64,000 nucleotides of DNA from Haloplanus sp. XH21 (GTDB lineage Archaea; Halobacteriota; Halobacteria; Halobacteriales; Haloferacaceae). The stretch spans positions 2,170,001 through 2,234,000 of the forward strand of contig NZ_JALLPL010000001.1 of the NCBI RefSeq assembly GCF_023276355.1, in the 5' to 3' direction. The notes under the pieces are model-generated. The model had not been told where the DNA came from and did not search any database. It worked only from the letters and a program-made list of their open reading frames with translations. Shown here piece after piece: positions 1 through 64,000 of the stretch (positions within the stretch are counted from its first letter, which is position 1; each line of letters opens with the position of its first letter). The position numbers and the translations under genes were made by a program.

Positions 1-860
1 CCGACGTGGTGAGCGGTGGGGTGGAGCGGTGGACCCGGGCGTCGACGGCGGGCATCCCCCGTGACACCTTCGTCGCCCCCGAACTCGTCCGGTATCCCTC
101 TTTCGACGGGCTGGAGATTCCCGCCTTCTTCTCGCTGCCCGAGACGGACACCGGCCACGGCGAGACGCCCGTCGTCGTCGACGTCCACGGTGGCCCCGAA
201 TCACAGCGCCGCCCCTCGTTCGGCCGGGTGAAGCAGTATCTGCTCTCGCGTGGCTACGCGGTGTTCGAACCGAACGTCCGGGGGTCGTCGGGGTACGGCA
301 AGGCCTACACCCACCTCGACGACGTGGAAAAACGGATGGATTCGGTCGCCGACCTGAAGGCGGGCGCCGAGTGGCTCCACGACCACCCGGCAGTCGATCC
401 CGACCGCATCGCCGTCATGGGCGCCTCCTACGGCGGGTTCATGACGCTCGCCGCGCTGACCACATATCCCGACATCTGGGCGGCCGGCGTCGACATCGTG
501 GGTATCGCCAACTTCGTGACGTTTCTCGAAAACACGGGCGACTGGCGGCGCGAACTCCGCGAGGCCGAGTACGGCTCGCTGGACGCGGACCGGGAGCTCC
601 TCGAATCCATCAGTCCGATCCACCAGGTCGAGGAGATTACGGCCCCGCTGTTCGTCCTCCACGGGGAGAACGACCCTCGCGTCCCCGTGAGCGAGGCTCA
701 CCGCATCGTCGAGGGCGCCCGTGAGGCCGGCGTGCCCGTCCGGGAACTGATCTTCGAGGACGAAGGCCACGGTTTCACGAAACTGGAGAACCGCATCGAG
801 GCCTACGCGGCCATCGTGGAGTTCCTCGATACGCATCTCGCCGACGGGAAAACGGACTAG
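1..860 (+). CDS. S9-family (prolyl oligopeptidase-type) serine peptidase, C-terminal part
   Basis: The frame is open to the left edge, so this is the C-terminal peptidase domain of a larger acyl-aminoacyl peptidase/prolyl oligopeptidase-like protein; the GTG at 6 is not taken as the true start. The alpha/beta-hydrolase catalytic domain is complete: an oxyanion region VDVHGGPESQRRP, the nucleophile elbow MGASYGGFM, the acid in HGENDPRVPVSEAH, and the catalytic His in EDEGHGFTK. Family knowledge says such enzymes cleave short peptides from blocked or Pro-containing N termini in the cytoplasm. The missing upstream part would be the beta-propeller. Ends at a TAG at 858-860, closely followed by a convergent acidic-protein gene. 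Confidence 0.9.
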   Translation, partial: DVVSGGVERWTRASTAGIPRDTFVAPELVRYPSFDGLEIPAFFSLPETDTGHGETPVVVDVHGGPESQRRPSFGRVKQYLLSRGYAVFEPNVRGSSGYGKAYTHLDDVEKRMDSVADLKAGAEWLHDHPAVDPDRIAVMGASYGGFMTLAALTTYPDIWAAGVDIVGIANFVTFLENTGDWRRELREAEYGSLDADRELLESISPIHQVEEITAPLFVLHGENDPRVPVSEAHRIVEGAREAGVPVRELIFEDEGHGFTKLENRIEAYAAIVEFLDTHLADGKTD

Positions 861-866
861 CCGCGT

Positions 867-1277
867 CTAAGTGACCCGTTCGTGATCGTCGGGATTGGCG
901 GCGCGGTTCGCGACCGTGTTCTCCTCGCCATCTCGTCGCCGTGGGTCCGCCGCCGCCGCGAGTTCCTTCGTCGGCATGGATTCGTCACCCTCCTCTTCCT
1001 CTTCCGCTTCCGCTTCCGCTTCGGCCTCGGCCTCCTCGACTTCGTGATCGGCGGGGTTGGCCGCGCGGTTCGCGACCGTGTTCTCCTCGCCATCTCGCCG
1101 TCGCGGGTCCGCCGCTGCCGCGAGGTCCTTCGTCGGCATGGCCTCGTCGCCTTCCTCCGCTTCTTCCTCCGCTTCTTCCTCCTCCACTTCGGGCTCCGGC
1201 TCCGGTTCCGGCGTCGTGGATGCCGATTCGGATTTACCGAGGCCGAACAGCGAGAGGACGCTGTCGAGGAGACTCAT
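867..1277 (-). CDS. Acidic protein with internal duplicated segment (unknown function)
   Basis: 136 residues. The N terminus MSLLDSVLSLFGLGKSES is amphipathic/hydrophobic; the rest is Glu-rich linker plus two nearly identical copies of about 37 residues containing MPTK(D/E)LAAAADPRRRDG and EENTVANRAANP. The copies are separated by a Glu/Ala run. At DNA level the duplication shows as two similar stretches around 890-960 and 1060-1140. The start ATG overlaps the stop of a tiny upstream ORF (ATGA), and a strong Shine-Dalgarno sequence GGAGGTGA lies just before it, inside that ORF, so translation is probably coupled. I do not recognise the family; a membrane-tethered or partner-binding repeat is only a guess. 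Confidence 0.7.
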   Translation of the reverse strand: MSLLDSVLSLFGLGKSESASTTPEPEPEPEVEEEEAEEEAEEGDEAMPTKDLAAAADPRRRDGEENTVANRAANPADHEVEEAEAEAEAEAEEEEEGDESMPTKELAAAADPRRRDGEENTVANRAANPDDHERVT

Positions 1278-1375
1278 GTGGCGTCACCTCCGTGGTTGGC
1301 CGCCGTCAGCGCGCCGCCGAAAACAGTCAGTATCCCGCTCGTCACGGTGTCGACAGTCGGTCTGAGTCGGTGCAT
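1274..1375 (-). CDS. Tiny leaderless ORF upstream of the acidic repeat protein
   Basis: 33 residues beginning MHRLRPTVDTVTSG and containing a hydrophobic stretch GILTVFGGALTAA. It ends in a TGA inside the ATGA that starts the next gene, the usual look of a translationally coupled pair. A TATA-like element (TTTATAA on this strand, 1400-1406) lies about 25 bases before this ATG, which fits a leaderless transcript. An in-frame ATG at 1390 would add five residues but would lie too close to the TATA box to be transcribed. Function unknown; the hydrophobic segment could be membrane-active. Confidence 0.55.
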   Translation of the reverse strand: MHRLRPTVDTVTSGILTVFGGALTAANHGGDAT

Positions 1376-1399
1376 GTCTTTCGTTAACATGATGCTCCA

Positions 1400-1406
1400 T
1401 TATAAA
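1400..1406 (-). promoter_or_regulatory. TATA element for the tiny ORF/acidic protein pair
   Basis: TTTATAA on the minus strand within an AT-rich island. Spacing to the ATG at 1375 (about 25 bases) matches archaeal TATA-to-start-site spacing and supports a leaderless mRNA. Confidence 0.45.
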
Positions 1407-1473
1407 GGTAGGCGCCGATACGCCGATTCGGGCGTCCGTTAGAGTCAAACAGTCGCACGGCGAACGCTCACAC

Positions 1474-1890
1474 ATGAGTACGGGGCAGGAACAACGAACC
1501 GTCCGGTGTCTCGTCGCCAAGGTCGGTCTCGACGGACACGACCGCGGAGCCCACGTCATCTCGCGAGCCTTCCGCGACGCCGGCTTCGAAGTGATCTATT
1601 CGGGGCTCCACCGGGCGCCGGAGGAGATCGTCCAGGCGGCCGTCCAGGAGGACGTGAACGTGCTCGGCATCTCGATTCTCTCTGGAGCGCACAACACGCT
1701 CGTGCCGAAGGTGGTCGAGGGGCTGAAAGAGTACGGCGCGTTCGAGGACACCCTCCTCATCGTCGGCGGGATCATCCCCGACGAGGACCGCGAAGATCTG
1801 AAGGCGGCGGGCGTCGCCGAGATATTCGGCCCCGGGACGCCGATGCAGGAGACCATCGACTTCGTCCGCGAGAACGCCCCCCAGCGATGA
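1474..1890 (+). CDS. mcmA2: Methylmalonyl-CoA mutase B12-binding (small) subunit
   Basis: 138 residues forming a stand-alone cobalamin-binding Rossmann domain. The base-off/His-on signature is present: DGHDRG with the lower axial His near residue 26, then SILSGAH and a glycine pair in IVGGIIPDED. In archaea the large catalytic subunit and this small subunit are often separate genes; the large subunit is not in the window. The next gene, a MeaB-type GTPase, overlaps by 4 bp (ATGA), so the two are co-translated. Expected role: isomerisation of methylmalonyl-CoA and succinyl-CoA in the cytoplasm, in propionate or methylaspartate-type carbon flow. Confidence 0.9.
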   Translation: MSTGQEQRTVRCLVAKVGLDGHDRGAHVISRAFRDAGFEVIYSGLHRAPEEIVQAAVQEDVNVLGISILSGAHNTLVPKVVEGLKEYGAFEDTLLIVGGIIPDEDREDLKAAGVAEIFGPGTPMQETIDFVRENAPQR

Positions 1891-2933
1891 GCGCGGGCGA
1901 CGCGGAGCGTCTCGTCGACGACGTTCTCGACGGCGACCACCGAGCGCTCGCCCGCACCATCACGAAAATCGAGAACCGCGAAGACGGCTACCGGGACATC
2001 GTCTCCGCGCTCCATGCCCACACGGGCGGGGCGTCGGTCGTCGGCGTCACCGGCAGTCCCGGCGCGGGCAAGTCGACGCTCGTCGACAAACTCGCCAAGC
2101 GGTATCGGGAAGCGGGGCTCACCGTCGGCGTCATCGCCGTCGACCCCTCGTCGCCGTACACCGGCGGCGCCGTCCTCGGGGACCGCATCCGCATGGCCTC
2201 GAACGTCGGCGACATGGACGTGTTCTTCCGGTCGATGAGCGCGCGCGGCCAACTCGGTGGCCTCTCGACGGCCACCGCCGACGCCATCACGGCGCTCGAC
2301 GCCTTCGGGAAAGACCGCATCATCGTCGAGACGGTGGGCGCCGGACAGAACGAGGTGGACGTGGTCCGGACCGCCGACACCGTCGTCGTCCTGGTCCAGC
2401 CGGGCAGCGGCGACGACGTGCAGATGCTCAAGGCGGGCATCCTCGAAATCGGCGACGTGTTCGTCGTCAACAAGGCCGACATGGACGGCGCCGCGACGAC
2501 GGTGACGGACATCGAGGAGATGCTCCACATGCGCGACGGCTCCCCACCGGCCGGTGCCGGCCACCACGGCATACAGTTCGACGACGGCGCGACCGACGAT
2601 GCCGAGGCGACCGACGACTGGGAACCGAGCGTCGTCGAAACCATCGCCACCGAAGGCGAGGGCGTCGGCGAACTGATCGACGCGCTCGACGCCCACTACG
2701 ACCATCTCCGGGAGACGGGCGAACTCGAACGCAAGGAGCGCACCCGCTACGCGGAAGAGATACGCCAACTGCTCCGGGCCGACGCAGCGGCGCTGCTGGA
2801 GGACGAACTCGACCGCCACGGCGGGATGGACCACCTCGTCGACGCCGTACAGGCGCGCGAAATCGATCCCTACACCGTCGCCGAACGGGTCATCGACCCG
2901 CTCGCGGACTGCGTGGAGCGCCGTCGGGAGTGA
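1887..2933 (+). CDS. meaB: MeaB/ArgK-family GTPase, methylmalonyl-CoA mutase chaperone
   Basis: 348 residues. P-loop GVTGSPGAGKSTLVDKL near residue 52, a second Asp/Ser motif VIAVDPSSPYTGGAVLGDR, the conserved ETVGAGQNEVDV, and the guanine-specificity motif VNKAD near residue 195. Start chosen at the ATG overlapping the B12-subunit stop. MeaB proteins gate cobalamin loading and protect the mutase in a GTP-dependent way; pairing with the mutase small subunit supports this. An acidic stretch after HHGIQFDDGATDDAE is a halophile-style insertion. The TGA stop is also the first base of an 80-bp palindromic repeat. Confidence 0.92.
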   Translation: MSAGDAERLVDDVLDGDHRALARTITKIENREDGYRDIVSALHAHTGGASVVGVTGSPGAGKSTLVDKLAKRYREAGLTVGVIAVDPSSPYTGGAVLGDRIRMASNVGDMDVFFRSMSARGQLGGLSTATADAITALDAFGKDRIIVETVGAGQNEVDVVRTADTVVVLVQPGSGDDVQMLKAGILEIGDVFVVNKADMDGAATTVTDIEEMLHMRDGSPPAGAGHHGIQFDDGATDDAEATDDWEPSVVETIATEGEGVGELIDALDAHYDHLRETGELERKERTRYAEEIRQLLRADAAALLEDELDRHGGMDHLVDAVQAREIDPYTVAERVIDPLADCVERRRE

Positions 2934-3012
2934 TACTGTCGGCTGTGAGTCTTTCAACGATTGCGCCACCCCGGGGAGGTGAATATCTTGATCCAGTTAC
3001 AGCCGACAGTAT
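2933..3012. repeat. Palindromic element, family A, copy 1
   Basis: Perfect 14-base terminal inverted repeat: ATACTGTCGGCTGT at 2933-2946 and ACAGCCGACAGTAT at 2999-3012, with a partly palindromic middle (CACCCCGG..GAATATCTTGA). A homologous element lies at 33636-33711. The left end overlaps the TGA of meaB. No ORF inside. It could fold as a long hairpin and act as a terminator, or be a non-autonomous mobile element. Confidence 0.75.
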
Positions 3013-3063
3013 GAGCCGTCACCGGTCACCACCGTATAAGTCCACGGCGACCGATTCACGACT

Positions 3064-3990
3064 ATGAGACTCAGACGCCTCGCGGCCACGGCCGTCGGCC
3101 TCGGCGGTGCCGCCGTCGCCGGTGACCGCCTCCTTCGCTCCGCCGCCGGCGAACTCGAACCCGCGCTCGACGCAACCGAGGAGACGTATCGCTGGCGAGG
3201 CATGGATGTCGCCTACGCCGAGGCCGGCGACCCCGACGACCCCGATATGGTCTGCCTGCACGGCATCAACGCCGTCGGAACGAGCGGCGAGTTCCGGCAG
3301 GTGGTCGACGATCTCGCGGAAGACCACCACGTCGTCGCCCCCGATTTTCCGGGGTTCGGCCGCTCGGACCGACCGCCGCTTCGCTACTCCGCGCCGCTCT
3401 ACGAGGACTTCGTCGCGGACTTCCTGAGCGAGTTCGAGGAACCGACAGTCGTCGCCTCGTCGCTCGCGGGAGCGTACGCCGCCCGCGCCGTGGCCGACCC
3501 CGGCGTCGACGCCGCATCGCTCGCCCTCGTCTGTCCGACGACCGTCGCCGGTCCCGAACCGCCGAAGGCGTGGCTGCGGGAACTCCTCCGGTCGCCCGTA
3601 GTCGGAACCGTACTGTTCGACGCCCTCGTCTCGAACCCCTCGATCCGATATTTCAACGCGGATCACGCCTACGCCGACCCCGACGCCGTCTCGCCGGCGT
3701 GGACCGACTACCAGTGGCGCACAGCCCACCAACCGGGCGCGCGCTACGCGGTCGCGTCCTTCGTCGCCGGTCACTGCAACTCGTCGCTGGACCTCGGCGG
3801 GGCGCTTCGGACGGCCGAGATGCCGGTCACGCTCCTCTGGGGACGTGACGCGACGCTACCGCCCCTCTCCCGGGGGCGTGATCTGGCCCAGCAGGCGGAC
3901 GCGCGGCTGGTCGTCTTCGATCACACCAAACTCCTGCCGCACGTCGAACATCCCGAGGCGTTCGTCGACGCGGTTCGCGAGGCTACCTAG
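3064..3990 (+). CDS. Alpha/beta-fold hydrolase
   Basis: 308 residues. Oxyanion region CLHGINAVGTSGEF, the strand-loop VVAPDFPGFGRSDRPP typical of the epoxide-hydrolase/esterase-like subgroup, a nucleophile elbow VVASSLAGAYAA in which Ser replaces the usual His before the catalytic Ser and Ala replaces a Gly, the acid in LLWGRDATLPP, and a C-terminal His in LLPHVEHPE. The first 35 residues (MRLRRLAATAVGLGGAAVAGD) are hydrophobic and could anchor the protein. A TATA-like CGTATAAG at 3032-3040 is about 25 bases before the ATG. Substrate unknown. The gene converges on the OB-fold gene and overlaps it by 8 bp. Confidence 0.85.
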   Translation: MRLRRLAATAVGLGGAAVAGDRLLRSAAGELEPALDATEETYRWRGMDVAYAEAGDPDDPDMVCLHGINAVGTSGEFRQVVDDLAEDHHVVAPDFPGFGRSDRPPLRYSAPLYEDFVADFLSEFEEPTVVASSLAGAYAARAVADPGVDAASLALVCPTTVAGPEPPKAWLRELLRSPVVGTVLFDALVSNPSIRYFNADHAYADPDAVSPAWTDYQWRTAHQPGARYAVASFVAGHCNSSLDLGGALRTAEMPVTLLWGRDATLPPLSRGRDLAQQADARLVVFDHTKLLPHVEHPEAFVDAVREAT

Positions 3991-4357
3991 GCCGCAACAC
4001 GAGGAGGTCGTCGCCGGTCGTCGCGTTGGTGCCGACATCGGGTTCGACCGTGAGACCGACGGTCACGTCCTCGGGATCGATTCCCCGGACGACGCCCGTC
4101 AGGCGAACGCCGTCGAAGTCGGCGATGGCGGTTGCGTACGGCTCCTCGTCGGCGAAGTCGGGGATGCCGACGTAACAGACGGTGTACGTCTCGACGGTGC
4201 CGGACGCGGGAAGCGGAGCCTGCTCGATATCCGCCGAGCCACAGCGGGGGCAGACCCGGCGCGGGGGGAGCGAGCCGTGGCCCTCCGGACAGGCGAGGTA
4301 GTACCCCTCCCCGTCGTCGATGGCGTCGAGCCAGTCGTCGTGCCCCGCGTTCGTCAT
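3983..4357 (-). CDS. DUF35/OB-fold acyl-CoA-associated zinc protein (thiolase partner)
   Basis: 124 residues: a rubredoxin-like zinc finger with YYLACPEGHGSLPPRRVCPRCGS near residues 20-42 (split as C-x5-..-CPRCG, the first pair degenerate), followed by an OB-fold beginning GTVETYTVCYVG. Such proteins form a complex with thiolase-like enzymes in archaea and bridge acyl-CoA handling. The start is fixed by the ATGA overlap with the thiolase stop just upstream. The start codon CAT complement lies at 4355-4357. Function as a thiolase accessory is family inference. Confidence 0.88.
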   Translation of the reverse strand: MTNAGHDDWLDAIDDGEGYYLACPEGHGSLPPRRVCPRCGSADIEQAPLPASGTVETYTVCYVGIPDFADEEPYATAIADFDGVRLTGVVRGIDPEDVTVGLTVEPDVGTNATTGDDLLVLRPR

Positions 4358-5520
4358 CGGTCCACCTCCAGCAGATGAACGACGGCAGACGCCACGGTCC
4401 CACCCGCGTTGTGCGTGAGACCGACCGACGCGTCGTCGACGTAGTCGCTGTTCGGATGGTCGCCGCGGAGGAGTTTCGTCATCTCGGCGATCTGACTGGC
4501 GCCGGTGGCGCCGACGGGGTGGCCCTTGGCCTTCAGACCCCCCGAGAGGTTGACCGGTCGTTCGCCAGTCGCCGTCGTCTCGCCACGCTTCGCGGCACCG
4601 ACGCCGTCGCCGTGGTCGTAGAATCCCAGCCCTTCGAGCGCCATCACCTCGGCGATGGTGAAACAGTCGTGGACCTCGACGGCGTCGATGTCCGCGGGGG
4701 ACCGACCGGCGTCGTCGTAGGCCTCGGTGGCCGCGCGTTCCGTCGCGGGCGTGACCGCCAGGTTCTCCCGGTCCTGGAGCGCGAGGTTGTCGCCGCCCTG
4801 GCCGCTCCCCGTGATCGAGACGGGAGCGTCGAGGTCGTTCGCGGCGGCGTAGTCGTCGCTGACGAGGACCACCGCGCTCGCGCCGTCGGTGACGGGGCAC
4901 GCGTCGAGCAGGCCGATCGGATCCGACACCATCGGCGCGTCGAGCACCTCCTCGACGGTGACCTCCCGGTGGAACTGGGCCGTTTCGTTGGGGAGCGCGT
5001 TGTCGTGGTTTTTCACCGCGATGTGGGCGAGATCCTCGCGCGAGCCGCCGAACTGCTCGAAATACGACCGCGCCATCAGCGCGTACGCACCGGGGAAGGT
5101 GATTCCAGCCTGGATCTCGTAGAGATCGTCGGCGGCGGTGGCGAGTCCTTCGGTCACGTCGGCCGTCGAGAGGTTCGTCATCCGCTCACACCCGCCGACG
5201 AGGACGACATCGCTCTCGCCGGATCGGACGGTCCGAACGGCCTCCCGGACCGCCACGCCAGCCGACGCACACGCCTCCTCGTAGCGAGTGGCCGGACAGT
5301 TCGTCCCGACCATCTCAGCCATGAGCGGGGCCTGATGGCCCTGACGCTCGGCCAGCGCGCCCATGAAGTTCCCGTAGTTGATCCCCTCGATGTCGTCGGG
5401 ATCGATTCCCGCGTCGGTGCGCGCAGCGAGAGCGGCCTCCGCAAACAGATCACGGCCGGTCCGCTCCGGTTGCCGCCCGAACTGCGTCGTTCCGACGCCG
5501 GCGATTCGTACGCCTGTCAT
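4354..5520 (-). CDS. Thiolase-family acetyl-CoA/acyl-CoA acetyltransferase
   Basis: 388 residues with a thiolase fold of the SCP2/archaeal type. N terminus VRIAGVGTTQFGRQ, the nucleophilic Cys in EEACASAGVAVREAV near residue 85, the VEVHDCFTIAE motif, GGLKAKGHPVGATGA, and the C-terminal GLTHNAGG. Archaeal enzymes of this type condense two acetyl-CoA for the mevalonate route or act in fatty-acid metabolism; they require the DUF35 partner encoded immediately downstream, which overlaps by 4 bp. Upstream, a divergent M28 peptidase gene shares a 175-bp intergenic region with a perfect 8-bp inverted repeat. Confidence 0.9.
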   Translation of the reverse strand: MTGVRIAGVGTTQFGRQPERTGRDLFAEAALAARTDAGIDPDDIEGINYGNFMGALAERQGHQAPLMAEMVGTNCPATRYEEACASAGVAVREAVRTVRSGESDVVLVGGCERMTNLSTADVTEGLATAADDLYEIQAGITFPGAYALMARSYFEQFGGSREDLAHIAVKNHDNALPNETAQFHREVTVEEVLDAPMVSDPIGLLDACPVTDGASAVVLVSDDYAAANDLDAPVSITGSGQGGDNLALQDRENLAVTPATERAATEAYDDAGRSPADIDAVEVHDCFTIAEVMALEGLGFYDHGDGVGAAKRGETTATGERPVNLSGGLKAKGHPVGATGASQIAEMTKLLRGDHPNSDYVDDASVGLTHNAGGTVASAVVHLLEVDR

Positions 5521-5597
5521 GAAGTGACATACGCAGATGGGTGGGTAAAGACCTGCCGGATTCGGGCGCTCTACGCCGCGTTTTCGGGCGTTTTACT

Positions 5598-5623
5598 TCG
5601 ACAGTTGTCCCCACCACTGTCGA
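5598..5623. promoter_or_regulatory. Inverted repeat in a divergent promoter region
   Basis: TCGACAGT at 5598-5605 and ACTGTCGA at 5616-5623 with a 10-base spacer, between divergent thiolase and M28 peptidase genes. Could be an operator for either gene; no regulator is encoded next to it. Confidence 0.4.
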
Positions 5624-5695
5624 CGTTTGACGACCGCTCTGCCCTCGCTTCTCTCGGACCGAAACGGTTAGTCCACGCAGGGCACACGACGTGCC

Positions 5696-6991
5696 ATGAG
5701 CCGCTGGATCGGCGAGACGTTCACGAGCGACGTGGGGTGGGACCATCTGGAGCGACTGGTCGACATCGGCGACCGCATGGCCGGCGGGCCGGGCGAGCGC
5801 GAAGCACTGGAAGCGACCCGAGACGCCCTCGCCGACGTGGGGGCGCGCGACGCCCACGTCGAACCGTTCGAGATCCAGGGCTGGCGCCGGGGATCGAGCG
5901 GCATCGACACGTCCGACGGCGAGGCCGAATCGATCGCGCTCCCCCGGAGTCCGGCGGGGACCGTCACCGGCCCGCTCGTGGACTGCGGTGACGGCCTTCC
6001 CGGGGACTTCGAGACCGACCTCGACGGCGCGGTAGTGGTCGTCTCCTCGACGGTGCCGGACCACTACGACCGGTTCATCCACCGCCGGGAGAAATACTAC
6101 CGGGCGGTCGAGGCCGGCGCCGCCGCCTTCGTCTTTCGCAACCACGTACCCGGGTGTCTCGCGCCGACCGGCAGCGTCGGCACCGACGACGCGCCGCTCG
6201 GACCCATCCCCGCCGTCGGCGTCAGCAAGGAGACGGGGATGCGCCTGTGCCGCCGCGACGCGGGCGAGACCGTCACCGTCTCCGTCGACTGCGCGACCCC
6301 GATGGCCGAGAGCGGCGTCGTCCGCGCCGACATCGGCCCCGACACCGACGACGCGGTGTATCTGACCAGCCACGTCGACGCCCACGACATCGCCGAGGGC
6401 GCCATGGACAACGCCGCGGGGACGGCCACGGTGCTCGAAGTCACGCGAGCGCTGCTGGACCGCGAGGCCGACCTCGACCGACGCGTCAGGATCGTCTGCT
6501 TCGGCGCCGAGGAGGTCGGCCTCCGCGGATCGAAACGCGAGGCAGCCCGGGTGGAGTCGTCGTCTATCCACGCCGTCGTCAACTGCGACGGCGTCTGCCG
6601 GGGACGGACGCTCGAATGGCACACCCACGGCGCCGACGACCTCGGGGCCGCCGTCAACGCCGTCGCCGACCGCCTCGGACACCCCGTCACCGTCCGCCCG
6701 AGCCAGCACCCACACAGCGACCACTGGCCGTTCGTCGCGCGGGGCGTACCCGGACTGCTGGTGTCGAGCGAGGGCGACGAACGCGGTCGCGGCTGGGGCC
6801 ACACCCGCGCGGACACGCTCGACAAACTGGAGCGCCGGACGCTCCGCGAGGGGGCCATCCTCGTGGCGTCGCTCGTCTCTGAGGTCGCAGGCGCGGAGAT
6901 CGAGCGGCGATCGCCCGAGGCCATCGCCGACGCCCTCGAACGCGAGGATCTGGCCGAGGGGATGCGCGCGACCGGCGACTGGCCGTTCTGA
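5696..6991 (+). CDS. M28-family zinc aminopeptidase with PA domain
   Basis: 431 residues. Metal ligands are visible in order: His and Asp in LTSHVDAHDIAEGAMDNAAG, the catalytic/ligand Glu pair in CFGAEEVGLRGSK, Asp in VVNCDGVC, and the last His in SQHPHSDHWPF. A protease-associated (PA) insert lies around residues 100-210, including AGAAAFVFRNHVPG. There is no obvious signal peptide, so the enzyme is probably cytoplasmic; it should release N-terminal amino acids from peptides using two zinc ions. The start ATG at 5696 is the first Met of the conserved SRWIGETFTSDVGW region. Confidence 0.9.
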   Translation: MSRWIGETFTSDVGWDHLERLVDIGDRMAGGPGEREALEATRDALADVGARDAHVEPFEIQGWRRGSSGIDTSDGEAESIALPRSPAGTVTGPLVDCGDGLPGDFETDLDGAVVVVSSTVPDHYDRFIHRREKYYRAVEAGAAAFVFRNHVPGCLAPTGSVGTDDAPLGPIPAVGVSKETGMRLCRRDAGETVTVSVDCATPMAESGVVRADIGPDTDDAVYLTSHVDAHDIAEGAMDNAAGTATVLEVTRALLDREADLDRRVRIVCFGAEEVGLRGSKREAARVESSSIHAVVNCDGVCRGRTLEWHTHGADDLGAAVNAVADRLGHPVTVRPSQHPHSDHWPFVARGVPGLLVSSEGDERGRGWGHTRADTLDKLERRTLREGAILVASLVSEVAGAEIERRSPEAIADALEREDLAEGMRATGDWPF

Positions 6992-7072
6992 GATCCGCTG
7001 GATCGCATTGCCTCCCGACCAGTGGCTCCGATGGCCGAGTTGTAACTTGCCGCTGACCGGACACCGGTTCGG

Positions 7073-7806
7073 ATGACGGACCTCCCCGAATCGTTAGCCG
7101 CCTTCATCGACCGCGGCGAGGCGCGCGACCTGTCGCTGGCCGTCGTCAACCGCACGCATCCCCAGACGATTCACGACATGGTCGCGGAACGTCGGCTGCC
7201 TGACGCCGACGAGGATCTCGTGCTGTTGCTCGAAGGCGGCGAGGTCGTCGCCTCGTCCCCGCTCTCGGCGCTGGAAGACGAGATCCTGCTTGTCAACTCC
7301 GACCTCTACAGCACGGGGACGAAATCGCTCGAAGACGCCACGGTGCCCGATGTCATCGCGAACGTAGAGGAGACGGCCTTCCGCCTCCGCGGCTATCCGG
7401 CGTCGCACTCGGAGAAACTGCCGCTGATCATCGTCTCGCGATATATCGAGCGGGTGGCCTGGAAGCAGGGCTCCGGACGCCTCCAGTCGTCCTTTCAGCG
7501 GCTCTTCCGCCTCGACGACGAGCACGGAACCAGAGCCGTCTACGAGCAACTCGCGGAGACGGGCCTCGATGTCCACGTCTATGGCGTGCCGGACTGGGTG
7601 CCGCCGCCGTCGTTCTCGGGCGTCGTCCACGCGGGCTACCACGGCGAGTTCCGCTCCTCGTGGTTCGTCGTCTACCACAGCGAGGACGACGACCGGACGG
7701 CCGCACTCGTCGCGGAACGGGTCGCCGACGACGAGTGGGAGGCACTCTGGACGGTCCAACCGGGGCGCGTTCGCGCCGTCAACGCTACATCGAACGGGCG
7801 CTGTGA
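7073..7806 (+). CDS. DICT-type sensory domain protein with probable 3' frameshift
   Basis: The frame encodes a soluble protein resembling the DICT sensory domain family (LSLAVVNRTHPQTIHDMV, then a long alpha/beta domain ending DEWEALWTVQPGRVRAV). After codon AAC at 7781-7783 the same frame becomes Arg/Pro-rich and runs to 8113 through the antisense of the next gene, which is not credible. A shift of one base gives RYIERAL and a TGA at 7804-7806, a sensible amphipathic ending. A one-base deletion near 7781-7783, real or from sequencing, is therefore likely. Intact length would be about 244 residues. DICT domains usually pair with light- or signal-sensing regulators; none is adjacent. Confidence 0.7.
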
Positions 7807-7815
7807 CCGGCGCCG

Positions 7816-8196
7816 TCAACCCGCGCCGACCGCCCGCGCCGCATCCCCGTCGATGCGCCGCCGGAGCAACACGCCCGCGACGAGACAGGCCAGGATACCA
7901 CCGTACAGCACGAAATGCACGGGGCTGTCGGGCGCGAGCAGCGCCTCGATGGCCGCCATCCCGAGACCGTACGCAACGACGCCGCCGCCGACGGCGGGAC
8001 GGACCCGGATCCGCGTGGCCCAGGCGAACGCCGCGCCAAGACCGACGGCGGCGGCGCCGACCACGGCGAGCGTGACCGCGTCGCCGACGACGGCCGACAC
8101 GGCGGTCCAGTAGACGGCTCGCGGCGGCCACAGCGCCGCTCCAGCCAGGAGCGCGAACGCCGCGCTCACCGCCGTCTCGCGGAGGACACGGGACAT
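7816..8196 (-). CDS. Small integral membrane protein (unknown)
   Basis: 126 residues starting MSRVLRETAVSAAF, with about four hydrophobic segments (AFALLAGAALWPP, AVSAVVGDAVTLAVVGAAA, VGGGVVAYGLGMAAI, FVLYGGILACLVAGVLL). Start chosen at the ATG at 8194-8196; longer frames upstream are Arg-rich and run into the promoter of the divergent DCC gene. It converges on the frameshifted DICT gene with 9 bp between stops. No family recognised. Confidence 0.7.
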   Translation of the reverse strand: MSRVLRETAVSAAFALLAGAALWPPRAVYWTAVSAVVGDAVTLAVVGAAAVGLGAAFAWATRIRVRPAVGGGVVAYGLGMAAIEALLAPDSPVHFVLYGGILACLVAGVLLRRRIDGDAARAVGAG

Positions 8197-8274
8197 CGGG
8201 TGGGAGTTCACACGCCCGAGGGAAAACGGCGACGGAGCGAGAGACAGATACGACGCCGGTGCGTAGCGTGGGGT

Positions 8275-8670
8275 ATGTCCGACGCAACGCTCGTGTACGA
8301 CGACCACTGTGGGTTCTGCACGTGGTGGGCGGCTCTGATCGCGAACCGGACCGACCTCGATCTGGTCGGCTTCTCGGAACTCTCGGATCGCCTGCGCGAC
8401 CGACTGCCGGCGTCGTACGAACGCTGTGCCCATCTCGTGACCGACGACACGGTGTACTCGTGTGGCGCCGCCATCGAGGAGGCACTGCTCCGGACGGACT
8501 CCGGCGCTGAATTGGGGCCGGTCGTTGCCTTCCTCCGCCAGTTCGAGGATTACGAACGCCTCCGCGAGCGGGCGTATCGCTGGGCGGCGGACAATCGGGA
8601 CACGCTGGGAGCCATCGTCTCGAAGACGCCGCCGGCGGAACGCGACTCGGACGACGACCGGAGTGAGTGA
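8275..8670 (+). CDS. DCC-family (DUF393) thiol-disulfide oxidoreductase-like protein
   Basis: 131 residues. The family signature D-x-x-C-G-x-C is at the N terminus in YDDHCGFCTWW, within a thioredoxin-like fold. The second half has the usual SCGAAIEEALLR and a C-terminal RAYRWAADNRDTLG. Start ATG at 8275, 15 bases after a GTAGCGTGGGGT run. These proteins are thought to handle thiol/disulfide exchange; partner unknown. Divergent to the small membrane protein gene. Confidence 0.85.
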   Translation: MSDATLVYDDHCGFCTWWAALIANRTDLDLVGFSELSDRLRDRLPASYERCAHLVTDDTVYSCGAAIEEALLRTDSGAELGPVVAFLRQFEDYERLRERAYRWAADNRDTLGAIVSKTPPAERDSDDDRSE

Positions 8671-8730
8671 CTGGCCGGCAACAGCGGATTTTCTTGTCTT
8701 TTATGCATCCGCCAGTAGATACCACACGTG

Positions 8731-9462
8731 ATGGCAACGCTACGTGATCTCCTCACCGCCGCCAAGATCGACCTCGTACAGCTGCTGGCGGCCTGGCGGG
8801 AGATCGTCTTCTCACCGCCAGACGAGTATCCCCCCGAGAGTCGATGGCGCCCGGAGTCACCCGGCGAACATCTCGCCTTCTGGACGTGGAGTCTCGTCGG
8901 CGCCGTGCTGATCGGCGTCGTCTATCCGTTCGCCGCGCTCGGGTTCTGGGTCCGGTACGTGGGACGACAGATTGACCGCGTCGTCGCCGGACTCGGAATC
9001 CTCGTGATCGTCGGCGTCGTCGCCGTCATCTGGGGGGGACTGACGGCGGTCGCGTGGAACCGGCTACCGGCAGCCGGGTTCAGAGCCGTCCTCGCCGCGA
9101 GCGTGGTCGCGACGGTGTCCGTCGGCCTGAGTTGGGTCGCCGCGCGACACGGACCGCGTCGGCTCACACTGGTCCTCGGGTACCCCTTCGCGGTCGCAGC
9201 CGTGCTCTTACCGCCGGTCACGGCAGCCCTCTTCTCGCCGACGCTGGGCTCGGTCGTCCTCCCCGGAAGCACGTCGCTCGCGGAGTGGCTCCTCGACAAC
9301 GTTCTAGCTGTTGGAGGACTCAATACGATCATTCGCCAGCAGTTCGACCTCACCGGGTTCGCGTTCGTCGGGATGTGGTTCGGCTTCGCCGTGCCGCTCG
9401 GGTGGGCACTCGGGCTTCTCGTGACCTTAGCCGATACGATCCGCCCCCACGACCGCAGATGA
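8731..9462 (+). CDS. Multi-pass membrane protein (unknown)
   Basis: 243 residues starting MATLRDLLTAAKIDL. A short amphipathic N terminus with a PPDEYPPESRWRPESPGEH stretch precedes about six membrane segments, for example LVGAVLIGVVYPFAALGFW, GLGILVIVGVVAVIWGGL and FAVAAVLLPPVTAALF. The last segment ends FGFAVPLGWALGLLVTLAD. A TATA-like CTTTTATGC at 8698-8706 lies about 28 bases upstream, consistent with a leaderless start; a GTG three bases earlier is an alternative. No recognised domain; the DNA between 9463 and 9492 holds nothing else. Confidence 0.7.
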   Translation: MATLRDLLTAAKIDLVQLLAAWREIVFSPPDEYPPESRWRPESPGEHLAFWTWSLVGAVLIGVVYPFAALGFWVRYVGRQIDRVVAGLGILVIVGVVAVIWGGLTAVAWNRLPAAGFRAVLAASVVATVSVGLSWVAARHGPRRLTLVLGYPFAVAAVLLPPVTAALFSPTLGSVVLPGSTSLAEWLLDNVLAVGGLNTIIRQQFDLTGFAFVGMWFGFAVPLGWALGLLVTLADTIRPHDRR

Positions 9463-9492
9463 CGGGGCCCCCGAGGGGGACAGCCGTTCAGA

Positions 9493-10617
9493 TCACTCCG
9501 CGTCATCGGCTGCCGCCGTCTCGTCGGCGGCGTGTTTGTGGTCGACAGCCTGACTCTGGAGGGCGTCGATACGCGGAACGTCCGTGACGTTCGAAAGCAG
9601 GACGACGGCTTCGAGGGTGGTCGACTGCTCTCGGGGATCGTCGCCAGCCAAAATCTCGACGGTATCGGCTTCCTGTTCGAGCCACTGGCGAGCGCTCTCG
9701 AACCCGCGGCGGGACAGCTCCGACGGCGGGCCCGAGAGCACCACCAGTGCGCGTTCAGCGCTCGACACCTCACACGGCATCGTGAGACGCGCGCCAGTGG
9801 CCTGCCGGACGAGTGCTTTGACTTTCGCCGCGTCGGTCGTGTCGTCCTCACTATCACTTCCGCCACCGAACCACGGGAGCAATCGAGCAAGCAGCCCCGG
9901 CGTGTCCGACTCGACGTCGGTCGAGGCGTAGCCGATCGACGAGAGACCGCCTGGCGCGAACGTCCGGATGAGGTCGCTCGAATCCGCCGCGTTCTCGGCG
10001 ACCGTCGACGAATCGAACTCGCCCGCCGCGAACAGCGTCACGACACGCGTCGCGAGCGCGTCGATCGCATACTCGCCGTCTTCGTCCTTCCGCCACGTCT
10101 CGTGGTCGAACGTGATCATGTTCTCCGCCGCGGGGACGATCGAGCGGAGCGCACGAGCGGCGTTCAGCGCCGACCCGCCCCCGTCAGACTCGGCCGGCAG
10201 GACGCCGAGGGCGTACACCGGTTCGTCGTGTGTCGCCTGTAGTTCCTCGATGAGCACGGAGCCGGCGCCGCTGCCGGTCCCGCTCCCGAGGTCGGTGACC
10301 ACGAGCACCCCGTCTGCCTCCTGTATCGAGAGTGAGTCGAACGCTCGGCGGATTTCGGGGAGGTCGGCTCGCGTGACTTCGGCGGCGAGATCCGGATCGC
10401 CATCGACGCCGTGCTCGATGATCTGCTGATGCGTATCCCCGATCAGGACGTGTCGTTCCTCCGGAACGGCGTTGAGTTCGACGGTCGCCGTCTGGGAGAT
10501 CTCGCACACGAGGGCGTCTCCCTGCGAAAAAGACCGACCGGTCTCCGCCTCGGTCTCAATGATCCGATCGACGATTCGACTACCGGTCTCACCGACTCCG
10601 ACGAGTGCGAGATTCAT
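9493..10617 (-). CDS. cetZ: CetZ-like tubulin/FtsZ superfamily protein, divergent paralogue
   Basis: 374 residues. Rossmann start LALVGVGETGSRIVDRI, and the tubulin-signature loop reads DLGSGTGSGAGSV rather than the usual GGGTGSG. The N-terminal GTPase and C-terminal domains are otherwise in order (QEADGVLVVTD; FDHETWR; SSIGYASTD; RALVVLSGPPSELSRRGFESARQ). It follows the longer CetZ gene after 3 bp, so the pair is one transcript. CetZ proteins control haloarchaeal cell shape and motility. Substitution in the first Gly of the loop and a short C-terminal tail suggest altered GTP binding or a regulatory subunit; that is inference. Confidence 0.85.
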   Translation of the reverse strand: MNLALVGVGETGSRIVDRIIETEAETGRSFSQGDALVCEISQTATVELNAVPEERHVLIGDTHQQIIEHGVDGDPDLAAEVTRADLPEIRRAFDSLSIQEADGVLVVTDLGSGTGSGAGSVLIEELQATHDEPVYALGVLPAESDGGGSALNAARALRSIVPAAENMITFDHETWRKDEDGEYAIDALATRVVTLFAAGEFDSSTVAENAADSSDLIRTFAPGGLSSIGYASTDVESDTPGLLARLLPWFGGGSDSEDDTTDAAKVKALVRQATGARLTMPCEVSSAERALVVLSGPPSELSRRGFESARQWLEQEADTVEILAGDDPREQSTTLEAVVLLSNVTDVPRIDALQSQAVDHKHAADETAAADDAE

Positions 10618-10620
10618 CGG

Positions 10621-11799
10621 CTAGACGACCGGATCGAGGTCGTTGTTGTCGTCGGTGATCAGGTCGTTGATCTCCTCCTCGCGCACGGCCTCCTGCTCGG
10701 CGATCTTCTCCTGAGCGTCGACGGCCTGGTTCTGGATGGCATCGATTCGCGGCGTCTCGGTGACGTTCGAGAGGAGAACCGCAGCGGCGAGTTGCGACGA
10801 CTGTCGTCGCGGATCGTCGCCCACGAGCACCTCCACCGTGTCAGCCTCCTGTTCGAGCCACTGGCGCGCGCTCTCGATACCTTTGCGGGAGAACTCGCTC
10901 GGCGGTCCCGACAGCACGACGAGCGCTCGGTCGGCGCTCGACACTTCGGCCGGGAGGGTGAGCCGGGAGTTGACAGCCCGTCGCACGAGGCCCTTGATCT
11001 TCGTCGCTTGGCTCCCGTCCTCCAGCGATCCCTCTTGGTCCGTGCTCCAGCGGTCAAGCAGCCCTTCCGCGGCGTCGTTGTCGACCTGGGTCGCGGCGTA
11101 GCCGATAGAGGACACCCCACCCGTGTCGAGGGTGCGGATGATGTCGCTGGAGTCCATCGCGTTCTCCGCGACCTCCGACTCGTCGGTTTCGCCCGCCGCG
11201 AGCAGGGTGACGAGCCGTGCGGCCAGCTCTCGGTTCATCTGCTCGTACCCCTCTTCGATGGTCTGATCGCGTGCCCGCCAGGCGTCGTTGTCGAAGCCGA
11301 TGAAGTTGCCGACCTTCGTGACGAACGACTGGAGGGATCGGGCGGCGTTCAGGGCTGGTCGTCCGCCTTCGTACTCGCCGGGGAGGACGCCGAGGGCGTA
11401 CACCGGTTCGTCGTACATCTCTTGGAGGGCGTCGATGACGACGGGGCCGCCACCGCTTCCGGTGCCGCCGCCGAGTCCGGAGACCACGAGGATCGCGTCC
11501 ACCTCGTGGATCTCCACGTCGTCGAACGCCCGGCGGATCTCGTCGATGTCCGCGGAGGCGACCTCGGCCCCGACTTCCACGTCCCCGCCGACGCCGTGGC
11601 CCTTGGCCTTCTGGTTCGTGTCCCCGATCAGGACCCGGCGGTCTTCCGGGATGTAATCGGGTTTCGCAAGGTCTGTCCGAGCCGTGTTGATGGCGTGTAC
11701 GTGCCGACAGAGATCGCGGTTGGTCCGAGACTCGAATTCGACCATCCGGTCGACGATCTTGCTTCCGGCATTCCCGACGCCGATTGTGGCGAGCTTCAT
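10621..11799 (-). CDS. cetZ: CetZ tubulin-like cell-shape GTPase
   Basis: 392 residues. N-terminal nucleotide-binding segment LATIGVGNAGSKIVDRMVEF, canonical tubulin signature SGLGGGTGSGGGPVV near residue 105, the T7-side region FDNDAWRARDQ, and a C-terminal domain with RALVVLSGPPSEFSRKGIES. The acidic tail ends NDLITDDNNDLD. Start at ATG 11797-11799 (MKLATIG), typical of CetZ; an in-frame extension to 11889 would be basic and lacks homology. A TATA-like TTAAAT lies about 30 bases upstream. The shorter paralogue follows at 10617. Expected to polymerise at the membrane and influence rod/motile cell form. Confidence 0.92.
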   Translation of the reverse strand: MKLATIGVGNAGSKIVDRMVEFESRTNRDLCRHVHAINTARTDLAKPDYIPEDRRVLIGDTNQKAKGHGVGGDVEVGAEVASADIDEIRRAFDDVEIHEVDAILVVSGLGGGTGSGGGPVVIDALQEMYDEPVYALGVLPGEYEGGRPALNAARSLQSFVTKVGNFIGFDNDAWRARDQTIEEGYEQMNRELAARLVTLLAAGETDESEVAENAMDSSDIIRTLDTGGVSSIGYAATQVDNDAAEGLLDRWSTDQEGSLEDGSQATKIKGLVRRAVNSRLTLPAEVSSADRALVVLSGPPSEFSRKGIESARQWLEQEADTVEVLVGDDPRRQSSQLAAAVLLSNVTETPRIDAIQNQAVDAQEKIAEQEAVREEEINDLITDDNNDLDPVV

Positions 11800-11965
11800 G
11801 TCGATCGTTTCGTTCAAGCCGGCTTGGGCATTTAACTTCTGCGAGGCTTCGCTTCTATCACGGACCACACGGCGTGGTCGGCAGGGCAAGCGGTGAGTGC
11901 CGACGGATCGCGACGGGATCGGGTTGCCAAGGAGGTGTGAGGCGGGAGTGATCGGATGGAAGTGG

Positions 11966-11971
11966 TGAAAA
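11966..11971 (-). terminator. T-rich terminator after tRNA-Gln
   Basis: A short run of T on the minus strand (TATTTTC) immediately downstream of the tRNA 3' end is typical of archaeal termination. Confidence 0.3.
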
Positions 11972-12073
11972 TAGTCCCGGGCGGATTCGAACCGCCGTCA
12001 ACGGCTGTCTTCCACGCAGGCCGGCACCTGACGTGTCCAAAGGCCGTTATGATTGGCCACTACACCACGGGAC
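11971..12073 (-). tRNA. tRNA-Gln (anticodon TTG) with a 30-base intron
   Basis: Acceptor stem AGTCCCG pairs with CGGGACT, followed by discriminator A (11971). T-arm GGCGG-TTCGAAT-CCGCC is perfect. The anticodon stem ACGGC (12042-12046) pairs with GCCGT in exon 2 (12000-12004), and the loop C-T-TTG-G-A gives anticodon TTG at 12037-12039. The 30 bases at 12006-12035 fall between positions 37 and 38, the standard archaeal splicing site. Intron-containing tRNA-Gln(UUG) is known from Haloferax. An AT-rich promoter patch lies near 12113-12121. No encoded CCA. Confidence 0.93.
12006..12035 (-). other. tRNA-Gln intron
   Basis: 30-base insertion after G37. The flanks can form the bulge-helix-bulge needed by the archaeal splicing endonuclease; boundaries are ambiguous by one base because A occurs at both junctions. 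Confidence 0.8.
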
Positions 12074-12151
12074 TGCTATCGCATGTCGGCGTCGCCACGT
12101 AGATAGTCGACGCACAATAACTTATCCTTCTGTCGAGAGCGGGTATCGCCC

Positions 12152-12586
12152 TTACTTCGCCGGCCGCTCGCACTCCACTTCGAGTTCCCGGCACGCGTCG
12201 GTTTCGGCGTCGAAACAGTCGGGACAGTTGGGGTTGCGGTTGATGATGGTGTCGAGGCGTTCGGCCACGGTGTCGTCGATGACGGCCTCGAGTTCGCGGG
12301 CCTCCGCCCGGAAGTCCTCCACGTCGAGGACGTTAGCGAGGAACCGCTCGATGATACAGTAGGTCTGGATCGCGTCGCGGGCGCGAGCGATCCCCTCGTC
12401 CGTGAGACGGACGCCCTTGTATTTCTCGTGGTCCGCGAGGTCGCGGGCTTCGAGTTTGCCGATCATCTCGTTCGCGCTCGCGGGGCTCACGTCGAGCATG
12501 TCCGCGAGCGCCCCGGTCGATGCCGGACCGTCTTCCATCTCCTGGATCAGGTAGATTGCTTTGAGATACTGGTCTGCCGTGTTCAT
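12152..12586 (-). CDS. DtxR/MntR-family metal-dependent transcription regulator
   Basis: 144 residues. N-terminal winged helix: ADQYLKAIYLIQEME, TGALADMLDVSPASANEMI as the recognition region, KYKGVRLTDEG as the wing. The dimerisation domain has the metal-ligand pattern RFLANVLDVEDFRAEARELE with Glu and Cys/His-type ligands, then NPNCPDCFDAETDACREL near the end. The start codon is three bases after the ferritin-like stop, so the two are one operon. Expected to bind Fe(II) or Mn(II) and repress uptake genes; linkage to ferritin-like and suf genes fits iron control. Confidence 0.88.
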   Translation of the reverse strand: MNTADQYLKAIYLIQEMEDGPASTGALADMLDVSPASANEMIGKLEARDLADHEKYKGVRLTDEGIARARDAIQTYCIIERFLANVLDVEDFRAEARELEAVIDDTVAERLDTIINRNPNCPDCFDAETDACRELEVECERPAK

Positions 12587-12588
12587 CG

Positions 12589-13083
12589 CTAATCGCGTTC
12601 CTCCATGATTGTCGCCACTTCTTCGACGCCCTCGGCTTCCTCCTCGCGGATCGACCGCAGCACGTCGAGCAGTCGGTCCCGGTCCACCGAAAAGCGCGCG
12701 TCGCTGGCCTCGATCGCCGACACGAGGTCGTCGTAGAACTTGTACGCCGTCTCCTCGTTGCAGAGCTGGTCGTAGAGCACGCCGTCGAAGTCCTCTGGTT
12801 TGGTCTGGGCGTACTGGGCCTCGACCAGCGCCTCGATGTCCTCGAACGGGATGCTCTCCGCGTCGAGATCCGCGATCAGATCCTCCAGGCGCTTGCGGTG
12901 GGTGGCTGACTCCTCGGCGGCGTCGGCCAGCAACGCCTCGATCTCGGGATCGAGATCCGACTCCGAGTCGAGCGACTGGTAGTGGTGGTGCGCCCGCGCT
13001 TCGACGACTTCCTCGAGGACGATGCCGATCTGGAGGAGGCGGGCGAGCTGGTGATCGGATCCGACCCGATGGCTGACGCTCAT
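12589..13083 (-). CDS. Ferritin-like four-helix protein
   Basis: 164 residues. Four-helix bundle with EEVVEARAHHHYQSL (Glu-x6-His in helix 1), EESATHRKRLEDLI (Glu/His pair) and EETAYKFYDDLV in helix 3, in keeping with a di-iron rubrerythrin/ferritin-like site. No C-terminal rubredoxin domain is present. It precedes the DtxR regulator by 2 bases. Role in iron storage or oxidative defence is family-level inference. A GGGAAC/GTTCCC palindrome overlies the probable promoter upstream. Confidence 0.8.
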   Translation of the reverse strand: MSVSHRVGSDHQLARLLQIGIVLEEVVEARAHHHYQSLDSESDLDPEIEALLADAAEESATHRKRLEDLIADLDAESIPFEDIEALVEAQYAQTKPEDFDGVLYDQLCNEETAYKFYDDLVSAIEASDARFSVDRDRLLDVLRSIREEEAEGVEEVATIMEERD

Positions 13084-13153
13084 GGGCTCACTGCCACCCC
13101 CGAGCGGCGTCGATCCGTGTGGCCGAAACGGTCATACGACAATTCGGGGAGAG

Positions 13154-13172
13154 GGGAACTTAAGCCGTTCCC
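13154..13172. promoter_or_regulatory. Palindrome over the ferritin-like gene promoter
   Basis: GGGAAC (13154-13159) and GTTCCC (13167-13172) with a 7-base TTAAGCC spacer. TTAAG could serve as the TATA element for the leftward operon. It lies between sufD's end and the ferritin-like gene; a candidate site for the DtxR-type regulator encoded downstream. Confidence 0.4.
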
Positions 13173-13186
13173 TGCGGCGCGGCCGT

Positions 13187-14398
13187 CTAGTCGCGCAGAC
13201 GGGCCGTGATTTCGGCTTCGAGGTCCTCGCGGAGCTCCTCGACCTCGATCTCTTCGAGGGCGGGGACGAAGAAGCCCTCCACGAGCATGTTGCGGGCAGT
13301 TCGCTCCGGAATCGTCCGCGAGGTCAGGTAGAACAGGTCTTCCTGGTCGACCTGGCCGACCGTCGCGGAGTGGGAGGCTTCGGTGTCGTGGTTGTTGATG
13401 ATGAGCTTCGGCGAAGCGTCGGCCTCGCTGTCGTCGCTCAGCATCAGCGTGTTCTCGCGCTGGTAGGAGCTGGTGTCCCACGCTTCGCGGCCCACGTCCT
13501 GGACGCCCTCGTACACCGAGCGCGCCGTGTCGTCGAGGACGCCACGGGTGACGAGGTCGGCCGTCGTGTGTTCGGCCTTGTGCCAGACCCGGGCGTTCAC
13601 GTCGAAGTGCTGGTCGTCGTGGCCGAAGAAGGCGCCGACGATCTGGGACTCCGAGCTGTCGCCGTTGAGTTCGGTCTCGATGTCCGAGCGGGTGAGTTGC
13701 GAGCCGATGTTGCCCTCGATCCAGTCGATGGTCGAGTAGGTGCTCGCGTCGCCGCGTTTCAGCGTGACGTTGTACGTGTCTTCGTCGAGCGTCTGGAGCG
13801 AGCCGTACTGCACGTAGCTGTTCTCGCCCGCGTCGACTTCGACGAGGTTACTGTAGTAGCGCTCGCCGTCGGCGTCGTCGCCGGTACTGATCCGTTCGAG
13901 GATGGTCGCCGAGGCGGAGTCCTCGGTCACCACGAGCGTGTGGCTGAACAGCGACCGGGAGTTCATCTCCGTCCGGATGGTGACATCTTCCGCGTCGACA
14001 CCCTCGGGGACGTAGATGAACGTACCCGTCGTGAACAGCGCCACCGACAGCGCGGTGAGGTAGTTCGTTTCGGGGTCGATGACGGAACCGAACTTGGCCT
14101 CGAGGAGGTTGGGGTGCTCCGTCACCGCCTCGGTGAAGGAGAGCACCTCGACGCCCTCGTCGGTGACGCGTTCGGTCACGTCGTCCTGGTTCAGCGGGTC
14201 GGCGAGTTCGCTGAAGTCGAGCTGGTCGAGGTTCGTCCACCGACGCCCGGGCGTCTGGATGACATCGGGCATCTCCAGGTCGTCGAGCGCCTTCAGCGCC
14301 GCGAGACGGGTCTCGCGGAGCCAGTCCGGCTCGTCACGACTGCTGGCGATTTCGTGGACGGTCGCTTCCGAAAGGCCGGCGGGTTTCTGCGCACTCAT
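13187..14398 (-). CDS. sufD: Fe-S cluster assembly protein SufD
   Basis: 403 residues of the SufB/SufD beta-helix family. Beta-helix core around residues 120-330 (for example TGTFIYVPEGVDAEDVTI, HTLVVTEDSASATILE), and a C-terminal region with SHSATVGQVDQEDLFYLTSRTIPE carrying the conserved His. It is third in the sufC-sufB-sufD order. SufBC2D is the scaffold on which clusters are built in the cytoplasm. Start is 2 bases after the sufB stop. Confidence 0.95.
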   Translation of the reverse strand: MSAQKPAGLSEATVHEIASSRDEPDWLRETRLAALKALDDLEMPDVIQTPGRRWTNLDQLDFSELADPLNQDDVTERVTDEGVEVLSFTEAVTEHPNLLEAKFGSVIDPETNYLTALSVALFTTGTFIYVPEGVDAEDVTIRTEMNSRSLFSHTLVVTEDSASATILERISTGDDADGERYYSNLVEVDAGENSYVQYGSLQTLDEDTYNVTLKRGDASTYSTIDWIEGNIGSQLTRSDIETELNGDSSESQIVGAFFGHDDQHFDVNARVWHKAEHTTADLVTRGVLDDTARSVYEGVQDVGREAWDTSSYQRENTLMLSDDSEADASPKLIINNHDTEASHSATVGQVDQEDLFYLTSRTIPERTARNMLVEGFFVPALEEIEVEELREDLEAEITARLRD

Positions 14399-14400
14399 GA

Positions 14401-15831
14401 TTATCCGAGACTCCCCTCCATCTCGAGTTCGACGAGACGGTTGAGTTCGACCGCGTACTCGATGGGCAGTTCCTCCGTGATCGGCTCGATGAACCCGGAG
14501 ACGATCATCTGCTTGGCGTCGTCGTCGTCGAGTCCACGCGACTGGAGGTAGAACACGTCCTCGTCGCCAATCTTGCCGACGGTCGCCTCGTGTGCCACGT
14601 CGACGGTCGACTCGTTGATCTCCATGTACGGCATGGTGTCCGACGTGGATTCGTTGTCGAACATCAGCGCGTCACACTCGACGCTGGTCGAGGAGTTCGA
14701 CGCGCCGTCGGCGATGTGGACCAGGCCGCGGTAGTTGGTGCGGCCGCCGTCCTTGCTGATACTCTTGGACTCGATGGTCGATTTCGTGTCCGGCGCGTTG
14801 TGGTAGACCTTCGCCCCGGTGTCGATGTTCTGGCCCTCGCCCGCGAAGGCGATGGTGATGTGGTTGTCCGAGGCACCGCGACCCTTGAGGATCGTGGCGG
14901 GGTAGAGCATCGTCGCTTTCGACCCCATGGATCCCGAAATCCACTCCATGCGCCCGTCTTCCTCGACGAGGGCGCGCTTGGTGTTCAGGTTGTAGGTGTT
15001 CTTCGACCAGTTCTGCACCGTGGAGTACTGGACGTGCGCGTCCTCGCCGACGAACACTTCGACGCCGCCGGAGTGGAGGTTGAACGCGGAGTATTTCGGC
15101 GCCGAACAGCCCTCGATGTAGTGGACCTCCGAGTTCTCCTCGGCGATGATGAGGGTGTGCTCGAACTGGCCCATGCCTTCCGAGTTCATCCGGAAGTAGG
15201 CCTGCACGGGCATGTTGACCGTGGTGTCCTCGGGGACGTAGACGAACGACCCGCCGGACCAGATGGCGCCGTGGAGCGCCGCGAACTTGTTGTCGCTCGG
15301 CGGCACGCATTTGTTCATGAAGTGCTCGCGGACCAGGTCCTCGTGTTCCTGGACCGCTTCGTCCATGTTACAGAAGATGACGCCTTTCTCCTCCCACTGC
15401 TCCTGCATGTTCTGGTAGACGACTTCGGACTCGTACTGGGCGCCGACGCCCGAGAGGGCGTTCTTCTCGGCTTCCGGAATACCCAGTTTGTCGAAGGTGT
15501 CCTTGATGTCGTCCGGCAGGTCCGTCCAGTCGTCGACGCTCTCGCGCGTCTCGACGTCCGGCCGGATGTAGGGGATGATTTCGTCGACGTCGACCTCGCT
15601 CAGGTCCGGCTGTCCGGGCCAGTCGGTCGGCATCGGCATCTCCTGGAAATGTTCGAGCGCGCGGAGACGCCGCTTCAGCATCCACTCGGGTTCGCCTTTG
15701 TCCTCCGAGATGACGCGGATCGTCTCCTCGGTGAGGCCCTTGTCGGCCTGGAACGACGACCGCTCCTCCTTCTTGAACTCGAAGCGAGCCTCGGTGTCGG
15801 TCTCTTTGAGATGGTCTTGATCTGAGCTCAT
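14401..15831 (-). CDS. sufB: Fe-S cluster assembly scaffold SufB
   Basis: 476 residues. N-terminal SufB-specific region with LTEETIRVISEDKGEPEWML, beta-helix core, ECDALMFDNESTSDTMPY with the conserved Cys, and VAHEATVGKIGDEDVFYLQSRG near the end. SufB carries the nascent cluster and binds SufC; the conserved C-terminal His is present. It lies 26 bases from sufC, so one operon. Strong acidic tail is halophile-typical. Confidence 0.96.
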   Translation of the reverse strand: MSSDQDHLKETDTEARFEFKKEERSSFQADKGLTEETIRVISEDKGEPEWMLKRRLRALEHFQEMPMPTDWPGQPDLSEVDVDEIIPYIRPDVETRESVDDWTDLPDDIKDTFDKLGIPEAEKNALSGVGAQYESEVVYQNMQEQWEEKGVIFCNMDEAVQEHEDLVREHFMNKCVPPSDNKFAALHGAIWSGGSFVYVPEDTTVNMPVQAYFRMNSEGMGQFEHTLIIAEENSEVHYIEGCSAPKYSAFNLHSGGVEVFVGEDAHVQYSTVQNWSKNTYNLNTKRALVEEDGRMEWISGSMGSKATMLYPATILKGRGASDNHITIAFAGEGQNIDTGAKVYHNAPDTKSTIESKSISKDGGRTNYRGLVHIADGASNSSTSVECDALMFDNESTSDTMPYMEINESTVDVAHEATVGKIGDEDVFYLQSRGLDDDDAKQMIVSGFIEPITEELPIEYAVELNRLVELEMEGSLG

Positions 15832-15857
15832 AATGATGTGTTGTATCTGCAGACGTA

Positions 15858-16787
15858 TTACGCTGTCTCGTACACCTGTTCGCGGACCCAGTCGTAGCCT
15901 TCGTCCTCGAGCTTCTTCGCCAGATCCGCTCCGCCGCTCTCGGCGATCTCGCCGTCGATCATCACGTGCACGTGATCGGGCTCGACGTAGTCGAGGATGC
16001 GCTGGTAGTGGGTGATCTGGAGGATTCCCGTCCCCTGCTCGTCGCGGAGGGCGTTGATCCCTTCGGAGACATCCTGCAGTCGGTCGATGTCCAGCCCCGA
16101 GTCGATCTCGTCGAGCACGGCGACGGACGGCTCGAGGATGGCGGCCTGAAGCACCTCGTTTTGCTTTTTCTCACCGCCGGAGAAGCCGGCGTTGAGGTAG
16201 CGCTGGGCGAACTTCTCGTCCATATCCAGCAGGTCCATCTTCTCCTTCAACAGCTGCTGGAACTCGGCGACGCCGATCTCGCCCTCGTCTGCGGCGCCCT
16301 CCATCGGGGAGGTGTCGTAGCCGGCGTCCTCGTCCTCGTCCGCGTCGGCGTCGGCCTCGTCTTCGTCCTCGACTTCGAACAGCTCCTCGCGTTCCTCGTT
16401 CTTGGCGTTGAGCGCCTGGCGGAGGAAGTTCGTCATCGTGACGCCTTCGACCTCCGCCGGATACTGGAAGCCGAGGAAGATACCGAGCGCGGCGCGCTCG
16501 TTCGGCTCGAGGTCGAGCAGGTCCCACTCGCGCAGCTCTGCGGGAACCTCCTCGTCGATATCGGCGACGTCCCCGTCGTCGAGGACGAGAGTGATGCCGC
16601 CGTCGGTTACCTCGTAAGCGGGGTGGCCGGCGATGACCTTCGCCGTCGTCGACTTGCCCGATCCGTTCGGGCCCATCAGGGCGTGGATCTCGCCCGACTT
16701 GACTTCGAGGTCGACACCGCGGAGGATGGACTCGCCACCCTCTTCTGCGACTTTCGCGTGAAGATTATTGATCTGTAGTGTTGCCAT
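15858..16787 (-). CDS. sufC: SufC ATPase
   Basis: 309 residues of an ABC ATPase. Walker [15 protein letters not shown] near residue 36, Q-loop [11 protein letters not shown], signature [12 protein letters not shown], Walker [12 protein letters not shown], and the H-loop in TQITHYQRI-like [13 protein letters not shown]. Compared with about 250 residues in bacterial SufC, there is an acidic insert of roughly 45 residues ([19 protein letters not shown]) before the signature, a halophile feature. Start ATG 16785-16787 with a GGGAG ribosome-binding sequence 11 bases upstream. First gene of sufCBD. Confidence 0.95.
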
Positions 16788-16860
16788 AGCGGTAAACTCC
16801 CTACCGAACAAGTGGAGTGTAGCACGCATAATGCTTACGCATTCTCCCCCTTCGAGTTTT

Positions 16861-16895
16861 GAGTTCGTGAACTATTGTTTCTAGAAATCGAACTC
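16861..16895. promoter_or_regulatory. Inverted repeat/TTTCTAGAAA palindrome between polB and sufC
   Basis: GAGTTCG (16861-16867) is complementary to CGAACTC (16889-16895), and TTTCTAGAAA (16878-16887) is a 10-base palindrome between them. The site is just downstream of polB and 75 to 110 bases upstream of sufC. It could terminate polB or regulate suf. Confidence 0.35.
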
Positions 16896-16900
16896 GGCTT

Positions 16901-19900
16901 TCAGAACTGGCCGAGTCCGGTCTGTCGCTGCCCGCTTTTCACTTCGTCCCACGAGAGGCCGAGCGCCTCGATAATCCGGGCGATTGGCCCCTGAAGCGTC
17001 TTTTCGAGCATCTTGTCCCAGTCGATTTCGAAGGCGTCCGGAACCTGATCGGCGTATTCGAAGCAGATCACGTCCGGGTCGCGCTTGAACGCGGCGTACA
17101 GGTCGTCGGTCTGGGGGTCGAACCCCTCCTCCGATTCGAGCCGGCGGAAGAACTCCGGATGGACCTTCTTCAGATAGAGCCGTTTGGGCTTGCTGCCTCG
17201 CTGGAAGTTGGTGCCGAGCAGGAGGTTGGCGTACTTCGCCCCTCGGACCTGCGCCGTGTCCGTATCGTAAGCCGTCAACCGCTTCCCGATACCGCCCGGG
17301 ATGCCCACGTCGTTCAGGTCGACGTTTCCGGCCTCGAAGTCCTCGATGACGTCGTAGAGGTAGTCCTCGATGTCGTCGATGTCCTCGCCGGTCACGATCA
17401 TCTCGATGACCTGTCGCTGGACCTTCTTCGTGATGGACGCGATGTCCGACCGCTTGTACTCGAAGCCCGTGATGTCGATGTCGTCGACGTGTTTGCCCTC
17501 CTTCCAGACGATGTGGCCGGCGTAGCGCTTCTTTTTCCCCGCCTGGAAGAAGCGCCGGTAGAGCTTCTCGAACTCGATCTGGAAGCGGTGCTCGTGGGCA
17601 TTCAGCTCCTCGCGGGCGAAGGCGTCGTAGGAGTCGTTGATGCTCTCTTCGAGTTCGTAGCCCGTCTCGATGGCACCCGCAATCTGCTGGAGATCCGATT
17701 CGCTGGCGTCGGGATGAGCCTCTCGGATTTCGTCCGGCACGTCCTCGATGGCCGCGTCGTCGCCCATCTCCAGCATCACGCTGTCAGTGTCGCCGTAGGC
17801 CACCTCGTAGCCGACATCGTTGGCGGCCGACTGCGTATGTTCGATGACATCACGCCCGGTGGCGGTGACGGCCGCGCCCATCTCCCGGTCGTAGAGACGG
17901 AAGCGGTCCCAGCCCAGGACGCCGTACAGCGATTGGCCGACGAACTGGAACTTTCCGTTCCGGCCTGCCAGCAGGGTGTGGTTGTCCTCGACGGTGACAC
18001 AGTACGCCCCGTCGTCGGCGGTGTTCCGGCTACCGGATCGGTGCATCCGGAAACTGTTCGTGGCGTTTTCGGTGCAGTAGATGCGCCACGATCCGCTATC
18101 GTGGTTGTAGCTAGCGGTCTCCCCAACGTGCGCACAGAGGCGGAACACGTCGTCGCGCAACTGCTCGCTCGACGTGGTGTAGCGCCAACTGTTCACCTGC
18201 CGGTCGCCGTCGCCCGCGATGAGCGTGTCGAGGAATCGCTCTTTCTGCTCCACGCTGGCGTCGAACACGAGGTCCGGGATTCGCTTCTCAAAACTACTGT
18301 CACCACACGCGTCTTCGAGCCACCGGCCCAGTAGGCGAGACATGAACTGATACCCCTTCTCGTCGACGTAGTAGTCGAATCCCATTCGCTCCAACAGGTC
18401 GCCGATGGCGGTGTGATCGTCAGCAGATCCGCCGTCAGCGATCGCGTCCTGTGCGATGTTGACCGTCGTCGACGAGCCACGGTAGTTCTCGCCAAACTGC
18501 TTGTCGGTGGACGTATACACCGACCCCTCGGTGACATACCACGCCAACAGGTCGAGGAAGTCGTCGCCATCGTGGAATCGGGGGAGCCACTTTCGCCCCC
18601 GTTCCGCGTGGACGTAGAACTCGGAGCAGTGTTCGTCCAGATACTCCCGGTGTTCCTCGAACTCCGCGGCCGAGAGGACGTATCCCGTTCCGTCGGACCC
18701 CTGTTTTTCCATCTTGTCGGGGTCCCAGCCGAGTTCGGCGGCGAGGGTGTGACCGTGAACGTCGTTGTTGGCCCACACCTCGTAGTCGTCCAGCAGGTCG
18801 GTCACGTCGACGGTGTCCAGACGTTCGCCCTCCGGGCCGTCCCAGTCGTGGGGCAGTTCGTAGTGTGAGGAATCGTTCAGGTCGCCGGCCTCGACGAACC
18901 GGAACTCGTCCCACGACGCGCCGTTCGTATCGTCCTTTCGAACGAGCATCCGGTGGTTCGGCGTGACGCTGAAGTCGATTTTGCTCGTCTCGATATCGAC
19001 GAGGTCACCACGGTAGTCCGGATAGGCGTGGGTCTCAGTCACCGGCTTCACCTCCATGCGCATCGTCTCGGGGTCAATGGAGTACACCTCGTCACCGACC
19101 GTGAGGTTCCGGATGTTCCGGATGCCGTCAGGCGTCAGCACGTCGGTGTCCGGCGTGAAGCAGTTCATAATAACCTTGACAGCTTGCTGCTGCCGGTCAT
19201 ACTGCTCGTAGTCCTGGCTATCCGGATCGTAGTCGTTCCGGCGGGCTTTCTTCTGCTCCCGCTCTTCGAGTAGTTCGTCCACCATCTCCCGGATGACGCC
19301 GTCGGGGTCCTTCCGGAAGTGGGTCCCATTGGGGGCGTGGTAGGTGTCGTCGTCGTACGCCTCGGGATCGACTTTCGTCTCCGGCGAGGCGTTGATCGTC
19401 ACCATGCACATCGGATAGAGCGATTGGCCGACCCACTGGTAGTTTCCGTTGCGACCGGCGAGGATGACGTGATTGTCCGCCGCGGTCACACAGTAGACGT
19501 CGCCGTCGTGGTCTTCGACCGTCGCGTTCGTGGACTTCTTGAACGACCCCCGTTTCCCGACGGAGACGTGCCAGGTGCCGTCGGACTGCTCCGACACGGT
19601 TGGCTTGTGTCCACAGCGAACGGCGATGTCGGTAATCGCGTCCTTGAGATCGTCGCTTTTGGTCCAGAACTTGCCGAGTCCCGAGTCGGTCCGACTCCCG
19701 TCGCCACGGATCATCGTGTCAAGGAGGACTGACAACAGGTCGGCATCGAGGTCGAACACCCACGAAGGCAGGCGCTTGGCGGCGTATCCGTCGCCACAGT
19801 TGCCGGCAAGCCATTCGAGGAGATACTGGTTCGAGACGTTGACACCGCCTTCGTCGACGTTGTAGTTGACCCCCATCCGGTCGAACAGCTCCCGAATCGC

Positions 19901-22078
19901 CTCTCGCTCCGCCGAGCCCGCTTGATGGATCGTGATTCGGCCCGCAGCGCGGTCGACGCTCCCCTCAGTGACGAACCAGCCCAGGAGTTCGAGCCAGTCC
20001 GTCATTTCGAAGGTCAGCGGCGTCTCACGGTGCTGCTTTCCGTATTTGAGGAACACGTCGTCCGCGTGGCGGTCGACGACGGACCGATGCTCCCGATACA
20101 CCGCAATGGGGATGAGATATTTGCCGACGGCCTTCTGGACGCCCATCGTCGCCGAAGAGCCATGGACGAGCGTCAGATCGTCGGTAACGTCGTCGGGCAT
20201 CGCCGCCCTGAACGATCGAAGGTCGTCGTCGGAGTAGACGACAGCGTAGCCCTCGTCGACCTCGTCGATCAGGGCGAACGTCTCGGGCGACCGCCCGGTC
20301 ATCGGTTCGTGCTGGGGGAACGCGTACCGTTCGTACGCCGGAATATCGCGGAATTCGTCGACGGCGAAGTCCGCGGGTTGCTGGTCGTCCCAGCCACGAT
20401 CGTCCGAGTAAAGGAGCCGGTGGTTCTCCGTGATCTTCAGGTCGTGTGTATTGCCGGAGAGGTGATGGAGTTCGCCGAACGTGTTTTCGTACCGGTGGGT
20501 CTCCTCGACCGGCTTGATCTCACACTCGAACGTGTCCGGATTCAGCGTGTAGATCGGATCACCCACCTCCAGGTCCGTGATGTTTCTCTCTCCGCTGGGC
20601 GTCAGCACGGCCGTATCGCCGCTGAAACACTTCAGGTCGAGGACGCTGACGTTCTCCTTGATACCCGTGATCGGATCGAAGACGGCGCCGCCCTCGTAAT
20701 CCTCAGCGTCGGCCCGGCCCTTCGAGGGGAGGGCGAAGTCCCCGTGGACCTTGTGGAGGACGTACACGTCCACCGCGTCGCCGGGCGTCGGGGCGTCCTC
20801 GAGTTTACACCCGACGAACGTCCGCACCTCGTCCCAGAAGGAGATGATGTCGCGCTTGCGGTCGAGTTCGACACAGAGCTCCACGTCGCGGAGGTTGTAC
20901 TCCAGCAGTCGCCGGGGGTCGTCCTCCCAGAGGTCGCCGATGTCGCCGGTGTATCGCTCCTTGCCCGCGCCGAGTTCCTGTTCGCCCACCGCGTCGAGAC
21001 GGTAGGACTCCAGTTCCGTGAACTGCGTGCGCTTGTAGGCATAGAGCAGGTCGAAAACGACCCGGCCCTTGATCGTCGGGCCGCCCCAGTCGCTTCGCCA
21101 CACCTCGTCGACCCGCGAGAGGCGTTCGGGGTTCAAGTCGACATCCGCGTGCGGATCGAGGACTTCCAGTCGGTCGATGAAGTACGGCGCGTCGAAATCC
21201 TCGAAGTTCCACCCCGTGAGGATGTCCGGATCCGTCTCCTCGATATACGTCAGGAAGGCGTCGAGCATCGCTGGCTCCGAGTCGAAAGCGCGAATCTCGA
21301 CATCCATCCCGTCGCTCAGGGGGTCGTACTCGAGCGCCTCGGGTCTCTCACCCTCGCCATCGGGCGCCTCGTACAGCCACGTGATGTACTCGTCACGCCG
21401 GGAGTCGTGACTGGTGAGACAGACGATGGGTTCCTCGCCGTCCTCGGGAAAGCCCGAGCGGTCGTCGACCTCGATGTCGAAGGTGTTCACCCGGAGGTCG
21501 GCCTCGGCTTCGACGGCCGTCAGTTCGTCGTGGGGAATCTGCAGCGCACCGCTCTCCAGTCGACGGACGGGCACCCGAACGCCGCTCCCGATGTCCTTGT
21601 CGATGAGCAGGCGATTGGGAAAGAGGATGTCCGCCTCGTAGTGGTCGAACTCGTCGCGGATCTGGCCGACGTCACGCGGGGTCTGTGTACAGATCTTGGT
21701 TAGTTCCTCGCCCCGAATACTCTCGTAGCCCGTCTCGGTGCGCGTGATGACGTCGCGGTCGAGGTCGTCGTCGTCGAGGCTCTCGGTCGGGGCGTAGAAA
21801 TACGGCTCGAACCCCAGAACGCGGACGTGTTCGGCCGTGCCGTCGCTCGTCCGTCCGAACAGGTGGACGACGGGATACTCCTCCGCCCCCTGTCGCTCGA
21901 CGGTGTAATCGGTCTGCGTGACCGCGAGATCGATCGTTCCCTCGGCGTCGGGAAACTTCAGATCCGCCGTGTCGACGACTTCGGCGACCGACTGCCCGGC
22001 GTCCCCGGCGACGGCGACCGCCTCGGCCTCGGGTCGGTCGTCCTCCCCCGAAAATTCGGAGAGATCCGCCTGATTCAT
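16901..22078 (-). CDS. polB: Family B DNA polymerase with two inteins
   Basis: 1725 residues precursor; 913 after removal of the two inteins, close to normal haloarchaeal PolB. Exonuclease motifs: FDIEVDDRSG (ExoI), TGWNFEDFDAPYF (ExoII), YNLRDVELCVEL (ExoIII). Polymerase motif A DLK/SLYPMCM is cut by intein 1 and motif B VIMN/SLYGVLGW by intein 2; motif C YGDTDSVMLEM is intact. Start ATG at 22076-22078 (MNQADLSEFSG) follows a good promoter region; the frame is open further upstream but Arg-rich and not credible. Main replicative or repair polymerase; active only after protein splicing. Confidence 0.96.
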   Translation of the reverse strand: MNQADLSEFSGEDDRPEAEAVAVAGDAGQSVAEVVDTADLKFPDAEGTIDLAVTQTDYTVERQGAEEYPVVHLFGRTSDGTAEHVRVLGFEPYFYAPTESLDDDDLDRDVITRTETGYESIRGEELTKICTQTPRDVGQIRDEFDHYEADILFPNRLLIDKDIGSGVRVPVRRLESGALQIPHDELTAVEAEADLRVNTFDIEVDDRSGFPEDGEEPIVCLTSHDSRRDEYITWLYEAPDGEGERPEALEYDPLSDGMDVEIRAFDSEPAMLDAFLTYIEETDPDILTGWNFEDFDAPYFIDRLEVLDPHADVDLNPERLSRVDEVWRSDWGGPTIKGRVVFDLLYAYKRTQFTELESYRLDAVGEQELGAGKERYTGDIGDLWEDDPRRLLEYNLRDVELCVELDRKRDIISFWDEVRTFVGCKLEDAPTPGDAVDVYVLHKVHGDFALPSKGRADAEDYEGGAVFDPITGIKENVSVLDLKCFSGDTAVLTPSGERNITDLEVGDPIYTLNPDTFECEIKPVEETHRYENTFGELHHLSGNTHDLKITENHRLLYSDDRGWDDQQPADFAVDEFRDIPAYERYAFPQHEPMTGRSPETFALIDEVDEGYAVVYSDDDLRSFRAAMPDDVTDDLTLVHGSSATMGVQKAVGKYLIPIAVYREHRSVVDRHADDVFLKYGKQHRETPLTFEMTDWLELLGWFVTEGSVDRAAGRITIHQAGSAEREAIRELFDRMGVNYNVDEGGVNVSNQYLLEWLAGNCGDGYAAKRLPSWVFDLDADLLSVLLDTMIRGDGSRTDSGLGKFWTKSDDLKDAITDIAVRCGHKPTVSEQSDGTWHVSVGKRGSFKKSTNATVEDHDGDVYCVTAADNHVILAGRNGNYQWVGQSLYPMCMVTINASPETKVDPEAYDDDTYHAPNGTHFRKDPDGVIREMVDELLEEREQKKARRNDYDPDSQDYEQYDRQQQAVKVIMNCFTPDTDVLTPDGIRNIRNLTVGDEVYSIDPETMRMEVKPVTETHAYPDYRGDLVDIETSKIDFSVTPNHRMLVRKDDTNGASWDEFRFVEAGDLNDSSHYELPHDWDGPEGERLDTVDVTDLLDDYEVWANNDVHGHTLAAELGWDPDKMEKQGSDGTGYVLSAAEFEEHREYLDEHCSEFYVHAERGRKWLPRFHDGDDFLDLLAWYVTEGSVYTSTDKQFGENYRGSSTTVNIAQDAIADGGSADDHTAIGDLLERMGFDYYVDEKGYQFMSRLLGRWLEDACGDSSFEKRIPDLVFDASVEQKERFLDTLIAGDGDRQVNSWRYTTSSEQLRDDVFRLCAHVGETASYNHDSGSWRIYCTENATNSFRMHRSGSRNTADDGAYCVTVEDNHTLLAGRNGKFQFVGQSLYGVLGWDRFRLYDREMGAAVTATGRDVIEHTQSAANDVGYEVAYGDTDSVMLEMGDDAAIEDVPDEIREAHPDASESDLQQIAGAIETGYELEESINDSYDAFAREELNAHEHRFQIEFEKLYRRFFQAGKKKRYAGHIVWKEGKHVDDIDITGFEYKRSDIASITKKVQRQVIEMIVTGEDIDDIEDYLYDVIEDFEAGNVDLNDVGIPGGIGKRLTAYDTDTAQVRGAKYANLLLGTNFQRGSKPKRLYLKKVHPEFFRRLESEEGFDPQTDDLYAAFKRDPDVICFEYADQVPDAFEIDWDKMLEKTLQGPIARIIEALGLSWDEVKSGQRQTGLGQF
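17933..19162 (-). other. PolB intein 2 (pol-b site)
   Basis: 410 residues, precursor residues 973-1382, between VKVIMN and SLYGVLGW in motif B. Splicing blocks: CFTPDTDVLTPDG at the N terminus, VTPNHRML as block B, VYCVT-type block F (AYCVTVEDNHTLLAG) and end FVGQ before Ser. Homing endonuclease of the LAGLIDADG type: LLAWYVTEGSV and FLDTLIAGDGDR. The last intein residue is Gln and the penultimate Gly. Confidence 0.93.
19424..20629 (-). other. PolB intein 1 (pol-a site)
   Basis: 402 residues, precursor residues 484-885, between VLDLK and SLYPMCM in motif A. N-terminal CFSGDTAVLTPSG, block B NTHDLKITENHRLL, endonuclease motifs LLGWFVTEGSV and LLDTMIRGDGSR, block F VYCVTAADNHVILAG, end WVGQ before Ser. 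Like intein 2 it ends Gly-Gln. The two inteins share block order and endings but are clearly different in the middle. Confidence 0.93.
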
Positions 22079-22185
22079 GCCGCCCACTTCGACGCTCCCC
22101 GGTAAAAACCCCGTCACTCCACATCGGAAACACTGCCACGACGAAAAGACATATACCGTGCCATTCCATACCAAACTCCGTGACG

Positions 22186-22362
22186 ATGTCCGACCACGTC
22201 GACGCAGGCCGGTGGGACAGTGCGGACGATCGCCCGGATCCGGACGGTATCGACACCGTCGAGGCGTACGAAATCGAAGACGGGACGGTGCTCTACGACG
22301 CCGAGAACCCGCTCGCGTGGGTCGAATCGTCGAACGCAGTGTCGGTCCACGAGTACGCCTAA
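22186..22362 (+). CDS. Small conserved haloarchaeal acidic protein
   Basis: 58 residues, MSDHVDAGRWDSADD to AVSVHEYA. The segment EAYEIEDGTVLYDAENPLAW is of a type common in halophile genomes, but I cannot assign a function. An in-frame GTG at 22180 is an alternative start. Located between polB (divergent) and a small membrane protein gene. Confidence 0.7.
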   Translation: MSDHVDAGRWDSADDRPDPDGIDTVEAYEIEDGTVLYDAENPLAWVESSNAVSVHEYA

Positions 22363-22408
22363 CTGCCGACACCGAACCCTTTTGCCGCCACGTTCGCTTC
22401 CTCTCAGC

Positions 22409-22753
22409 GTGCCGCTCGATCCGTGGCCGGACGACACCGACAAGTCGGAGTGGGAGACCCACTGGGGTGACCCCGAGCACGACCTGCCCCGGGTGCCGTC
22501 GACCGACACCGACGAGGACGACGCCGACCCCGAACTGGTCCAGACGTTCTGGCGGAGCGTGCTCCTCGCCAACGTCGCGGTGTTCGCGCTTGCCCTCGGC
22601 CCCATGCTCATCTACTTCCGCGGCCAGTGGAGTCTCGGCGCCGCAGCCATCGGTCTCGGCGCGATCACGGGGCTTCGCGTCTACCAGCACTGTCGGGCCT
22701 TCGGGAGCGACGAGGCCACCGACGATGACCCGGCGGACGAGCGGAACGCCTAA
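22409..22753 (+). CDS. Small membrane protein (haloarchaeal, unknown)
   Basis: 114 residues starting with GTG at 22409 (MPLDPWPDDTDKSEWE). An acidic soluble N-terminal half is followed by two membrane segments, LLANVAVFALALGPMLIYF and SLGAAAIGLGAITGLRVY, and a charged tail. The GTG start is favoured over longer Arg-rich frames. It leads into the next gene with 25 bp between them, so the small genes of this region may be one operon. Confidence 0.65.
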   Translation: MPLDPWPDDTDKSEWETHWGDPEHDLPRVPSTDTDEDDADPELVQTFWRSVLLANVAVFALALGPMLIYFRGQWSLGAAAIGLGAITGLRVYQHCRAFGSDEATDDDPADERNA

Positions 22754-22778
22754 CCTTCCAGCCCGGTTCCGATCGACC

Positions 22779-23216
22779 ATGCGAACCGTCAGAACCGACG
22801 ATGGCGAGCAGTATCTGCTCGTGAAGCAGTCGTCGGAGTCGAGTCTCGTCCGCGATCCGGACACCGGCGCCGAGCGCTACGTGCCGAACGCCGACCTGAC
22901 GGTCGACACCGGGGCGCCACCGCTGACGACGGCCGCAGGCGGGGTGCCGGCGTCGGTCCGGCGCGTCCTCACCGCGACGCCGAACGACCGGGCGCTCGGC
23001 CTGCTCGTCGAACTGGCCGATCGCGGACCGCTCCCCGTTCGCACGCTGCTCGACGCCTACGACCTCTGTGAGAGCGACCTCCACGGCCTGCTCGCGGAGT
23101 TCCGGGCGGCCGGCCTCGTCGACGAGGCGCGCGTCGCTGGCGAGCGTGGCTACGACGCCACGGCGACGACGCGGGACGCCATCGCACTGCTGCGCGAAGA
23201 AGAGCCGGACGACTAG
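22779..23216 (+). CDS. Winged-helix-like protein next to rad50 (haloarchaeal)
   Basis: 145 residues. An N-terminal beta strand pair ([16 protein letters not shown]) that binds a small ligand or DNA is followed by an HTH region [20 protein letters not shown] and [19 protein letters not shown], with a wing [14 protein letters not shown]. Stop TAG shares CTAG with the convergent rad50 stop. The neighbourhood rad50-mre11 suggests a repair-linked regulator or accessory, which is only contextual. Confidence 0.7.
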
Positions 23217-25876
23217 TTCTCCGCGACGGTCGGCCGTGACCGCGAGACGGTCGATCGGTTCGTCCGCGGGTCTTTCTCGACGCGAACCAAGTCGTCGGCC
23301 GCCCCGACGAGTTCCTCGTCGTGGCTGACGATGACGATCTGTGCCACGCCGAGGGTCCGCATCTCCTCGACCAGGTCGACCAGCCGTGAGACGTGACCGG
23401 CGTCGAGGAAGACGGTCGGTTCGTCGAGGATGAGCGGCGGCATCGGCGCCGCGCCGTCGATCCCCTCCGCGAGGAGGCGGTAGATGGCACACCGCAGGCT
23501 GAGGTTGAACAGCGCGCGCTCGCCGCCCGACAGCTGGGCGGGGTCGAGTTCGCTGCCGTCCTTCTGGACCACGGAGAGTTCGTAGTCGCCGTCGAGACGG
23601 AGGTGGGCGTAGGCGTCGTTGCCGTAGACGAGGTCGAACGTCTCGTTCAGGAGGCGTTCCAGCGTTTCGACGTTGCGCTGGCGGAGTTCCGCCCGCAGGT
23701 CGCCGTACATGGTTTCGAGACGCGACGCCTCGTCGTGGAGCGCGTCGAGAGCATCGACGCGGTCGGCGAGGCGGTCGCGCTTCTCGCGTAACGCCTCGAG
23801 CGACTCGATCTCGGCTCGCACCCCGCCAATTTTCGTCTGCAACTCGTCGCGCTCCGCCCGCAACTCCTCGAGTTTCGTCGTCACGTCGTCCAGATACGTC
23901 GCAGCCTCGTCGCGGTTCGTGCGCGCGGCTTCGATGGCGTCCGCGTCGACGGCCTCGCGGAGTTCGTCCCGACGCGTCCGCTTCTCGGCCAGTCGCTCGC
24001 GGCGCTCGTCGTTCGTCTCCGCGATACCCGCTGCCTTCTCGCGGAGGCGCTCGATATCGTCGTCGGCGTCGGCGATTTCGTCCAGTCGCTCCGCGACCGC
24101 GTCGACGTGTTCGCGGGTCTCGGCGAGGTCGGCGAGGTCAGCTTCCAACTCCTCGACGCGGGTGGCTGCCTCCTCGGCCTCGTCGCGTTTCTCGGCCGCC
24201 ACCTCGCGAGCCTCGGCGGCCCGCTCGCGGAGCTCCGACGCCTCGTCTTCGCGTTCGTCAGCCGCCTCGCGTTTCTCCGCGGCGTCGTCGCGTTTCTCCT
24301 CGATCCGGGCGTCGAGGCGCTCCCGTTCGGCCTCGAGTTCGTCAAGTCGCGTCTCCGCGTCGACGAGCGCGTCGAGGGCGTCGATGCGGTCGTCGAGTCC
24401 CGCGACGCGTTCGCGCGCCGACTCCAGTTCGGCCTCGAGTTCGTCGACGCGCTCGCGGTCGGTTTCGAGGCGGTCGGTGTGGGGCGAGTCCTCGACCGGT
24501 TGGCCACACTCGGGACATTTGCCGGCCTCCAGCAACGCCTCGGCCTCCGCGACGCGTTCGCGCGCCGACTCCAGTTTGGCCTCGAGTTCCGCCACGCGCT
24601 CGCGCACCTCGCCGCGTTGCTCTCGCAACTCGTCCCGTCGGTCGGCCGCGTCGCCGCGGTCGACGGGGGCGTCTTCGAATCGGGCGGTCAACGACGCCGC
24701 CTCCGCGTCCAGTTCGTCGCGGGCTTTTTCGTGGTCCTCAGCGGCTTCCTCGGCTTCGGTGGCCGCTTCGCGCAACTCCGCGGCCCGCTCGTCGGCGTCC
24801 TCGGCGCGGTCGGCGAGATCGTCGGCCTTATCGGCCAGATTGTCGGCCTGGTTTCGCAGCCCCGTTGCGGTCGCGTTCGCCTCGTTTCGCGCCTCGCGGT
24901 CGTCCTCCTCGCGGTCGTCCAGGACCGCCCGGCGCGCCTCGATAGCGTCGGCCGTCGCGGCGTCGAGTCCGGCCGGGCCCAGACGCTCCTCGACCGCCGA
25001 CTCCAGGGTCGCGATCCGCTCGCGAACGTCGGCGATCCGCTCCTGGATCTCGTCGCGTTCGCTCTCGGCCTCCCGGATCGATGCCTCCAGATCCTCGATC
25101 GTCTCCTCGACCGTTTCGAGCTCCGCCCGCTTGTCCTCGTACTCCTCGAGGACCGCTTCGGCCTCCTGTTTCGTCCGTTCGGCCTTCTCGCGCTGGCGTT
25201 CGTAGTTCTCGATCCGCTCGTCGAGGTCGGTCAGATCGCTCTCCAGGTCGTCGAGGGTGGCGTAGAGGTTCTGCTCGACCTTCCCCTCGATCTGGGATTC
25301 GACGCTCCGGAGTTCGCCCCGCTTCTCGGAGCGCACGTCTTCGACGCCGAGGCGGGCGTCTACGGCGCGTTCCCGGTAGGTTTCGAGCCGTCCTAGCTGC
25401 AGGAGGTCGTCGATGACGTCCTGGCGCTGGTCCGGCGAGGCGTTGATGAGCTGGTTCACCTCCCCCTGGCGCACGTACGCGCAGTTGACGAACGCCTCGG
25501 CGTCCATCCGCAGCAGGTCGGCGACGAACCCCCGCACGTCGCGGGCGCCCTCGACGGTCACGTCCGCCCCCTCGAGCACGCAGTCCGCGGTCGTCGTGCG
25601 GTCGCCCGACTGCCGGAGACGGCGGTGGATATGATACGACGACCCGTCGTGAGCGAACCAGAGGTCGATCTCCGCCTCCTCTTCGCCGTTGGTTACCACC
25701 TCGTCGAGGGTGCCGTCGAGCGCCTGTGATCCATAGAGCGCGAAGAAACACGCCTCCAGCAGCGACGTCTTGCCGCTGCCGTTGAGTCCGTGGATGACCG
25801 TCACGCCGTCGCGCAGATCGAGGTCCACGTCGGCGTACGGCCGGAAGTTCCGCAGGCGGATCCGCTCGAATCTCAT
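23213..25876 (-). CDS. rad50: DNA double-strand-break repair ATPase Rad50
   Basis: 887 residues. Walker [19 protein letters not shown] at the N terminus, long coiled coils with a zinc hook [12 protein letters not shown] at about residue 450, ABC signature [13 protein letters not shown] and Walker [15 protein letters not shown] at the C terminus, then [11 protein letters not shown]. It overlaps mre11 by 4 bp (ATGA). Together with Mre11 it tethers and processes broken DNA ends. The coiled coil is unusually rich in Glu/Arg/Asp, as expected in halophiles. Confidence 0.96.
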
Positions 25877-27096
25877 AGGAAGTCCTCCATGGAAACCTGA
25901 TCGTCGGGGTCGTCCGCGCCGTCGTCGCCGGCCGCGTCATCAGTCTCGTCCGTCTCGACGTCGTCGAGGTCGCCGTCCGCGACCGCGTCGGCGACGAAAT
26001 CCGCGACCCGATCACGGACGTTCGAATCGGCGAGGCCGTCGTCGCGGACCGTCTCGTCGAGGTGGCGCCCGGAGTCGGAGAGGTCCATCTCGCGGACGCG
26101 CTCCCGGACGGCCGCGTCGGGGTCGCCGAACTCCACGTCCGGCGCGGCGTCGGTCGGGTCGCCCCCGACCGCGCGGTGGTCCGTCACGCGGGCGAGCAGG
26201 GCGCCCTCCTCGACGGCTGCTTCCTCGACGGCCGCCGGCGTCACTGGCTCGCCGCCGCCGGTGATGGTGACGACCGCCACCGCGTCGTCCAGGTCGTGCT
26301 GGCGAACCTGCTCCCGGACGCGGTCGACGCCTTCGTCCGCGGCGAGGTCGACGTCGACGAACACGAAGGGCCGGGTGTCGAGCGAGCGGCGTCGGACGTC
26401 GACGGCCGTCTCGCCGCCCGCGTCGGCACCGAACTCCACGAGGTTGTAGCCGCGGGCGTCGCGTTCCTCCGCGCTCGCGCGCTCGGTCGACCCGCAGTAG
26501 GTCACCCAGGTGTCGTCCACCTGCGCACGGTCGGCGACGTGGTTGTCGCCGAGCAACAGCGCGTCGAAGTCGACGTTCGCGGCGTCGAGCACCGTCTCGG
26601 TGTCCCAGTCAGCGTGGGGGAAAGGCGTGAAGAGGCCGTGGGCGACCAGCACCGCGTGGTTGGCGTCGTGGGGCACGAACTCGTAGTCGAGTTCGTCGCG
26701 TCGGGAGGGGGGCACGTGGTCGAGCCCGTAGAAGGCCGTCTCGCCGACGACGGTCGGTTCGTCGGCGAGGCGGGTCGCGAGGCCGAGGTCGGAGAAGAGG
26801 TCGAGCCACTGGCTCCCGCGGGTCGCCTCGTGGTTGCCGACGATGGCGAGGAAGGGAACGCCGGCGGCGTCGAGGCGGCGGAGCGCCGAGAGCACGCCGA
26901 GGAGGTCGGGCAGGTCGGGGCGACGGTCGTGAAAGAGGTCACCGGCGTGGACCACGGCGTCGACACCGTCCGACGCGTCGTCCACGGCGTCGTCGACCAC
27001 CGCCTCGAACGCGTCGAGGAAGTCCTGCCGGCGCTCCGGCGAGTGATACTGTCGGTAGCCGACGTGGGTGTCGCCGGTGTGAATCACCCGTGTCAT
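25873..27096 (-). CDS. mre11: DNA double-strand-break repair nuclease Mre11
   Basis: 407 residues. Five phosphoesterase motifs are readable: [54 protein letters not shown] variable acidic C-terminal half ends in VSMEDFL. Start ATG at 27094-27096 ([11 protein letters not shown]), overlapping the stop of a small upstream gene by 4 bp. Mn-dependent endo/exonuclease acting with Rad50 in the cytoplasm. Confidence 0.96.
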
Positions 27097-27416
27097 TCTG
27101 TCGGTCCTTGTCGGTCGGCGCTCAAAACCGTTCCGTGACCGGAGTGAAAGTGGTCGGCGGCGGCGCCCCGACACCGCTCGATGGCGGCGAGCGCCCGGCG
27201 GCCGCGACGAGCGGTCGCGTCGTCGCCGGCGCGGTCCGTCGCCTCGATAGCCCGGCGGAGTCGGGGGAGACCGCCGTCGTCGACGAAGGCCGCGGCAGCG
27301 TGGACGTCGTCGAGCGCGGCGACGGCGTCGGCGATGATCGTCGACGGACGAGCGTCTGGAGCGTCGTCGGTCGCCAGGGCGCGAAGCGCAGCGCGCACGT
27401 CGGCAGCGTCGGTCAC
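27093..27416 (-). CDS. Helical hypothetical protein upstream of mre11
   Basis: 107 residues, Ala/Asp/Arg-rich with predicted helices (AALRALATDDAPDARPSTII, AAAAFVDDGGLPRLRRAIE, GDDATARRGRRALAAIE). It overlaps mre11 by 4 bp, so the order is this gene, mre11, rad50. No domain recognised. A role in repair is suggested only by operon position. Confidence 0.65.
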   Translation of the reverse strand: MTDAADVRAALRALATDDAPDARPSTIIADAVAALDDVHAAAAFVDDGGLPRLRRAIEATDRAGDDATARRGRRALAAIERCRGAAADHFHSGHGTVLSADRQGPTE

Positions 27417-27441
27417 AGCGGGGATGGCCGCCCGATCGCCG

Positions 27442-27702
27442 TTAAACCTTCAGCGAGTAGAGCCGCTTTCGCGCGTCGGAAAAGGAGAACCGCGATTCGA
27501 CGACGTCCTCGTCCTCCAGTCGGGAGAGCGCGTACCGAACCGTCCGCGGCGGCAACAGCGTCTCCTCCGCCAGCTGGCTCTGGCTCAGCGTGTCGTTGTA
27601 GTCGAGCACCTTCGCGACGAGTTTCGCACTCGGCGGCAAGTCGCGGATGTCAGCCCACCGATCCGACCCTGCATCACGAGAGACTGTCTCGGTCGTACTC
27701 AT
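27442..27702 (-). CDS. Winged helix-turn-helix regulator
   Basis: 86 residues. DLPPSAKLVAKVLDYND, SQSQLAEETLLPPRTVRYALSRLEDEDVV as the recognition helix and REFSF-like wing SRFSFSDARKRLYSL. Such short haloarchaeal MarR/TrmB-like proteins are common. It is divergent from the PAN gene, and a TATCAC/GTGATA inverted repeat lies between them, overlapping its own promoter. Possible autoregulator or regulator of the proteasome ATPase gene; not proven. Confidence 0.75.
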   Translation of the reverse strand: MSTTETVSRDAGSDRWADIRDLPPSAKLVAKVLDYNDTLSQSQLAEETLLPPRTVRYALSRLEDEDVVESRFSFSDARKRLYSLKV

Positions 27703-27712
27703 CTTACCCCAG

Positions 27713-27733
27713 TATCACACATACAGGGTGATA
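27713..27733. promoter_or_regulatory. Inverted repeat at the HTH gene promoter
   Basis: TATCAC (27713-27718) and GTGATA (27728-27733) with 9-base spacer. On the minus strand it abuts an AAATATTAT TATA-like element and the probable start site of the HTH gene, a good place for autorepression. The PAN gene start is 106 bases away on the other side. Confidence 0.45.
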
Positions 27734-27838
27734 ATATTTGCTATCGACTTTGATTCCTATTGGTTATATCTTCCGCGGCTCACGGCGAACGCCGCACCCA
27801 CCCGAAGTCTCTTATGAGTCAGCGCCTTAAACAGGGTA

Positions 27839-29053
27839 ATGACTGATACTGTGGACGAGGTCGACCTCCCTTATGACGAGGAGGCGACGTCGCAGCAGGA
27901 AAAAATCGAGGCGCTTCGGGAACGGCTCGACGTTCTCGAAGGCCAAAACGAGGAGATGCGGGACAAACTGCTGGACGCCAACGCGGAGAACAACAAGTAC
28001 CAGCAGAAGCTCGAGCGACTGACTCACGAGAACAAGAAGCTCAAGCAGTCGCCGCTGTTCGTCGCGACCGTTCAGGAACTCACCGACGAGGGCGTCATCG
28101 TCAAGCAGCACGGCAACAACCAGGAGGCCCTGACCGAGGTCACCGACGAGATGCGGTCGGAGCTCGAACCCGACGCGCGCGTCGCCGTGAACAACTCCCT
28201 CTCCATCGTGAAACGGCTCGACAAGGAAACCGACGTGCGGGCCCGCGTGATGCAGGTCGACCACAGCCCCGACGTGACCTACGAGGACATCGGCGGCCTC
28301 GAAGAGCAGATGAATGAGGTCCGCGAGACGGTCGAGATGCCGCTCGACAGTCCCGAGATGTTCGAGCAGGTCGGCATCAGCCCGCCCTCGGGCGTTCTCC
28401 TGCACGGCCCGCCGGGAACCGGGAAGACGATGCTCGCCAAAGCGGTCGCCAACCAGACCGACGCCACCTTCATCAAGATGGCCGGCTCGGAGCTCGTCCA
28501 CAAGTTCATCGGGGAGGGCGCGAAACTCGTTCGCGACCTCTTCGAGGTGGCTCGCGAGAACGAGCCCGCCGTCCTCTTCATCGACGAGATCGACGCCATC
28601 GCGTCGAAACGGACGGACTCGAAGACCTCCGGCGACGCCGAGGTCCAGCGGACGATGATGCAGTTGCTCTCCGAGATGGACGGCTTCGAGGAACGCGGCG
28701 ACATCCGCATCATCGCGGCGACCAACCGCTTCGACATGCTCGATCCCGCCATCCTCCGGCCGGGCCGGTTCGACCGCCTCATCGAGGTGCCGAAACCGGA
28801 TTACGAGGGCCGCGAGATCATCTTCCAGATCCACACCCGCAACATGAACGTCGCCGACGACGTTGACTTCGGCGAACTGGCCGAGATGGCCACGGACGCC
28901 TCCGGCGCCGACATCAAGGCCATCTGCACCGAGGCCGGGATGTTCGCCATCCGCGACGACCGCACGGAGATTTACATGAGCGACTTCGTGGAAGCCAGGG
29001 ACAAGATCAGCACCGAGTCGGTCGACGAGAGCGCCTCCCGGGCGTTCGCCTAG
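27839..29053 (+). CDS. pan1: Proteasome-activating nucleotidase PAN
   Basis: 404 residues. N-terminal coiled coil (residues about 15-75, ALRERLDVLEGQNEEMR), OB-like pore-entry domain, then an AAA+ module: Walker A HGPPGTGKTMLAKAVANQT, Walker B LFIDEIDAIASKR, ISATN-type sensor IRIIAATNRFDML and Arg fingers in RPGRFDRLIE. The C terminus is SESASRAFA-like, lacking the classical HbYX but ending in hydrophobic-aromatic-Ala; check. It unfolds substrates for the 20S proteasome. A TATA-like CTTATG at about 27809 suggests a leaderless transcript. Confidence 0.95.
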   Translation: MTDTVDEVDLPYDEEATSQQEKIEALRERLDVLEGQNEEMRDKLLDANAENNKYQQKLERLTHENKKLKQSPLFVATVQELTDEGVIVKQHGNNQEALTEVTDEMRSELEPDARVAVNNSLSIVKRLDKETDVRARVMQVDHSPDVTYEDIGGLEEQMNEVRETVEMPLDSPEMFEQVGISPPSGVLLHGPPGTGKTMLAKAVANQTDATFIKMAGSELVHKFIGEGAKLVRDLFEVARENEPAVLFIDEIDAIASKRTDSKTSGDAEVQRTMMQLLSEMDGFEERGDIRIIAATNRFDMLDPAILRPGRFDRLIEVPKPDYEGREIIFQIHTRNMNVADDVDFGELAEMATDASGADIKAICTEAGMFAIRDDRTEIYMSDFVEARDKISTESVDESASRAFA

Positions 29054-29118
29054 ACCGCGCTCTCTTTTCCTGCGGCGCGTGACGCGACGTTTTTGACCGA
29101 CCATCCGATAGGACACCC

Positions 29119-29550
29119 ATGACCATCCGCACCGACGTCGCGCCGAGCACGCTCCCGGTCGAACTGCTGTCGGAGGGTGTCCAGGTCGAGTATCTCGACG
29201 GGCGGACGACGTTCTACCGCGGCGTCCCCGAAAAGGCGGACGAGACGTTGACGACGGGACCCGGCAAAGCGGTCCACGTCCTCGTGACCGACCCCGACGG
29301 GACCGAGGGCGTGATGATGTACGTCAACGACCGCAAGACCCACGAGGACATCCTGGAGTCGACGGGCGTCGGTCGCGTCATCCTCGACGAGGGAGAGACC
29401 GAGGAAATATTCCCCGGCGTCACCGTCGGGACGCCCGACGGGATGCGCTGTCGCGTTCAGGCCGACCTGGAGGTGGCTCGCGGGCGCGTGTTCGTCTTCG
29501 TCGAGGACGACTGGGGCGAGGAGTCGTACGAACTGGTCGACGAGTCGTAG
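29119..29550 (+). CDS. DUF5796-type conserved haloarchaeal protein
   Basis: 143 residues. All-beta pattern with VEYLDGRTTFYRGVPE and MMYVNDRKTHEDILESTGV and an acidic end VEDDWGEESYELVDES. I match it by memory to the DUF5796 family, widespread in halophiles; no biochemical role is known to me. It shares its stop region with a convergent 44-residue zinc protein gene. Confidence 0.7.
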   Translation: MTIRTDVAPSTLPVELLSEGVQVEYLDGRTTFYRGVPEKADETLTTGPGKAVHVLVTDPDGTEGVMMYVNDRKTHEDILESTGVGRVILDEGETEEIFPGVTVGTPDGMRCRVQADLEVARGRVFVFVEDDWGEESYELVDES

Positions 29551-29685
29551 CTACTGGAGATAAGAGGGGTCGTCGCTGTCGCAGTGGTCCTCGTGTTGGG
29601 CCGCGTCTTCCTCGGCGTCGAACAGCATGCCGCAGACTTCGCATTCGAACCACGTCATGCCGTCCCGTTCGGTCGTGGTCACCAT
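29551..29685 (-). CDS. 44-residue C2H2-type zinc-finger microprotein
   Basis: Very small ORF: MVTTTERDGMTWFECE to DDPSYLQ. It has C-x2-C (FECEVCGM) and H-x3-H/C (AQHEDHCDSDD) spacing as in a single zinc finger. Start ATG 29683-29685 is 28 bases from a TTTTAC-like promoter patch at 29710-29716. Highly characteristic of haloarchaeal zinc microproteins. Function unknown; such proteins have been linked to biofilm and stress phenotypes in Haloferax, which I treat only as context. Confidence 0.75.
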   Translation of the reverse strand: MVTTTERDGMTWFECEVCGMLFDAEEDAAQHEDHCDSDDPSYLQ

Positions 29686-29763
29686 AGGTCAACGTGCGCG
29701 AGCGGGCGGTAAAACCGTTGCCCCGGATAGTCGGACGAACGGTTGGGCGTCGGGCCCGGCGGC

Positions 29764-29795
29764 CCACCGGAAGACCGTTACAATGAGCCGTATCA
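29764..29795 (-). repeat. Palindromic element, family B, half copy at purA end
   Basis: CCACCGG...ACAATGAGCCGTATCA, similar to the right arms of the family-B elements at 33713-33794 and 34066-34147 (about 20 of 32 positions in my hand alignment). The right end TCA is the complement of the purA TGA. Only one arm is recognisable. Confidence 0.45.
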
Positions 29796-31124
29796 GTCGT
29801 CGCGCTCGAACGGATCGGCGAGCTCGATGGTCTCGGCGCGGTCGGGGCCGACGCCGACGGCGTAGATGGGTGCGCCGACTTCCTCGCTCAGATAGTCGAG
29901 ATAGTCACGGGCTCCGTCCGGCAGCGCATCGTAGCCGTCGTCGGCGACGGCGGTCCAGTCCACCTCCGGCCACGGGTCGAACTCCTTCAGGATCGGGTCA
30001 CAGTCGGCCCAGCGCTCGGTCGTCGCGGGCATCGTCTCCAGGCGCTCGCCGTACAGGTCGTAGGCGTGGCCGACTTTCACCTCGTCGAGTCCGGCGAGGA
30101 CATCGAGGTGGTTGACCGCGATGCCGGTGAACCCGCTGGCACGGGCCGCGTGGCGGAGCATCGGCACGTCCAGCCAGCCGATGCGGCGCGGGCGACCGGT
30201 GACCGTGCCGAACTCGCCGCCTTTCTCGCGGATGTAGTCGGCCAGGTCCTCGTCGTCGCCGTCGAGTTCGGTCGGGAGCGGTCCCGTGCCGACCCGCGAG
30301 AGATACGCCTTCACGATGCCGACGACTTCGCCCTGCCCGATGACCGTCGGGCCGACGCCCGTCCCGGTCGACGCGCCGCCCGCGGTCGGGTTCGACGACG
30401 TGACGTAGGGGTAGATACCGTGGTCGATGTCGATCGAGGTGCCCTGGGCGCCCTCGAACAGCAGGTTCTCGCCCGCGTCGAGTTTTGTCCCGAGGAAATC
30501 GCCCGCGTTGACGGTCATGTCCTCTTCCTGCAGTCGGCGGCCGATGTCGGCGAACTCGTCGTGGAGCGCGTCGACGTCGAACTCCTCGCCGGCCTCCAGC
30601 CCGAACACGTCCTCGACGATGGCGCGTTTCTGCGGGACGACGTACTCTAGGCGGTCGCGGAGCACGTCCGGATCGAGCAGGTCGCCGACGCGGATGCCCC
30701 GCCGGCCGACCTTGTCCTCGTAGGTCGGGCCGATGCCGCGGCCCGTGGTCCCGGCTTCCAGGTCGTCGTCGCTTTTGGCTTCCTCCTCGATGCCGTCGAG
30801 GACGCGGTGGTAGGGCAGGATGACGTGCGCCCGGCGCGCGACGCGCACGTCGGGGTCGAGACCGCGCTCGCGGAGGGTGTCCAACTCGTCGAACAGCGTG
30901 CGCGGGTTGACGACACAGCCGTTTCCGAGGACGCCGACTTTGTCGCGCACGGCACCGCTCGGCACCAGCGACAGTTTGTACTCCTCACCGCTCTCGACGA
31001 CGGTGTGGCCGGCGTTGTCCCCGCCCTGATACCGGACCACGATGTCGGCGTTCCCACCCCACAGGTCGACGAGGGCGCCTTTGCCCTCGTCGCCGAGCTG
31101 GGATCCGACGATGGTGACAGTCAT
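29793..31124 (-). CDS. purA: Adenylosuccinate synthetase PurA
   Basis: 443 residues. N-terminal GSQLGDEGKGALVDLWG with the catalytic Asp and P-loop, then DNAGHTVV, TTGRGIGPTYEDK, GAQGTSIDIDHGIYPYVTSS and TGRPRRIGWLDVPMLRHA. Catalyses GTP-dependent joining of IMP and aspartate in AMP synthesis. Length is normal (about 430). Ends in TGA that is also the end of a family-B repeat arm. The upstream 31125-31354 region is a promoter region shared with the HTH gene. Confidence 0.96.
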   Translation of the reverse strand: MTVTIVGSQLGDEGKGALVDLWGGNADIVVRYQGGDNAGHTVVESGEEYKLSLVPSGAVRDKVGVLGNGCVVNPRTLFDELDTLRERGLDPDVRVARRAHVILPYHRVLDGIEEEAKSDDDLEAGTTGRGIGPTYEDKVGRRGIRVGDLLDPDVLRDRLEYVVPQKRAIVEDVFGLEAGEEFDVDALHDEFADIGRRLQEEDMTVNAGDFLGTKLDAGENLLFEGAQGTSIDIDHGIYPYVTSSNPTAGGASTGTGVGPTVIGQGEVVGIVKAYLSRVGTGPLPTELDGDDEDLADYIREKGGEFGTVTGRPRRIGWLDVPMLRHAARASGFTGIAVNHLDVLAGLDEVKVGHAYDLYGERLETMPATTERWADCDPILKEFDPWPEVDWTAVADDGYDALPDGARDYLDYLSEEVGAPIYAVGVGPDRAETIELADPFERDD

Positions 31125-31319
31125 ATCCGACCGTGAGTTTCGCCCGGCTTGCTAAACCGATTACGATACGCTCACGTGGGTAGCGATCCACCGTCGAACC
31201 GAGCACAGACCGGACGATTGTGGGGTGACCGACCGTCTGATCGGCCGCGACCCGAAGCGTTAACTACTCTCATTCCACATACACTGATGTTCGTTTTCAG
31301 TCGCCGGCGTCCACAGCAA

Positions 31320-31328
31320 CTTTTAAAA
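31320..31328 (+). promoter_or_regulatory. TATA element for the 31.36 kb HTH gene
   Basis: CTTTTAAAA, 27 bases before the ATG at 31355; a classical archaeal TATA box that implies a leaderless mRNA or a leader of only a few bases. Confidence 0.5.
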
Positions 31329-31354
31329 CCCGCAACGACAAGTTAACAAGTGTC

Positions 31355-31660
31355 ATGATAGACAGGCTCGAGAAAGAAGTCGATATGCTTGAACGACATC
31401 TGCAGGTGCTGAAGATGGTCATCGGGAACGAACCCATCGGCATCGTGAAGATGTCCAACGAAACCGGATACCCGCACCACAAGGTCCGATACTCGCTCCG
31501 CGTTCTCGAAGAGGAGAACCTCATCGAACCGTCGAGCCAGGGTGCGATCACCACGGACGACACCGCGGACTTCGTCGACGAACTCGACGAGAAGATCGAC
31601 GCCATCGTGGACAAACTCGACTCGATGAAGATCGAAGAGACGGCCGAACTCCAGAGCTAG
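31355..31660 (+). CDS. Winged-helix transcription regulator with coiled-coil N terminus
   Basis: 101 residues. Leucine-rich opening IDRLEKEVDMLERHLQVLK looks like a coiled coil for dimerisation; a winged helix follows (MSNETGYPHHKVRYSLRVLEEENLI) and a C-terminal helix pair. The protein type is common in halophiles, sometimes compared with phage phiH1 repressor; that link is by memory. It shares CTAG with the convergent gene's stop. Confidence 0.75.
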   Translation: MIDRLEKEVDMLERHLQVLKMVIGNEPIGIVKMSNETGYPHHKVRYSLRVLEEENLIEPSSQGAITTDDTADFVDELDEKIDAIVDKLDSMKIEETAELQS

Positions 31661-33582
31661 AGATCCGGCACGGTCAGGTAGAAGTCCTCGTCTCGCGCCT
31701 CGACCAGACAGAGGTGGAAGCCCGATTTTCGCGAGAGTTTCACGTAACTCCGTCGCGAACTCCGGCTGAACAGGCCGCCTCGGGTGGCGTCGACCGCGAC
31801 CTCCATCGCGTCGGCGTCGAAGAAACTCGTCGTCACGACGAAGGCGGCGGCGAACGACGACTCCGACTGACTCACCGACCGCGACCGTTCGAGTAGCGAT
31901 TCGATCGCAGAGGCCGGCGTCGGATCGCGGCTGTCCTGAAGCGACGTGACGAACAGCGGATCGCCCATCTTGTCCCGGAACACGACGTCGAACGACGCCG
32001 TCGTCGTCTCGGCATCGGGATCGTCCTCCCCCACCGACACCTCGCCGTCCAGATCGATCCGGTCGACGCGCTCGATGGCCTCGTAGAGTTTCGAGAGCCC
32101 CGCCCGCGAGTCGGTCTCGCGGATCTCGTAGGTGAGCGACGTCAGCAGCCACTCCGCGAAGCGGTGTTCGGGTGACTGCTTCAGGAAGGTGTCGAAGGGG
32201 CGTCCGTCGACCTGGAGCCCCGCCGTCTCGAACTCGGTGTGGTGATCGAGACGGAGGTTGTCGCGCAGCTCGTCGGCCGTGATGCGACCCTCGGCCGCGC
32301 GGTCGAGAGTCCCCGCTGCCTTGTCCTCGTATCGGACGAAGAGGTTGGTCCCGGAGAGGGCGTCGGCCGGATCGAGCGTGTGTTCCGGCGGCGACTCGTC
32401 GGCCGCGGCCTCCAGACGCTGGATCTCCGACTCCAGTGACTCGATCCGGTCCCGCAGGCGTTCGACCTCCGCCTGGTAGTCGTCGCGCTCCTCGGCGATC
32501 CGATCACGCGCGGCTTCGGCGTCACGTTTCGCCGACCGAGCGTCGTCGAGTTCGCGCTGTAGCCGCTCTCTCTCGTCGGCATCGGCCGTCGTGGCCGGTT
32601 CCGTGTCCTCGTCCTCGACTCCCGCGTCCGACGCGTCGGCGCCCGTCGCAGTCTCGGTGTCCGCCGATCGGCCCTCGTCCGCAGGCTCGTCCGACTGCAG
32701 CGCTTCGTCCCCCGCGTCGTCCGCCAGTTCGCCGTCTTCGGGGGCGCCCTCCGGCGCCGCTTCGGTGTCCGGTTCGGTCGTCTCCGCCGCGCTATCGGCA
32801 CCGACCGCGGCGTCCGGCATCGCCCAGTCCGGGCCCGACTCGGCTTCTTCGTCGCTCGCGTCGTCGCTGTCGTCATCCGGCGCGGTCGAGCCGCCTTCCG
32901 AACCATCGGCGTCGACGGTGGCGGCCGCTTCGGCGTCGTCGGCCGCAGCCGATTCGACACCGGGTTCGGCGTCCGCCTCGTCGGCGTCGCCCGCCGCGCC
33001 ACCGACGACGGCGCCGGCCTCGTCCGCCGGTTCCGTCTCCGGCCGCTCGGGGAGGTCGATGATTTCCACGTCCGCGTCGACGACGGAGTAGATCCCCACC
33101 TCGTCGGCGGCGCGCTCGAACGCCTCGTCGCCGGTGAGTCGGCGCCGGTTGTTGCCGACGAACGCTACCGGAAGCGACTGGCCGCCGTAGTAGACGACGT
33201 AGTAGTCCCCCGAGAGCACGTTCTCCGAGAGTTCGACGTAGCCGACGAAGTTGCCCGACGAGAGCGTCTCGTCGATCTCGGTCAGCGGCGTCTCGTTGGA
33301 GTAGTACTGCCCCCGGACCTCGCCGCCGCGCGCCTGCATCGCGTACAACAGCGGAAGCGAGATGTCGGGCGCTGTGTAGACCGTCAGCGAGTCGTCCTCG
33401 AACGCGCCGATGTCCCCGTCGAAGACGCCGATGAAGCGCCCGTTGAGGACGAACGCCCAGGCGGTTCCGTTGGTCACCGCGCCCGAAAAGTCGGCGTCAG
33501 CGAGTTCGTACAGACCGGAGACGCCATCCGACACGGAGCGGGTGCTCCATTCGGTCACCACGTCGAGAATCTCGCCGTCCAT
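31657..33582 (-). CDS. Large acidic protein with central coiled coil (unknown)
   Basis: 641 residues. Residues 1 to about 180 are a globular alpha/beta domain (AWAFVLNGRFIGVFDGD, YYVVYYGGQSLPVAF). From about 180 to 335 there is an Asp/Glu/Ala-rich low-complexity linker. Residues about 335-395 form a coiled coil (RERLQRELDDARSAKRDAEA). The last 230 residues are again globular (TNLFVRYEDKAAGTLD; VFRDKMGDPLFVTSLQDSRD). I do not recognise a family, though similar proteins occur in haloarchaea. A short palindrome lies just upstream of its start. Confidence 0.75.
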   Translation of the reverse strand: MDGEILDVVTEWSTRSVSDGVSGLYELADADFSGAVTNGTAWAFVLNGRFIGVFDGDIGAFEDDSLTVYTAPDISLPLLYAMQARGGEVRGQYYSNETPLTEIDETLSSGNFVGYVELSENVLSGDYYVVYYGGQSLPVAFVGNNRRRLTGDEAFERAADEVGIYSVVDADVEIIDLPERPETEPADEAGAVVGGAAGDADEADAEPGVESAAADDAEAAATVDADGSEGGSTAPDDDSDDASDEEAESGPDWAMPDAAVGADSAAETTEPDTEAAPEGAPEDGELADDAGDEALQSDEPADEGRSADTETATGADASDAGVEDEDTEPATTADADERERLQRELDDARSAKRDAEAARDRIAEERDDYQAEVERLRDRIESLESEIQRLEAAADESPPEHTLDPADALSGTNLFVRYEDKAAGTLDRAAEGRITADELRDNLRLDHHTEFETAGLQVDGRPFDTFLKQSPEHRFAEWLLTSLTYEIRETDSRAGLSKLYEAIERVDRIDLDGEVSVGEDDPDAETTTASFDVVFRDKMGDPLFVTSLQDSRDPTPASAIESLLERSRSVSQSESSFAAAFVVTTSFFDADAMEVAVDATRGGLFSRSSRRSYVKLSRKSGFHLCLVEARDEDFYLTVPDL

Positions 33583-33584
33583 TT

Positions 33585-33598
33585 GCGCAGATATGCGC
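33585..33598. promoter_or_regulatory. Palindrome at the start of the large acidic-protein gene
   Basis: GCGCA-GATA-TGCGC, three bases before the start codon and near the expected transcription start, since a TATA-like AAGTATTTG lies about 25 bases further upstream. Possible operator. Confidence 0.3.
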
Positions 33599-33635
33599 GG
33601 ATGCGAGGCAAATACTTTCCGGCAGCGACCGCCTC

Positions 33636-33711
33636 ATACCGCCGGCTGTAACTGTTTCGAGAGGTTCGTCACCCCGGTCGAATCTCTTGACTGCCGCACG
33701 GCCGACGGTAT
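33636..33711. repeat. Palindromic element, family A, copy 2
   Basis: ATACCGCCGGCTGT at 33636-33649 and ACGGCCGACGGTAT at 33698-33711, arms 14 bases with two mismatches. The centre CACCCCGG and GAATCTCTTGA matches copy 1 at 2933-3012. It runs directly into a family-B element at 33713. Confidence 0.7.
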
Positions 33712-33712
33712 C

Positions 33713-33794
33713 ATACGGATTACTGTGACTGTCTTTCGGTGCCGCCGATCCGTCTTGGCGACCCACCGGTACTGACGTACAAGGAACCGTCTCA
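33713..33794. repeat. Palindromic element, family B, copy 1
   Basis: Starts ATACGGATTACTGTGACTG and ends ACCGGTACTGACGTACAAGGAACCGTCTCA. Homologous along most of its length with 34066-34147. Its right end covers the TGA stop of the CDGSH gene (33792-33794). Confidence 0.7.
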
Positions 33795-34013
33795 CTCCTC
33801 GAAGTCGAGGGAGACGCGCCGCCGCTCTCCGTCGACGTACTTGTACCGCGCGTCGGACGCTTCGTCCTCGGCCCGTTTGTGTGAACCGTCACAGAACGGA
33901 GAGTCCTCGCTCAGTCCACACAGACAGATCGCGATGTCGCCGTGTTCGTCGTCGATGTCGTCCGGCGTCAGCATCTTCGGTCCGGTCGCGGTGTGCGTGA
34001 CCTCTCGTGCCAT
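33792..34013 (-). CDS. CDGSH iron-sulfur domain protein (mitoNEET-like)
   Basis: 73 residues. The 2Fe-2S motif C-x-C-x9-10-C-D-G-x-H is seen in ICLCGLSEDSPFCDGSHK. Rest is acidic (LTPDDIDDEHGDI). No membrane anchor, so soluble. CDGSH proteins move electrons or clusters; role here unknown. Bracketed by two family-B palindromic elements. Confidence 0.9.
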   Translation of the reverse strand: MAREVTHTATGPKMLTPDDIDDEHGDIAICLCGLSEDSPFCDGSHKRAEDEASDARYKYVDGERRRVSLDFEE

Positions 34014-34040
34014 ACCGGGGGATAGCCGGAGGGACGCCTT

Positions 34041-34053
34041 ATACTGTCGGCCG
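34041..34053. repeat. Palindromic element, family A, single end
   Basis: ATACTGTCGGCCG matches the left arm of copies 1 and 2; the matching right arm is missing. Lies 13 bases before a family-B element, repeating the A-then-B order seen at 33.7 kb. Confidence 0.45.
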
Positions 34054-34065
34054 CGGCGGGAGTCA

Positions 34066-34147
34066 GACGGATTATTGTAACTGTTTCCCGTGGTTCGCTG
34101 GATCGTCCCAGCGCATCACCGGTCCTGACGTGCAATAAACCGTATCA
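34066..34147. repeat. Palindromic element, family B, copy 2
   Basis: Left GACGGATTATTGTAACTGTTT, right TGACGTGCAATAAACCGTATCA; the arms pair over most of their length around a short centre (GCTGGATCGTCCCAGC). The right end covers the TGA of the zinc-protein gene at 34145. Confidence 0.75.
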
Positions 34148-34372
34148 GTGCTTGTGGGTGAACAGGAGCGGGCTTCCGTCGTGAACGGTGACACAGATAT
34201 CGAGCGGTTCGATCTGTTCCAGGCTGGTCTCCTCGTTCTTGCAGACGACGAGGTCGTCGAACGGCTCGTCACAGACGGGACAGGCCACGGCGACCGTGTT
34301 CTGGTACAGTTTGATCTCGTCGTTCTCCTCACGGGGCGTCAGCGACGACACGAGCTGCTCGAAATCCTCCAT
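34145..34372 (-). CDS. Small zinc-ribbon protein (haloarchaeal)
   Basis: 75 residues, MEDFEQLVSSLTPREEN. One C-x2-C pair (VACPVCDEPFDD) and a further VCKNEE Cys; a treble-clef or half zinc ribbon is likely. C terminus PLLFTHKH adds two His that could complete a metal site. A GTG at 34378 is an alternative start. Families of this kind have been named after flagellar-cluster neighbours in halophiles, but no archaellum gene is near, so I assign no function. Confidence 0.75.
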   Translation of the reverse strand: MEDFEQLVSSLTPREENDEIKLYQNTVAVACPVCDEPFDDLVVCKNEETSLEQIEPLDICVTVHDGSPLLFTHKH

Positions 34373-34461
34373 GTTCACGTCTGACGCGTGCGACTACATA
34401 AATCCACGGCGCGAGCCCGTCATCGGTCGACGGGAGCGCGGCGAAAAACGAAGTCGGCCGC

Positions 34462-35316
34462 TTACGCGCCGAGTTCCGCGCCGGCGTACAGGACGACGAC
34501 GAGGAAGATCCAGACCACGTCGACGAAGTGCCAGTACATCGAGACGGTGGAGACCGAGACGTGACGGTCGGCGGAGTACTGCCCCGCGAGCGCCCGAATC
34601 GTCACGATGGCGAGGAGCACCCCACCCAGCGAGACGTGGAGGCCGTGGAGGCCGGTCAGGCCGTAGAACGCGGAGCCGAACAGCCCGGACGTGACGGTGA
34701 ACTCCGTATGGACGATGAACTCGTAGTACTCGTAGATCTGGCCGCCGATGAAGACCACACCGAGCAGCAGGGTCGCCAGCAGTCCCATCAGGAACTTCCG
34801 GCGGTTGTCGTTACGGATCGCGACGTGTGCCCAGTGGAGCGTCAGACTCGACACCACCAGAATCGCGGTGTTGATGATGACGAGCGAGCCGGTGAGATGC
34901 GGGAGTTCCTGCGGTGGCCACGTCCCCGCGCGGATGAAGAAGTAGTACGTGAACACCGCGCCGAAGGTCGCGATTTCCGATCCGAGGAACGCTAACATGC
35001 CCCAGCGGAGCGCGGACGCGCTCGTCTCGTCGCTCCCGCGCGACCAGAACTCGACGACGAAGGCGTGATACAGCCAGCCGTAGAGGCCGAGCAGGAACGT
35101 CCCGACGCTCGCAGCGACGACGAGCGGCGCGAACAGGGGATTGATCGCCGACTCCGCGCCACCGGAGACGATGTACAGGGCCGCACCGAGATAGATGCCA
35201 CCGGCACCCAGTGCCGTGATGAACGGCCACCAGCTTGCCTCCCCGAACCCTCGGGGCCAGTCCTCGACGGCCGGGAGGTGATGTTCGTGTTCGTCACCGC
35301 CGTGATCCGTACTCAT
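34462..35316 (-). CDS. coxC: Cytochrome c oxidase subunit III
   Basis: 284 residues, seven transmembrane segments starting near residue 35 (FITALGAGGIYLGAALYIV). Typical sub-III residues: WGMLAFLGSEIATFG carries the conserved Glu, IGGQIYEYYEF, the FYGLTGLHGLHV His pair and YWHFVDVVWIFLVVV. The start is set at MSTDHGGDEHEHH (ATG 35314-35316). Subunits I and II are not in the window. Part of a haem-copper terminal oxidase in the membrane. Nearby genes at 35.4-37.1 kb run the other way. Confidence 0.93.
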   Translation of the reverse strand: MSTDHGGDEHEHHLPAVEDWPRGFGEASWWPFITALGAGGIYLGAALYIVSGGAESAINPLFAPLVVAASVGTFLLGLYGWLYHAFVVEFWSRGSDETSASALRWGMLAFLGSEIATFGAVFTYYFFIRAGTWPPQELPHLTGSLVIINTAILVVSSLTLHWAHVAIRNDNRRKFLMGLLATLLLGVVFIGGQIYEYYEFIVHTEFTVTSGLFGSAFYGLTGLHGLHVSLGGVLLAIVTIRALAGQYSADRHVSVSTVSMYWHFVDVVWIFLVVVLYAGAELGA

Positions 35317-35415
35317 ACCCCCCCGTTGAGATTCGACTACCAAAAATCCTCCCAACCGTCGCCGGCGTCGGGGCGTTCCGGAAGCTACTCCTTTCGGAGG
35401 CCCGAACGCCCGCCG

Positions 35416-36804
35416 ATGGACTCACACCGGCAGGGCCAGGCCCGCGTCGCCGTCGCCGCGACCCTCCTATCGCTCGCGACGTTCGTCGGCGTCACGGCCG
35501 CACACAGCGGCGGACTCGCCGGTTCGGCACGCGATCCGATCGCCATCCCTACCTGGCTGTTCCTGCTCACGGGCGGCGGCGTCGTCGGCATCTCGTTTCT
35601 CCTCGCCAGTTTCGTCACCGACCGCCGACTCATCGACGCCCTGCACGACTGGCGGCGAGACGTTCCCGACCCGGGCCGCGTCGGTCGCTCCGTCGCGTCG
35701 CTCGCGGGCGTCGGCATCGTGGCCGTCACGCTCGTCGTCGGCGCCATCGGCCCGACGACCGGCGTCCGAAGCCTCACGGTGCTCGTCGTCTGGGTCGGCT
35801 GGTGGGGCGGCTACGTCGCTTCGACGTACCTCCTTGGCAACACCTGGCCGACGCTCAATCCGTTCCGAACCGTGGCCGAACGGCTGCCGACGCTCGGTCG
35901 GTCGTACCCCGAGAGCGTGGGGTCCTGGCCGAGCGTCGCCGGCCTCCTCGTGCTCGTGTGGGTGGAAATCGCGACGCCGCTTGCCGACGACCCGCGCCTT
36001 CTGGTGGCGGTGCTCGCGGCGTACACGGTGACGACGCTCGGCGGCGCCGTCGTCTTCGGCGCCGACCAGTGGTTCGAGCGCGTCGACCCGCTCGCGCGGG
36101 CCTTCCGCTACTACGGCCGACTCGCGCCCCTCGGCGTCGACAACGGTCGCCTGCGCCTGCGCCTCCCCGGGAGCGCGCTCCCGGAGACGACACTCGAAGG
36201 GCGCGACGACGTGGCCTTCATCGTCACGCTCCTGTTCGTCACCACGTACGACGGCGGCGTCGCGACGGGGCCCTGGGCGGCCGGCGTCCGAGCTGTCGTC
36301 GAGATGGGTGTCCCACCGCTCGTGGTCTATCTCGGCACCTACCTCGCCGGCGCGGGGCTGTTCTACCTGGCGTTCCGTGCCGCCGCCCGGATCGGACGGC
36401 GGCGCGCCGACACCTACCGCTCGGCGACGTACCTCGCTCGGCGCTTCGCCCCCTCGTTGCTCCCCATCGCCGCGGGCTATCATCTCGCGCACAACCTCGG
36501 ATCGGTGCTCGTCCTCTCGCCGACGCTCGCGGCCGTCGCCGCTGCGCCCCTCTCGCCGCCCGCGATGCCGCCGCAACTCGCCGGCCTACCAGCGTGGTTC
36601 GGCGGTCTGGAACTCGCCTGCGTCCTCGTCGGCCACCTGTTCGCCGTCTGGGTCGCCCACGCGACGGCGTACGACGTGTTCCCCTCGCGCCTCCAGGCCG
36701 TCCGGAGCCAGTACGGCGTGACAGCCGTGATGATCGGCTACACGATGCTCAGCCTCTGGATCGTCGCCGAACCGTACGTCGCACCCCCCTTCCTCGCCAC
36801 ATGA
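35416..36804 (+). CDS. Large multi-pass membrane protein near coxC
   Basis: 462 residues with about ten or eleven hydrophobic segments, no soluble domain and several His: TAAHSGGLAGSARDPIAIP near the N terminus and ATLPIAAGYHLAHNLGSVL, HLFAVWVAHATAYDVF late. The His-rich membrane helices suggest haem or metal handling or an assembly factor for the neighbouring oxidase, by context only. Its ATGA overlap with the next gene makes them a co-translated pair. Confidence 0.75.
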   Translation: MDSHRQGQARVAVAATLLSLATFVGVTAAHSGGLAGSARDPIAIPTWLFLLTGGGVVGISFLLASFVTDRRLIDALHDWRRDVPDPGRVGRSVASLAGVGIVAVTLVVGAIGPTTGVRSLTVLVVWVGWWGGYVASTYLLGNTWPTLNPFRTVAERLPTLGRSYPESVGSWPSVAGLLVLVWVEIATPLADDPRLLVAVLAAYTVTTLGGAVVFGADQWFERVDPLARAFRYYGRLAPLGVDNGRLRLRLPGSALPETTLEGRDDVAFIVTLLFVTTYDGGVATGPWAAGVRAVVEMGVPPLVVYLGTYLAGAGLFYLAFRAAARIGRRRADTYRSATYLARRFAPSLLPIAAGYHLAHNLGSVLVLSPTLAAVAAAPLSPPAMPPQLAGLPAWFGGLELACVLVGHLFAVWVAHATAYDVFPSRLQAVRSQYGVTAVMIGYTMLSLWIVAEPYVAPPFLAT

Positions 36805-37100
36805 CCGACGACATCACCCCGACCGACCGCGCCGGCACGGACGCCGACGACGTTCACGTACCGCCGGGGGCGACGCCCCACGTCTGTGAGTACTGTGGCC
36901 GCCCGTTTACCCGCGAAACGTATCTGGCGCTCCACCGCGGCCTGGAACACCCGTCGTCGCTGTCGGCAGAAGAACGAGACGCCTTCGAGGACGCGCGAGC
37001 GACGGAAGAAGAGCGACTCCAGCGGTTCAGGCTCCTCGCGCTGGCGGGCGTCGTGGCGCTGTACTTCGGCTTCCTGCTCACGTACGCCGTGGTGACGTGA
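36801..37100 (+). CDS. C2H2 zinc-finger protein with C-terminal membrane anchor
   Basis: 99 residues. Zinc finger HVCEYCGRPFTRETYLALHR followed by LEH (Cys-x2-Cys, His-x4-His). An acidic helix then a single transmembrane segment LLALAGVVALYFGFLLTYAV at the end. The 4-bp overlap with the large membrane protein gene points to joint function, possibly in oxidase biogenesis; unproven. Confidence 0.8.
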   Translation: MTDDITPTDRAGTDADDVHVPPGATPHVCEYCGRPFTRETYLALHRGLEHPSSLSAEERDAFEDARATEEERLQRFRLLALAGVVALYFGFLLTYAVVT

Positions 37101-37107
37101 GGACCGG

Positions 37108-38184
37108 TCAGTCGGCCTGGCCGCTGGCCCGATGATACGGCTGTCCGGCGATGTCGGCCCGGAGCTCGTCGAGCGTCGCGCGGGCCTCCGAGCCCGTCAT
37201 CTCGGTGACGACGGCGAACACCTCCTGGCGCGAAATCTTCACGCCGGTGTCGGAGAGGGCGTCCTCGGGCCGCGCGAGGAGTTCCCGGAGCGTCCCGACG
37301 GCGAGCAGGAACGGAATAGCCCACGCCGCGACGGTGTTGCCGTCGGTGGTCGGCACCGTCTCCAGATACGTCTGGGCGTCGTCGAGGAAGGAGCGGGCGT
37401 GGCGAGCGGTGCGCCGGACGACGGCCGCGGCCCCCGACCGATGATCGGGGTCGACGACGGCGTCCTGGGGGACGCCCTCCGCAGCCAGCCACTCCGCGGG
37501 CAGGTAGACGTTGTCCTCCTCGGTGTAGTCGTCGTAGACATCCTTGGCGACGTTGACCAGCTGGAGCAACAGGCCGAACTCCTCGGCGGTGTCGTAGAGG
37601 CGGGCGCGTCGCTCGCCGGTGAGGTCGCCACGCGCAACCAGATTCGTGACCAGATTGCCGACGGTGCCGGCGGCGTAGTAACAGTACTCCTCCAGTTCCT
37701 CCCGAGACTGGAGGCGCAGACCGCCTTCGTCGGCGTAGCGCTCGACGAACATCGCCATTCCCTGGACGAGTTCGCGGGCGGGCGGCCTGACCGCCGCCTG
37801 TACGTCGTCGGGGAGCGCGTTGAAGGTGCGGAGGACCCGCGGGGTGCTGGCGACGACCTCCCAGTCGTCGTTCCGGTCGGCCGCGGCCGGGAGCCACTCG
37901 TCGACGGCTGCCCGGAACGACGCGGCGTCGGTGTCGTCGTCCGGGTCGAGCGCCCGGTCGTACTCGCGCAGGAGCGCCGCCTGCTCGGCCGGTGGGATGT
38001 GGTCGGCGTCCTCGACGGTGTCGGGGACGCGGCAGAGGAGGTAGCCGATACAGATGTACGACGCCATCGGTTCGTCGAGTACGTCGACGGTCAACGCGAA
38101 CGTTCGGGAGACGCCCTGCACCGCCTCGTGACACCATTCGAGGTCGTCCGGGTCACCGGGAGGTCTGGCTGCGTGTCGAGACAT
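37108..38184 (-). CDS. Squalene/phytoene synthase-family prenyl transferase
   Basis: 358 residues. First Asp-rich motif DTVEDAD after SRTFALTVDV and YLLCRVP, second motif NVAKDVYDDYTEED. The N-terminal SRTFAL/GYLLCRVPDTVED arrangement is closer to squalene (farnesyl-diphosphate farnesyl) synthase than to classical CrtB in my recollection, so head-to-head condensation of FPP or GGPP is expected, giving squalene or phytoene. Divergent from the LEA-like gene; TTTTTAACC about 35 bases before the start is a likely TATA element. Confidence 0.85.
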   Translation of the reverse strand: MSRHAARPPGDPDDLEWCHEAVQGVSRTFALTVDVLDEPMASYICIGYLLCRVPDTVEDADHIPPAEQAALLREYDRALDPDDDTDAASFRAAVDEWLPAAADRNDDWEVVASTPRVLRTFNALPDDVQAAVRPPARELVQGMAMFVERYADEGGLRLQSREELEEYCYYAAGTVGNLVTNLVARGDLTGERRARLYDTAEEFGLLLQLVNVAKDVYDDYTEEDNVYLPAEWLAAEGVPQDAVVDPDHRSGAAAVVRRTARHARSFLDDAQTYLETVPTTDGNTVAAWAIPFLLAVGTLRELLARPEDALSDTGVKISRQEVFAVVTEMTGSEARATLDELRADIAGQPYHRASGQAD

Positions 38185-38288
38185 TCGGAGCTATTGCGGG
38201 TTACGCCCGTGGGGGTTAAAAAGCCTCGTGGGTAACATGGGCCGGTCCAAGCCAAAAACGGTATGCGCTGCCCATCCCTCCTGCCGGT

Positions 38289-39488
38289 ATGCTCTCCCGA
38301 CTACGCGAGCGTCTGTCCACCAAGCGGATCCTCGCGCTCGGCATCGTGGTCGTGGTACTTCTCGCCGGCGGCGCCTTCGTCCTCTTCAGTCAGCCGTCGG
38401 TGTCCGGCATCGACAACCGGTTCGGCGACGTCAACGACACGACGACCGTCGTCGAAAGCGACCTGCACGTCCGGAATCCGAACCCCATTGGCGCCAGTCT
38501 CGGCGGACTCCGGGTCGATTACGCCATCGACATGAACGGAGTTCGGATGGCGACGGGCGCCAAGGAAGGCCTCTCGCTGCCGAAGGGGAACTCCACAATC
38601 CCGCTGACGACCCGTCTCTCGAACGACCGCATCCCGCCCTGGTGGGTGAGCCACATCCGCAACGGCGAACGAACCGAACTCGCTGTTAGCGCCGACGTTC
38701 ACTCCTCGACACTCGGCGCGTCGGCCGGCGCGCCGAAAGTAACCCGCACCATCGAGACCGACATCATCTCGGCGTTCAACTCCACCGAACGCCGCCCCGT
38801 CGGCGAAGAACAGGGCGGCGGTGAACCCGTCCTCTACATCGAGGAAACGAGCGCGGAGTGGGGGACGGTCGACTCGTCGACGACGAACATCAACATGACG
38901 TTCGTCGTCTACAACCCCAACCCGTACCCGGTTCCGATCTCGGAACTCAGCTACCGGGCGACCATGAACGACATCGAGATGGGGACGGGCGCCACCGAGA
39001 ACCCAGCCGTGATCCCGCCGAACGGGACGCGAACGATCCACGCGACGACCCGACTCAACAACGACAACATCGACGAGTGGTGGGTGACCCACCTCGAAAA
39101 CAACCAGACGACCGACCTTCGGATCGATTTCGCCGCGCAGGTCGAACTCCCGACGGGCACCATCGAAATCCCGCTCGATCCGCTGACCTACACCCGAACG
39201 ATCGAGACGGACATCTTCGGGTCGAAAACCGAGACGGCGAGCGGATCGAATGAGGGGACTGAATCGACGACACCGACGCCGAGTGGCGAGAACGAAGGGA
39301 CGGCGACGCCGAGCGAGGACGGAACCGCGACGCCGACACCGACCGAAACCGACGGGGGACTGCTCGACGACGGCACCGAAACGACATCGACGGAGACGGC
39401 AACAGCAACCGCGACGCCGACGCCGACCGAGACCGACGGCGGCCTGCTCTCGATGGGCGTGTCGACGGCGACACAGCCGGTACGGTAG
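38289..39488 (+). CDS. LEA-14/WHy-type desiccation-related protein with two repeats
   Basis: 399 residues. N-terminal membrane segment ILALGIVVVVLLAGGAFVLF, then two related beta domains of the LEA type 2 (WHy) kind: ESDLHVRNPNPIGASLGGL and NMTFVVYNPNPYPVPISEL are equivalent. Each carries the NPNP hallmark and a PxWWVxHxxN(N/G) repeat. A Thr/Glu/Pro-rich tail (TETATATATPTPTETDGGLL) follows. Extracellular or membrane-facing stress protein is likely; the Thr-rich tail could be glycosylated. Confidence 0.85.
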   Translation: MLSRLRERLSTKRILALGIVVVVLLAGGAFVLFSQPSVSGIDNRFGDVNDTTTVVESDLHVRNPNPIGASLGGLRVDYAIDMNGVRMATGAKEGLSLPKGNSTIPLTTRLSNDRIPPWWVSHIRNGERTELAVSADVHSSTLGASAGAPKVTRTIETDIISAFNSTERRPVGEEQGGGEPVLYIEETSAEWGTVDSSTTNINMTFVVYNPNPYPVPISELSYRATMNDIEMGTGATENPAVIPPNGTRTIHATTRLNNDNIDEWWVTHLENNQTTDLRIDFAAQVELPTGTIEIPLDPLTYTRTIETDIFGSKTETASGSNEGTESTTPTPSGENEGTATPSEDGTATPTPTETDGGLLDDGTETTSTETATATATPTPTETDGGLLSMGVSTATQPVR

Positions 39489-39491
39489 GCG

Positions 39492-40523
39492 CTATTCGAT
39501 CGTGACGTGTTCGGACTCGTCGTTGAGCGCGAGGTTCGCCGCGATTTCGGCGTTGCGCATGGCGTACTGCGCGGTCTGCTGGAGGCTGACCAGCACCTCT
39601 CGCGTGCGAAGGAGTTCGACTTTCGGCATGTCCGGCAGACTCCGGATCAACTCCATTTCGCGGTCGCTGATGTCCTCGAACATGTGCCCGACCGCGATGG
39701 CCTTGTCGTAGTCGCGTTCGACGACGGCTTCGACCGCCGTCGCCGTGATCTCGTCGACCTGATCGTTGAACTCGCGGATCTGTCGCATCGTCGATCCGTC
39801 GACATCGAGCGTGTTGTTCTTGGCGTCCAGCGCGATGTCACCGATGTCTTCGGCGTTGTCGGCGGTGAGTTCGAGGTTCTTCGCGACCGATCGGTAGCCG
39901 ATCAGCGGGAATCCCGACTCGAGGCCGACGGCCCGGGCGAGATTCGGGTTCTGATACGCCATGAAGATGAGGCGAAGCAGGAGGACGAAGATCTTGTTCG
40001 CCTGTCGCTCGCGGTTCAGGGCGCGTTCGGCCAGGTCGGCGTTGCCGTGAGCGAGCGCCTTGACCGACTCGCCGCGCATCGTGCTGCCGGTGTTCTCCAG
40101 TCGCTCGAGGAGATTGTCGAGGGTGAAGTCCTCGGGGTCGACGGAACACCGAATGGCGATCCGCTCGGGCGTCTCCTCGATCACGCCGAGCCCCATCAAC
40201 TGGGTCTCGGCCCGGTAGACGGCGTTGATATGCTCGCTGTCGAGCGCGCCTTCGGACTTCTCGATGTGGATGACGCGCCGGCCGAGGACGTACTGCGCCA
40301 CGATGGCGCGTTCGAGCGCTCCCGAATCGAGGTTGTCGGCGTGGATCGTCGCCGTCGCCCCCTCGGTGCTCGCCGACTCCGGGAGAACCGTCAGCGTCCC
40401 CTTCCCACCCATCCGAAGCGACACCTCGTCGCCTTTCTCCACGTCGTTCTCTTTGGCCCACTCCGCCGGGAGCGTCATCGCCAGCGTGGACGGCCCCAGC
40501 CGTTGTACCTTCCGGGTTTCCAT
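39492..40523 (-). CDS. phoU: PhoU-type phosphate uptake regulator with AbrB domain
   Basis: 343 residues. N-terminal AbrB/SpoVT fold METRKVQRLGPSTLAMTLP, then PhoU helical repeats with DISDREMELIRSLPDMPK and NAEDIGDIALDAKNNTL. Start at ATG 40523 rather than the GTG at 40559, since a GGTATAATGG TATA element at 40566-40575 puts the transcription start downstream of 40559. An ATG at 40532 is an alternative. Family role: signalling phosphate status to transporters and PhoB-like genes; the next gene is NAD-kinase-like. Confidence 0.85.
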   Translation of the reverse strand: METRKVQRLGPSTLAMTLPAEWAKENDVEKGDEVSLRMGGKGTLTVLPESASTEGATATIHADNLDSGALERAIVAQYVLGRRVIHIEKSEGALDSEHINAVYRAETQLMGLGVIEETPERIAIRCSVDPEDFTLDNLLERLENTGSTMRGESVKALAHGNADLAERALNRERQANKIFVLLLRLIFMAYQNPNLARAVGLESGFPLIGYRSVAKNLELTADNAEDIGDIALDAKNNTLDVDGSTMRQIREFNDQVDEITATAVEAVVERDYDKAIAVGHMFEDISDREMELIRSLPDMPKVELLRTREVLVSLQQTAQYAMRNAEIAANLALNDESEHVTIE

Positions 40524-40565
40524 ATCACACATACTGCTCCGGATGACCTTAATCTTCACTATGCA

Positions 40566-40575
40566 CCATTATACC
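40566..40575 (-). promoter_or_regulatory. TATA element for phoU
   Basis: GGTATAATGG on the minus strand. Predicted start site near 40545, so translation should begin at 40532 or 40523. Confidence 0.45.
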
Positions 40576-40603
40576 ACATGATAGCCGTTGATGTCGGGCG
40601 GTT

Positions 40604-41662
40604 TTACGCGACTTCCATCAGGCGGTGCTCGAACCGGCCGACCCGGACTCGGGTCCAGCCACGGAGTTCCGCGTCGAGTTCGGGGTCGTCGGTGTCGACC
40701 CGGAGTCGACCGATGTCGTCGAGTTTCGTCCGAGAAGCGACGACTTCGAGTTCGCACTGGCGGACGACCGCCGGCGAGAGCTGGGGGTTGCCACGGCCGA
40801 GGATGAACCCCTGTCCGCCGATGGGTGAGACCACGACGACGTTGCGATCGCCGAGGGCGTCGAGAATCGCGGACTCCGAGGCGTCGCGAGCGAGCACCGC
40901 TCCGTCACGCCACACGTCGACGCCCAGCGGCGATCCCTCGAATCCGAGAGCGTCCTTGATCGCACCGACCGTACTCCCGGGGCCGAGGACGTACGTGACG
41001 CCGGGTTCCATCTCCTCGACGAACCCCGCGGCGATCGACTCGACGTTGCCGCTCCCGGTCTGTTTCGACGACTGCAACTGCTCGCCGATCGGCACCTGCA
41101 CCACCGCGCGGAGTTCCGGATCGACCGACCCCTCGCGGTAGGCGTCCTCGTCGATGTCGAGCACCTCCCGTCGCTCGGTCCGTTCGAAAGAGGCGAGGAC
41201 CTCGGCGGCGTCCTCCGGCGAGACGGCGAACACCGACGAGTACACCTTGACGCCCGCCGGCACGCCGAGCATCGGCACGTCGGTGTCCGACAGCGCCTCG
41301 GCCACGTCCGCGGCGGTGCCGTCGCCGCCGACGAAACAGACGACATCGACGTCGGCGTCGACGAACGCCGCGACGGCGGCGCGGGTGTCGGCGGCCGTCG
41401 TCTCCTCGCCCTCGGGCGAACCGAGCACCTCGGAGACGAGGTCCACCTCCGCGGCGAGCGACGCGCCCATCGGCTCACCCCACGTCAGAACCGTCGTCTC
41501 GGGGAGACGCGTCGCGATGGCCGAGAGCGCGCGGCGGGCGCGGTCCGGCGCACGCGGCGTCGCCCCCCGGGCGCGCGCCTCCGCAACCTTCTCGTCCGTC
41601 CCTTTCAGGCCGACCCGCCCGCCCATGCCGGCGATTGGATTGACCACGAACCCGAGTCGCAT
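40604..41662 (-). CDS. ATP-NAD kinase family (AcoX-like) protein
   Basis: 352 residues. N-terminal VVNPIAGMGGRVGLKGTD, the GGDGTAADVAEAL motif and GVPAGVKVYSSVFAVSPED of the NAD-kinase fold, and a C-terminal SPIGGQGFILGRGNPQLSP. It resembles the archaeal/AcoX branch rather than classical NAD kinase; substrate could be NAD or another nucleotide. Stop is 43 bases from the phoU promoter. Confidence 0.82.
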   Translation of the reverse strand: MRLGFVVNPIAGMGGRVGLKGTDEKVAEARARGATPRAPDRARRALSAIATRLPETTVLTWGEPMGASLAAEVDLVSEVLGSPEGEETTAADTRAAVAAFVDADVDVVCFVGGDGTAADVAEALSDTDVPMLGVPAGVKVYSSVFAVSPEDAAEVLASFERTERREVLDIDEDAYREGSVDPELRAVVQVPIGEQLQSSKQTGSGNVESIAAGFVEEMEPGVTYVLGPGSTVGAIKDALGFEGSPLGVDVWRDGAVLARDASESAILDALGDRNVVVVSPIGGQGFILGRGNPQLSPAVVRQCELEVVASRTKLDDIGRLRVDTDDPELDAELRGWTRVRVGRFEHRLMEVA

Positions 41663-41749
41663 GGCGTGGCGTAGGGGCGGGCGAGGAAAAAGGAGTCCGC
41701 CTCCGACCCACGACGAACGCTTAAGCGCCTGCCGCGAGTAGGCCGGTCC

Positions 41750-41860
41750 ATGCTTCCGCTCCAGGCCGCGGAGCCGCTCCCCATCGCGGCGACCGGCGTT
41801 GCCGTCCTGCTCGCCAGTCTCGTAATCACGCTCGTCTGGCTGCTGTACCTGGGCCGGTGA
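41750..41860 (+). CDS. 36-residue single-span membrane protein
   Basis: MLPLQAAEPLPIAATGVA then a hydrophobic run VLLASLVITLVWLLYL and GR. One predicted transmembrane helix. A TATA-like CTTAAG lies about 30 bases upstream (41721-41726). Small membrane proteins of this sort are rarely annotated. No function assigned. Confidence 0.6.
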   Translation: MLPLQAAEPLPIAATGVAVLLASLVITLVWLLYLGR

Positions 41861-41873
41861 CCAGTCCGAGCGG

Positions 41874-42554
41874 TCACCGATCCCGGTAGACGACCACCGC
41901 GAGGAGCGCCACGCCGACGAACACCGTGCCGGCGCTCCATCGGAGCAACGCGCCGGTCGCGGCCGGGAAGCGGTCGGCTATCGGGACGAAGAGCCGAACG
42001 TCGAGGAGGACGATTCCGACCGCGCCGACGACGTCGAATCCGAGGTCGAAGGCCGTATCGCGCCACCCGTAATGAACGAGCACGGGGTCGACGCCGAACC
42101 GCTCGCCGAGGTCGCGGGCGAGCAGTTCGACGAGTTCCCAGAGGACGCCGGCCCCGACCGTCACCGCCACCGTCGCCCCGCCGGCGGTGAGCGTCTGGGC
42201 GAGCGCCGACGCGTCACTGCTCGCGACGAACCCGGCGTAGAGGAACGCAGCCACGAGCGCCGCAGATGTTGTGTGTGTCACGTGATCCCACCACCACACC
42301 GACTCGTACCAGCCGAGCATCCCCAGACAGTGGAGGAAGCCGGCGACGCCGAGCCACAGGGAGAGAATCGACCAGGAACCGGCGGTCCGGTCGACCATCA
42401 GCACGCTTCCGAGGAGGACGGGCGTGAGCGCCGCCAGAAGGGCGGCCACCGCGTTCACGACGATAGCGCCGTCCCGTCGGCGAATCCCCTCGATCAGCGT
42501 CACACCGATCGCCGCCGGCAACGACAGTTCCGCGACGCCGACCGGCCCGATCAT
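41874..42554 (-). CDS. Multi-pass membrane protein (DUF2238-like)
   Basis: 226 residues, about six transmembrane segments. The motif ESVWWWDHVTHTTSAALVAAF with clustered Trp/His/Asp resembles the DUF2238/YjdF-like group. GAGVLWELVELLARDL and WRDTAFDLGFDVVGA carry further charged residues in helices. Function unknown. Precedes the YdjM-type gene in the same direction. Confidence 0.7.
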   Translation of the reverse strand: MIGPVGVAELSLPAAIGVTLIEGIRRRDGAIVVNAVAALLAALTPVLLGSVLMVDRTAGSWSILSLWLGVAGFLHCLGMLGWYESVWWWDHVTHTTSAALVAAFLYAGFVASSDASALAQTLTAGGATVAVTVGAGVLWELVELLARDLGERFGVDPVLVHYGWRDTAFDLGFDVVGAVGIVLLDVRLFVPIADRFPAATGALLRWSAGTVFVGVALLAVVVYRDR

Positions 42555-42618
42555 GGCGTGTCGCTATCCCGAACCGCCGTCGTGAGCGAGCGCCGCGCCG
42601 CGTCGTACCGGACGTGGA

Positions 42619-43254
42619 TCACCGTTCGTGCCCGGTCACAGCCACGTGGTCTGGCGAGCAGTACCGCGCGGGGAGATACGCCAGCAGCCACGTCGGGAGG
42701 CCACCCACGAGGCGTTCGACGACCGACGGTAACGTCCGCCGGACGGTCGCGTACACGACGGCGACGACGAGCGCGGCGGTGACGAGCCACCGATGCGAGG
42801 GGCCGACGACGAACAGCAGCGGCGCGGCGAGCGCGACGGATAGGGCGAGATCCGACGGGGCGCCGTCGTAGCGGATCCAGTGGCGAGGCGCGACCCAACG
42901 GCGGTTGTAATGGTCGTACACCGCCCGGTTCGAGGTGGCTTCCCAGGGACGGAGTTCCAACCCGCCGCCGAAGACGTCGGCGACGCTGTGGGCCGCCGCC
43001 GCAAGGAGGAACACGGCGAGAGCGACCGTCATCACCGACGGCCACACTGCCAGCGCCAGAACGCCGGCCGGGACGAGCGCCGAGTAGTAGACCGGGTAGT
43101 GGAGCGTTCGTCGGTGGCCGGCGTACAGATCCGCGTCCGGGACCACCCCGCCGAGAAAGCCCGCGAGGAGGGCAACGCCCGCGAACTCGGGCATCGCGAG
43201 CGCCACCGGCAGGGCCAGCAGCATCCCGGCGAGGGCGTGTGTCGGCAGCATCAT
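42619..43254 (-). CDS. YdjM-type membrane-bound metal-dependent hydrolase
   Basis: 211 residues. Hydrophobic with metal-binding pattern: PTHALAGMLLAL and GVVPDADLYAGHRRTLHYPV and AAAHSVADVFGGGL, the His-Asp set of the YdjM/LexA-regulated membrane hydrolase family. Starts with two Met codons; either may be used. Substrate unknown (a phospholipid or similar is thought likely for the family). Confidence 0.8.
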   Translation of the reverse strand: MMLPTHALAGMLLALPVALAMPEFAGVALLAGFLGGVVPDADLYAGHRRTLHYPVYYSALVPAGVLALAVWPSVMTVALAVFLLAAAAHSVADVFGGGLELRPWEATSNRAVYDHYNRRWVAPRHWIRYDGAPSDLALSVALAAPLLFVVGPSHRWLVTAALVVAVVYATVRRTLPSVVERLVGGLPTWLLAYLPARYCSPDHVAVTGHER

Positions 43255-43303
43255 ACTCGTCGAAAGGCGGCACGACCCTTTCAGTATATCGCTCCCGCGA
43301 GAA

Positions 43304-43990
43304 TCAGGCGGTGTCGACCCGCTCGCGAAGCCACGCGGCCGCTTCGGCTGCCGTTTCGCTGTCGGCCGCGATCACTTTCAGCCGAACGTCCTCGCCGGGG
43401 TAGCTTCCGACACGCACGTCGAACGCCTCCTGCACGCCCTCGACGCGGTCGAGGAGCGCGCTCTCGGGTTCGGTCGTCCGCACCTCCGCGACGTGCGTTC
43501 GCTCCCCCTCGAACTCGGCTTCGACGGACGCGAACATGGCTTTCATCTCCTCGGGGACGCCCGGGAGGACGTAGACGCTATCGAGGACGGCACCGGGGGC
43601 GACGCCCTCGGGGTTGGGAAGCATCCGCGCCCCCGCCGGCAGATGGGTCGTCTCGTCGGTGAGGTCGTCGGCCGCGTAGTCGCCGTGTTCCTCGATCCAC
43701 GCGGCAGCGTCCTCGCTGTGGATGAGGTCGCGACCGAACGCCGCGGCGACGCCCTCCATCGTCACGTCGTCGTGGGTCGGGCCGACGCCGCCCGTGACGA
43801 CGACGGCGTCGTACTCCGCGCGGTACTCGTTGACCACGCGGGCGATGTCGGCGATGCGGTCGGGGACGGTGGTGACGCGCTCGACGCTGACGCCCCGCTC
43901 GTCGAGGCGGTCACAGAGCCACGCGGCGTTCGTGTTGACGGTATCCCCCGACAGCAGTTCGTCCCCGACGGTAACGACCGCGACTCGCAT
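43304..43990 (-). CDS. CinA-like molybdopterin-binding domain protein
   Basis: 228 residues. VVTVGDELLSGDTVNTNAAW and VVVTGGVGPTHDDVT are the MoaB/CinA signature; GVPEEMKAMF follows. The start is at MRVAVVTVGDE (ATG 43988-43990). It is the last gene of a tfe-DUF2110-DUF5803-type-cinA chain that I know to be conserved in halophiles. May act on NAD derivatives (pyrophosphatase-like) by family analogy. Confidence 0.85.
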   Translation of the reverse strand: MRVAVVTVGDELLSGDTVNTNAAWLCDRLDERGVSVERVTTVPDRIADIARVVNEYRAEYDAVVVTGGVGPTHDDVTMEGVAAAFGRDLIHSEDAAAWIEEHGDYAADDLTDETTHLPAGARMLPNPEGVAPGAVLDSVYVLPGVPEEMKAMFASVEAEFEGERTHVAEVRTTEPESALLDRVEGVQEAFDVRVGSYPGEDVRLKVIAADSETAAEAAAWLRERVDTA

Positions 43991-44043
43991 ACCCGGTAGT
44001 AGGGCGCCGACGTTGAAAACAGTCCTGACAGGCGTCGTCGGTC

Positions 44044-44835
44044 TCAACCCATCCCCGGCGGCGGTTCGTCATCGAACTCGTCGTCGGTCTCGACGTCGAG
44101 GCCGAGTTCCTCCCGCTGTTTGCGCAGCGCCTCGATGCGTCGCCGGTAGTAGGCGACGCCGCCGATGCCGACGACCGTCAAGACGGCCGCCGCCGCGCCG
44201 AAGATGTAGAGGTCGCGCTGGAGGTAGAACTGCACCGAGATGGCGTCAGCCTCGACGTTGTCCCAGCGAATGATCCGCTGATCACCCGCGGATTCGACCT
44301 CGTAACCGCTCGGGGTGACTTTCCCGAAGGGGAACACCTCGATCCGGCGGTTCGGCGGCAGGACCACGGCGTACGAGCCGTTGACGAAGGTCGGGAGGCT
44401 GAATCGCTTGGGCGTGCTGGATGAGGTGACGGCAAGGCGACCATCGCCCGCGGCGTCGTCGGGGAGGCTCACCAGCACCCGCTCGCGCGACCGGTCGACG
44501 GTCCCACCGCGAGCGACCAGTTCGGTCCCCGTGATGACCGTGCCGTTGGGGTACCGGTACCGAACGGCCGAGACGGAGATCGCGTTGCGCCCGCCGAAGC
44601 CGTCGCGGCGAAACAACTCTATCGAGTCGCTATCGAGGCGGTAGACCGCCTGGAAACGCGCGTTTTCCGTGATCGTGATGTGGGCGTCGACGCTGTTGTC
44701 CCAAGTGTACGGCGACGGCGGCTCCTCGTCGAGTTGCTCGTCGGAGATGGACTGCCCGCCGAGAAGACCGGCACAGCCGGCGGAGAGGATGAGCGCAGCA
44801 AGCCCCAGCACGGTGAGCAGGTGGCGGCGACGCAT
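44044..44835 (-). CDS. Lipoprotein of the DUF5803 type
   Basis: 263 residues. Twin-Arg-like start MRRRHLLTVLGLAALILSAGC with an LSAGC lipobox, so the Cys near residue 21 is a lipid anchor. A large beta-rich extracellular domain follows, then a membrane segment FGAAAAVLTVVGIGGVAYY and a cytoplasmic acidic tail (DDEFDDEPPPGMG). Four bases separate it from the DUF2110 gene upstream. Function unknown. Confidence 0.82.
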   Translation of the reverse strand: MRRRHLLTVLGLAALILSAGCAGLLGGQSISDEQLDEEPPSPYTWDNSVDAHITITENARFQAVYRLDSDSIELFRRDGFGGRNAISVSAVRYRYPNGTVITGTELVARGGTVDRSRERVLVSLPDDAAGDGRLAVTSSSTPKRFSLPTFVNGSYAVVLPPNRRIEVFPFGKVTPSGYEVESAGDQRIIRWDNVEADAISVQFYLQRDLYIFGAAAAVLTVVGIGGVAYYRRRIEALRKQREELGLDVETDDEFDDEPPPGMG

Positions 44836-44838
44836 CGC

Positions 44839-45504
44839 TCAGGGGACGACGCATTTGAGCTCCGCGGGGAGATACTCGCCGACGCTGGCGAGCAGTCCCG
44901 GCGGATCGGTTCCCTCCGCGCAGATGACGCTCTGTTCGAGCAGGCCGAGGCGTTCGACGGTGACGATGTCGCGGGCGTGTCCCGCGCGGTTGATCGTCGC
45001 GCGCACCTCGCCCCGCGTGGCGCTGTTGACGTTCAGGCGGCCGTTGCCACGCGTCCACTCGAACAGGCGGTCGCGCTCGGCGTCAGCCAGTCGCGCCGGG
45101 TCGCCCGCCGTGAACTGCAGGGGGAGGTGCTGGACCAGGCCGAAGCGGTCGCGGATCTGCGACGGCGTCCCGGGGCCGAGGCCGAGTTCGTCGGCCGGGA
45201 TCCGGACCCGTTCGCCCGCGTCGAGGACGAACCCGTTTTCGTCCCACGATTCGAGCGTGCCGACGTAGGTCTCGCCGTCTTCGAAGCCGGTCCCGATCTC
45301 ACCCCACTCCTCACGGAGGAGGTTGCGCGCGACGACGGCGTCGTCGCCCGTGACGGTGACCGAGACGAAGTCGTCGTGGCGGACGCCGACCTCCCAGTCC
45401 ACGTCGAGACCGCCGATGTCGTTGTCGACGAGCGAGCGCATCCCGTCGAGCGCCCGGTCACGGGCGTCGCCCTCGACGTAACATTTGGTTGCGAGAACGA
45501 CCAT
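44839..45504 (-). CDS. DUF2110-family protein (TFE neighbour)
   Basis: 221 residues starting MVVLATKCYVEGDARD. Contains a THUMP/PINT-like mix I cannot resolve; GTLESWDENGFVLDAGERVRI looks like an OB or S1-like fold. The start ATG (45504-45502) shares its A with the stop of TFE. Context with tfe suggests a transcription or RNA role, but this is inference from conserved order. Confidence 0.82.
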   Translation of the reverse strand: MVVLATKCYVEGDARDRALDGMRSLVDNDIGGLDVDWEVGVRHDDFVSVTVTGDDAVVARNLLREEWGEIGTGFEDGETYVGTLESWDENGFVLDAGERVRIPADELGLGPGTPSQIRDRFGLVQHLPLQFTAGDPARLADAERDRLFEWTRGNGRLNVNSATRGEVRATINRAGHARDIVTVERLGLLEQSVICAEGTDPPGLLASVGEYLPAELKCVVP

Positions 45505-46025
45505 CAGGCCACGTCCACGTTGAGTTCGTCGCGGAGCTCCTCGATGCGTCGCTCCGTCGCCTCGATGAGGTCGTCGTTCTCCATCGGTTCGAGCGGGGCG
45601 CCAGTCTCCGGACACTGGAAGTCGAACTCCATCGCCTCGCTGAACTCGAAGCGGATGCCCGCCGGTTCCGAGAGATAGAACTCGTGTGTCCGCTCGTATT
45701 CGAGGCGCTCTTCGAGCGCGTCGAGTAGTCGGTACATCTCCTCCTCCAGGTTCTCCGGGATGTTCTCGTACTCGAACGTCCAGAGATAGGTGAGCCAGCC
45801 CGAATCCTCGTCGCGGACGCGGCGGTAACTGGCGAGGTCGTTCTCGTAGAGGATGAACAGGGCACGGCGTACGTCGTTCAGTTCGAGTTCGAGTTCCTCG
45901 GCGAGTTCCTCGTCCGTCACCTCCCCGTCCGGCGGCGCGGCAGCGACCGGCATCCCCGTCGGTCCGACGAGTTCGTGGAGGTACTTCTGGATCACCGGAT
46001 CGCTCAGCAGCTCCTCAAAAGCCAT
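45504..46025 (-). CDS. tfe: Transcription factor E alpha subunit (TFE), degenerate zinc ribbon
   Basis: 173 residues. N-terminal winged helix FEELLSDPVIQKYLHELVG, LAEELELELNDVRRALFILY, RDEDSGWLTYLWTFEYEN matches TFE/TFIIE-alpha. The C-terminal zinc ribbon normally has two C-x2-C pairs; here it reads FYLSEPAGIRFEF and FDFQCPETGAP, so three of the four Cys are replaced. TFE helps RNA polymerase open promoters. A TTTAAAC TATA element 25-30 bases upstream suggests a leaderless mRNA. Confidence 0.9.
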   Translation of the reverse strand: MAFEELLSDPVIQKYLHELVGPTGMPVAAAPPDGEVTDEELAEELELELNDVRRALFILYENDLASYRRVRDEDSGWLTYLWTFEYENIPENLEEEMYRLLDALEERLEYERTHEFYLSEPAGIRFEFSEAMEFDFQCPETGAPLEPMENDDLIEATERRIEELRDELNVDVA

Positions 46026-46084
46026 TGCGTCCAGTTCGGAGCGGCGGCGGTTTAAACGCCACGGTCAGCCAGTGGGCCTGTCCA

Positions 46085-46170
46085 CTCATAGGAATTAGCG
46101 GAAGTCGTCAGAGATTCTCGCCGGGCCGTCACGGCGAGAATCTCTGGACAGTTGCGATAATCCCTATCAG
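46085..46170. repeat. Palindromic element, family B, copy 3
   Basis: 39-base arms (46085-46123 and 46132-46170) with 8 mismatches, the inner 15 bases CAGAGATTCTCGCCG perfect, 8-base loop GGCCGTCA. Outer arm (right, reversed) GATAGGGATTATCGCAACTGTCC matches the family-B arm GACGGATTATTGTAACTGTTT. Its right end carries the TGA of the nfeD-type gene. Confidence 0.75.
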
Positions 46171-46736
46171 TTCCGCTCGGCCTCGCGCTCGCGCTCGGCC
46201 TCCTCGTCCTCCCGCCCTGCGGCGAGTTCGGCGTCGATGTCGTCCTCGATGTCGTCGAGTGGCGCGACCGTGAGGACGTTGCCACCGCCGGGGTCGACCA
46301 CGATGACCTCGGTGCCGACGGGGATGTCCCCGTCCATCGACCGAGCGGCGAAGTTCGGATCGAAGCCGCCGCGGTCGAGTTTCACCGTCCCCGACTGCGT
46401 CGTGACGCGCTCGGTGACACGTCCCGTCCGTCCGCGCAGCGACGACGAGTTGCTCGTCTGCCCGGCGCCGCTGTCGCCGTAGAGGTCGAACCGCCGGTAG
46501 CCCACCAGCGCGAGGCCGCCGAACGCGAGCACCAGCGCCGCCAGAACCAGCGGCCCGGCCCCCAGGACGAGGCCGACGATGCCCGCCCCGAGAAGCGCCA
46601 CGCCGAGAACGGCGAAATGGGCACCCGGCGCCATCGCCTCCGCGATGGAGAGGCCGATACCGGCAAGAACCAGGAGAAGCGGGAGCGTCTCCGGGCCGAG
46701 TTCAACCCCCGACTGGAGGACGGACATCCAGACCAT
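46167..46736 (-). CDS. NfeD-like membrane protein
   Basis: 189 residues. Four hydrophobic segments (LPLLLVLAGIGLSIAEAM, FAVLGVALLGAGIVGLVLGAG, VLAALVLAFGGLALVG), then the soluble NfeD OB-fold LRGRTGRVTERVTTQSGTV and VVDPGGGNVLTVAPL, and a charged acidic-basic tail. Usually pairs with a stomatin-like protein; none is adjacent. An ATG at 46727 is an alternative start. Confidence 0.85.
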   Translation of the reverse strand: MVWMSVLQSGVELGPETLPLLLVLAGIGLSIAEAMAPGAHFAVLGVALLGAGIVGLVLGAGPLVLAALVLAFGGLALVGYRRFDLYGDSGAGQTSNSSSLRGRTGRVTERVTTQSGTVKLDRGGFDPNFAARSMDGDIPVGTEVIVVDPGGGNVLTVAPLDDIEDDIDAELAAGREDEEAEREREAERN

Positions 46737-46789
46737 ACGCCACGCTTCGGTCCGCGGGGGCTTATATCACCGGTCCCGACGGCGCCGCG

Positions 46790-46984
46790 TTACAGACTGC
46801 CGGCCGCCGCGTAGAAGATAAGACCGGTGAGGAGGACGCCGAGTAGGACGAACACGGCGTTTTCGAGCGTCGGCGATCCGGGGTCGATCGTCTCCGGTTC
46901 GGGGGCGTCCTCGCCCACCTCGTCGACGGCGAACCGCCAGGTAGACTCCTCGGTGTCACCCTCCTCGTCGGCTCGTGCGCTCAT
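46790..46984 (-). CDS. 64-residue membrane-anchored acidic protein
   Basis: MSARADEEGDTEESTWRFAV start, acidic N-terminal half, then a single membrane helix NAVFVLLGVLLTGLIFYAAAG. Start ATG 46982-46984; the longer frame to 47035 is not supported by composition. Lies after pyk in the same direction, with 47 bases between. Function unknown. Confidence 0.7.
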   Translation of the reverse strand: MSARADEEGDTEESTWRFAVDEVGEDAPEPETIDPGSPTLENAVFVLLGVLLTGLIFYAAAGSL

Positions 46985-47031
46985 ATTCCCCCTAGCCGAC
47001 GGGTGGTGAAATGGGTGTCGCAGTCCGTCGC

Positions 47032-48786
47032 TCACCGTGGGTGTTCGCGGGGCGTCACGTCACCCTCGTAGACGACGCCGCGGTCGGCGTACACCGTCAC
47101 CGTCGTCCCGTCGGCGACATCGTCGGGCAAGGGGGCACCGCTGATCATCGGGACGCCCTGTTCGCGCGCCACGAGCGCCGCGTAACTCGTCATGCCCGGC
47201 CGTGCGTCGATGATGCCGCCGATGCGACCGGTGTCGCCCGTGAACTCGCCGTCGAAGGTCGACGGAAGGGCGACGATAGCGCCGGACGGTGCGTCGGTTA
47301 GATCGCCGTCTGGGCAGCGGAAAACGGGGCCGGAGACCCACCCGCTGACCACGTTTCGCCCCGTCGCCACCGTCTCGGAGGCGACGTGGACTTTCAGCAT
47401 GTTCGTGGTGTTGGTTCCCTCCAGTTCGGTCATCATCCCCGAGAGGACGACCACCGTATCGCCGCTCTCGGCGACGCCGGCGTCGATGGCGGCGTCGACC
47501 GCCGCGTCGATCATCCGGTCGATATCCTCGCGGTAGGCGGCGTACTGGGCGTCGACGCCCCACGAGAGCGCGAGTTGGCGCCGGACGTGATCCCGCGGCG
47601 TCGTCGCCACGATGGGAACGCGTGGGCGGAACTTCGCCGCCGCCCGCGCGGTGTATCCCGATTCGGAGACGGCGACGATGGCCGACGCACCCAGGTCGCG
47701 CGCCAGATATCTGGCGGCTCGCGCCAGCGCCTCCGTCTGTGATCCCTCCGCAGCCTTCGGGACCCGTTCCTCCTGGGTCTCGGCGTACTCGCCGCTCGAT
47801 TCGACCTCGCGGACGATGCGGTCCATCGTTTCGACGACGCGAACGGGGTGGTCGCCGATGGCCGTCTCGCCCGAGAGCATCACCGCGTCCGTCCCGTCGA
47901 GGACGGCGTTCGCCACGTCCGACGCTTCGGCCCGCGTCGGCCGCCGCGAGGAGACCATCGAGTCCAGCATCTCCGTCGCCGTGATGACGGGCACGCCCGC
48001 GTCCTGTGCGCTGTGGATGATGCGCTTCTGGACCATCGGCACCTGTTCCAGCGGGCATTCGACGCCGAGATCGCCGCGTGCGACCATCACGCCGTAGGAC
48101 GCCGCGACGATGTCGTCGATGTTGTCGACCGCGCCCGCCCGTTCGATCTTCGAGACGACGGGAATGTCGCCGCCGGCGTTCTCGATGGCGTCCGTGACGG
48201 CGTAGACGTCGTCGGCGTCGCGGACGAAACTCGCCGCCACGAAGTCGGCCTCGTTCTCCACGGCGACCTCGATGTCGCGCCGGTCGCTCTCGGTCACCAC
48301 GTCGAGGTCGAGGTCGACGCCGGGGGTGTTCACCCCCTTGCGACTGCCGAGTTCGCCGCCAGAAACGACGCGCGCGGTCACCACGCCGTCGCTCACCGAC
48401 TCGACGCGGGTCTCGATGCGCCCGTCGTCGAGGAGGACCTGATCCCCCGGCGAGGCGGCGTCGATCGAGTACGAGAGACCGATCTCCTCGGGCGTCGCGG
48501 TGTCGCCCTCGACGAACCGAACCGTCGAATCGGTGTCCAGTTCGATCGGTTCGTCGATCGGTGCCGTCCGCACCTCCGGCCCCTGGAGGTCGAGCATCGA
48601 GGAGAGCGGGTCGTCGATGGCGTCGTCGACGGCGTGGATGCGCTGGATGACTTCGGCGCGGTCTTCGGGCGTGCCGTGACTCGCGTTGAGTCGCGCGACG
48701 GCCATCCCGGCCTCGGCGAGTTCGCGGATCGTCCCGCGGTCGTTGGAGGCGGGACCGAGGGTACAGACGATCTTTGCTCGTCTCAT
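47032..48786 (-). CDS. pyk: Pyruvate kinase with C-terminal PEP-utiliser-type domain
   Basis: 584 residues. Barrel: KIVCTLGPASND, ARLNASHGT, the Lys/Glu region VSKIERAGAVDNIDDI, MVARGDLGVECPLE and SGETAIGDHPVR. An extra C-terminal swivelling domain of about 100 residues (IGGIIDARPGMTSYAALVA) resembles PEP-utilising mobile domains, but the phosphorylated His of the TSHA motif is Tyr here. Such tails occur in several halophile enzymes. Converts PEP and ADP to pyruvate and ATP; the tail may be structural or regulatory. Confidence 0.93.
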   Translation of the reverse strand: MRRAKIVCTLGPASNDRGTIRELAEAGMAVARLNASHGTPEDRAEVIQRIHAVDDAIDDPLSSMLDLQGPEVRTAPIDEPIELDTDSTVRFVEGDTATPEEIGLSYSIDAASPGDQVLLDDGRIETRVESVSDGVVTARVVSGGELGSRKGVNTPGVDLDLDVVTESDRRDIEVAVENEADFVAASFVRDADDVYAVTDAIENAGGDIPVVSKIERAGAVDNIDDIVAASYGVMVARGDLGVECPLEQVPMVQKRIIHSAQDAGVPVITATEMLDSMVSSRRPTRAEASDVANAVLDGTDAVMLSGETAIGDHPVRVVETMDRIVREVESSGEYAETQEERVPKAAEGSQTEALARAARYLARDLGASAIVAVSESGYTARAAAKFRPRVPIVATTPRDHVRRQLALSWGVDAQYAAYREDIDRMIDAAVDAAIDAGVAESGDTVVVLSGMMTELEGTNTTNMLKVHVASETVATGRNVVSGWVSGPVFRCPDGDLTDAPSGAIVALPSTFDGEFTGDTGRIGGIIDARPGMTSYAALVAREQGVPMISGAPLPDDVADGTTVTVYADRGVVYEGDVTPREHPR

Positions 48787-48835
48787 GCCTGCCCTTTCGA
48801 CGGGAGAGGTGAAAAAGCCGACCGCCGGGAGCAGT

Positions 48836-50896
48836 CTACCGAACCCGCTCGCCGGGCACGGCGTCGCCGTGCGTCGTCAGCAGGTCCGCCTCTTCGCCGG
48901 CCGCCAGCACCATCCCGTTGGATTCGACGCCGAACAGTTCCGCTTTCTCCAGGTTCGCCAGGACGACGACCCGCGTTCCCGGGAGTTCGTCCAGATCGTG
49001 CAGTTGCTTGATACCCGCGACGATCTGTCGCTCCTCGACGCCGATGTCGACGACGAGGCGAGCGAGCTTGTCCGCGCCCTCGATGCCTTCGGCCTCCAGG
49101 ATCTCGCCGACGCGCATGTCCAGTTCCTCGAACTCCTCGAAGCCGATTCGCTCCTCGGAGACAGGGTCGAGGTCGGGGGCTTCGGCGCTCTCGGCCGCTT
49201 CCTCGGCTGCTTCCGCTGCTTCCGATTCCGCCACCCGTTCCGCCAACTTCTCGTTGAGTTCCTCGACGCGCTCCTCGGCGATCTTCTCGTAGAGTTCGTC
49301 GGGCTCGTCGAACTCGGCCGCGGGGGGTTCGAGCGCCGCGTCGAGCTCGACGTCGTGGACCGACCCCTCGCCGCCGACCTGCGACCAGAGGCGGTCGCAG
49401 GTGCCGGGCGCGACGGGGGCAAAGAGGACGGCGACGGCTTTCGCGATCTGGACGCAGTCGCGAAGCACCTGCGCGGCGCGTTCGGGATCCTCGTCGACGA
49501 GGTGCCACGGTTCGTGTCGCTGGATGTACTCGTTGCCGAACGCGGCCAGCGAGACGGCGGCCTCGCCCACGTCCCGCACCGAGTAGTCGTTGACGGCCGC
49601 GGTGAACTCGTCGATGGCGTCCTCGATGCGCTCGCGCACCTCCGGCGAGAGGTCGGCGTCCGGCGTCCCGCCGAACTCCCGGTGGGCAAAGAGCAGCGAG
49701 CGGTAGGCGAAGTTGCCGACCGTCCCCACGAGCTCGTTGTTGACGCGTTCGCGGAAGCGCTCCCACGAGAAGTCCACGTCCTGCTGGAACCCGCCGTTGG
49801 TGGCGAGGTAGTACCGCAGGAGGTCGGGGTGGAACCCCTCGTCCAGATACTCGTCGGCCCACACCGCCCGATTGCGGGAGGTGGAGAAGCCCTTGCCGTT
49901 GAGCGTGATGAACCCGCTGGCCATCACGGCGCGGGGTTCGGTGTAGTCGACGCCGTGGAGCATCGCCGGCCAGAACACCGTGTGGTGCTGGATGATGTCG
50001 CGGCCGATGACGTGGACGATGTCGCCGTCGTCCTGCCACGCCTCCTGCCAGTCGAAGGTGTCGGCACCGACACGGTCGGTGTACTGTTTCGTCGAGGAGA
50101 CGTACTCGATGGGGGCGTCCACCCAGACGTAGAGGACGAGGTCGCTCTCCTCGTCGGGGTAGTCGACGCCCCAGTCCATATCCCGGGTGATACACCAGTC
50201 CCGCAGTTCGCCCTCGATCCACTCGCGGGGCTGATTGCGGGCGTTCGGCGTCCCCTCCAGGCGGTCGATGAACTTCGCGAGGTAGTCCTGGAACGCGGAG
50301 ACGCGGAAGAACTTGTGGGTCTGCTCGCGGTATTCGGCCGGGTTGCCCGTGATGGTGCTCCGCGGATCCTCGATTTCGCCGGGTTCGAGGTGGCGGCCAC
50401 AGCCCTCGTCACACTCGTCGCCGCGGGCGGGTTCGCCACAGTAGGGACACGTGCCCTCGACGTAGCGGTCCGGCAGCGACTGCTCCTCGGCGGGGTCGTA
50501 GGCCACCATGATTTCCTTCTCGTAGATGTGGCCGTTCTCCGCCAGCGTCCGGACGATGTCGGTCGTCAGTTCGACGTTCGTCTCGTCGTGCGTGTGGCCG
50601 TAGTTGTCGAACTCGACGCCGAACTTCGGGAACGTCCCCTCGTAGGTTTCGTGCCACTCCAGCGCGAACTCCTCGGGCGAGACGCCCGCTTCCTCGGCGT
50701 TGACCGCGACGGGCGTGCCGTGCATGTCCGATCCCGAGACGAAGGCCGTCTCCTGTCCCAGTTTGCGCAGCGCGCGGGCGTAGACGTCGCCGCCGACGTA
50801 CGTTCGCAGGTGCCCGATGTGGAGGTCGCCGTTGGCGTACGGCAACCCACAGGTCACCACCGCGGGTCGCTCCGTTGGGAACTCCTCGTGGCTCAT
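48836..50896 (-). CDS. metG: Methionyl-tRNA synthetase with tRNA-binding domain
   Basis: 686 residues. HIGH motif NGDLHIGHLRTYVGGD, zinc region CPYCGEPARGDECDEGCGRHL, and KMSKS-site replaced by GKGFSTSRN, as seen in other halophile enzymes. A C-terminal EMAPII-like domain (ELDMRVGEILEAEGIEGAD) binds tRNA. Normal length for an archaeal MetRS with this domain. Start 3 bases after GCCACGAGG (weak SD). Confidence 0.95.
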   Translation of the reverse strand: MSHEEFPTERPAVVTCGLPYANGDLHIGHLRTYVGGDVYARALRKLGQETAFVSGSDMHGTPVAVNAEEAGVSPEEFALEWHETYEGTFPKFGVEFDNYGHTHDETNVELTTDIVRTLAENGHIYEKEIMVAYDPAEEQSLPDRYVEGTCPYCGEPARGDECDEGCGRHLEPGEIEDPRSTITGNPAEYREQTHKFFRVSAFQDYLAKFIDRLEGTPNARNQPREWIEGELRDWCITRDMDWGVDYPDEESDLVLYVWVDAPIEYVSSTKQYTDRVGADTFDWQEAWQDDGDIVHVIGRDIIQHHTVFWPAMLHGVDYTEPRAVMASGFITLNGKGFSTSRNRAVWADEYLDEGFHPDLLRYYLATNGGFQQDVDFSWERFRERVNNELVGTVGNFAYRSLLFAHREFGGTPDADLSPEVRERIEDAIDEFTAAVNDYSVRDVGEAAVSLAAFGNEYIQRHEPWHLVDEDPERAAQVLRDCVQIAKAVAVLFAPVAPGTCDRLWSQVGGEGSVHDVELDAALEPPAAEFDEPDELYEKIAEERVEELNEKLAERVAESEAAEAAEEAAESAEAPDLDPVSEERIGFEEFEELDMRVGEILEAEGIEGADKLARLVVDIGVEERQIVAGIKQLHDLDELPGTRVVVLANLEKAELFGVESNGMVLAAGEEADLLTTHGDAVPGERVR

Positions 50897-50951
50897 ACCT
50901 GTCCAGTCGGGGATGAGACCCTAAAGCCCGCCGGTTCGCCGTGCGGCGGCG

Positions 50952-51698
50952 TCAGGCGGGCGTCGCCGCGATGGCGACGTACGCCCCGTCGCGGGCCGGG
51001 CGGTCGATGGTCGCGACGCGTTCGACCGAAAGATCAGCGTCCTCCAGACACCCCCGCCAGTAGGCTTCGTGATCGTCGACGCCGTCGGGCGTGATGGGGA
51101 GTTCCAGCAGGCCGACCGTCCCGTCGTCGGCGCACACCCGCCGGAGTTCCGCGAACGCCGCGTCCCGCCCGTCGACGGGGATGTCGTGGGTCACCCGGCA
51201 GGCGGTCACCACGTCGAAGGCGCCGTCGTCGAACGGCAGGCGCGTGGCGTCGCCCGCGACGGGCGACACGTCGATGCCGGCCCGCGCCCCGTTCTGTCGA
51301 GCCAGTTTCGGTCCGTTGCCCAGGATGATCCGGTCGTCGAACACGTCGAGGCCGACGACGTGGGCGGCCGCCGAAACGTGCGGCGCGAGGCCGACCAGCG
51401 ACCGACCGGAGCCACAGCCGACATCGAGCAGCCGGTCGGCGTCGCCGAGGGGGAGTATCGACGCGAGCGCGTCGTATTTCGGCCGGTCGAGCGCCCAGGG
51501 CGGCGGCGAGAGGAGACGACGGGCGGCGTCGCCACCGCGGTACAGCGCCCCACCGCCGACGGCGACGGCGGCGAGACGACGCAGACGGCTCCCGCGGCGG
51601 AACGTCACCGCGGCGACGACGAGCAGCAGCGCCGACAGCCCGATCCGGGCGAGTCGTTCGCGCCAGTGGTAGACGCCGAAGAAGTACGGTCGTCGCAT
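50952..51698 (-). CDS. Class I SAM-dependent methyltransferase, membrane-anchored
   Basis: 248 residues. Hydrophobic segment ARIGLSALLLVVAAVTF near the N terminus, then the Rossmann methyltransferase: LLDVGCGSGRSLVGL (motif I), VVGLDVFDDRI, GDATRLPFDDGAFDVVTACRVTHD, LLELPITPDGVDD. The substrate is not evident. Start at MRRPYFFG (ATG 51696-51698). Confidence 0.85.
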   Translation of the reverse strand: MRRPYFFGVYHWRERLARIGLSALLLVVAAVTFRRGSRLRRLAAVAVGGGALYRGGDAARRLLSPPPWALDRPKYDALASILPLGDADRLLDVGCGSGRSLVGLAPHVSAAAHVVGLDVFDDRIILGNGPKLARQNGARAGIDVSPVAGDATRLPFDDGAFDVVTACRVTHDIPVDGRDAAFAELRRVCADDGTVGLLELPITPDGVDDHEAYWRGCLEDADLSVERVATIDRPARDGAYVAIAATPA

Positions 51699-52101
51699 TG
51701 GGGTGACGTGGTCGCGGTGACGATATACATCCACCGGCTTTTTCGTTCCATCCACGACGCCTACGTCGTCGCCGACGAGGTGTATCTCGGCCTCACCTAC
51801 GCCGACCCATCGAGGTATCGCCGCGCTGACCGGGCCCAAAAGCCAGCCACGGAGAGGTACGACGCCTTCCCGATCTGAACCTGCCGGGGGAGCCTCGACG
51901 TGGCGACACGCCTCCCTCGGGGGTACGGCGTCGTCCTCGCGCCGGACGATGGGGTCGGTACGGCTGGCGCTGGCTCTCCCCGTCTGAGTTTCGCCAATAG
52001 CATGGACCCGAAGCCGGATTCGACCGTATCGAGGTGGCGCTCGGCGACGCCTGAGACGGATCGTTGTGAGTCAGTTCCGGTGGTCGGCGACGACTGTCTG
52101 C
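51699..52101. other. 403-bp stretch without a credible gene
   Basis: Between a methyltransferase start and the end of the phosphopantothenate synthetase gene. Open frames here are Arg/Pro/Ser-rich shadows. It contains the methyltransferase promoter (TATATAC near 51722-51730) and a family-B half element at 52052-52083. It may be a decayed gene or region between operons; I see no RNA gene. Confidence 0.4.
52052..52083 (+). repeat. Palindromic element, family B, half copy
   Basis: TGAGACGGATCGTTGTGAGTCAGTTCCGGTGG. By eye it matches about 27 of 32 positions of the reverse complement of the right arm of copy 1 (33763-33794). No pairing arm follows; the DNA continues into the neighbouring gene's end. 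Confidence 0.6.
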
Positions 52102-52851
52102 TCACACCAACTCCCCGCCGCGGATCGCCCGCTCCGCGTCCGCCAGCGCCGTCTCGGGATCGAACTCCGCGACGATCCGCTCCAGGTCGGTCCGCGGCGC
52201 GTCCGCGAGGTCGCGGGCGTGGACCGTGATCGCCGGAACCGCGCGCAGGATGTTGTCTACGATCGGCACGTCGGCCACCTGCGCCGACCGAGAGAGCGGG
52301 TTGAGGTCGATGACGAGTTCGATCTTCCCCAAGTCGGCGAGCGCTGCCGCCCGGTCGCCGTCTTCCAGCGGAACGAGTACCACGTCGGCGTCGGCGATGC
52401 CGTCGGCGTCGACTTTCGCCCGTTCGTGGTTCAGGTTCGGAATGCGGGCGTTCGCCTCCCGTCCCTTCACCTCGCCCGCGCCGTGAGCGCGGAGGTGATC
52501 GACGATCGCCTGGATGCGCTCGTCGGTCCGATTGAACAGGTTCACCTCCAGATCCGCACCGACGACACCGGCGAGTTCGACCAGTTCCGCCGGGACGAGC
52601 GCCGCGGCGTTCCCGTTCACCGAGATGACGGGACGCTCGGCGAGCAAGAGATGTGCGGCGGCGGCGCGGGCGGCGGCGTCCGCCGACGGGAGCGTGCGCT
52701 CGCCGAGCAGATAGTCGAACGCTTCGCCGCGCCCCTGGGCGATGAGCCCCTGTTGACTGGTGATCCCCTTCTCGACGCCAGCCTCGATTCGGTGGCGCGT
52801 CACCAGCGAGTCGTGACGCGGGTGGTCGTCCGGAATCTCGACCTCGGCCAT
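52102..52851 (-). CDS. Archaeal phosphopantothenate synthetase (4-phosphopantoate--beta-alanine ligase)
   Basis: 249 residues. Signature residues GVEKGITSQQGLIAQGRGEAFDYLLG near the N terminus and AAAHLLLAERPVISVNGN, VNLFNRTDERIQAI and DLNPLSRSAQVADVPIVDN. Family chemistry: 4-phosphopantoate and beta-alanine to 4-phosphopantothenate in the archaeal CoA route. It follows the pantoate kinase gene by 37 bases, consistent with one operon; together they replace PanC/PanK-type steps. Confidence 0.92.
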   Translation of the reverse strand: MAEVEIPDDHPRHDSLVTRHRIEAGVEKGITSQQGLIAQGRGEAFDYLLGERTLPSADAAARAAAAHLLLAERPVISVNGNAAALVPAELVELAGVVGADLEVNLFNRTDERIQAIVDHLRAHGAGEVKGREANARIPNLNHERAKVDADGIADADVVLVPLEDGDRAAALADLGKIELVIDLNPLSRSAQVADVPIVDNILRAVPAITVHARDLADAPRTDLERIVAEFDPETALADAERAIRGGELV

Positions 52852-52888
52852 GGCCGACGTACGCCACAGCGGGTCAAAACACCCGCGA

Positions 52889-53764
52889 TTAGGACTCGTC
52901 GACGCCGGTCACGAGATGGGCGCCGGCGTCGCAGATCCGGCAGGATGTGGCGTCGAATCCGGCAGCCGAGAGGCCCTCGTCCAGCGCGAACGCCGTCTCG
53001 CCGAGCATCACCATCGACGCCGCGCCCCCCGCGTCGGCGACGGCGTCGAGGACATCCGAGAGTCGGTCGGTCAGCAGCCCCGTCTCCCCGGCGAACGCGC
53101 GCGACGCCGCGACCAGTTCCGGGAGCGTCGGCCGGTCGACGAGCTGCGAGAGCGCCGTCTCGCCGGCGCGGACGATCGGGTCGATATCGCCCGCGAGCAC
53201 GTCGGCCGTCGAGAGGTCACCGAACGTGAGGTATTCGACGGAGGCACGGTCCGGAACGCCGTCGAGACGGCCGTGCGCCGGCGCGCCGGGATCGAGCCGG
53301 ATCGGCACGCCGCCCCGAGCCTGGGCCACCACGTCGCCGAGGCCGGTCCCCGCCCGAACCTCGGCGCGGTGAGCGAGCGTCACCAGTTCGTTTTCGGTGC
53401 GCCCGCAGCCGAAGCAGTCGTTGGCGGCGAGCGCCGTCCCGAGCGCCATCGCCCCCGAGACGCCGAACCCCGTCCCGAGCGGCAGGTCGGAGTCGGCGAC
53501 GACGCGCACCCCCTCGACGCTCAGCGCGTCGAGCACCGTCTCCACGGGTGGCATCGACAGCGGATCGCCGTCGAGCGTGACCCGTCGGTCGGCGTCAGCC
53601 TCGGCCGGCCGGACCGTCACCCGGACGCCGTCCGAGAGCGTCAGGCCCGCCCCGCGTGAACCGGCCCGGACGGGGTCGTCGTCCGGATAGGGGCTGAAAA
53701 AGCCGGTGACGTGGCCCGGGACGAACGCCGTCGACGCGCGGTCGCCACGCGACTGCTCGCTCAT
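52889..53764 (-). CDS. Pantoate kinase (GHMP family)
   Basis: 291 residues. FVPGHVTGFFSPYPDDD, the GHMP ATP-binding loop LPLGTGFGVSGAMALGTAL, then LGDVVAQARGGVPIR and a C-terminal ATSCRICDAGAHL. Phosphorylates pantoate to 4-phosphopantoate. Start at MSEQSRGD (ATG 53762-53764). A CTTAACG element about 27 bases before the start suggests leaderless expression. Confidence 0.92.
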   Translation of the reverse strand: MSEQSRGDRASTAFVPGHVTGFFSPYPDDDPVRAGSRGAGLTLSDGVRVTVRPAEADADRRVTLDGDPLSMPPVETVLDALSVEGVRVVADSDLPLGTGFGVSGAMALGTALAANDCFGCGRTENELVTLAHRAEVRAGTGLGDVVAQARGGVPIRLDPGAPAHGRLDGVPDRASVEYLTFGDLSTADVLAGDIDPIVRAGETALSQLVDRPTLPELVAASRAFAGETGLLTDRLSDVLDAVADAGGAASMVMLGETAFALDEGLSAAGFDATSCRICDAGAHLVTGVDES

Positions 53765-53870
53765 GTGCAAGACGACGAACGGGGAGTCGTTAAGCCCTGT
53801 CGGAACGACCCCGGCGACCGACGCACTCCGCCGCCAGTATTCATAAACCATCCCGCCACCCAGTTAGTGT

Positions 53871-54449
53871 ATGTCAGTCGACCGCCCCGGATTCTCCACT
53901 CTCGACCTGCCCGGCAACACGTACACCGTCAAGCAGTCGCTCGTCCGCAACAAGTACGCGGCGTACGACGAGAACGGCGAACTCGTCTGCCGCGCCAAAC
54001 AGAAACTGCTCAAGATGAAAGAGGAGTTCCCCTTCGTCGACGCCGACGGCGACCCCGTGTTCACCGTCAAGGCGGGCGGGATCCTCGATATCGCGGGGAA
54101 CTACGCCATCATCGACGCCGAAACTGGCGAGCGGATGGCCATCCTCGACAACGACTTCTCTCTCTTCCGGGACACCTGGACGATCCGGGACGGGAAAACG
54201 GAGGAACCGGTCGCGAAGATCAGTTCCCGCGGCACGCTCGTGACCCTCGCGCGGAACCTCCTCCCCTTCGGTGAACTCATCCCGCACAAATACGAAATCA
54301 CCGACCATCGGGGAACCCACGTCGGGGCCATCGACGGCCAGTTCTCGCTCCGAGATCAGTACCGCATCGTCATCGACGACGCCGAAACCGTCCCCAAAGA
54401 CGCCGTCGTCGCGTCCGCGATGGTCATCGACGCGATCCAGGGGAACTAG
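53871..54449 (+). CDS. LURP-one-related (Tubby-like fold) protein
   Basis: 192 residues. Beta-rich throughout: YTVKQSLVRNKYAAYDENG, LVCRAKQKLLKMKEEFPF, IIDAETGERMAILDND, and C-terminal RDQYRIVIDDAE. Matches the LURP-one/YxjI scaffold seen in bacteria and plants, which resembles phospholipid scramblases. TATA-like TTCATAAAC 27 bases before the ATG. The 90-bp repeat array starts just after its stop. Confidence 0.82.
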   Translation: MSVDRPGFSTLDLPGNTYTVKQSLVRNKYAAYDENGELVCRAKQKLLKMKEEFPFVDADGDPVFTVKAGGILDIAGNYAIIDAETGERMAILDNDFSLFRDTWTIRDGKTEEPVAKISSRGTLVTLARNLLPFGELIPHKYEITDHRGTHVGAIDGQFSLRDQYRIVIDDAETVPKDAVVASAMVIDAIQGN

Positions 54450-54471
54450 CGGGGCGTCTCACGGCGACAGC

Positions 54472-55121
54472 CGCTGTCGGTCGCGTGGGAACACGGTCGT
54501 TCCGCTTCGCTTCACTCCCTGCGTCCACGCTCCCGGGGCGCCTTCGTCCTACGGACTCAGTCGCTGTCGGTCGCGTGGGAACACGGTCGTTCCGCTTCGC
54601 TTCACTCCCTGCGTCCACGCTCCCGGGGCGCCTTCGTCCTACGGACTCAGTCGCTGTCGGTCGCGTGGGAACACGGTCGTTCCGCTTCGCTTCACTCCCT
54701 GCGTCCACGCTCCCGGGGCGCCTTCGTCCTACGGACTCAGTCGCTGTCGGTCGCGTGGGAACACGGTCGTTCCGCTTCGCTTCACTCCCTGCGTCCACGC
54801 TCCCGGGGCGCCTTCGTCCTACGGACTCAGTCGCTGTCGGTCGCGTGGGAACACGGTCGTTCCGCTTCGCTTCACTCCCTGCGTCCACGCTCCCGGGGCG
54901 CCTTCGTCCTACGGACTCAGTCGCTGTCGGTCGCGTGGGAACACGGTCGTTCCGCTTCGCTTCACTCCCTGCGTCCACGCTCCCGGGGCGCCTTCGTCCT
55001 ACGGACTCAGTCGCTGTCGGTCGCGTGGGAACACGGTCGTTCCGCTTCGCTTCACTCCCTGCGTCCACGCTCCCGGGTGCCTTCGTCCTACGGACTCAGT
55101 CGCTGTCGGTCGCGTGGGAAC
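54472..55121. repeat. 90-bp direct tandem repeat array overlapping the aspS 3' end
   Basis: The 21-base segment CGCTGTCGGTCGCGTGGGAAC occurs at 54472, 54562, 54652, 54742, 54832, 54922, 55012 and 55101, so 7 units of 90 bp (the last 89 bp because of one deleted base in the CCCGGG run). Units look identical apart from the ends. Read on the minus strand the 21-mer encodes the [10 protein letters not shown] tail of AspRS, and the TAG stop lies in the unit. All 90 bp, not just a short repeat, are conserved, so it is not a CRISPR. Confidence 0.95.
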
Positions 55122-56389
55122 AACACAGCCTCGCGGATATTGCCCAAGTCGAGCATCGTCATGACGAGACGCTCGACACCGTAGGCCCACCCGGCGTGGG
55201 GCGGCATCCCGTATTTGAACATCCGGGTGTAGTAGTCGAACTGCTCGGGGTCGAGCCCCTGCTGTTGGAACCCGGCTACGAGTTCGTCGTAGCGGTGTTC
55301 GCGCTGCCCGCCCGAGACGAGTTCCATCCGCGGATGCATCAGGTCGAAGCCCTTCGAGAGCTGCGGGTCGTCCTCGTAGTCCTGAATGTAGAACGGCTTG
55401 ATCTCCGAGGGCCAGTCGGTGATGAAGTAGTGGCCGCCCACGTCGTCGCCGAGCGCCTTCTCCGCCTCGGTCGGCAGGTCGTCGCCCCAGACGAGTTGCG
55501 TGTCGAGTTCGCCCGTGGCGTTGATGCGCTCGATGGCCTCCTCGTAGGTGAGGCGGGGGAACTCCTCCTCGGGCACGCCGAAGTCGTCGTAGCCGAGGAG
55601 TTCGAGTTCCTCTTGGCAGTTCTCGGCGACGCCCTCGTAGGCCGCGCGGAGCGTCCCTTCACAGACGTCCATCGCCTCGTGGTGGTCGACGAATGCCGAC
55701 TCGAAGTCGATCATCGTCGCCTCGTTGAGGTGCCGGGGCGTGTTGTGCTCCTCGGCGCGGAAGATGGGGCCGATTTCGAACACCCGCTCCAGACCGGAGC
55801 CGACCATCAGCTGTTTGAACAGCTGTGGCGACTGGTTCATGAAGGCCTCTTCGCCGAAGTAGGTGATCGGGAAGAGCTCCGTGCCGCCCTCCGTCCCCGT
55901 GGCGACGATTTTCGGCGTGTTGATCTCCGTCGACCCGACCGAGCGGAAGTAGTCCCGCACCGAGCGCAGGATTTCGCTCCGGATCTCGAAGATGGCCTTC
56001 ACCTCGGGCTTGCGGAGATCCAGCGTGCGGTTGTCGAGACGGGTGGGCAGTTCGGCGTCGACTTTCCCGGAGGGGTCGAGAGGGAGTTCGGGGTCGGCCT
56101 CCGCCAGCACGTCGACGGACTCGGGGACGAGTTCCAGCCCCGTCGGCGCGCGGGGTTCCTCTTCGACGGCGCCGGTGACGGCGACGACGCTCTCGCGGTG
56201 GACGCCGAGCCCCGTCTCCACGAGGTCGTCGTCCATCTCGTCTTTCTCGAATTTGACCTGCAGTTTGCCGGTCTTGTCCCGGAGGATCAGGAAGGCGATG
56301 CCGCCGAGGTCCCGGATTTCGTGGACCCAGCCGGCGACCGTAGCCGTTTCGCCGGCGGCGACGTCGGCCGCGTGAGTTCGGTTCTGCAT
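55088..56389 (-). CDS. aspS: Aspartyl-tRNA synthetase
   Basis: 433 residues, archaeal/eukaryotic-type AspRS. N-terminal OB anticodon domain [19 protein letters not shown], class II motif 2 ([16 protein letters not shown]) and motif 3 ([16 protein letters not shown]), ending in [10 protein letters not shown]. It may be non-discriminating; GatB further along the window supplies transamidation for Asn or Gln tRNA. The stop lies inside the first (rightmost) unit of the 90-bp array. Start MQNRTHAAD. Confidence 0.95.
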
Positions 56390-56452
56390 ACCCCTTCGTA
56401 TCGCGCGCCGCGTCTTAAACGCGGTCGTTTTCGGTCGTCGTACTGTCGACCG

Positions 56453-57553
56453 TCAGTCAACGCGATACTCGTCGATGACATCCGCGTCGAGGCGAACGCC
56501 GAGTCCGGGTTCCTCGGGCACGGCCATCCGACCGTCGTCGAGCGTCGGCGGCGTCTCGAACAGCGACTCGTACACCGGGAAGTCGGTGGGGTCGAACTCC
56601 AACCACTCGCAGGCCGGCGACGCCGCGATGACGTGCATCGTCGCCGCGAGACCGACACCCGTGGTGAAACAGTGGGGGCTGACGACCGTCCCGAACGCCT
56701 CCCCTAGCGCACAGATTTTCTTCGCCTCGGTGATGCCGCCACAGCGCATCGCGTCGGGCATCGCGTAGTCGACGGCGCCCGCCTCGAACAGGTCGCGAAA
56801 GCCCCACTTCGTGTACTCGTTCTCGCCGGCGGCGATGGGTACGTCAAGTCGCTCGCGCAGCTCGGCCAGCCCCTCGACATCGTACGGCGAGAGCGGTTCC
56901 TCGTACCAGTACACGTCGTAGTCGTCGAGCATCCGTCCGACGCGGCGAGCGTCCGGACGGTCGTAGCCACAGTTCACGTCGACCATGAGTTCGGCGTCAC
57001 CGATGGCGTCCCGCATCGCGGCGACGCGCTCCTCGTCGGCGTCGAGGCCACGGCCCAGATGCGTTTTGACGCCCGCGAATCCGCGGTCGACGTACGACGC
57101 CGCGCGCTCCGCCATCGTCGCGGGGTCCTGCCAGAACAGATCGCTCGCGTACGGCTTGATGTCGCCACCGACGGGCCCGCCGAGCAGTCGCGAGACCGGA
57201 ACGCCGTGGTGCTTGCCCGCGATGTCCCAGAGCGCGATATCGACCCCACTGGCCGCGGAGATCCCTTGCCCGGCCCGGTCCTTGTAGAGGTCCTCCGTCA
57301 CCATCGCCTGCCAGTGACGCTCGATGTCGAGGGGGTCCTCCCCGATCAGACGCGGCGCGTACTTCTCCTCGACGATGCGTTCGACGATGTACGGCTCGGG
57401 CCCCACGCCCTCACCGATGCCCGTGATCCCCGCGTCGGTTTCGACGACGACGAAGGCTGCCCCGCGGGTGTCGAACTCGCGGCCCCGTGAGATGCCGAGC
57501 GGTCGCTCCAGCGGAACCTCGATGCTGACCGTCCGCACGTCGGTGATTTCCAT
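56453..57553 (-). CDS. Enolase-superfamily (mandelate racemase/muconate lactonising type) enzyme
   Basis: 366 residues. Capping domain then a barrel with VKTHLGRGLDADEE (Lys-x-His catalytic pair), metal ligands in MVDVNCGYD, YEEPLSP and AAGENEYTKWG, and late PDAMRCGGITEAKK and SPHCFTTGVG. Likely a sugar-acid dehydratase (Asp/Glu ligands plus the HCF His), though the substrate is not evident. Neighbours aspS and GGGP synthase give no clue. Confidence 0.88.
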   Translation of the reverse strand: MEITDVRTVSIEVPLERPLGISRGREFDTRGAAFVVVETDAGITGIGEGVGPEPYIVERIVEEKYAPRLIGEDPLDIERHWQAMVTEDLYKDRAGQGISAASGVDIALWDIAGKHHGVPVSRLLGGPVGGDIKPYASDLFWQDPATMAERAASYVDRGFAGVKTHLGRGLDADEERVAAMRDAIGDAELMVDVNCGYDRPDARRVGRMLDDYDVYWYEEPLSPYDVEGLAELRERLDVPIAAGENEYTKWGFRDLFEAGAVDYAMPDAMRCGGITEAKKICALGEAFGTVVSPHCFTTGVGLAATMHVIAASPACEWLEFDPTDFPVYESLFETPPTLDDGRMAVPEEPGLGVRLDADVIDEYRVD

Positions 57554-57603
57554 ACCCCCGTTTGGAGCGGGTGGTGAGTAAAAACCGGTGACGGACAGGG
57601 GCC

Positions 57604-58317
57604 TTACGACTCCCCGTGGGCGTCTTTGACGCCCTCGACCGTCTCGCGAACCGCGTCACAGCCCTCGTCGTGAAGCAGGTCGCCGACGACGACGACGTCG
57701 GCGTGTTGGCCCATCTCGTGGGCGGTGTCGTAGTCGCCGATGCCGCCGCCGTAGAAGAGGGTCGCCTCGTCGAGCACGTCGCTTGCGGCCTGCACCGTTT
57801 CGGGGTCGCCGAGCATGCCCGAGTATTCGATGTAGACGATCTCCTGACCGAACAGTTTCTCGGCGACGGACGCGTAGGCGGCCACGTCGTCGGGCGACTG
57901 GTCGCAGTCGGCCTCGGTGTACTCCGCGACCGAGGAGTCGGGGTTGAGCACGATGTAGGCCTCGGTGTGGGTGCGGTCCCAGTCGAGGCCGTTCTCGAGG
58001 CGAACCCACTCCTTGTGGGCGCCGGTGACCCAGAAACTGTCGCCCGCGTTGAACACGGTCGGGATCAGGTAGCCGTCCAGCGCGTCGTCGTCGATGACGA
58101 CGGCCGGGTTCGACGGTTCCTGATACAGTGGCACGCCGTATTTCGCGCAGGCGTCCACGACCGTCTCCATCTTCTCTTTGGTCATGCCGGTCGTGCCGCC
58201 GATCTCGATGGCGTCCGTTCCAGTGGCACAGACGTCCTCGAACGTCTCGCCCTCGACGAGTTCCTTGTCGGGGTCGACTTTGAGGACGTGGTCCCACTCG
58301 TCCCACGGCGTAGTCAT
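57604..58317 (-). CDS. Geranylgeranylglyceryl phosphate synthase
   Basis: 237 residues, a TIM-barrel PcrB-type enzyme. Near the N terminus [11 protein letters not shown], then [15 protein letters not shown] and [10 protein letters not shown]; the phosphate site [14 protein letters not shown] and [12 protein letters not shown] are clear. Builds the ether link of sn-glycerol-1-phosphate and geranylgeranyl-PP, the first committed step of archaeal lipid synthesis. Length is normal for group I. Confidence 0.94.
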
Positions 58318-58377
58318 TACGCGTCTCTACCCCCCGGCACCGGTAAAAAGGGTCCGAATCGGGCGTGTGATACGGAT

Positions 58378-60894
58378 TCAGTCCGCCTTGGCCTGCCAGT
58401 TGCGCACTTTCTCCGCACCCACGCCGTCGATTTCGGCCGCGAGCGAGTCGGGTTCGGCCGCCTTCAACCCGGCGACGTCCTCGATTCCGGCGTCTTTCAA
58501 CTTCTCGGCCGTCTTCTCGCCGATGCCGTCGATGGCTTCGAGGTCGGACCCCGCCTGCCGGGTCTGGTACTCACGGTAGTTGCAGATGGGACAGCCGAGG
58601 TCCCACGGCTCCCGGTCTTCGTCCTCGTAGATGATGCGCAACCCCGGCAGTCCGTGCTCCTCGCACGGCTCGTCGACGAGTTCCACGTCGCCCCGGCGGG
58701 GCATCGGGAGCGAGTAATCGCAGTCGGGATAGCGCGTACAGCCGATGAGCCGACCACCGGAGCGGAGGCGCTTCACCGCGAGTTCGCCACCCTCTTCGTC
58801 GCCGCAGTCGGGACAGTCCCCGACGATGAGGTCCGGTTCCTCGTCGGCCGCTTCGGCCGCACAGAGCGGACAGCCCTGGACGAACGTCTTGCGCCCGGCG
58901 AGCATCTTCACCGAGTGGAGGCCGTGCTCCCCGCAGGTTTCATCGAGCAGGATGGGTTTCCCCGTCGACGGGAGCGGCAGGGTGTATGTGCAGTCGGGAT
59001 AGCCGTCACAGCCGATGAAGTAGGAGCCGTCGCGGCTCTGCCGGATGACGAGGTCCTCGTCGCAGTCGGGACACGGCCCGACGGTCTTGTCGGCTTTCAG
59101 CGAGTCGCGAAGGTGGTCGCCGAGCGCCTCGCGCGAGTCCATGAGGCGATCGAACACGCGGTGGAGGATTTCGCGGGACTCCGCGGTCACGTCTTCGAGC
59201 GTCGCCTCGCCGCGGGCGATGGCCTGCATGTCCGCCTCCAACTGCGCGGTCATCTCCTCGCTGACGATGAGGTCAGCGAACTCCTCGGACGCCTCGACGA
59301 CGCCGCGGGCGAGCCGCGTCGGGCGCGGCGGGTCGCCCTCGATGTAGCCCCGGTCGTAGAGCTTCTGGATCACGTCGTGGCGGGTCGCTTTCGTCCCGAT
59401 ACCCATCTCCTCCATCGTCTCGATGAGCCGAGACTGGCCGTACCGCCGCGGTGGCTGGGTCTGTTTGTCTTCGAGACGCGTTTCGACGAGGGCGAGTTCT
59501 TCGCCCTCCGTCACGTCGGGGACGTAGTTCTCGCTTGTCGAGCGGTAGGGGTAGACGGCGTGGTAGCCGGGGTCGACCAGTCGCTTGCCGTTCGCCTTGA
59601 GCGAGTGAGTCTCCTCGGCGGCGTCGACATCGGCGACGACCCGCAGGTGTTCCCACGTCGCCGCGTCGGCGACGGTGGCGAGGAACCGACGCACGACGAG
59701 TTCGTACACCTCCCACTCGTCCTCGGAGAGTTCGGACGGCGACGGGAGTTCGTCCGTCGGGTGGATGGGCGGGTGGTCGGTGGTCTCCTCGTCGCCTTCC
59801 GTCGGCGTGATGTCGTCGGCCGCCAGCAGCGAGTCGGCGTCGTCGCCGAACCGCGGGCCGGCCGAGAGCGCGTCGAGCAGGTCGCGCGGGTCGAGGTCCT
59901 CGGGGTACACCGTGTTGTCCGTCCGAGGGTAGGTGATGTAACCCGCGGTGTAGAGGTCCTCCGCGATGCTCATCGCCTGCTGGGCGGAGTGTCCGATGCC
60001 GCTCGCCGCCCGGATGAACTGCGTGGTGTTGAAGGGCGCGGGCGGGTCGTCGGTCCGGGTGCGGCGGCGCACCTCGTCGACCGTCGCCGCGGACGCGTCA
60101 CCGAGGGCGTCGGCGACGGCCGCCGCCCGGTCGCCGTCCCAGACGCGTTCGGCCTCGTTGCCGTCGTCGTCGAGATAGAAGTACTGCGCCTCGAACGCCT
60201 CATCGTCCTTGCGGAGGTCCGCGAACAGTTCCCAGTAGTCCTCGGGGTCGAACGCGTCGATTTCGCGCTCGCGGTCGACGATCAGTTTCAGCGTCGGCCC
60301 CTGCACCCGGCCGACGGAGATGAAGTCGTCGCCGAGCTGTCGCGCCGAGAGGGAGAGATACCGCGTGAGCGACGCGCCCCACATCAGATCGATGATCTGT
60401 CGCGCTTCGCCCGCGGCCGCGAGGTCGAAATCCAGGTCGTCCGGGTCGGCGAAGGCCTCCGTTACCTCGCGGTCCGTGATGGAGGAAAAGCGCACCCGGT
60501 CGACGGGCGCCTCGTCGTTGACCTCGTGGACGAGTTCGTAGGCCTCCTTCCCGATGAGTTCGCCCTCGCGGTCGTAGTCGGTCGCGATGTGGATGTGCGA
60601 GGCGTTGCGCGCGAGTTGGCGGAGGGCGGCGACGATGTGCTCCTGCGTCGGTCGCTTTTCGACCTCCGCGTCGACGAGTTCGACCGGTTCCACGTCGCGC
60701 CACCCGCTGTATTCGGGGGGGAAGTCGACGCCGACGACGTGGCCGGACAGGCCGATGCAGCGCTTGCCGCCCCACGCGTAGACGTTGACGCCGTTGACGC
60801 GCTCGCTATCGGCAGTTCCGCCGCTCAGAATCTCCGCGATGCGGCGCGCGGCGTTGTCCTTCTCGGTGATAATCAGTTCGGGGCCGCGTTTCAT
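58378..60894 (-). CDS. topA: DNA topoisomerase I (type IA) with zinc fingers
   Basis: 838 residues. Toprim domain at the N terminus (IITEKDNAARRIAEIL, IATDYDREGELIGKEA), catalytic Tyr in GYITYPRTDNTVYPED at about residue 300, and C-terminal zinc ribbons (CPDCDEDLVIRQS, CPLCAAEAADEE, DCPDCGDEEGGEL, CPICNYREY) plus a helix-hairpin-helix end DGIGEKTAEKLKDAGI. Relaxes negative supercoils. The last segment likely aids DNA binding. Confidence 0.95.
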   Translation of the reverse strand: MKRGPELIITEKDNAARRIAEILSGGTADSERVNGVNVYAWGGKRCIGLSGHVVGVDFPPEYSGWRDVEPVELVDAEVEKRPTQEHIVAALRQLARNASHIHIATDYDREGELIGKEAYELVHEVNDEAPVDRVRFSSITDREVTEAFADPDDLDFDLAAAGEARQIIDLMWGASLTRYLSLSARQLGDDFISVGRVQGPTLKLIVDREREIDAFDPEDYWELFADLRKDDEAFEAQYFYLDDDGNEAERVWDGDRAAAVADALGDASAATVDEVRRRTRTDDPPAPFNTTQFIRAASGIGHSAQQAMSIAEDLYTAGYITYPRTDNTVYPEDLDPRDLLDALSAGPRFGDDADSLLAADDITPTEGDEETTDHPPIHPTDELPSPSELSEDEWEVYELVVRRFLATVADAATWEHLRVVADVDAAEETHSLKANGKRLVDPGYHAVYPYRSTSENYVPDVTEGEELALVETRLEDKQTQPPRRYGQSRLIETMEEMGIGTKATRHDVIQKLYDRGYIEGDPPRPTRLARGVVEASEEFADLIVSEEMTAQLEADMQAIARGEATLEDVTAESREILHRVFDRLMDSREALGDHLRDSLKADKTVGPCPDCDEDLVIRQSRDGSYFIGCDGYPDCTYTLPLPSTGKPILLDETCGEHGLHSVKMLAGRKTFVQGCPLCAAEAADEEPDLIVGDCPDCGDEEGGELAVKRLRSGGRLIGCTRYPDCDYSLPMPRRGDVELVDEPCEEHGLPGLRIIYEDEDREPWDLGCPICNYREYQTRQAGSDLEAIDGIGEKTAEKLKDAGIEDVAGLKAAEPDSLAAEIDGVGAEKVRNWQAKAD

Positions 60895-60994
60895 CGACGA
60901 GTCGTATGTCGAGTAGCCGCCTAAAACTTTCGTGCCGGTAATCGGGGGACAGCGAGGGTATTCCCGACACCGCGCGGGCCGGCGCGCGAAGCGA

Positions 60995-62491
60995 TCAGTT
61001 CTCGTCTTCCAGGCGCTCCCGGAGCAGCCCGTTGACCGTGCCGGGGTCGGCGCTCCCGCCCGTCTCGCTCATCACCTGGCCGACGAGGAAGTTGAGCGCC
61101 CCCTCCTCGCCCGCGTGGTAATCCTCGACGGCCTCCGGGTTCCCCTCGATGGCCGCCTCGACGGCGGCGGCAACCTCGCCCTCGGCCGTCTTGCCTAGAC
61201 CCTCGCGCTCGACCACGGTATCGGGGTCGAGACCCTCGTCGAGCATCGTCCGCAGGACCACCTCGCGGGCGTTTTTCTCCGTGATCTCGTCCGCATCGAC
61301 GAGTTCGATGAGGCGCGCGAACTCGTCGAGGCGGTCGCTCACGTCCGTAATCGACATGTCGCGGTAGTTGAGTTCGCCGAGCAGGTCGTCGGCGACCCAC
61401 GTCGCCGCGAGGTCGGGGTCGAACCGTTCGGCCACCCCCTCGAAGAAGTCGGCCACCTCCTTCGTCGAGGTGAGTTTCGACGCCGCCTCGCTGTCGAGGC
61501 CGTACTCCTCGCGGAAGCGCTCGCGGCGCGCGTCGGGGAGCTCCGGAATGGGGATCCGTTCCTTCCAGTCGGCCACCTGCAGGGGCGGGAGATCCGCCTC
61601 CCGGAAGTAGCGGTAGTCCTTCTCCGCCTCTTTCGAGCGCATCGAGACGGTGATGCCGCGGCTCTCGTCCCAGTGGCGCGTCTCCTGCTCGATTTCGCGG
61701 CCGCGCTTGACCGCGTTCTTCTGCCGCGTCACCTCGTAGGCCAGCGCCTTCTCGGCGCCCCTGTGACTCGAGATGTTCTTCACTTCGGTCCGGTTGGCGG
61801 TTTCTAACGCTTCCTCGCTGATCTCGCCGCTGGCGCCGACCTCCTCGTCCGGGACGAGGGAGATGTTGGCGTCGATGCGGAGACTGCCGTCGCGCGAGGC
61901 GTCGAAGACGCCGAGGTATTCGAGCACCTCCTCCAACTTGGCGAGGAAGGCGCGCACCTCACCCGGGCCACGGAAGTCGGGGTTGGTGACGATCTCCATC
62001 AGCGGCGTCCCCGCGCGGTTGTAGTCGACGAGGGAGTAGTCAGCGGTCTCGATGTTGCCGCCCTCGTGCTGGAGACTTCCCGGATCCTCTTCGAGGTGGG
62101 CGCGGCCGATGCCGATTTCGCGGCGCTCGTCCTCGACGCTCACTTCGAGCGTGCCGTCGGCACAGATGGGGGCGTCGTACTGCGTGATCTGGAAGTTCTT
62201 CGGCAGGTCGGGGTAGTAGTAGTTCTTTCGGTGGAACCGGGTCTCCTCGGCGACATCGGCGTCGAGCGCCTTGCCGATCTTGACGGCGGCCTCGACGGCC
62301 GCCTCGTTGAGCACGGGGAGCGCACCCGGAAGGCCCAGACAGACGGGACAGGTCCGGGTGTTCGGGGCTTCGTCGTCGGCCGCCTCGGTCGAACAGCCAC
62401 AGAAGATCTTCGTGTCGGTTTCGAGCTGAACGTGAACCTCCAGCCCGATGACGACGGCGAGATCACGTTGCTGGAGCGCCTGCGCAGTCAT
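60995..62491 (-). CDS. gatB: Aspartyl/glutamyl-tRNA amidotransferase subunit B
   Basis: 498 residues. GLEVHVQLETDTKIFCGCST, zinc pair TCPVCLGLPGALPVLNE, then FHRKNYYYPDLPKNFQITQYD (ATP/kinase region) and a YqeY-like tail. Together with GatA and GatC (not here) it amidates Asp-tRNA-Asn. The last 30 residues (GQVMSETGGSADPGTVN) are the tRNA-binding tail. Start at MTAQALQQRD. Confidence 0.95.
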   Translation of the reverse strand: MTAQALQQRDLAVVIGLEVHVQLETDTKIFCGCSTEAADDEAPNTRTCPVCLGLPGALPVLNEAAVEAAVKIGKALDADVAEETRFHRKNYYYPDLPKNFQITQYDAPICADGTLEVSVEDERREIGIGRAHLEEDPGSLQHEGGNIETADYSLVDYNRAGTPLMEIVTNPDFRGPGEVRAFLAKLEEVLEYLGVFDASRDGSLRIDANISLVPDEEVGASGEISEEALETANRTEVKNISSHRGAEKALAYEVTRQKNAVKRGREIEQETRHWDESRGITVSMRSKEAEKDYRYFREADLPPLQVADWKERIPIPELPDARRERFREEYGLDSEAASKLTSTKEVADFFEGVAERFDPDLAATWVADDLLGELNYRDMSITDVSDRLDEFARLIELVDADEITEKNAREVVLRTMLDEGLDPDTVVEREGLGKTAEGEVAAAVEAAIEGNPEAVEDYHAGEEGALNFLVGQVMSETGGSADPGTVNGLLRERLEDEN

Positions 62492-62543
62492 TACGCGGTC
62501 TTGCAGCGGCGGTGGCTAAAGGCTAACGGGAGTCGTCTCCCGA

Positions 62544-63470
62544 CTACGTCACTTCGACGACTTGGTCAGTCTCGCGGAGGATGAACGGACCGATGGAGAG
62601 CGTGTGTTTCGTCACCGTGGCGATGCGGAGGACGTAGGCAAAGAGGACGAGGAAGGGAAGGATCGCCGCCGTCACCGCCGCAGCGACGAGGAGAACCAGA
62701 AACACACCACCGAACGGCCCCGCGGCGTATCTGGTAGGGTCGAAGAAGGCGATCATGCAGACGGCGACCAGCAGCGCCGGCAGCGCCGCCGTGAGGATGC
62801 CCCGCGAGAGCGTGATGAGCTCCCACTGGAAATACAGCGTCTTGAAATGCTCGCGAGCGGGGCCAAACAGTTCGAGCACGTCAATGAGGCGGTCCAGCGC
62901 CGCCGCGGCCTCGCCGTCCACGTCGTCGCGCTCGCGGAGGCGCTGGGCGGCGAAGATATTCCACGAGTAGTTGAAGTTCAGCGCCGCCGAGAGCACGGCG
63001 AACGTGCCGAACTGCGCGCCGTCGAGGTCTGACGCCACCGCCTCGGCGTTGTCCCGGAGGCTGTCCGTGAGGTCGACCACCTGCTCGTGGGACGGATGGT
63101 CCTCGTCCACTGCGGCCCGGAGGTCGGCCCCGCGCTGGGCCGCGACCTGCACGAGCGCCCGGAGGAACTGCGAGGGGCGGGCAGGACTCACCGGCGCGCC
63201 GATGCTATCGGCCACGTCATCCCGGAAGTCGAGGGCGCCGGCCATGCGCTCCCGCTGATCACCGACGGCACCGAGTTCCTGGGAGAGGACGAGCTGGTTG
63301 AGCGTCAGGACGAGCGTCACACCCGTGATGGTCGCGGTGAGCAGCGCCTGAAACAGGGTGTCCACCGAGTCGCTGGCGACGAGCGCGCCGATCGCGTCGG
63401 GGAGGAGCAGCCCCGCGACGGCGAGTGTCAGCCCGCCGATCACGAGACGGCGATCGGCTTCGATCAGCAC
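62544..63470 (-). CDS. Integral membrane protein (unknown)
   Basis: 308 residues starting with GTG at 63468-63470. Two membrane segments near the N terminus (LVIGGLTLAVAGLLLPDAI, TATITGVTLVLTLNQLVLS), a long helical soluble middle, then two pairs (GILTAALPALLVAVCMIAFF, FGGVFLVLLVAAAVTAAIL). The structure suggests a channel-like or bestrophin-like arrangement, which is only a guess. A 27-residue ORF ends just before its start. Confidence 0.72.
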   Translation of the reverse strand: MLIEADRRLVIGGLTLAVAGLLLPDAIGALVASDSVDTLFQALLTATITGVTLVLTLNQLVLSQELGAVGDQRERMAGALDFRDDVADSIGAPVSPARPSQFLRALVQVAAQRGADLRAAVDEDHPSHEQVVDLTDSLRDNAEAVASDLDGAQFGTFAVLSAALNFNYSWNIFAAQRLRERDDVDGEAAAALDRLIDVLELFGPAREHFKTLYFQWELITLSRGILTAALPALLVAVCMIAFFDPTRYAAGPFGGVFLVLLVAAAVTAAILPFLVLFAYVLRIATVTKHTLSIGPFILRETDQVVEVT

Positions 63471-63554
63471 TCAGAGTTTCGTCCGGCTCTCGGCGGCCCG
63501 AGAGCGCAACTGGTCGCTCGGCTGCGAGGAGTCGTCACCGGCCGTATCGCCCAT
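63471..63554 (-). CDS. Possible 27-residue ORF upstream of the membrane protein
   Basis: MGDTAGDDSSQPSDQLRS to ESRTKL, ending TGA directly before the GTG start of the membrane gene. Acidic start and charged end; may be a real leader peptide or chance. No other evidence. Confidence 0.25.
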   Translation of the reverse strand: MGDTAGDDSSQPSDQLRSRAAESRTKL

Positions 63555-63665
63555 GCCACCCCTGCGGGCGGCCGGCAGAAAAATCTGCGGCCGGTCCGTC
63601 GATCGGCCCGACGCAGTGAGAGAGTTAGGTCGCGCGTTCTTGTTTGCTCCCCGCCGACCGGTGGT

Positions 63666-64000
63666 ATGGACGAGCGTGGCGTGTCTACCGTCATCGGCGT
63701 GACCCTCGTGGTGGTCATCACTCTCCTGCTTGCCTCGATGTTCGCCGCTGGGATGGTCAACATGACTGATTTCGGCACGGAGCGGAAACTGGTCGGGGGC
63801 CTCACCGACGGCGACGAGGCTGCTCCCGGCGATGGGGCCGGCGCTGGCGGTGACGACGGCTACCGGAGCGAACTCATCTGGGCGCGCAACGAGAGCCCAC
63901 TCACGACCACGAACCACGTCGTGAACTACACCATCGCCGACGACTCCGACACCGCGGGCAACTCCCTGAACAACGTCGTCATCGAATACCCCGACGGCAG
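63666..64000 (+). CDS. Archaeal type IV pilin-like protein, N-terminal part
   Basis: Open to the right edge. MDERG followed by VSTVIGVTLVVVITLLLASM is a class III (prepilin peptidase) signal of the haloarchaeal pilin N-terminal type, cleaved after Gly in RG|VS. A Gly/Asp-rich linker (EAAPGDGAGAGGDDG) and a beta-rich head follow. Such proteins form adhesion pili or are surface pseudopilins. At least 111 residues are present here. Confidence 0.85.
   Translation, partial: MDERGVSTVIGVTLVVVITLLLASMFAAGMVNMTDFGTERKLVGGLTDGDEAAPGDGAGAGGDDGYRSELIWARNESPLTTTNHVVNYTIADDSDTAGNSLNNVVIEYPDG

Follow-up and report, generated by a model that had tools for sequence, protein, structure and literature searches.

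Probable mobile palindromes resident on stop codons in Haloplanus and other haloarchaea

The short palindromic elements that surround a CDGSH iron-sulfur protein gene in Haloplanus sp. XH21 very probably represent two families (A and B) of a single superfamily of non-autonomous, MITE-like mobile palindromes, which would be moved in trans, duplicate a TNA triplet of the target and be concentrated on stop codons. Both families are present in many copies, flanked by direct TNA repeats that in most perfect copies are the stop codon of a gene; the equivalent positions in relatives are empty, and one relative contains recent copies. From this distribution we infer a transposase, a 3-bp cut and selection acting as a filter. 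Among MITE-like palindromes, the residence on stop codons and the lack of a known transposase are new. A search of the open-access literature found no paper on stop-codon-resident elements, and the words "stop codon" are absent from a 2024 review of prokaryotic MITEs (PMC10969869).

The CDGSH locus and its counterparts in relatives

In the window (the whole 64-kb stretch of DNA that was analysed), the CDGSH locus is composed of the following features.

33634..33636, unstranded: left target repeat of A2 (TCA)
33637..33710, plus strand: A2, family A element of 74 bp (covariance model match, E 2.2e-19; TCA..TCA flanks)
33711..33713, unstranded: TCA common to A2 and B1, as from successive insertions
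33714..33791, plus strand: B1, family B element of 78 bp with a decayed palindrome (covariance model match)
33792..33794, minus strand: TCA that is the TGA stop codon of the CDGSH gene and the right target repeat of B1
33792..34013, minus strand: CDGSH iron-sulfur protein gene, 73 aa, a host gene and not cargo (PF09360, E 1.5e-9; same place in 12/12 Haloplanus genomes)
34039..34051, minus strand: GCCGACAGTATAA, 13 bases of the CDGSH promoter region that match an A end, either by chance or as a relic
34063..34065, unstranded: left target repeat of B2 (TCA)
34066..34144, plus strand: B2, family B element of 79 bp (covariance model)
34145..34147, minus strand: TCA that is the TGA stop codon of the DUF7385 gene and the right target repeat of B2
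34145..34378, minus strand: DUF7385 protein gene, a host gene (PF24110, E 1.7e-36)

A2 stands in tandem with B1, with one TCA between them, and B1 and B2 each end exactly at the start of a minus-strand stop codon (33792-33794 and 34145-34147, respectively). The stop codons at both B right ends were the key clue that led to the genome-wide pattern described below. A sequence-only reading of the locus had taken the stop codons as carried by the two B elements; the coincidence is indeed exact, but the stop codon is the right copy of the flanking TCA and lies outside the element. The same reading saw two B elements and two A pieces around the gene, with the A-then-B order repeated on each side. 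A2, B1 and B2 are real, but the second A piece is the promoter match GCCGACAGTATAA, which adds no length and whose position reads AGCACGTAAGG or GCGGTTAAGGG in relatives, and the repeated order is not established. About 0.2 such matches are expected by chance in 64 kb at <=1 mismatch, so that GCCGACAGTATAA may be a relic A end.

The gene order DUF7385 - CDGSH - DUF7527 is kept in 12/12 Haloplanus genomes, and the elements are absent from both sites of the locus in all 11 genomes other than XH21, which favors insertion over the old, fixed sequence that had been posed as its alternative. The DUF7385-CDGSH spacer measures 134 bp in XH21 versus 30-78 bp in relatives (121 bp in G011, which has an element of its own), and the CDGSH-DUF7527 spacer 212 bp versus 46-146 bp; without the elements, each counted with one of its repeats, the XH21 spacers come to 52 and 54 bp, matching the relatives. 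In G011, a third-family element (TAGCGTTCATCGTGACTGTTCACCGG...CCGGTACTGACTCACGATATTCACGC) with TGA flanks occupies the same DUF7385 stop codon, with CCCAGCACGTAAG directly after it, just as the empty G001 allele has; the stop codon was thus hit at least twice independently. Another relative, G008, contains an element in eight identical copies, each at a different site and flanked by perfect repeats, which indicates recent movement. In the same genome, L302 and L303 (about 1647050 and 1648318) have the same element and the same immediate flanks about 1.27 kb apart, probably because a gene was duplicated locally together with the element.

These comparisons bear on two other explanations. Transport of the CDGSH gene by a composite transposon, or by a duplicated A+B unit, had been proposed from the sequence, and the A2-B1 tandem on one side of the gene with B2 on the other would suit it; nevertheless, it is refuted by the empty alleles, which have the CDGSH gene in place between DUF7385 and DUF7527 in all relatives, and its probability is negligible. 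Additionally, B1 and B2 are only 73% identical, each being closer to copies elsewhere (81% for B1 and 86% for B2), and in other A-B tandems the two elements are 68-84% identical to those at the CDGSH locus, differences that point to independent events. Two such A-TNA-B tandems are located at C1:1155857-1156016 and C1:2035622-2035778, and in both B adjoins a gene, as in the window.

The elements could also be old, fixed regulatory hairpins (transcription terminators or stabilizers of mRNA 3' ends) and not mobile DNA, given their location just past stop codons, the strong folding of intact copies (RNA fold z-scores of about -7 to -12), the covariation between arms and the avoidance of tight tandem gene pairs (spacers of <20 bp in 3/48 pairs with elements at stops vs 55/134, p 3e-6). 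We consider this very unlikely in view of the absence of the elements from the locus in 11/11 relatives, the direct TNA repeats and the identical copies at unrelated G008 sites. B1, which is decayed and has lost a good hairpin, folds no better than shuffled DNA (z-score -0.38; -2.76 for B2), which speaks against a kept function at the CDGSH site. A terminator effect arising as a side effect after insertion is possible.

Element families, target repeats and distribution

Using covariance models, we found about 94 copies of family B and 36 of family A in the main contig of the Haloplanus sp. XH21 genome (G000, 2.94 Mb); since each family recurs tens of times in the genome, the elements at the CDGSH locus are not a matter of chance. 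The adjacent cox3 gene likewise has its closest named relatives in Haloplanus. The same models gave zero A or B elements in the other contigs (0.41 Mb), for which the chance probability is 3e-9 if copies are evenly spread. The contigs free of A and B are C2 (305 kb) and C3, yet a plasmid of another Haloplanus strain carries one element.

The elements are short (74-80 bp), non-coding and dispersed in about 130 copies. Both consensus sequences (TACTGTCGGCTGTAACTGTTTC...TTGATTGACTTACAGCCGACAGTA for family A and TACGGATTATTGTAACTGTTTACCGGTGGTTCGCTGG..CG..CCAGCGAACCACCGGTACTGACTTACAATAAACCGTA for family B) are near-palindromes of about 80 bp, with terminal inverted repeats (TACGG...CCGTA, TACTG...CAGTA) and pairing at most of the first 15 positions. 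The layout of a B element consists of TNA, TA-N8-TTGTA, an asymmetric box, ACCGG, an inner palindrome, a loop, the mirror image of these parts and again TNA. Several pairs of the stem covary (10, 29, 30, 35 and others), and the arms differ at a fixed box, where pairs 16, 18 and 19 are C.C, G.G and mostly T.T, pairing almost never. The central loop of B elements (columns 37-44) is found in two orientations relative to the asymmetric boxes, in about equal numbers, as would result from flipping of the inner palindrome. Families A, B, C and D have the boxes in common and differ in the outer ten bases and the core. The asymmetric inner box is AACTGTTT/AAGTCAGT in Haloplanus, AACTAATT/AGTCAATT in a second genus and AGCGATTT/GGCCGTAA in a third; in other genera, the letters of the box are changed and the layout is kept. 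No Rfam family matched the elements up to E 1.

Two further elements of the window lie away from the CDGSH locus.

2934..3011, minus strand: A1, family A, TGA..TGA flanks; the left TGA (2931-2933) is the stop codon of the plus-strand MeaB gene
46089..46166, minus strand: D1, third family in the window (TAGGGATTATCG...), TCA..TCA flanks; a minus-strand gene has its stop codon in the right TCA (46167-46169)

Family D also occurs at C1:108645-108722 and at L323 (near C1:1082172), with the same boxes and TNA repeats. A potential mobile unit is formed at L118:2001-2851 by two oppositely oriented B copies that have identical TCA repeats and are separated by 691 bp. The window additionally holds seven 90-bp tandem repeats (54365-55174), with identity up to 98%.

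Outside TACGG...CCGTA, the flanks read TCA..TCA, TGA..TGA, TAA..TAA or TTA..TTA, and the TNA direct repeats are perfect at 79/130 copies and at 8/8 of the identical copies in G008. The middle base of TNA is repeated and not complemented, which identifies the triplet as a duplicated target rather than an extension of the palindrome. The duplication could be anything from 1 to 3 bp long, depending on whether the T and the A are counted as part of the element, 3 bp being the natural reading. When target sites are aligned, the motif is GWC-TSA-GWC (core C-TSA-G, outer G..C).

Elements are present in 12/12 Haloplanus genomes and in 8 of the 28 genera sampled in the family, and also on plasmids of Halomicrobium and Natronomonas. 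When 80 haloarchaeal loci (681 kb in total) were scanned blind, two such palindromes emerged (in Halomicrobium katesii and in an unclassified Halobacteriales genome), both on stop codons.

Residence on stop codons, targeting and selection

Each of the four TNA triplets reads as a stop codon on one of the two strands and, in XH21, the repeat is the stop codon of a called gene in 63/79 perfect copies, in either gene orientation (genes were called with a custom codon-usage caller on the stretches around element copies). In the window, stop codons make up 17% of the non-coding TNA sites, and the excess of elements on them has a p of about 1e-34. The ten stop-hosting genes that were checked all encode Pfam domains (e.g. 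A-type ATP synthase, tRNA methyltransferase and FAA hydrolase), and in imperfect copies the intact repeat is often the one on the stop-codon side. The trend is also seen in other Haloplanus species and in three other genera (24/33 perfect copies on stops); in Halomicrobium mukohataei, an annotated GH2 gene ends at the base adjoining an element.

In the mechanism that we propose, a transposase acting in trans would make a short staggered cut at a palindromic target near GWC-TSA-GWC, and insertion would duplicate TNA. A stop codon is a good target because TGA fits the TSA core, and insertion there would rebuild the stop codon, leaving the protein unchanged and adding about 80 bp of 3' sequence. 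Copies away from stops would be tolerated less and lost, so that those remaining would be found mainly at the stop codons that end transcription units. At the CDGSH locus, B2 would have entered the DUF7385 stop codon and B1 the CDGSH stop codon, with A2 and B1 inserted side by side, in either order.

A stop-like target motif together with purifying selection is, in our opinion, the simplest model, extra targeting being possible and not needed. Dedicated targeting, in which the integration machinery reads stop codons or gene 3' ends directly (e.g. through a host factor), beyond the TSA motif and selection, draws on the excess that survives motif weighting: with occupied sites left out of the background (including them would be circular), the expected share of non-coding insertions at stops is 17-32% and the observed share 80%, an excess of 2.5-4.6 fold. 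It also draws on the young identical copies of G008, none of the eight being demonstrably inside coding sequence, which comprises about 59% of the motif-weighted sites (p 9e-4). However, just three of these eight copies are on stops, the rest being intergenic (versus 63/79 for the older XH21 copies; Fisher p 0.018), usage within 20 bp downstream of a stop is close to expectation (beyond that distance, sites are depleted about five-fold), and what is left can be explained by purifying selection, which makes dedicated targeting unlikely. One apparent coding-sequence insertion in G008 (L295) most likely precedes the actual start of a lipoprotein-like gene.

Mobilization, known systems and significance

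Several searches were directed at the mobilizer. In G008, an exact search with the 12-base left box of active copies retrieved the box only in short elements, and in XH21 a search with a 10-base box retrieved elements or chance matches only, with no autonomous partner in either case. In 1.8 Mb of loci, the only long pairs of matching ends were pairs of separate short copies, and the six matches of the B left box in viral contigs were all due to chance. Exact-box and end-pair searches of this kind would miss an autonomous partner with diverged ends.

The elements resemble MITEs in being short and non-coding, in their terminal inverted repeats, target-site duplications and high copy number, and in their movement, seen in the 11/11 empty alleles and the eight identical copies; they differ from them in that no cognate IS was found, in the nearly full-length palindrome and in the location on stop codons. 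The IS1031 group of IS5 produces a 3-bp TNA duplication, the same kind of target duplication as here, which we take as a lead only. The movement of REP elements is single-stranded and proceeds without duplication. REP/BIME sequences with RAYT proteins are likewise intergenic palindromes, with conserved stem mismatches as in our elements, but the Haloplanus elements are 80 bp long with TNA repeats, whereas REPs are 20-40 bp long, most with a GTAG or CGTC tag (PMC3733652). The PATE elements, which are IS605-related, are also short haloarchaeal mobile repeats with palindromes, but they are without terminal inverted repeats and target duplications (PMC3119063), both of which are found here. The small mobile repeats (SMR) of Haloquadratum walsbyi are haloarchaeal elements of about 80-110 bp with terminal inverted repeats unrelated to known transposons and with unexplained mobilization, which insert into other mobile elements and produce no target duplications (PMC3119063). 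Unlike these, the Haloplanus elements have TNA repeats and sit on stop codons. It is unlikely that the elements described here form a widespread haloarchaeal class of palindromic mobile elements with dedicated targeting of stop codons or 3' ends, an undescribed transposase family and an inner box that diverged with the host lineage.

With a target core that is a stop codon, and a codon that is rebuilt on insertion, the elements would be able to insert by simple means, and almost without harm, into a genome dense in genes, while supplying mRNA 3' ends with ready-made hairpins. The conserved box offers a handle for finding the missing transposase, and comparing the share of young and old copies on stop codons allows a direct separation of targeting from selection.

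Follow-up and report, generated by a model that had tools for sequence, protein, structure and literature searches.

The palindrome behind the nfeD-like gene of Haloplanus sp. XH21 is very probably (about 0.82) a copy of a non-autonomous mobile element of the MITE kind, approximately 80 bp in length. With MITEs it has in common that it is short, non-coding, bordered by terminal inverted repeats and flanked by a duplication of fixed length, and it is best regarded as a new MITE-like variant. An earlier note on this DNA had pointed to a long-stemmed palindrome at positions 46085-46170 of the window (the whole stretch of 64,000 nucleotides that was analysed). This repeat (46084-46171, 34/44 positions) is the top hairpin of a scan of the 64-kb window. 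Its 40-nt arms, 46084-46123 and 46132-46171, are 80% complementary and enclose an 8-nt loop, and the 15 innermost arm bases are all complementary, as the note had it. The element proper could be narrowed down to the interval between two TCA repeats (Table 1). Folding energies are 6.7 s.d. (RNA) and 5.7 s.d. (DNA) lower than those of shuffled sequences. The palindrome ends the gene that the note had called nfeD-type, and the element's right-hand TCA on the plus strand is the TGA stop of that gene. We term the gene "nfeD-like" because its match to the Pfam NfeD domain is weak (19.7 bits) and falls under the curated cut-off of 29.1. The next gene, named tfe in the note, was confirmed as TFIIE-alpha.

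Table 1. Features of the nfeD-like locus and the other hairpin copies in the window (window coordinates).
Feature	Position	Strand	Remarks
Probable mobile hairpin element, subfamily B2, 78 bp	46089..46166	-	5'-TAGGGATTATCGCAACTGT...CGACTTCCGCTAATTCCTA-3' on minus strand; covariance-model match 60.4 bits, E 4.9e-16
TCA, one copy of the 3-bp target duplication	46086..46088	.	
TCA on plus strand = TGA, second duplication copy and stop codon of nfeD-like gene	46167..46169	-	
Left subterminal box GCAACTGT	46148..46155	-	family consensus GTAACTGT
Right subterminal box CGACTTCC	46100..46107	-	family consensus TGACTTAC
Core hairpin	46109..46147	-	arms 46132-46147 / 46109-46123, 8-nt loop 46124-46131
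nfeD-like gene	46167..46736	-	stop codon = target; NfeD domain below curated cut-off
Transcription factor E alpha (tfe), next gene	45504..46025	-	
Second copy, B1	33714..33791	+	TCA 33711-33713 / 33792-33794; right TCA = stop of CDGSH zinc-finger gene
Third copy, B1	34066..34144	+	TCA 34063-34065 / 34145-34147; right TCA = stop of DUF7385 gene
Fourth copy, family A	33637..33710	+	TCA 33634-33636 / 33711-33713; right TCA common with adjoining B1 copy
Fifth copy, family A	2934..3011	-	TGA 2931-2933 / 3012-3014; left TGA = stop of 496-codon plus-strand reading frame

The window contains five such elements, all of them (5/5) with identical 3-bp flanks. One flank coincides with the stop codon of a gene in four of the five, and the fifth shares a flank with a neighbouring copy. 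The likeness of the outer arm to the copies at 33.7 and 34.1 kb, which the note had remarked on, is borne out by four window matches to GATTATTGTAACTGT (up to three mismatches; 0.07 expected), three of which are these copies. Two other repeats of the window are a tandem array unrelated to the hairpins (54468-55122; 90-bp unit, 7.3 copies, 99% matching) and a 157-nt direct repeat (879-1197) whose two copies are 83% alike and lie 162 nt apart from start to start. Genome-wide, the left-end motif GGATTATTGTAACTGT was found at 86 sites with at most two mismatches, compared with one for the reversed control. Both ends were read in 75 copies of this genome, and 11/86 sites with an unrecognisable right end were dropped.

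The copies fall into four families that follow one plan: B1 (TACGG...), B2 (TAGGG..., with the nfeD-locus copy), A (TACTGTCGGC...) and C (TAGTAGC...). Between a TA at either end, an element consists of 8 or 9 family-specific bases, a GTAACTGT-like box, the palindromic core, a TGACTTAC-like box and a stretch nearly complementary to the outer bases of the left end. Elements measure 78-80 bp, and the length from box to box hardly departs from 58. The outer arms form terminal inverted repeats, identical at 7-13 of 13 positions in 29/30 copies and at 4/13 in one. Sites 357304 and 913538 of this genome hold hybrids whose left end is of type B and whose right end is of type A, and one of them is only ~40 bp long. 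The earlier proposal that the ends are kept and the core is replaced stands in part. The copies do share their ends and differ in the core, but the conserved parts are the terminal TA, the GTAACTGT and TGACTTAC boxes and the length of ~80 bp, while the 8 bases that separate box and terminus differ from family to family. Nor is the core freely swapped: outer stem and core vary yet remain paired, since compensatory changes keep the hairpin intact.

The flanking sequences of the copies and their positions within one another bear on mobility. In this genome, 53/59 TNA pairs are identical, compared with 26.1 (s.d. 3.2, maximum 38) in 10,000 shuffles. Among 44 copies from other genera (a set that leaves out five loci of the own genus, four duplicates, L289, and L415 from the window's own genome), 34 have identical flanks, and 34/35 TNA pairs agree as against 17.0+-2.9 after shuffling. 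Three copies are nested in others at a TGA of the outer copy's right box region. When the inner element and one TGA are deleted from the nests at 2249829 and 2247468, what remains is an outer element of exactly 80 bp between matching flanks of its own; the third nest, at 108584, is arranged in the same way (TGA...TGA). Thus, because TNA flanks are identical beyond shuffling and copies are nested with duplication of TGA, the family is mobile. The suggestion that the termini are recognised by a transposase acting in trans is supported as far as movement is concerned, but none of the loci examined yielded a transposase bearing such ends. A family C copy within a family A copy (G000:C1:1075068, L168) is flanked by a 2-bp TA duplication and not by a 3-bp TNA, and this one nest raises the possibility that the length of the duplication is not the same in all families.

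At the nfeD locus, the element is absent in 11/11 other species of the genus, each of which keeps one stop codon. The intergenic sequence of these congeners has diverged, so the comparison demonstrates absence and not a base-perfect empty site. A strain-level pair of filled and empty sites was not obtained from the two Haloarcula plasmids compared, since each carries a copy at one and the same stop codon. In these plasmids (L469, L468) it is a family A copy at the stop of a peptidase-like gene, and the hairpin copies diverge far more than their 98.8% identical downstream sequence. Copies at three further loci (L020, L271, L283) adjoin the same gene pair, prephenate dehydratase-like and small heat-shock-like (names assigned by eye), which suggests a reused or old site.

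Copies are frequently positioned at the ends of genes. In 61/75 copies of this genome, and in 48/55 of those with identical flanks, the flank on one side is a stop codon that closes a reading frame of coding composition; frames counted as coding according to their open length and codon-position G+C, by which 10/10 window genes tried were recognised. The target consensus, GWC-TNA-GWC, is palindromic. Stops at the target are TGA in 44, TAA in 3 and TAG in 1 case, and the 52 stops of the window comprise 24 TGA, 20 TAG and 8 TAA. A null model weighted by the target motif over non-coding TNA words places 21% of copies at stops (bootstrap 5-39%), and a null confined to each copy's own gap (TSA words) predicts 10.9 for the 15/15 observed at stops in convergent gaps and 11.3 for the 18/21 in tandem gaps. 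Null fractions that depend on the gene caller are approximate, as it put a false minus-strand gene over the 2.9-kb copy. Since stops are favoured less strongly in the own-gap test, much of the preference is explained by target sequence, dense genes and the removal of harmful insertions. Much of it may thus reflect selection in a compact genome; a direct attraction of the element to stops is possible.

In other genera, 29/44 copies lie at coding stops, compared with 100/2081 (4.8%) of the other TGA/TCA words in 55 loci. The L289 copy, flanked by TCG and TCA, is also at a stop, and its inclusion gives 30/45. According to published annotation, copies are situated directly at the stops of tpiA (Natrinema) and a CPBP protease gene (Haloarcula), and at the stop of an FAD oxidoreductase gene the copy match overlaps the gene end by one base. 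The copy in Haloplanus HW8-1 is not at an annotated stop, and in the annotated Halomicrobium and Haloarcula plasmid pieces only 3/8 distinct copies abut one. An insertion at a stop codon would be tolerated: both TGA and TAA fit the TNA target, and the stop is restored by its own duplication, so the protein is unchanged. A copy that landed in this way would survive in a compact genome.

The position behind stops, found for 61/75 copies here and for copies in other genera too, would also be expected of an RNA element at the 3' end of transcripts, a terminator or mRNA stabiliser selected in its own right with mobility as a secondary trait. The strong fold and the compensatory changes would fit such a role as well. 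However, the copies are found in both orientations (32 with the gene next to the left end, 16 with the gene next to the right end), the pattern of a U-tract terminator is absent, no Rfam family corresponds to them, the nfeD locus lacks the element in all 11 congeners, and target duplications and nests speak of insertion, not descent. We therefore consider this explanation improbable, and mobile copies may instead have been put to later use as a 3'-end signal. The search for an intrinsic terminator (GC hairpin plus T run) covered positions 45900-46400 and found none (0). Among known RNA families, only two microRNA families matched the elements, and neither came near its cut-off (E 0.07 and 0.96).

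The pairing of the hairpin is maintained across genera. Across 22 copies of equal length from different genera, pairing holds in 88.5% of cells, as opposed to 76.6% after shuffling and 23-45% when the arms are slid, and compensatory double changes occur in 20/32 pairs (79 cells vs 26.9). Both boxes were part of the search pattern, so that their invariance in this set proves nothing; the stems were not in the pattern. In this genome, 47 copies of B1 length contain 65 compensatory cells vs 34.7 in 300 shuffles (maximum 48). Covariation of the outer stem is expected if one transposase binds both ends, but covariation of the core is not. The latter suggests either that the hairpin itself is required or that one arm serves as template for the other; the paired core might be maintained by a constraint on the hairpin during transposition or by template-driven correction.

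Such a requirement raises the question of whether the substrate is single-stranded DNA, folded into a hairpin and processed by a dedicated, unlinked enzyme similar to RAYT, and not double-stranded ends read by a DDE transposase. The core pairing that is kept despite sequence change, the nearly constant spacing of the boxes and the failure to find a linked transposase among the loci examined would agree with this idea. The 3-bp target duplications, however, imply a staggered double-strand cut of the target, and neither IS200/IS605 nor REP hairpin transposition is known to produce a target duplication. Moreover, palindromic cores can also be present in ordinary MITEs. Hairpin transposition of this type thus appears unlikely. 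Similarly doubtful is a more far-reaching interpretation, an order-wide hairpin family moved by a dedicated enzyme that is unlinked to any copy, reads the paired hairpin and two asymmetric boxes, inserts at stops beyond what sequence and compactness account for, and duplicates the stop.

The MITE-like family is widespread among haloarchaea. The B1 end was found in 10/12 genomes of the genus, this one included, and in 1/28 outside it. The two boxes at the right distance, searched for without other constraint, occur in 21/293 genomes of the order, with two control matches, and the copies that they reveal share plan, TNA flanks and length and have different cores. A covariance model built from 32 copies detected the family (E up to 0.001) in 55/145 haloarchaeal genomes and 26/50 genera, several genomes having at least 32 matches. 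Carriers include plasmids of Natrinema, Natronorubrum, Natrialba, Haloarcula hispanica, Halomicrobium and Haloplanus, and a full copy is present in a Haloferacaceae MAG, the sole haloarchaeal title among 70 stretches in a scan that excluded near relatives. Carriage by viruses was not observed: no element was found in 50,697 phage records, and among the matches listed, 0/80 loci on viral contigs showed the outer pairing (best 6/11). That the palindrome arose by chance, or is an inverted repeat specific to this gene and without relatives, was rejected as practically incompatible with 86 motif sites vs 1 for the control, 53/59 identical TNA flanks and a presence in 26/50 genera.

A transposase encoded elsewhere would bind both ends, probably at the boxes, cut at the terminal TA and insert the element at a TNA site whose two strands are cut 3 bp apart. 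As a lead, the 3-bp TNA duplication would by analogy direct attention to an enzyme of the IS1031-type IS5 group or the Harbinger type, groups that follow a 3-bp TNA/TWA duplication rule. Like the MITEs of the IS5 group (IS1031-type) or of PIF/Harbinger (Tourist), the present elements are short and non-coding and combine terminal inverted repeats with a 3-bp TNA-type duplication. They differ in that no parent transposon was found among the loci examined, that their common part is the subterminal boxes and not the outermost bases, and that they have a compensatory core and stop-codon sites. Of 30 DDE_Tnp_1 (PF01609) loci of the genus that were examined (of ~130 matches), none bore the element ends. 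In the genome G132, which has many near-identical copies, 20/20 seemingly single ends proved to be full ~80-bp copies, none of them a longer transposon. No recurring transposase was seen in the neighbourhoods of copies across genera, and the pairing of ends in G213, among the matches listed, led to no partner. At one locus (L481), an insertion-sequence-like end (GAGGGTGTCATAGAAC) starts at the precise point from which the final bases of a hairpin copy are missing.

REP and REPIN sequences mobilised by RAYT resemble the present elements as imperfect hairpins with many extragenic copies, no linked transposase and a variable core. They are described, in the accessible part of the source, as 20-40 bp long with GTAG/CGTC tags (PMC3733652), which sets them apart from elements of 78-80 bp with TA ends. 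REPs are also not known to make a target duplication, unlike the present elements. Closer at hand are the small mobile repeats SMR-A and SMR-B of Haloquadratum walsbyi, which according to the accessible account are 80-110 bp long, have inverted ends unrelated to transposons, make no target duplication and are mobilised in an enigmatic manner (PMC3119063). As far as that account goes, both groups are non-coding, have prominent terminal inverted repeats and many copies and insert into other mobile elements. By description, the 3-bp TNA duplication distinguishes the present elements from SMRs, which are said to make none, and the preference for stop codons is a feature of the former that the accessible SMR account does not mention (PMC3119063). 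The covariance model had no match on the Haloquadratum plasmid PL47. In their accessible parts, a review of prokaryotic MITEs names few archaeal cases (PMC10969869) and an account from 2026 of a haloviral hairpin origin offers no link to the present elements (PMC13107129). No description of this hairpin family was recognised in the openly readable literature.

For the haloarchaea, one rule would account for many unexplained palindromes behind genes, and archaea would gain a counterpart to the REP or Tourist repeat families. The consensus, the duplication, the target motif and high-copy host genomes are now in hand for an enzyme hunt, and the puzzle of how haloarchaeal small mobile repeats move would be brought into a testable form. 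Insertion that re-creates the stop codon would be a neat route by which a mobile element spreads without harm in a compact genome.
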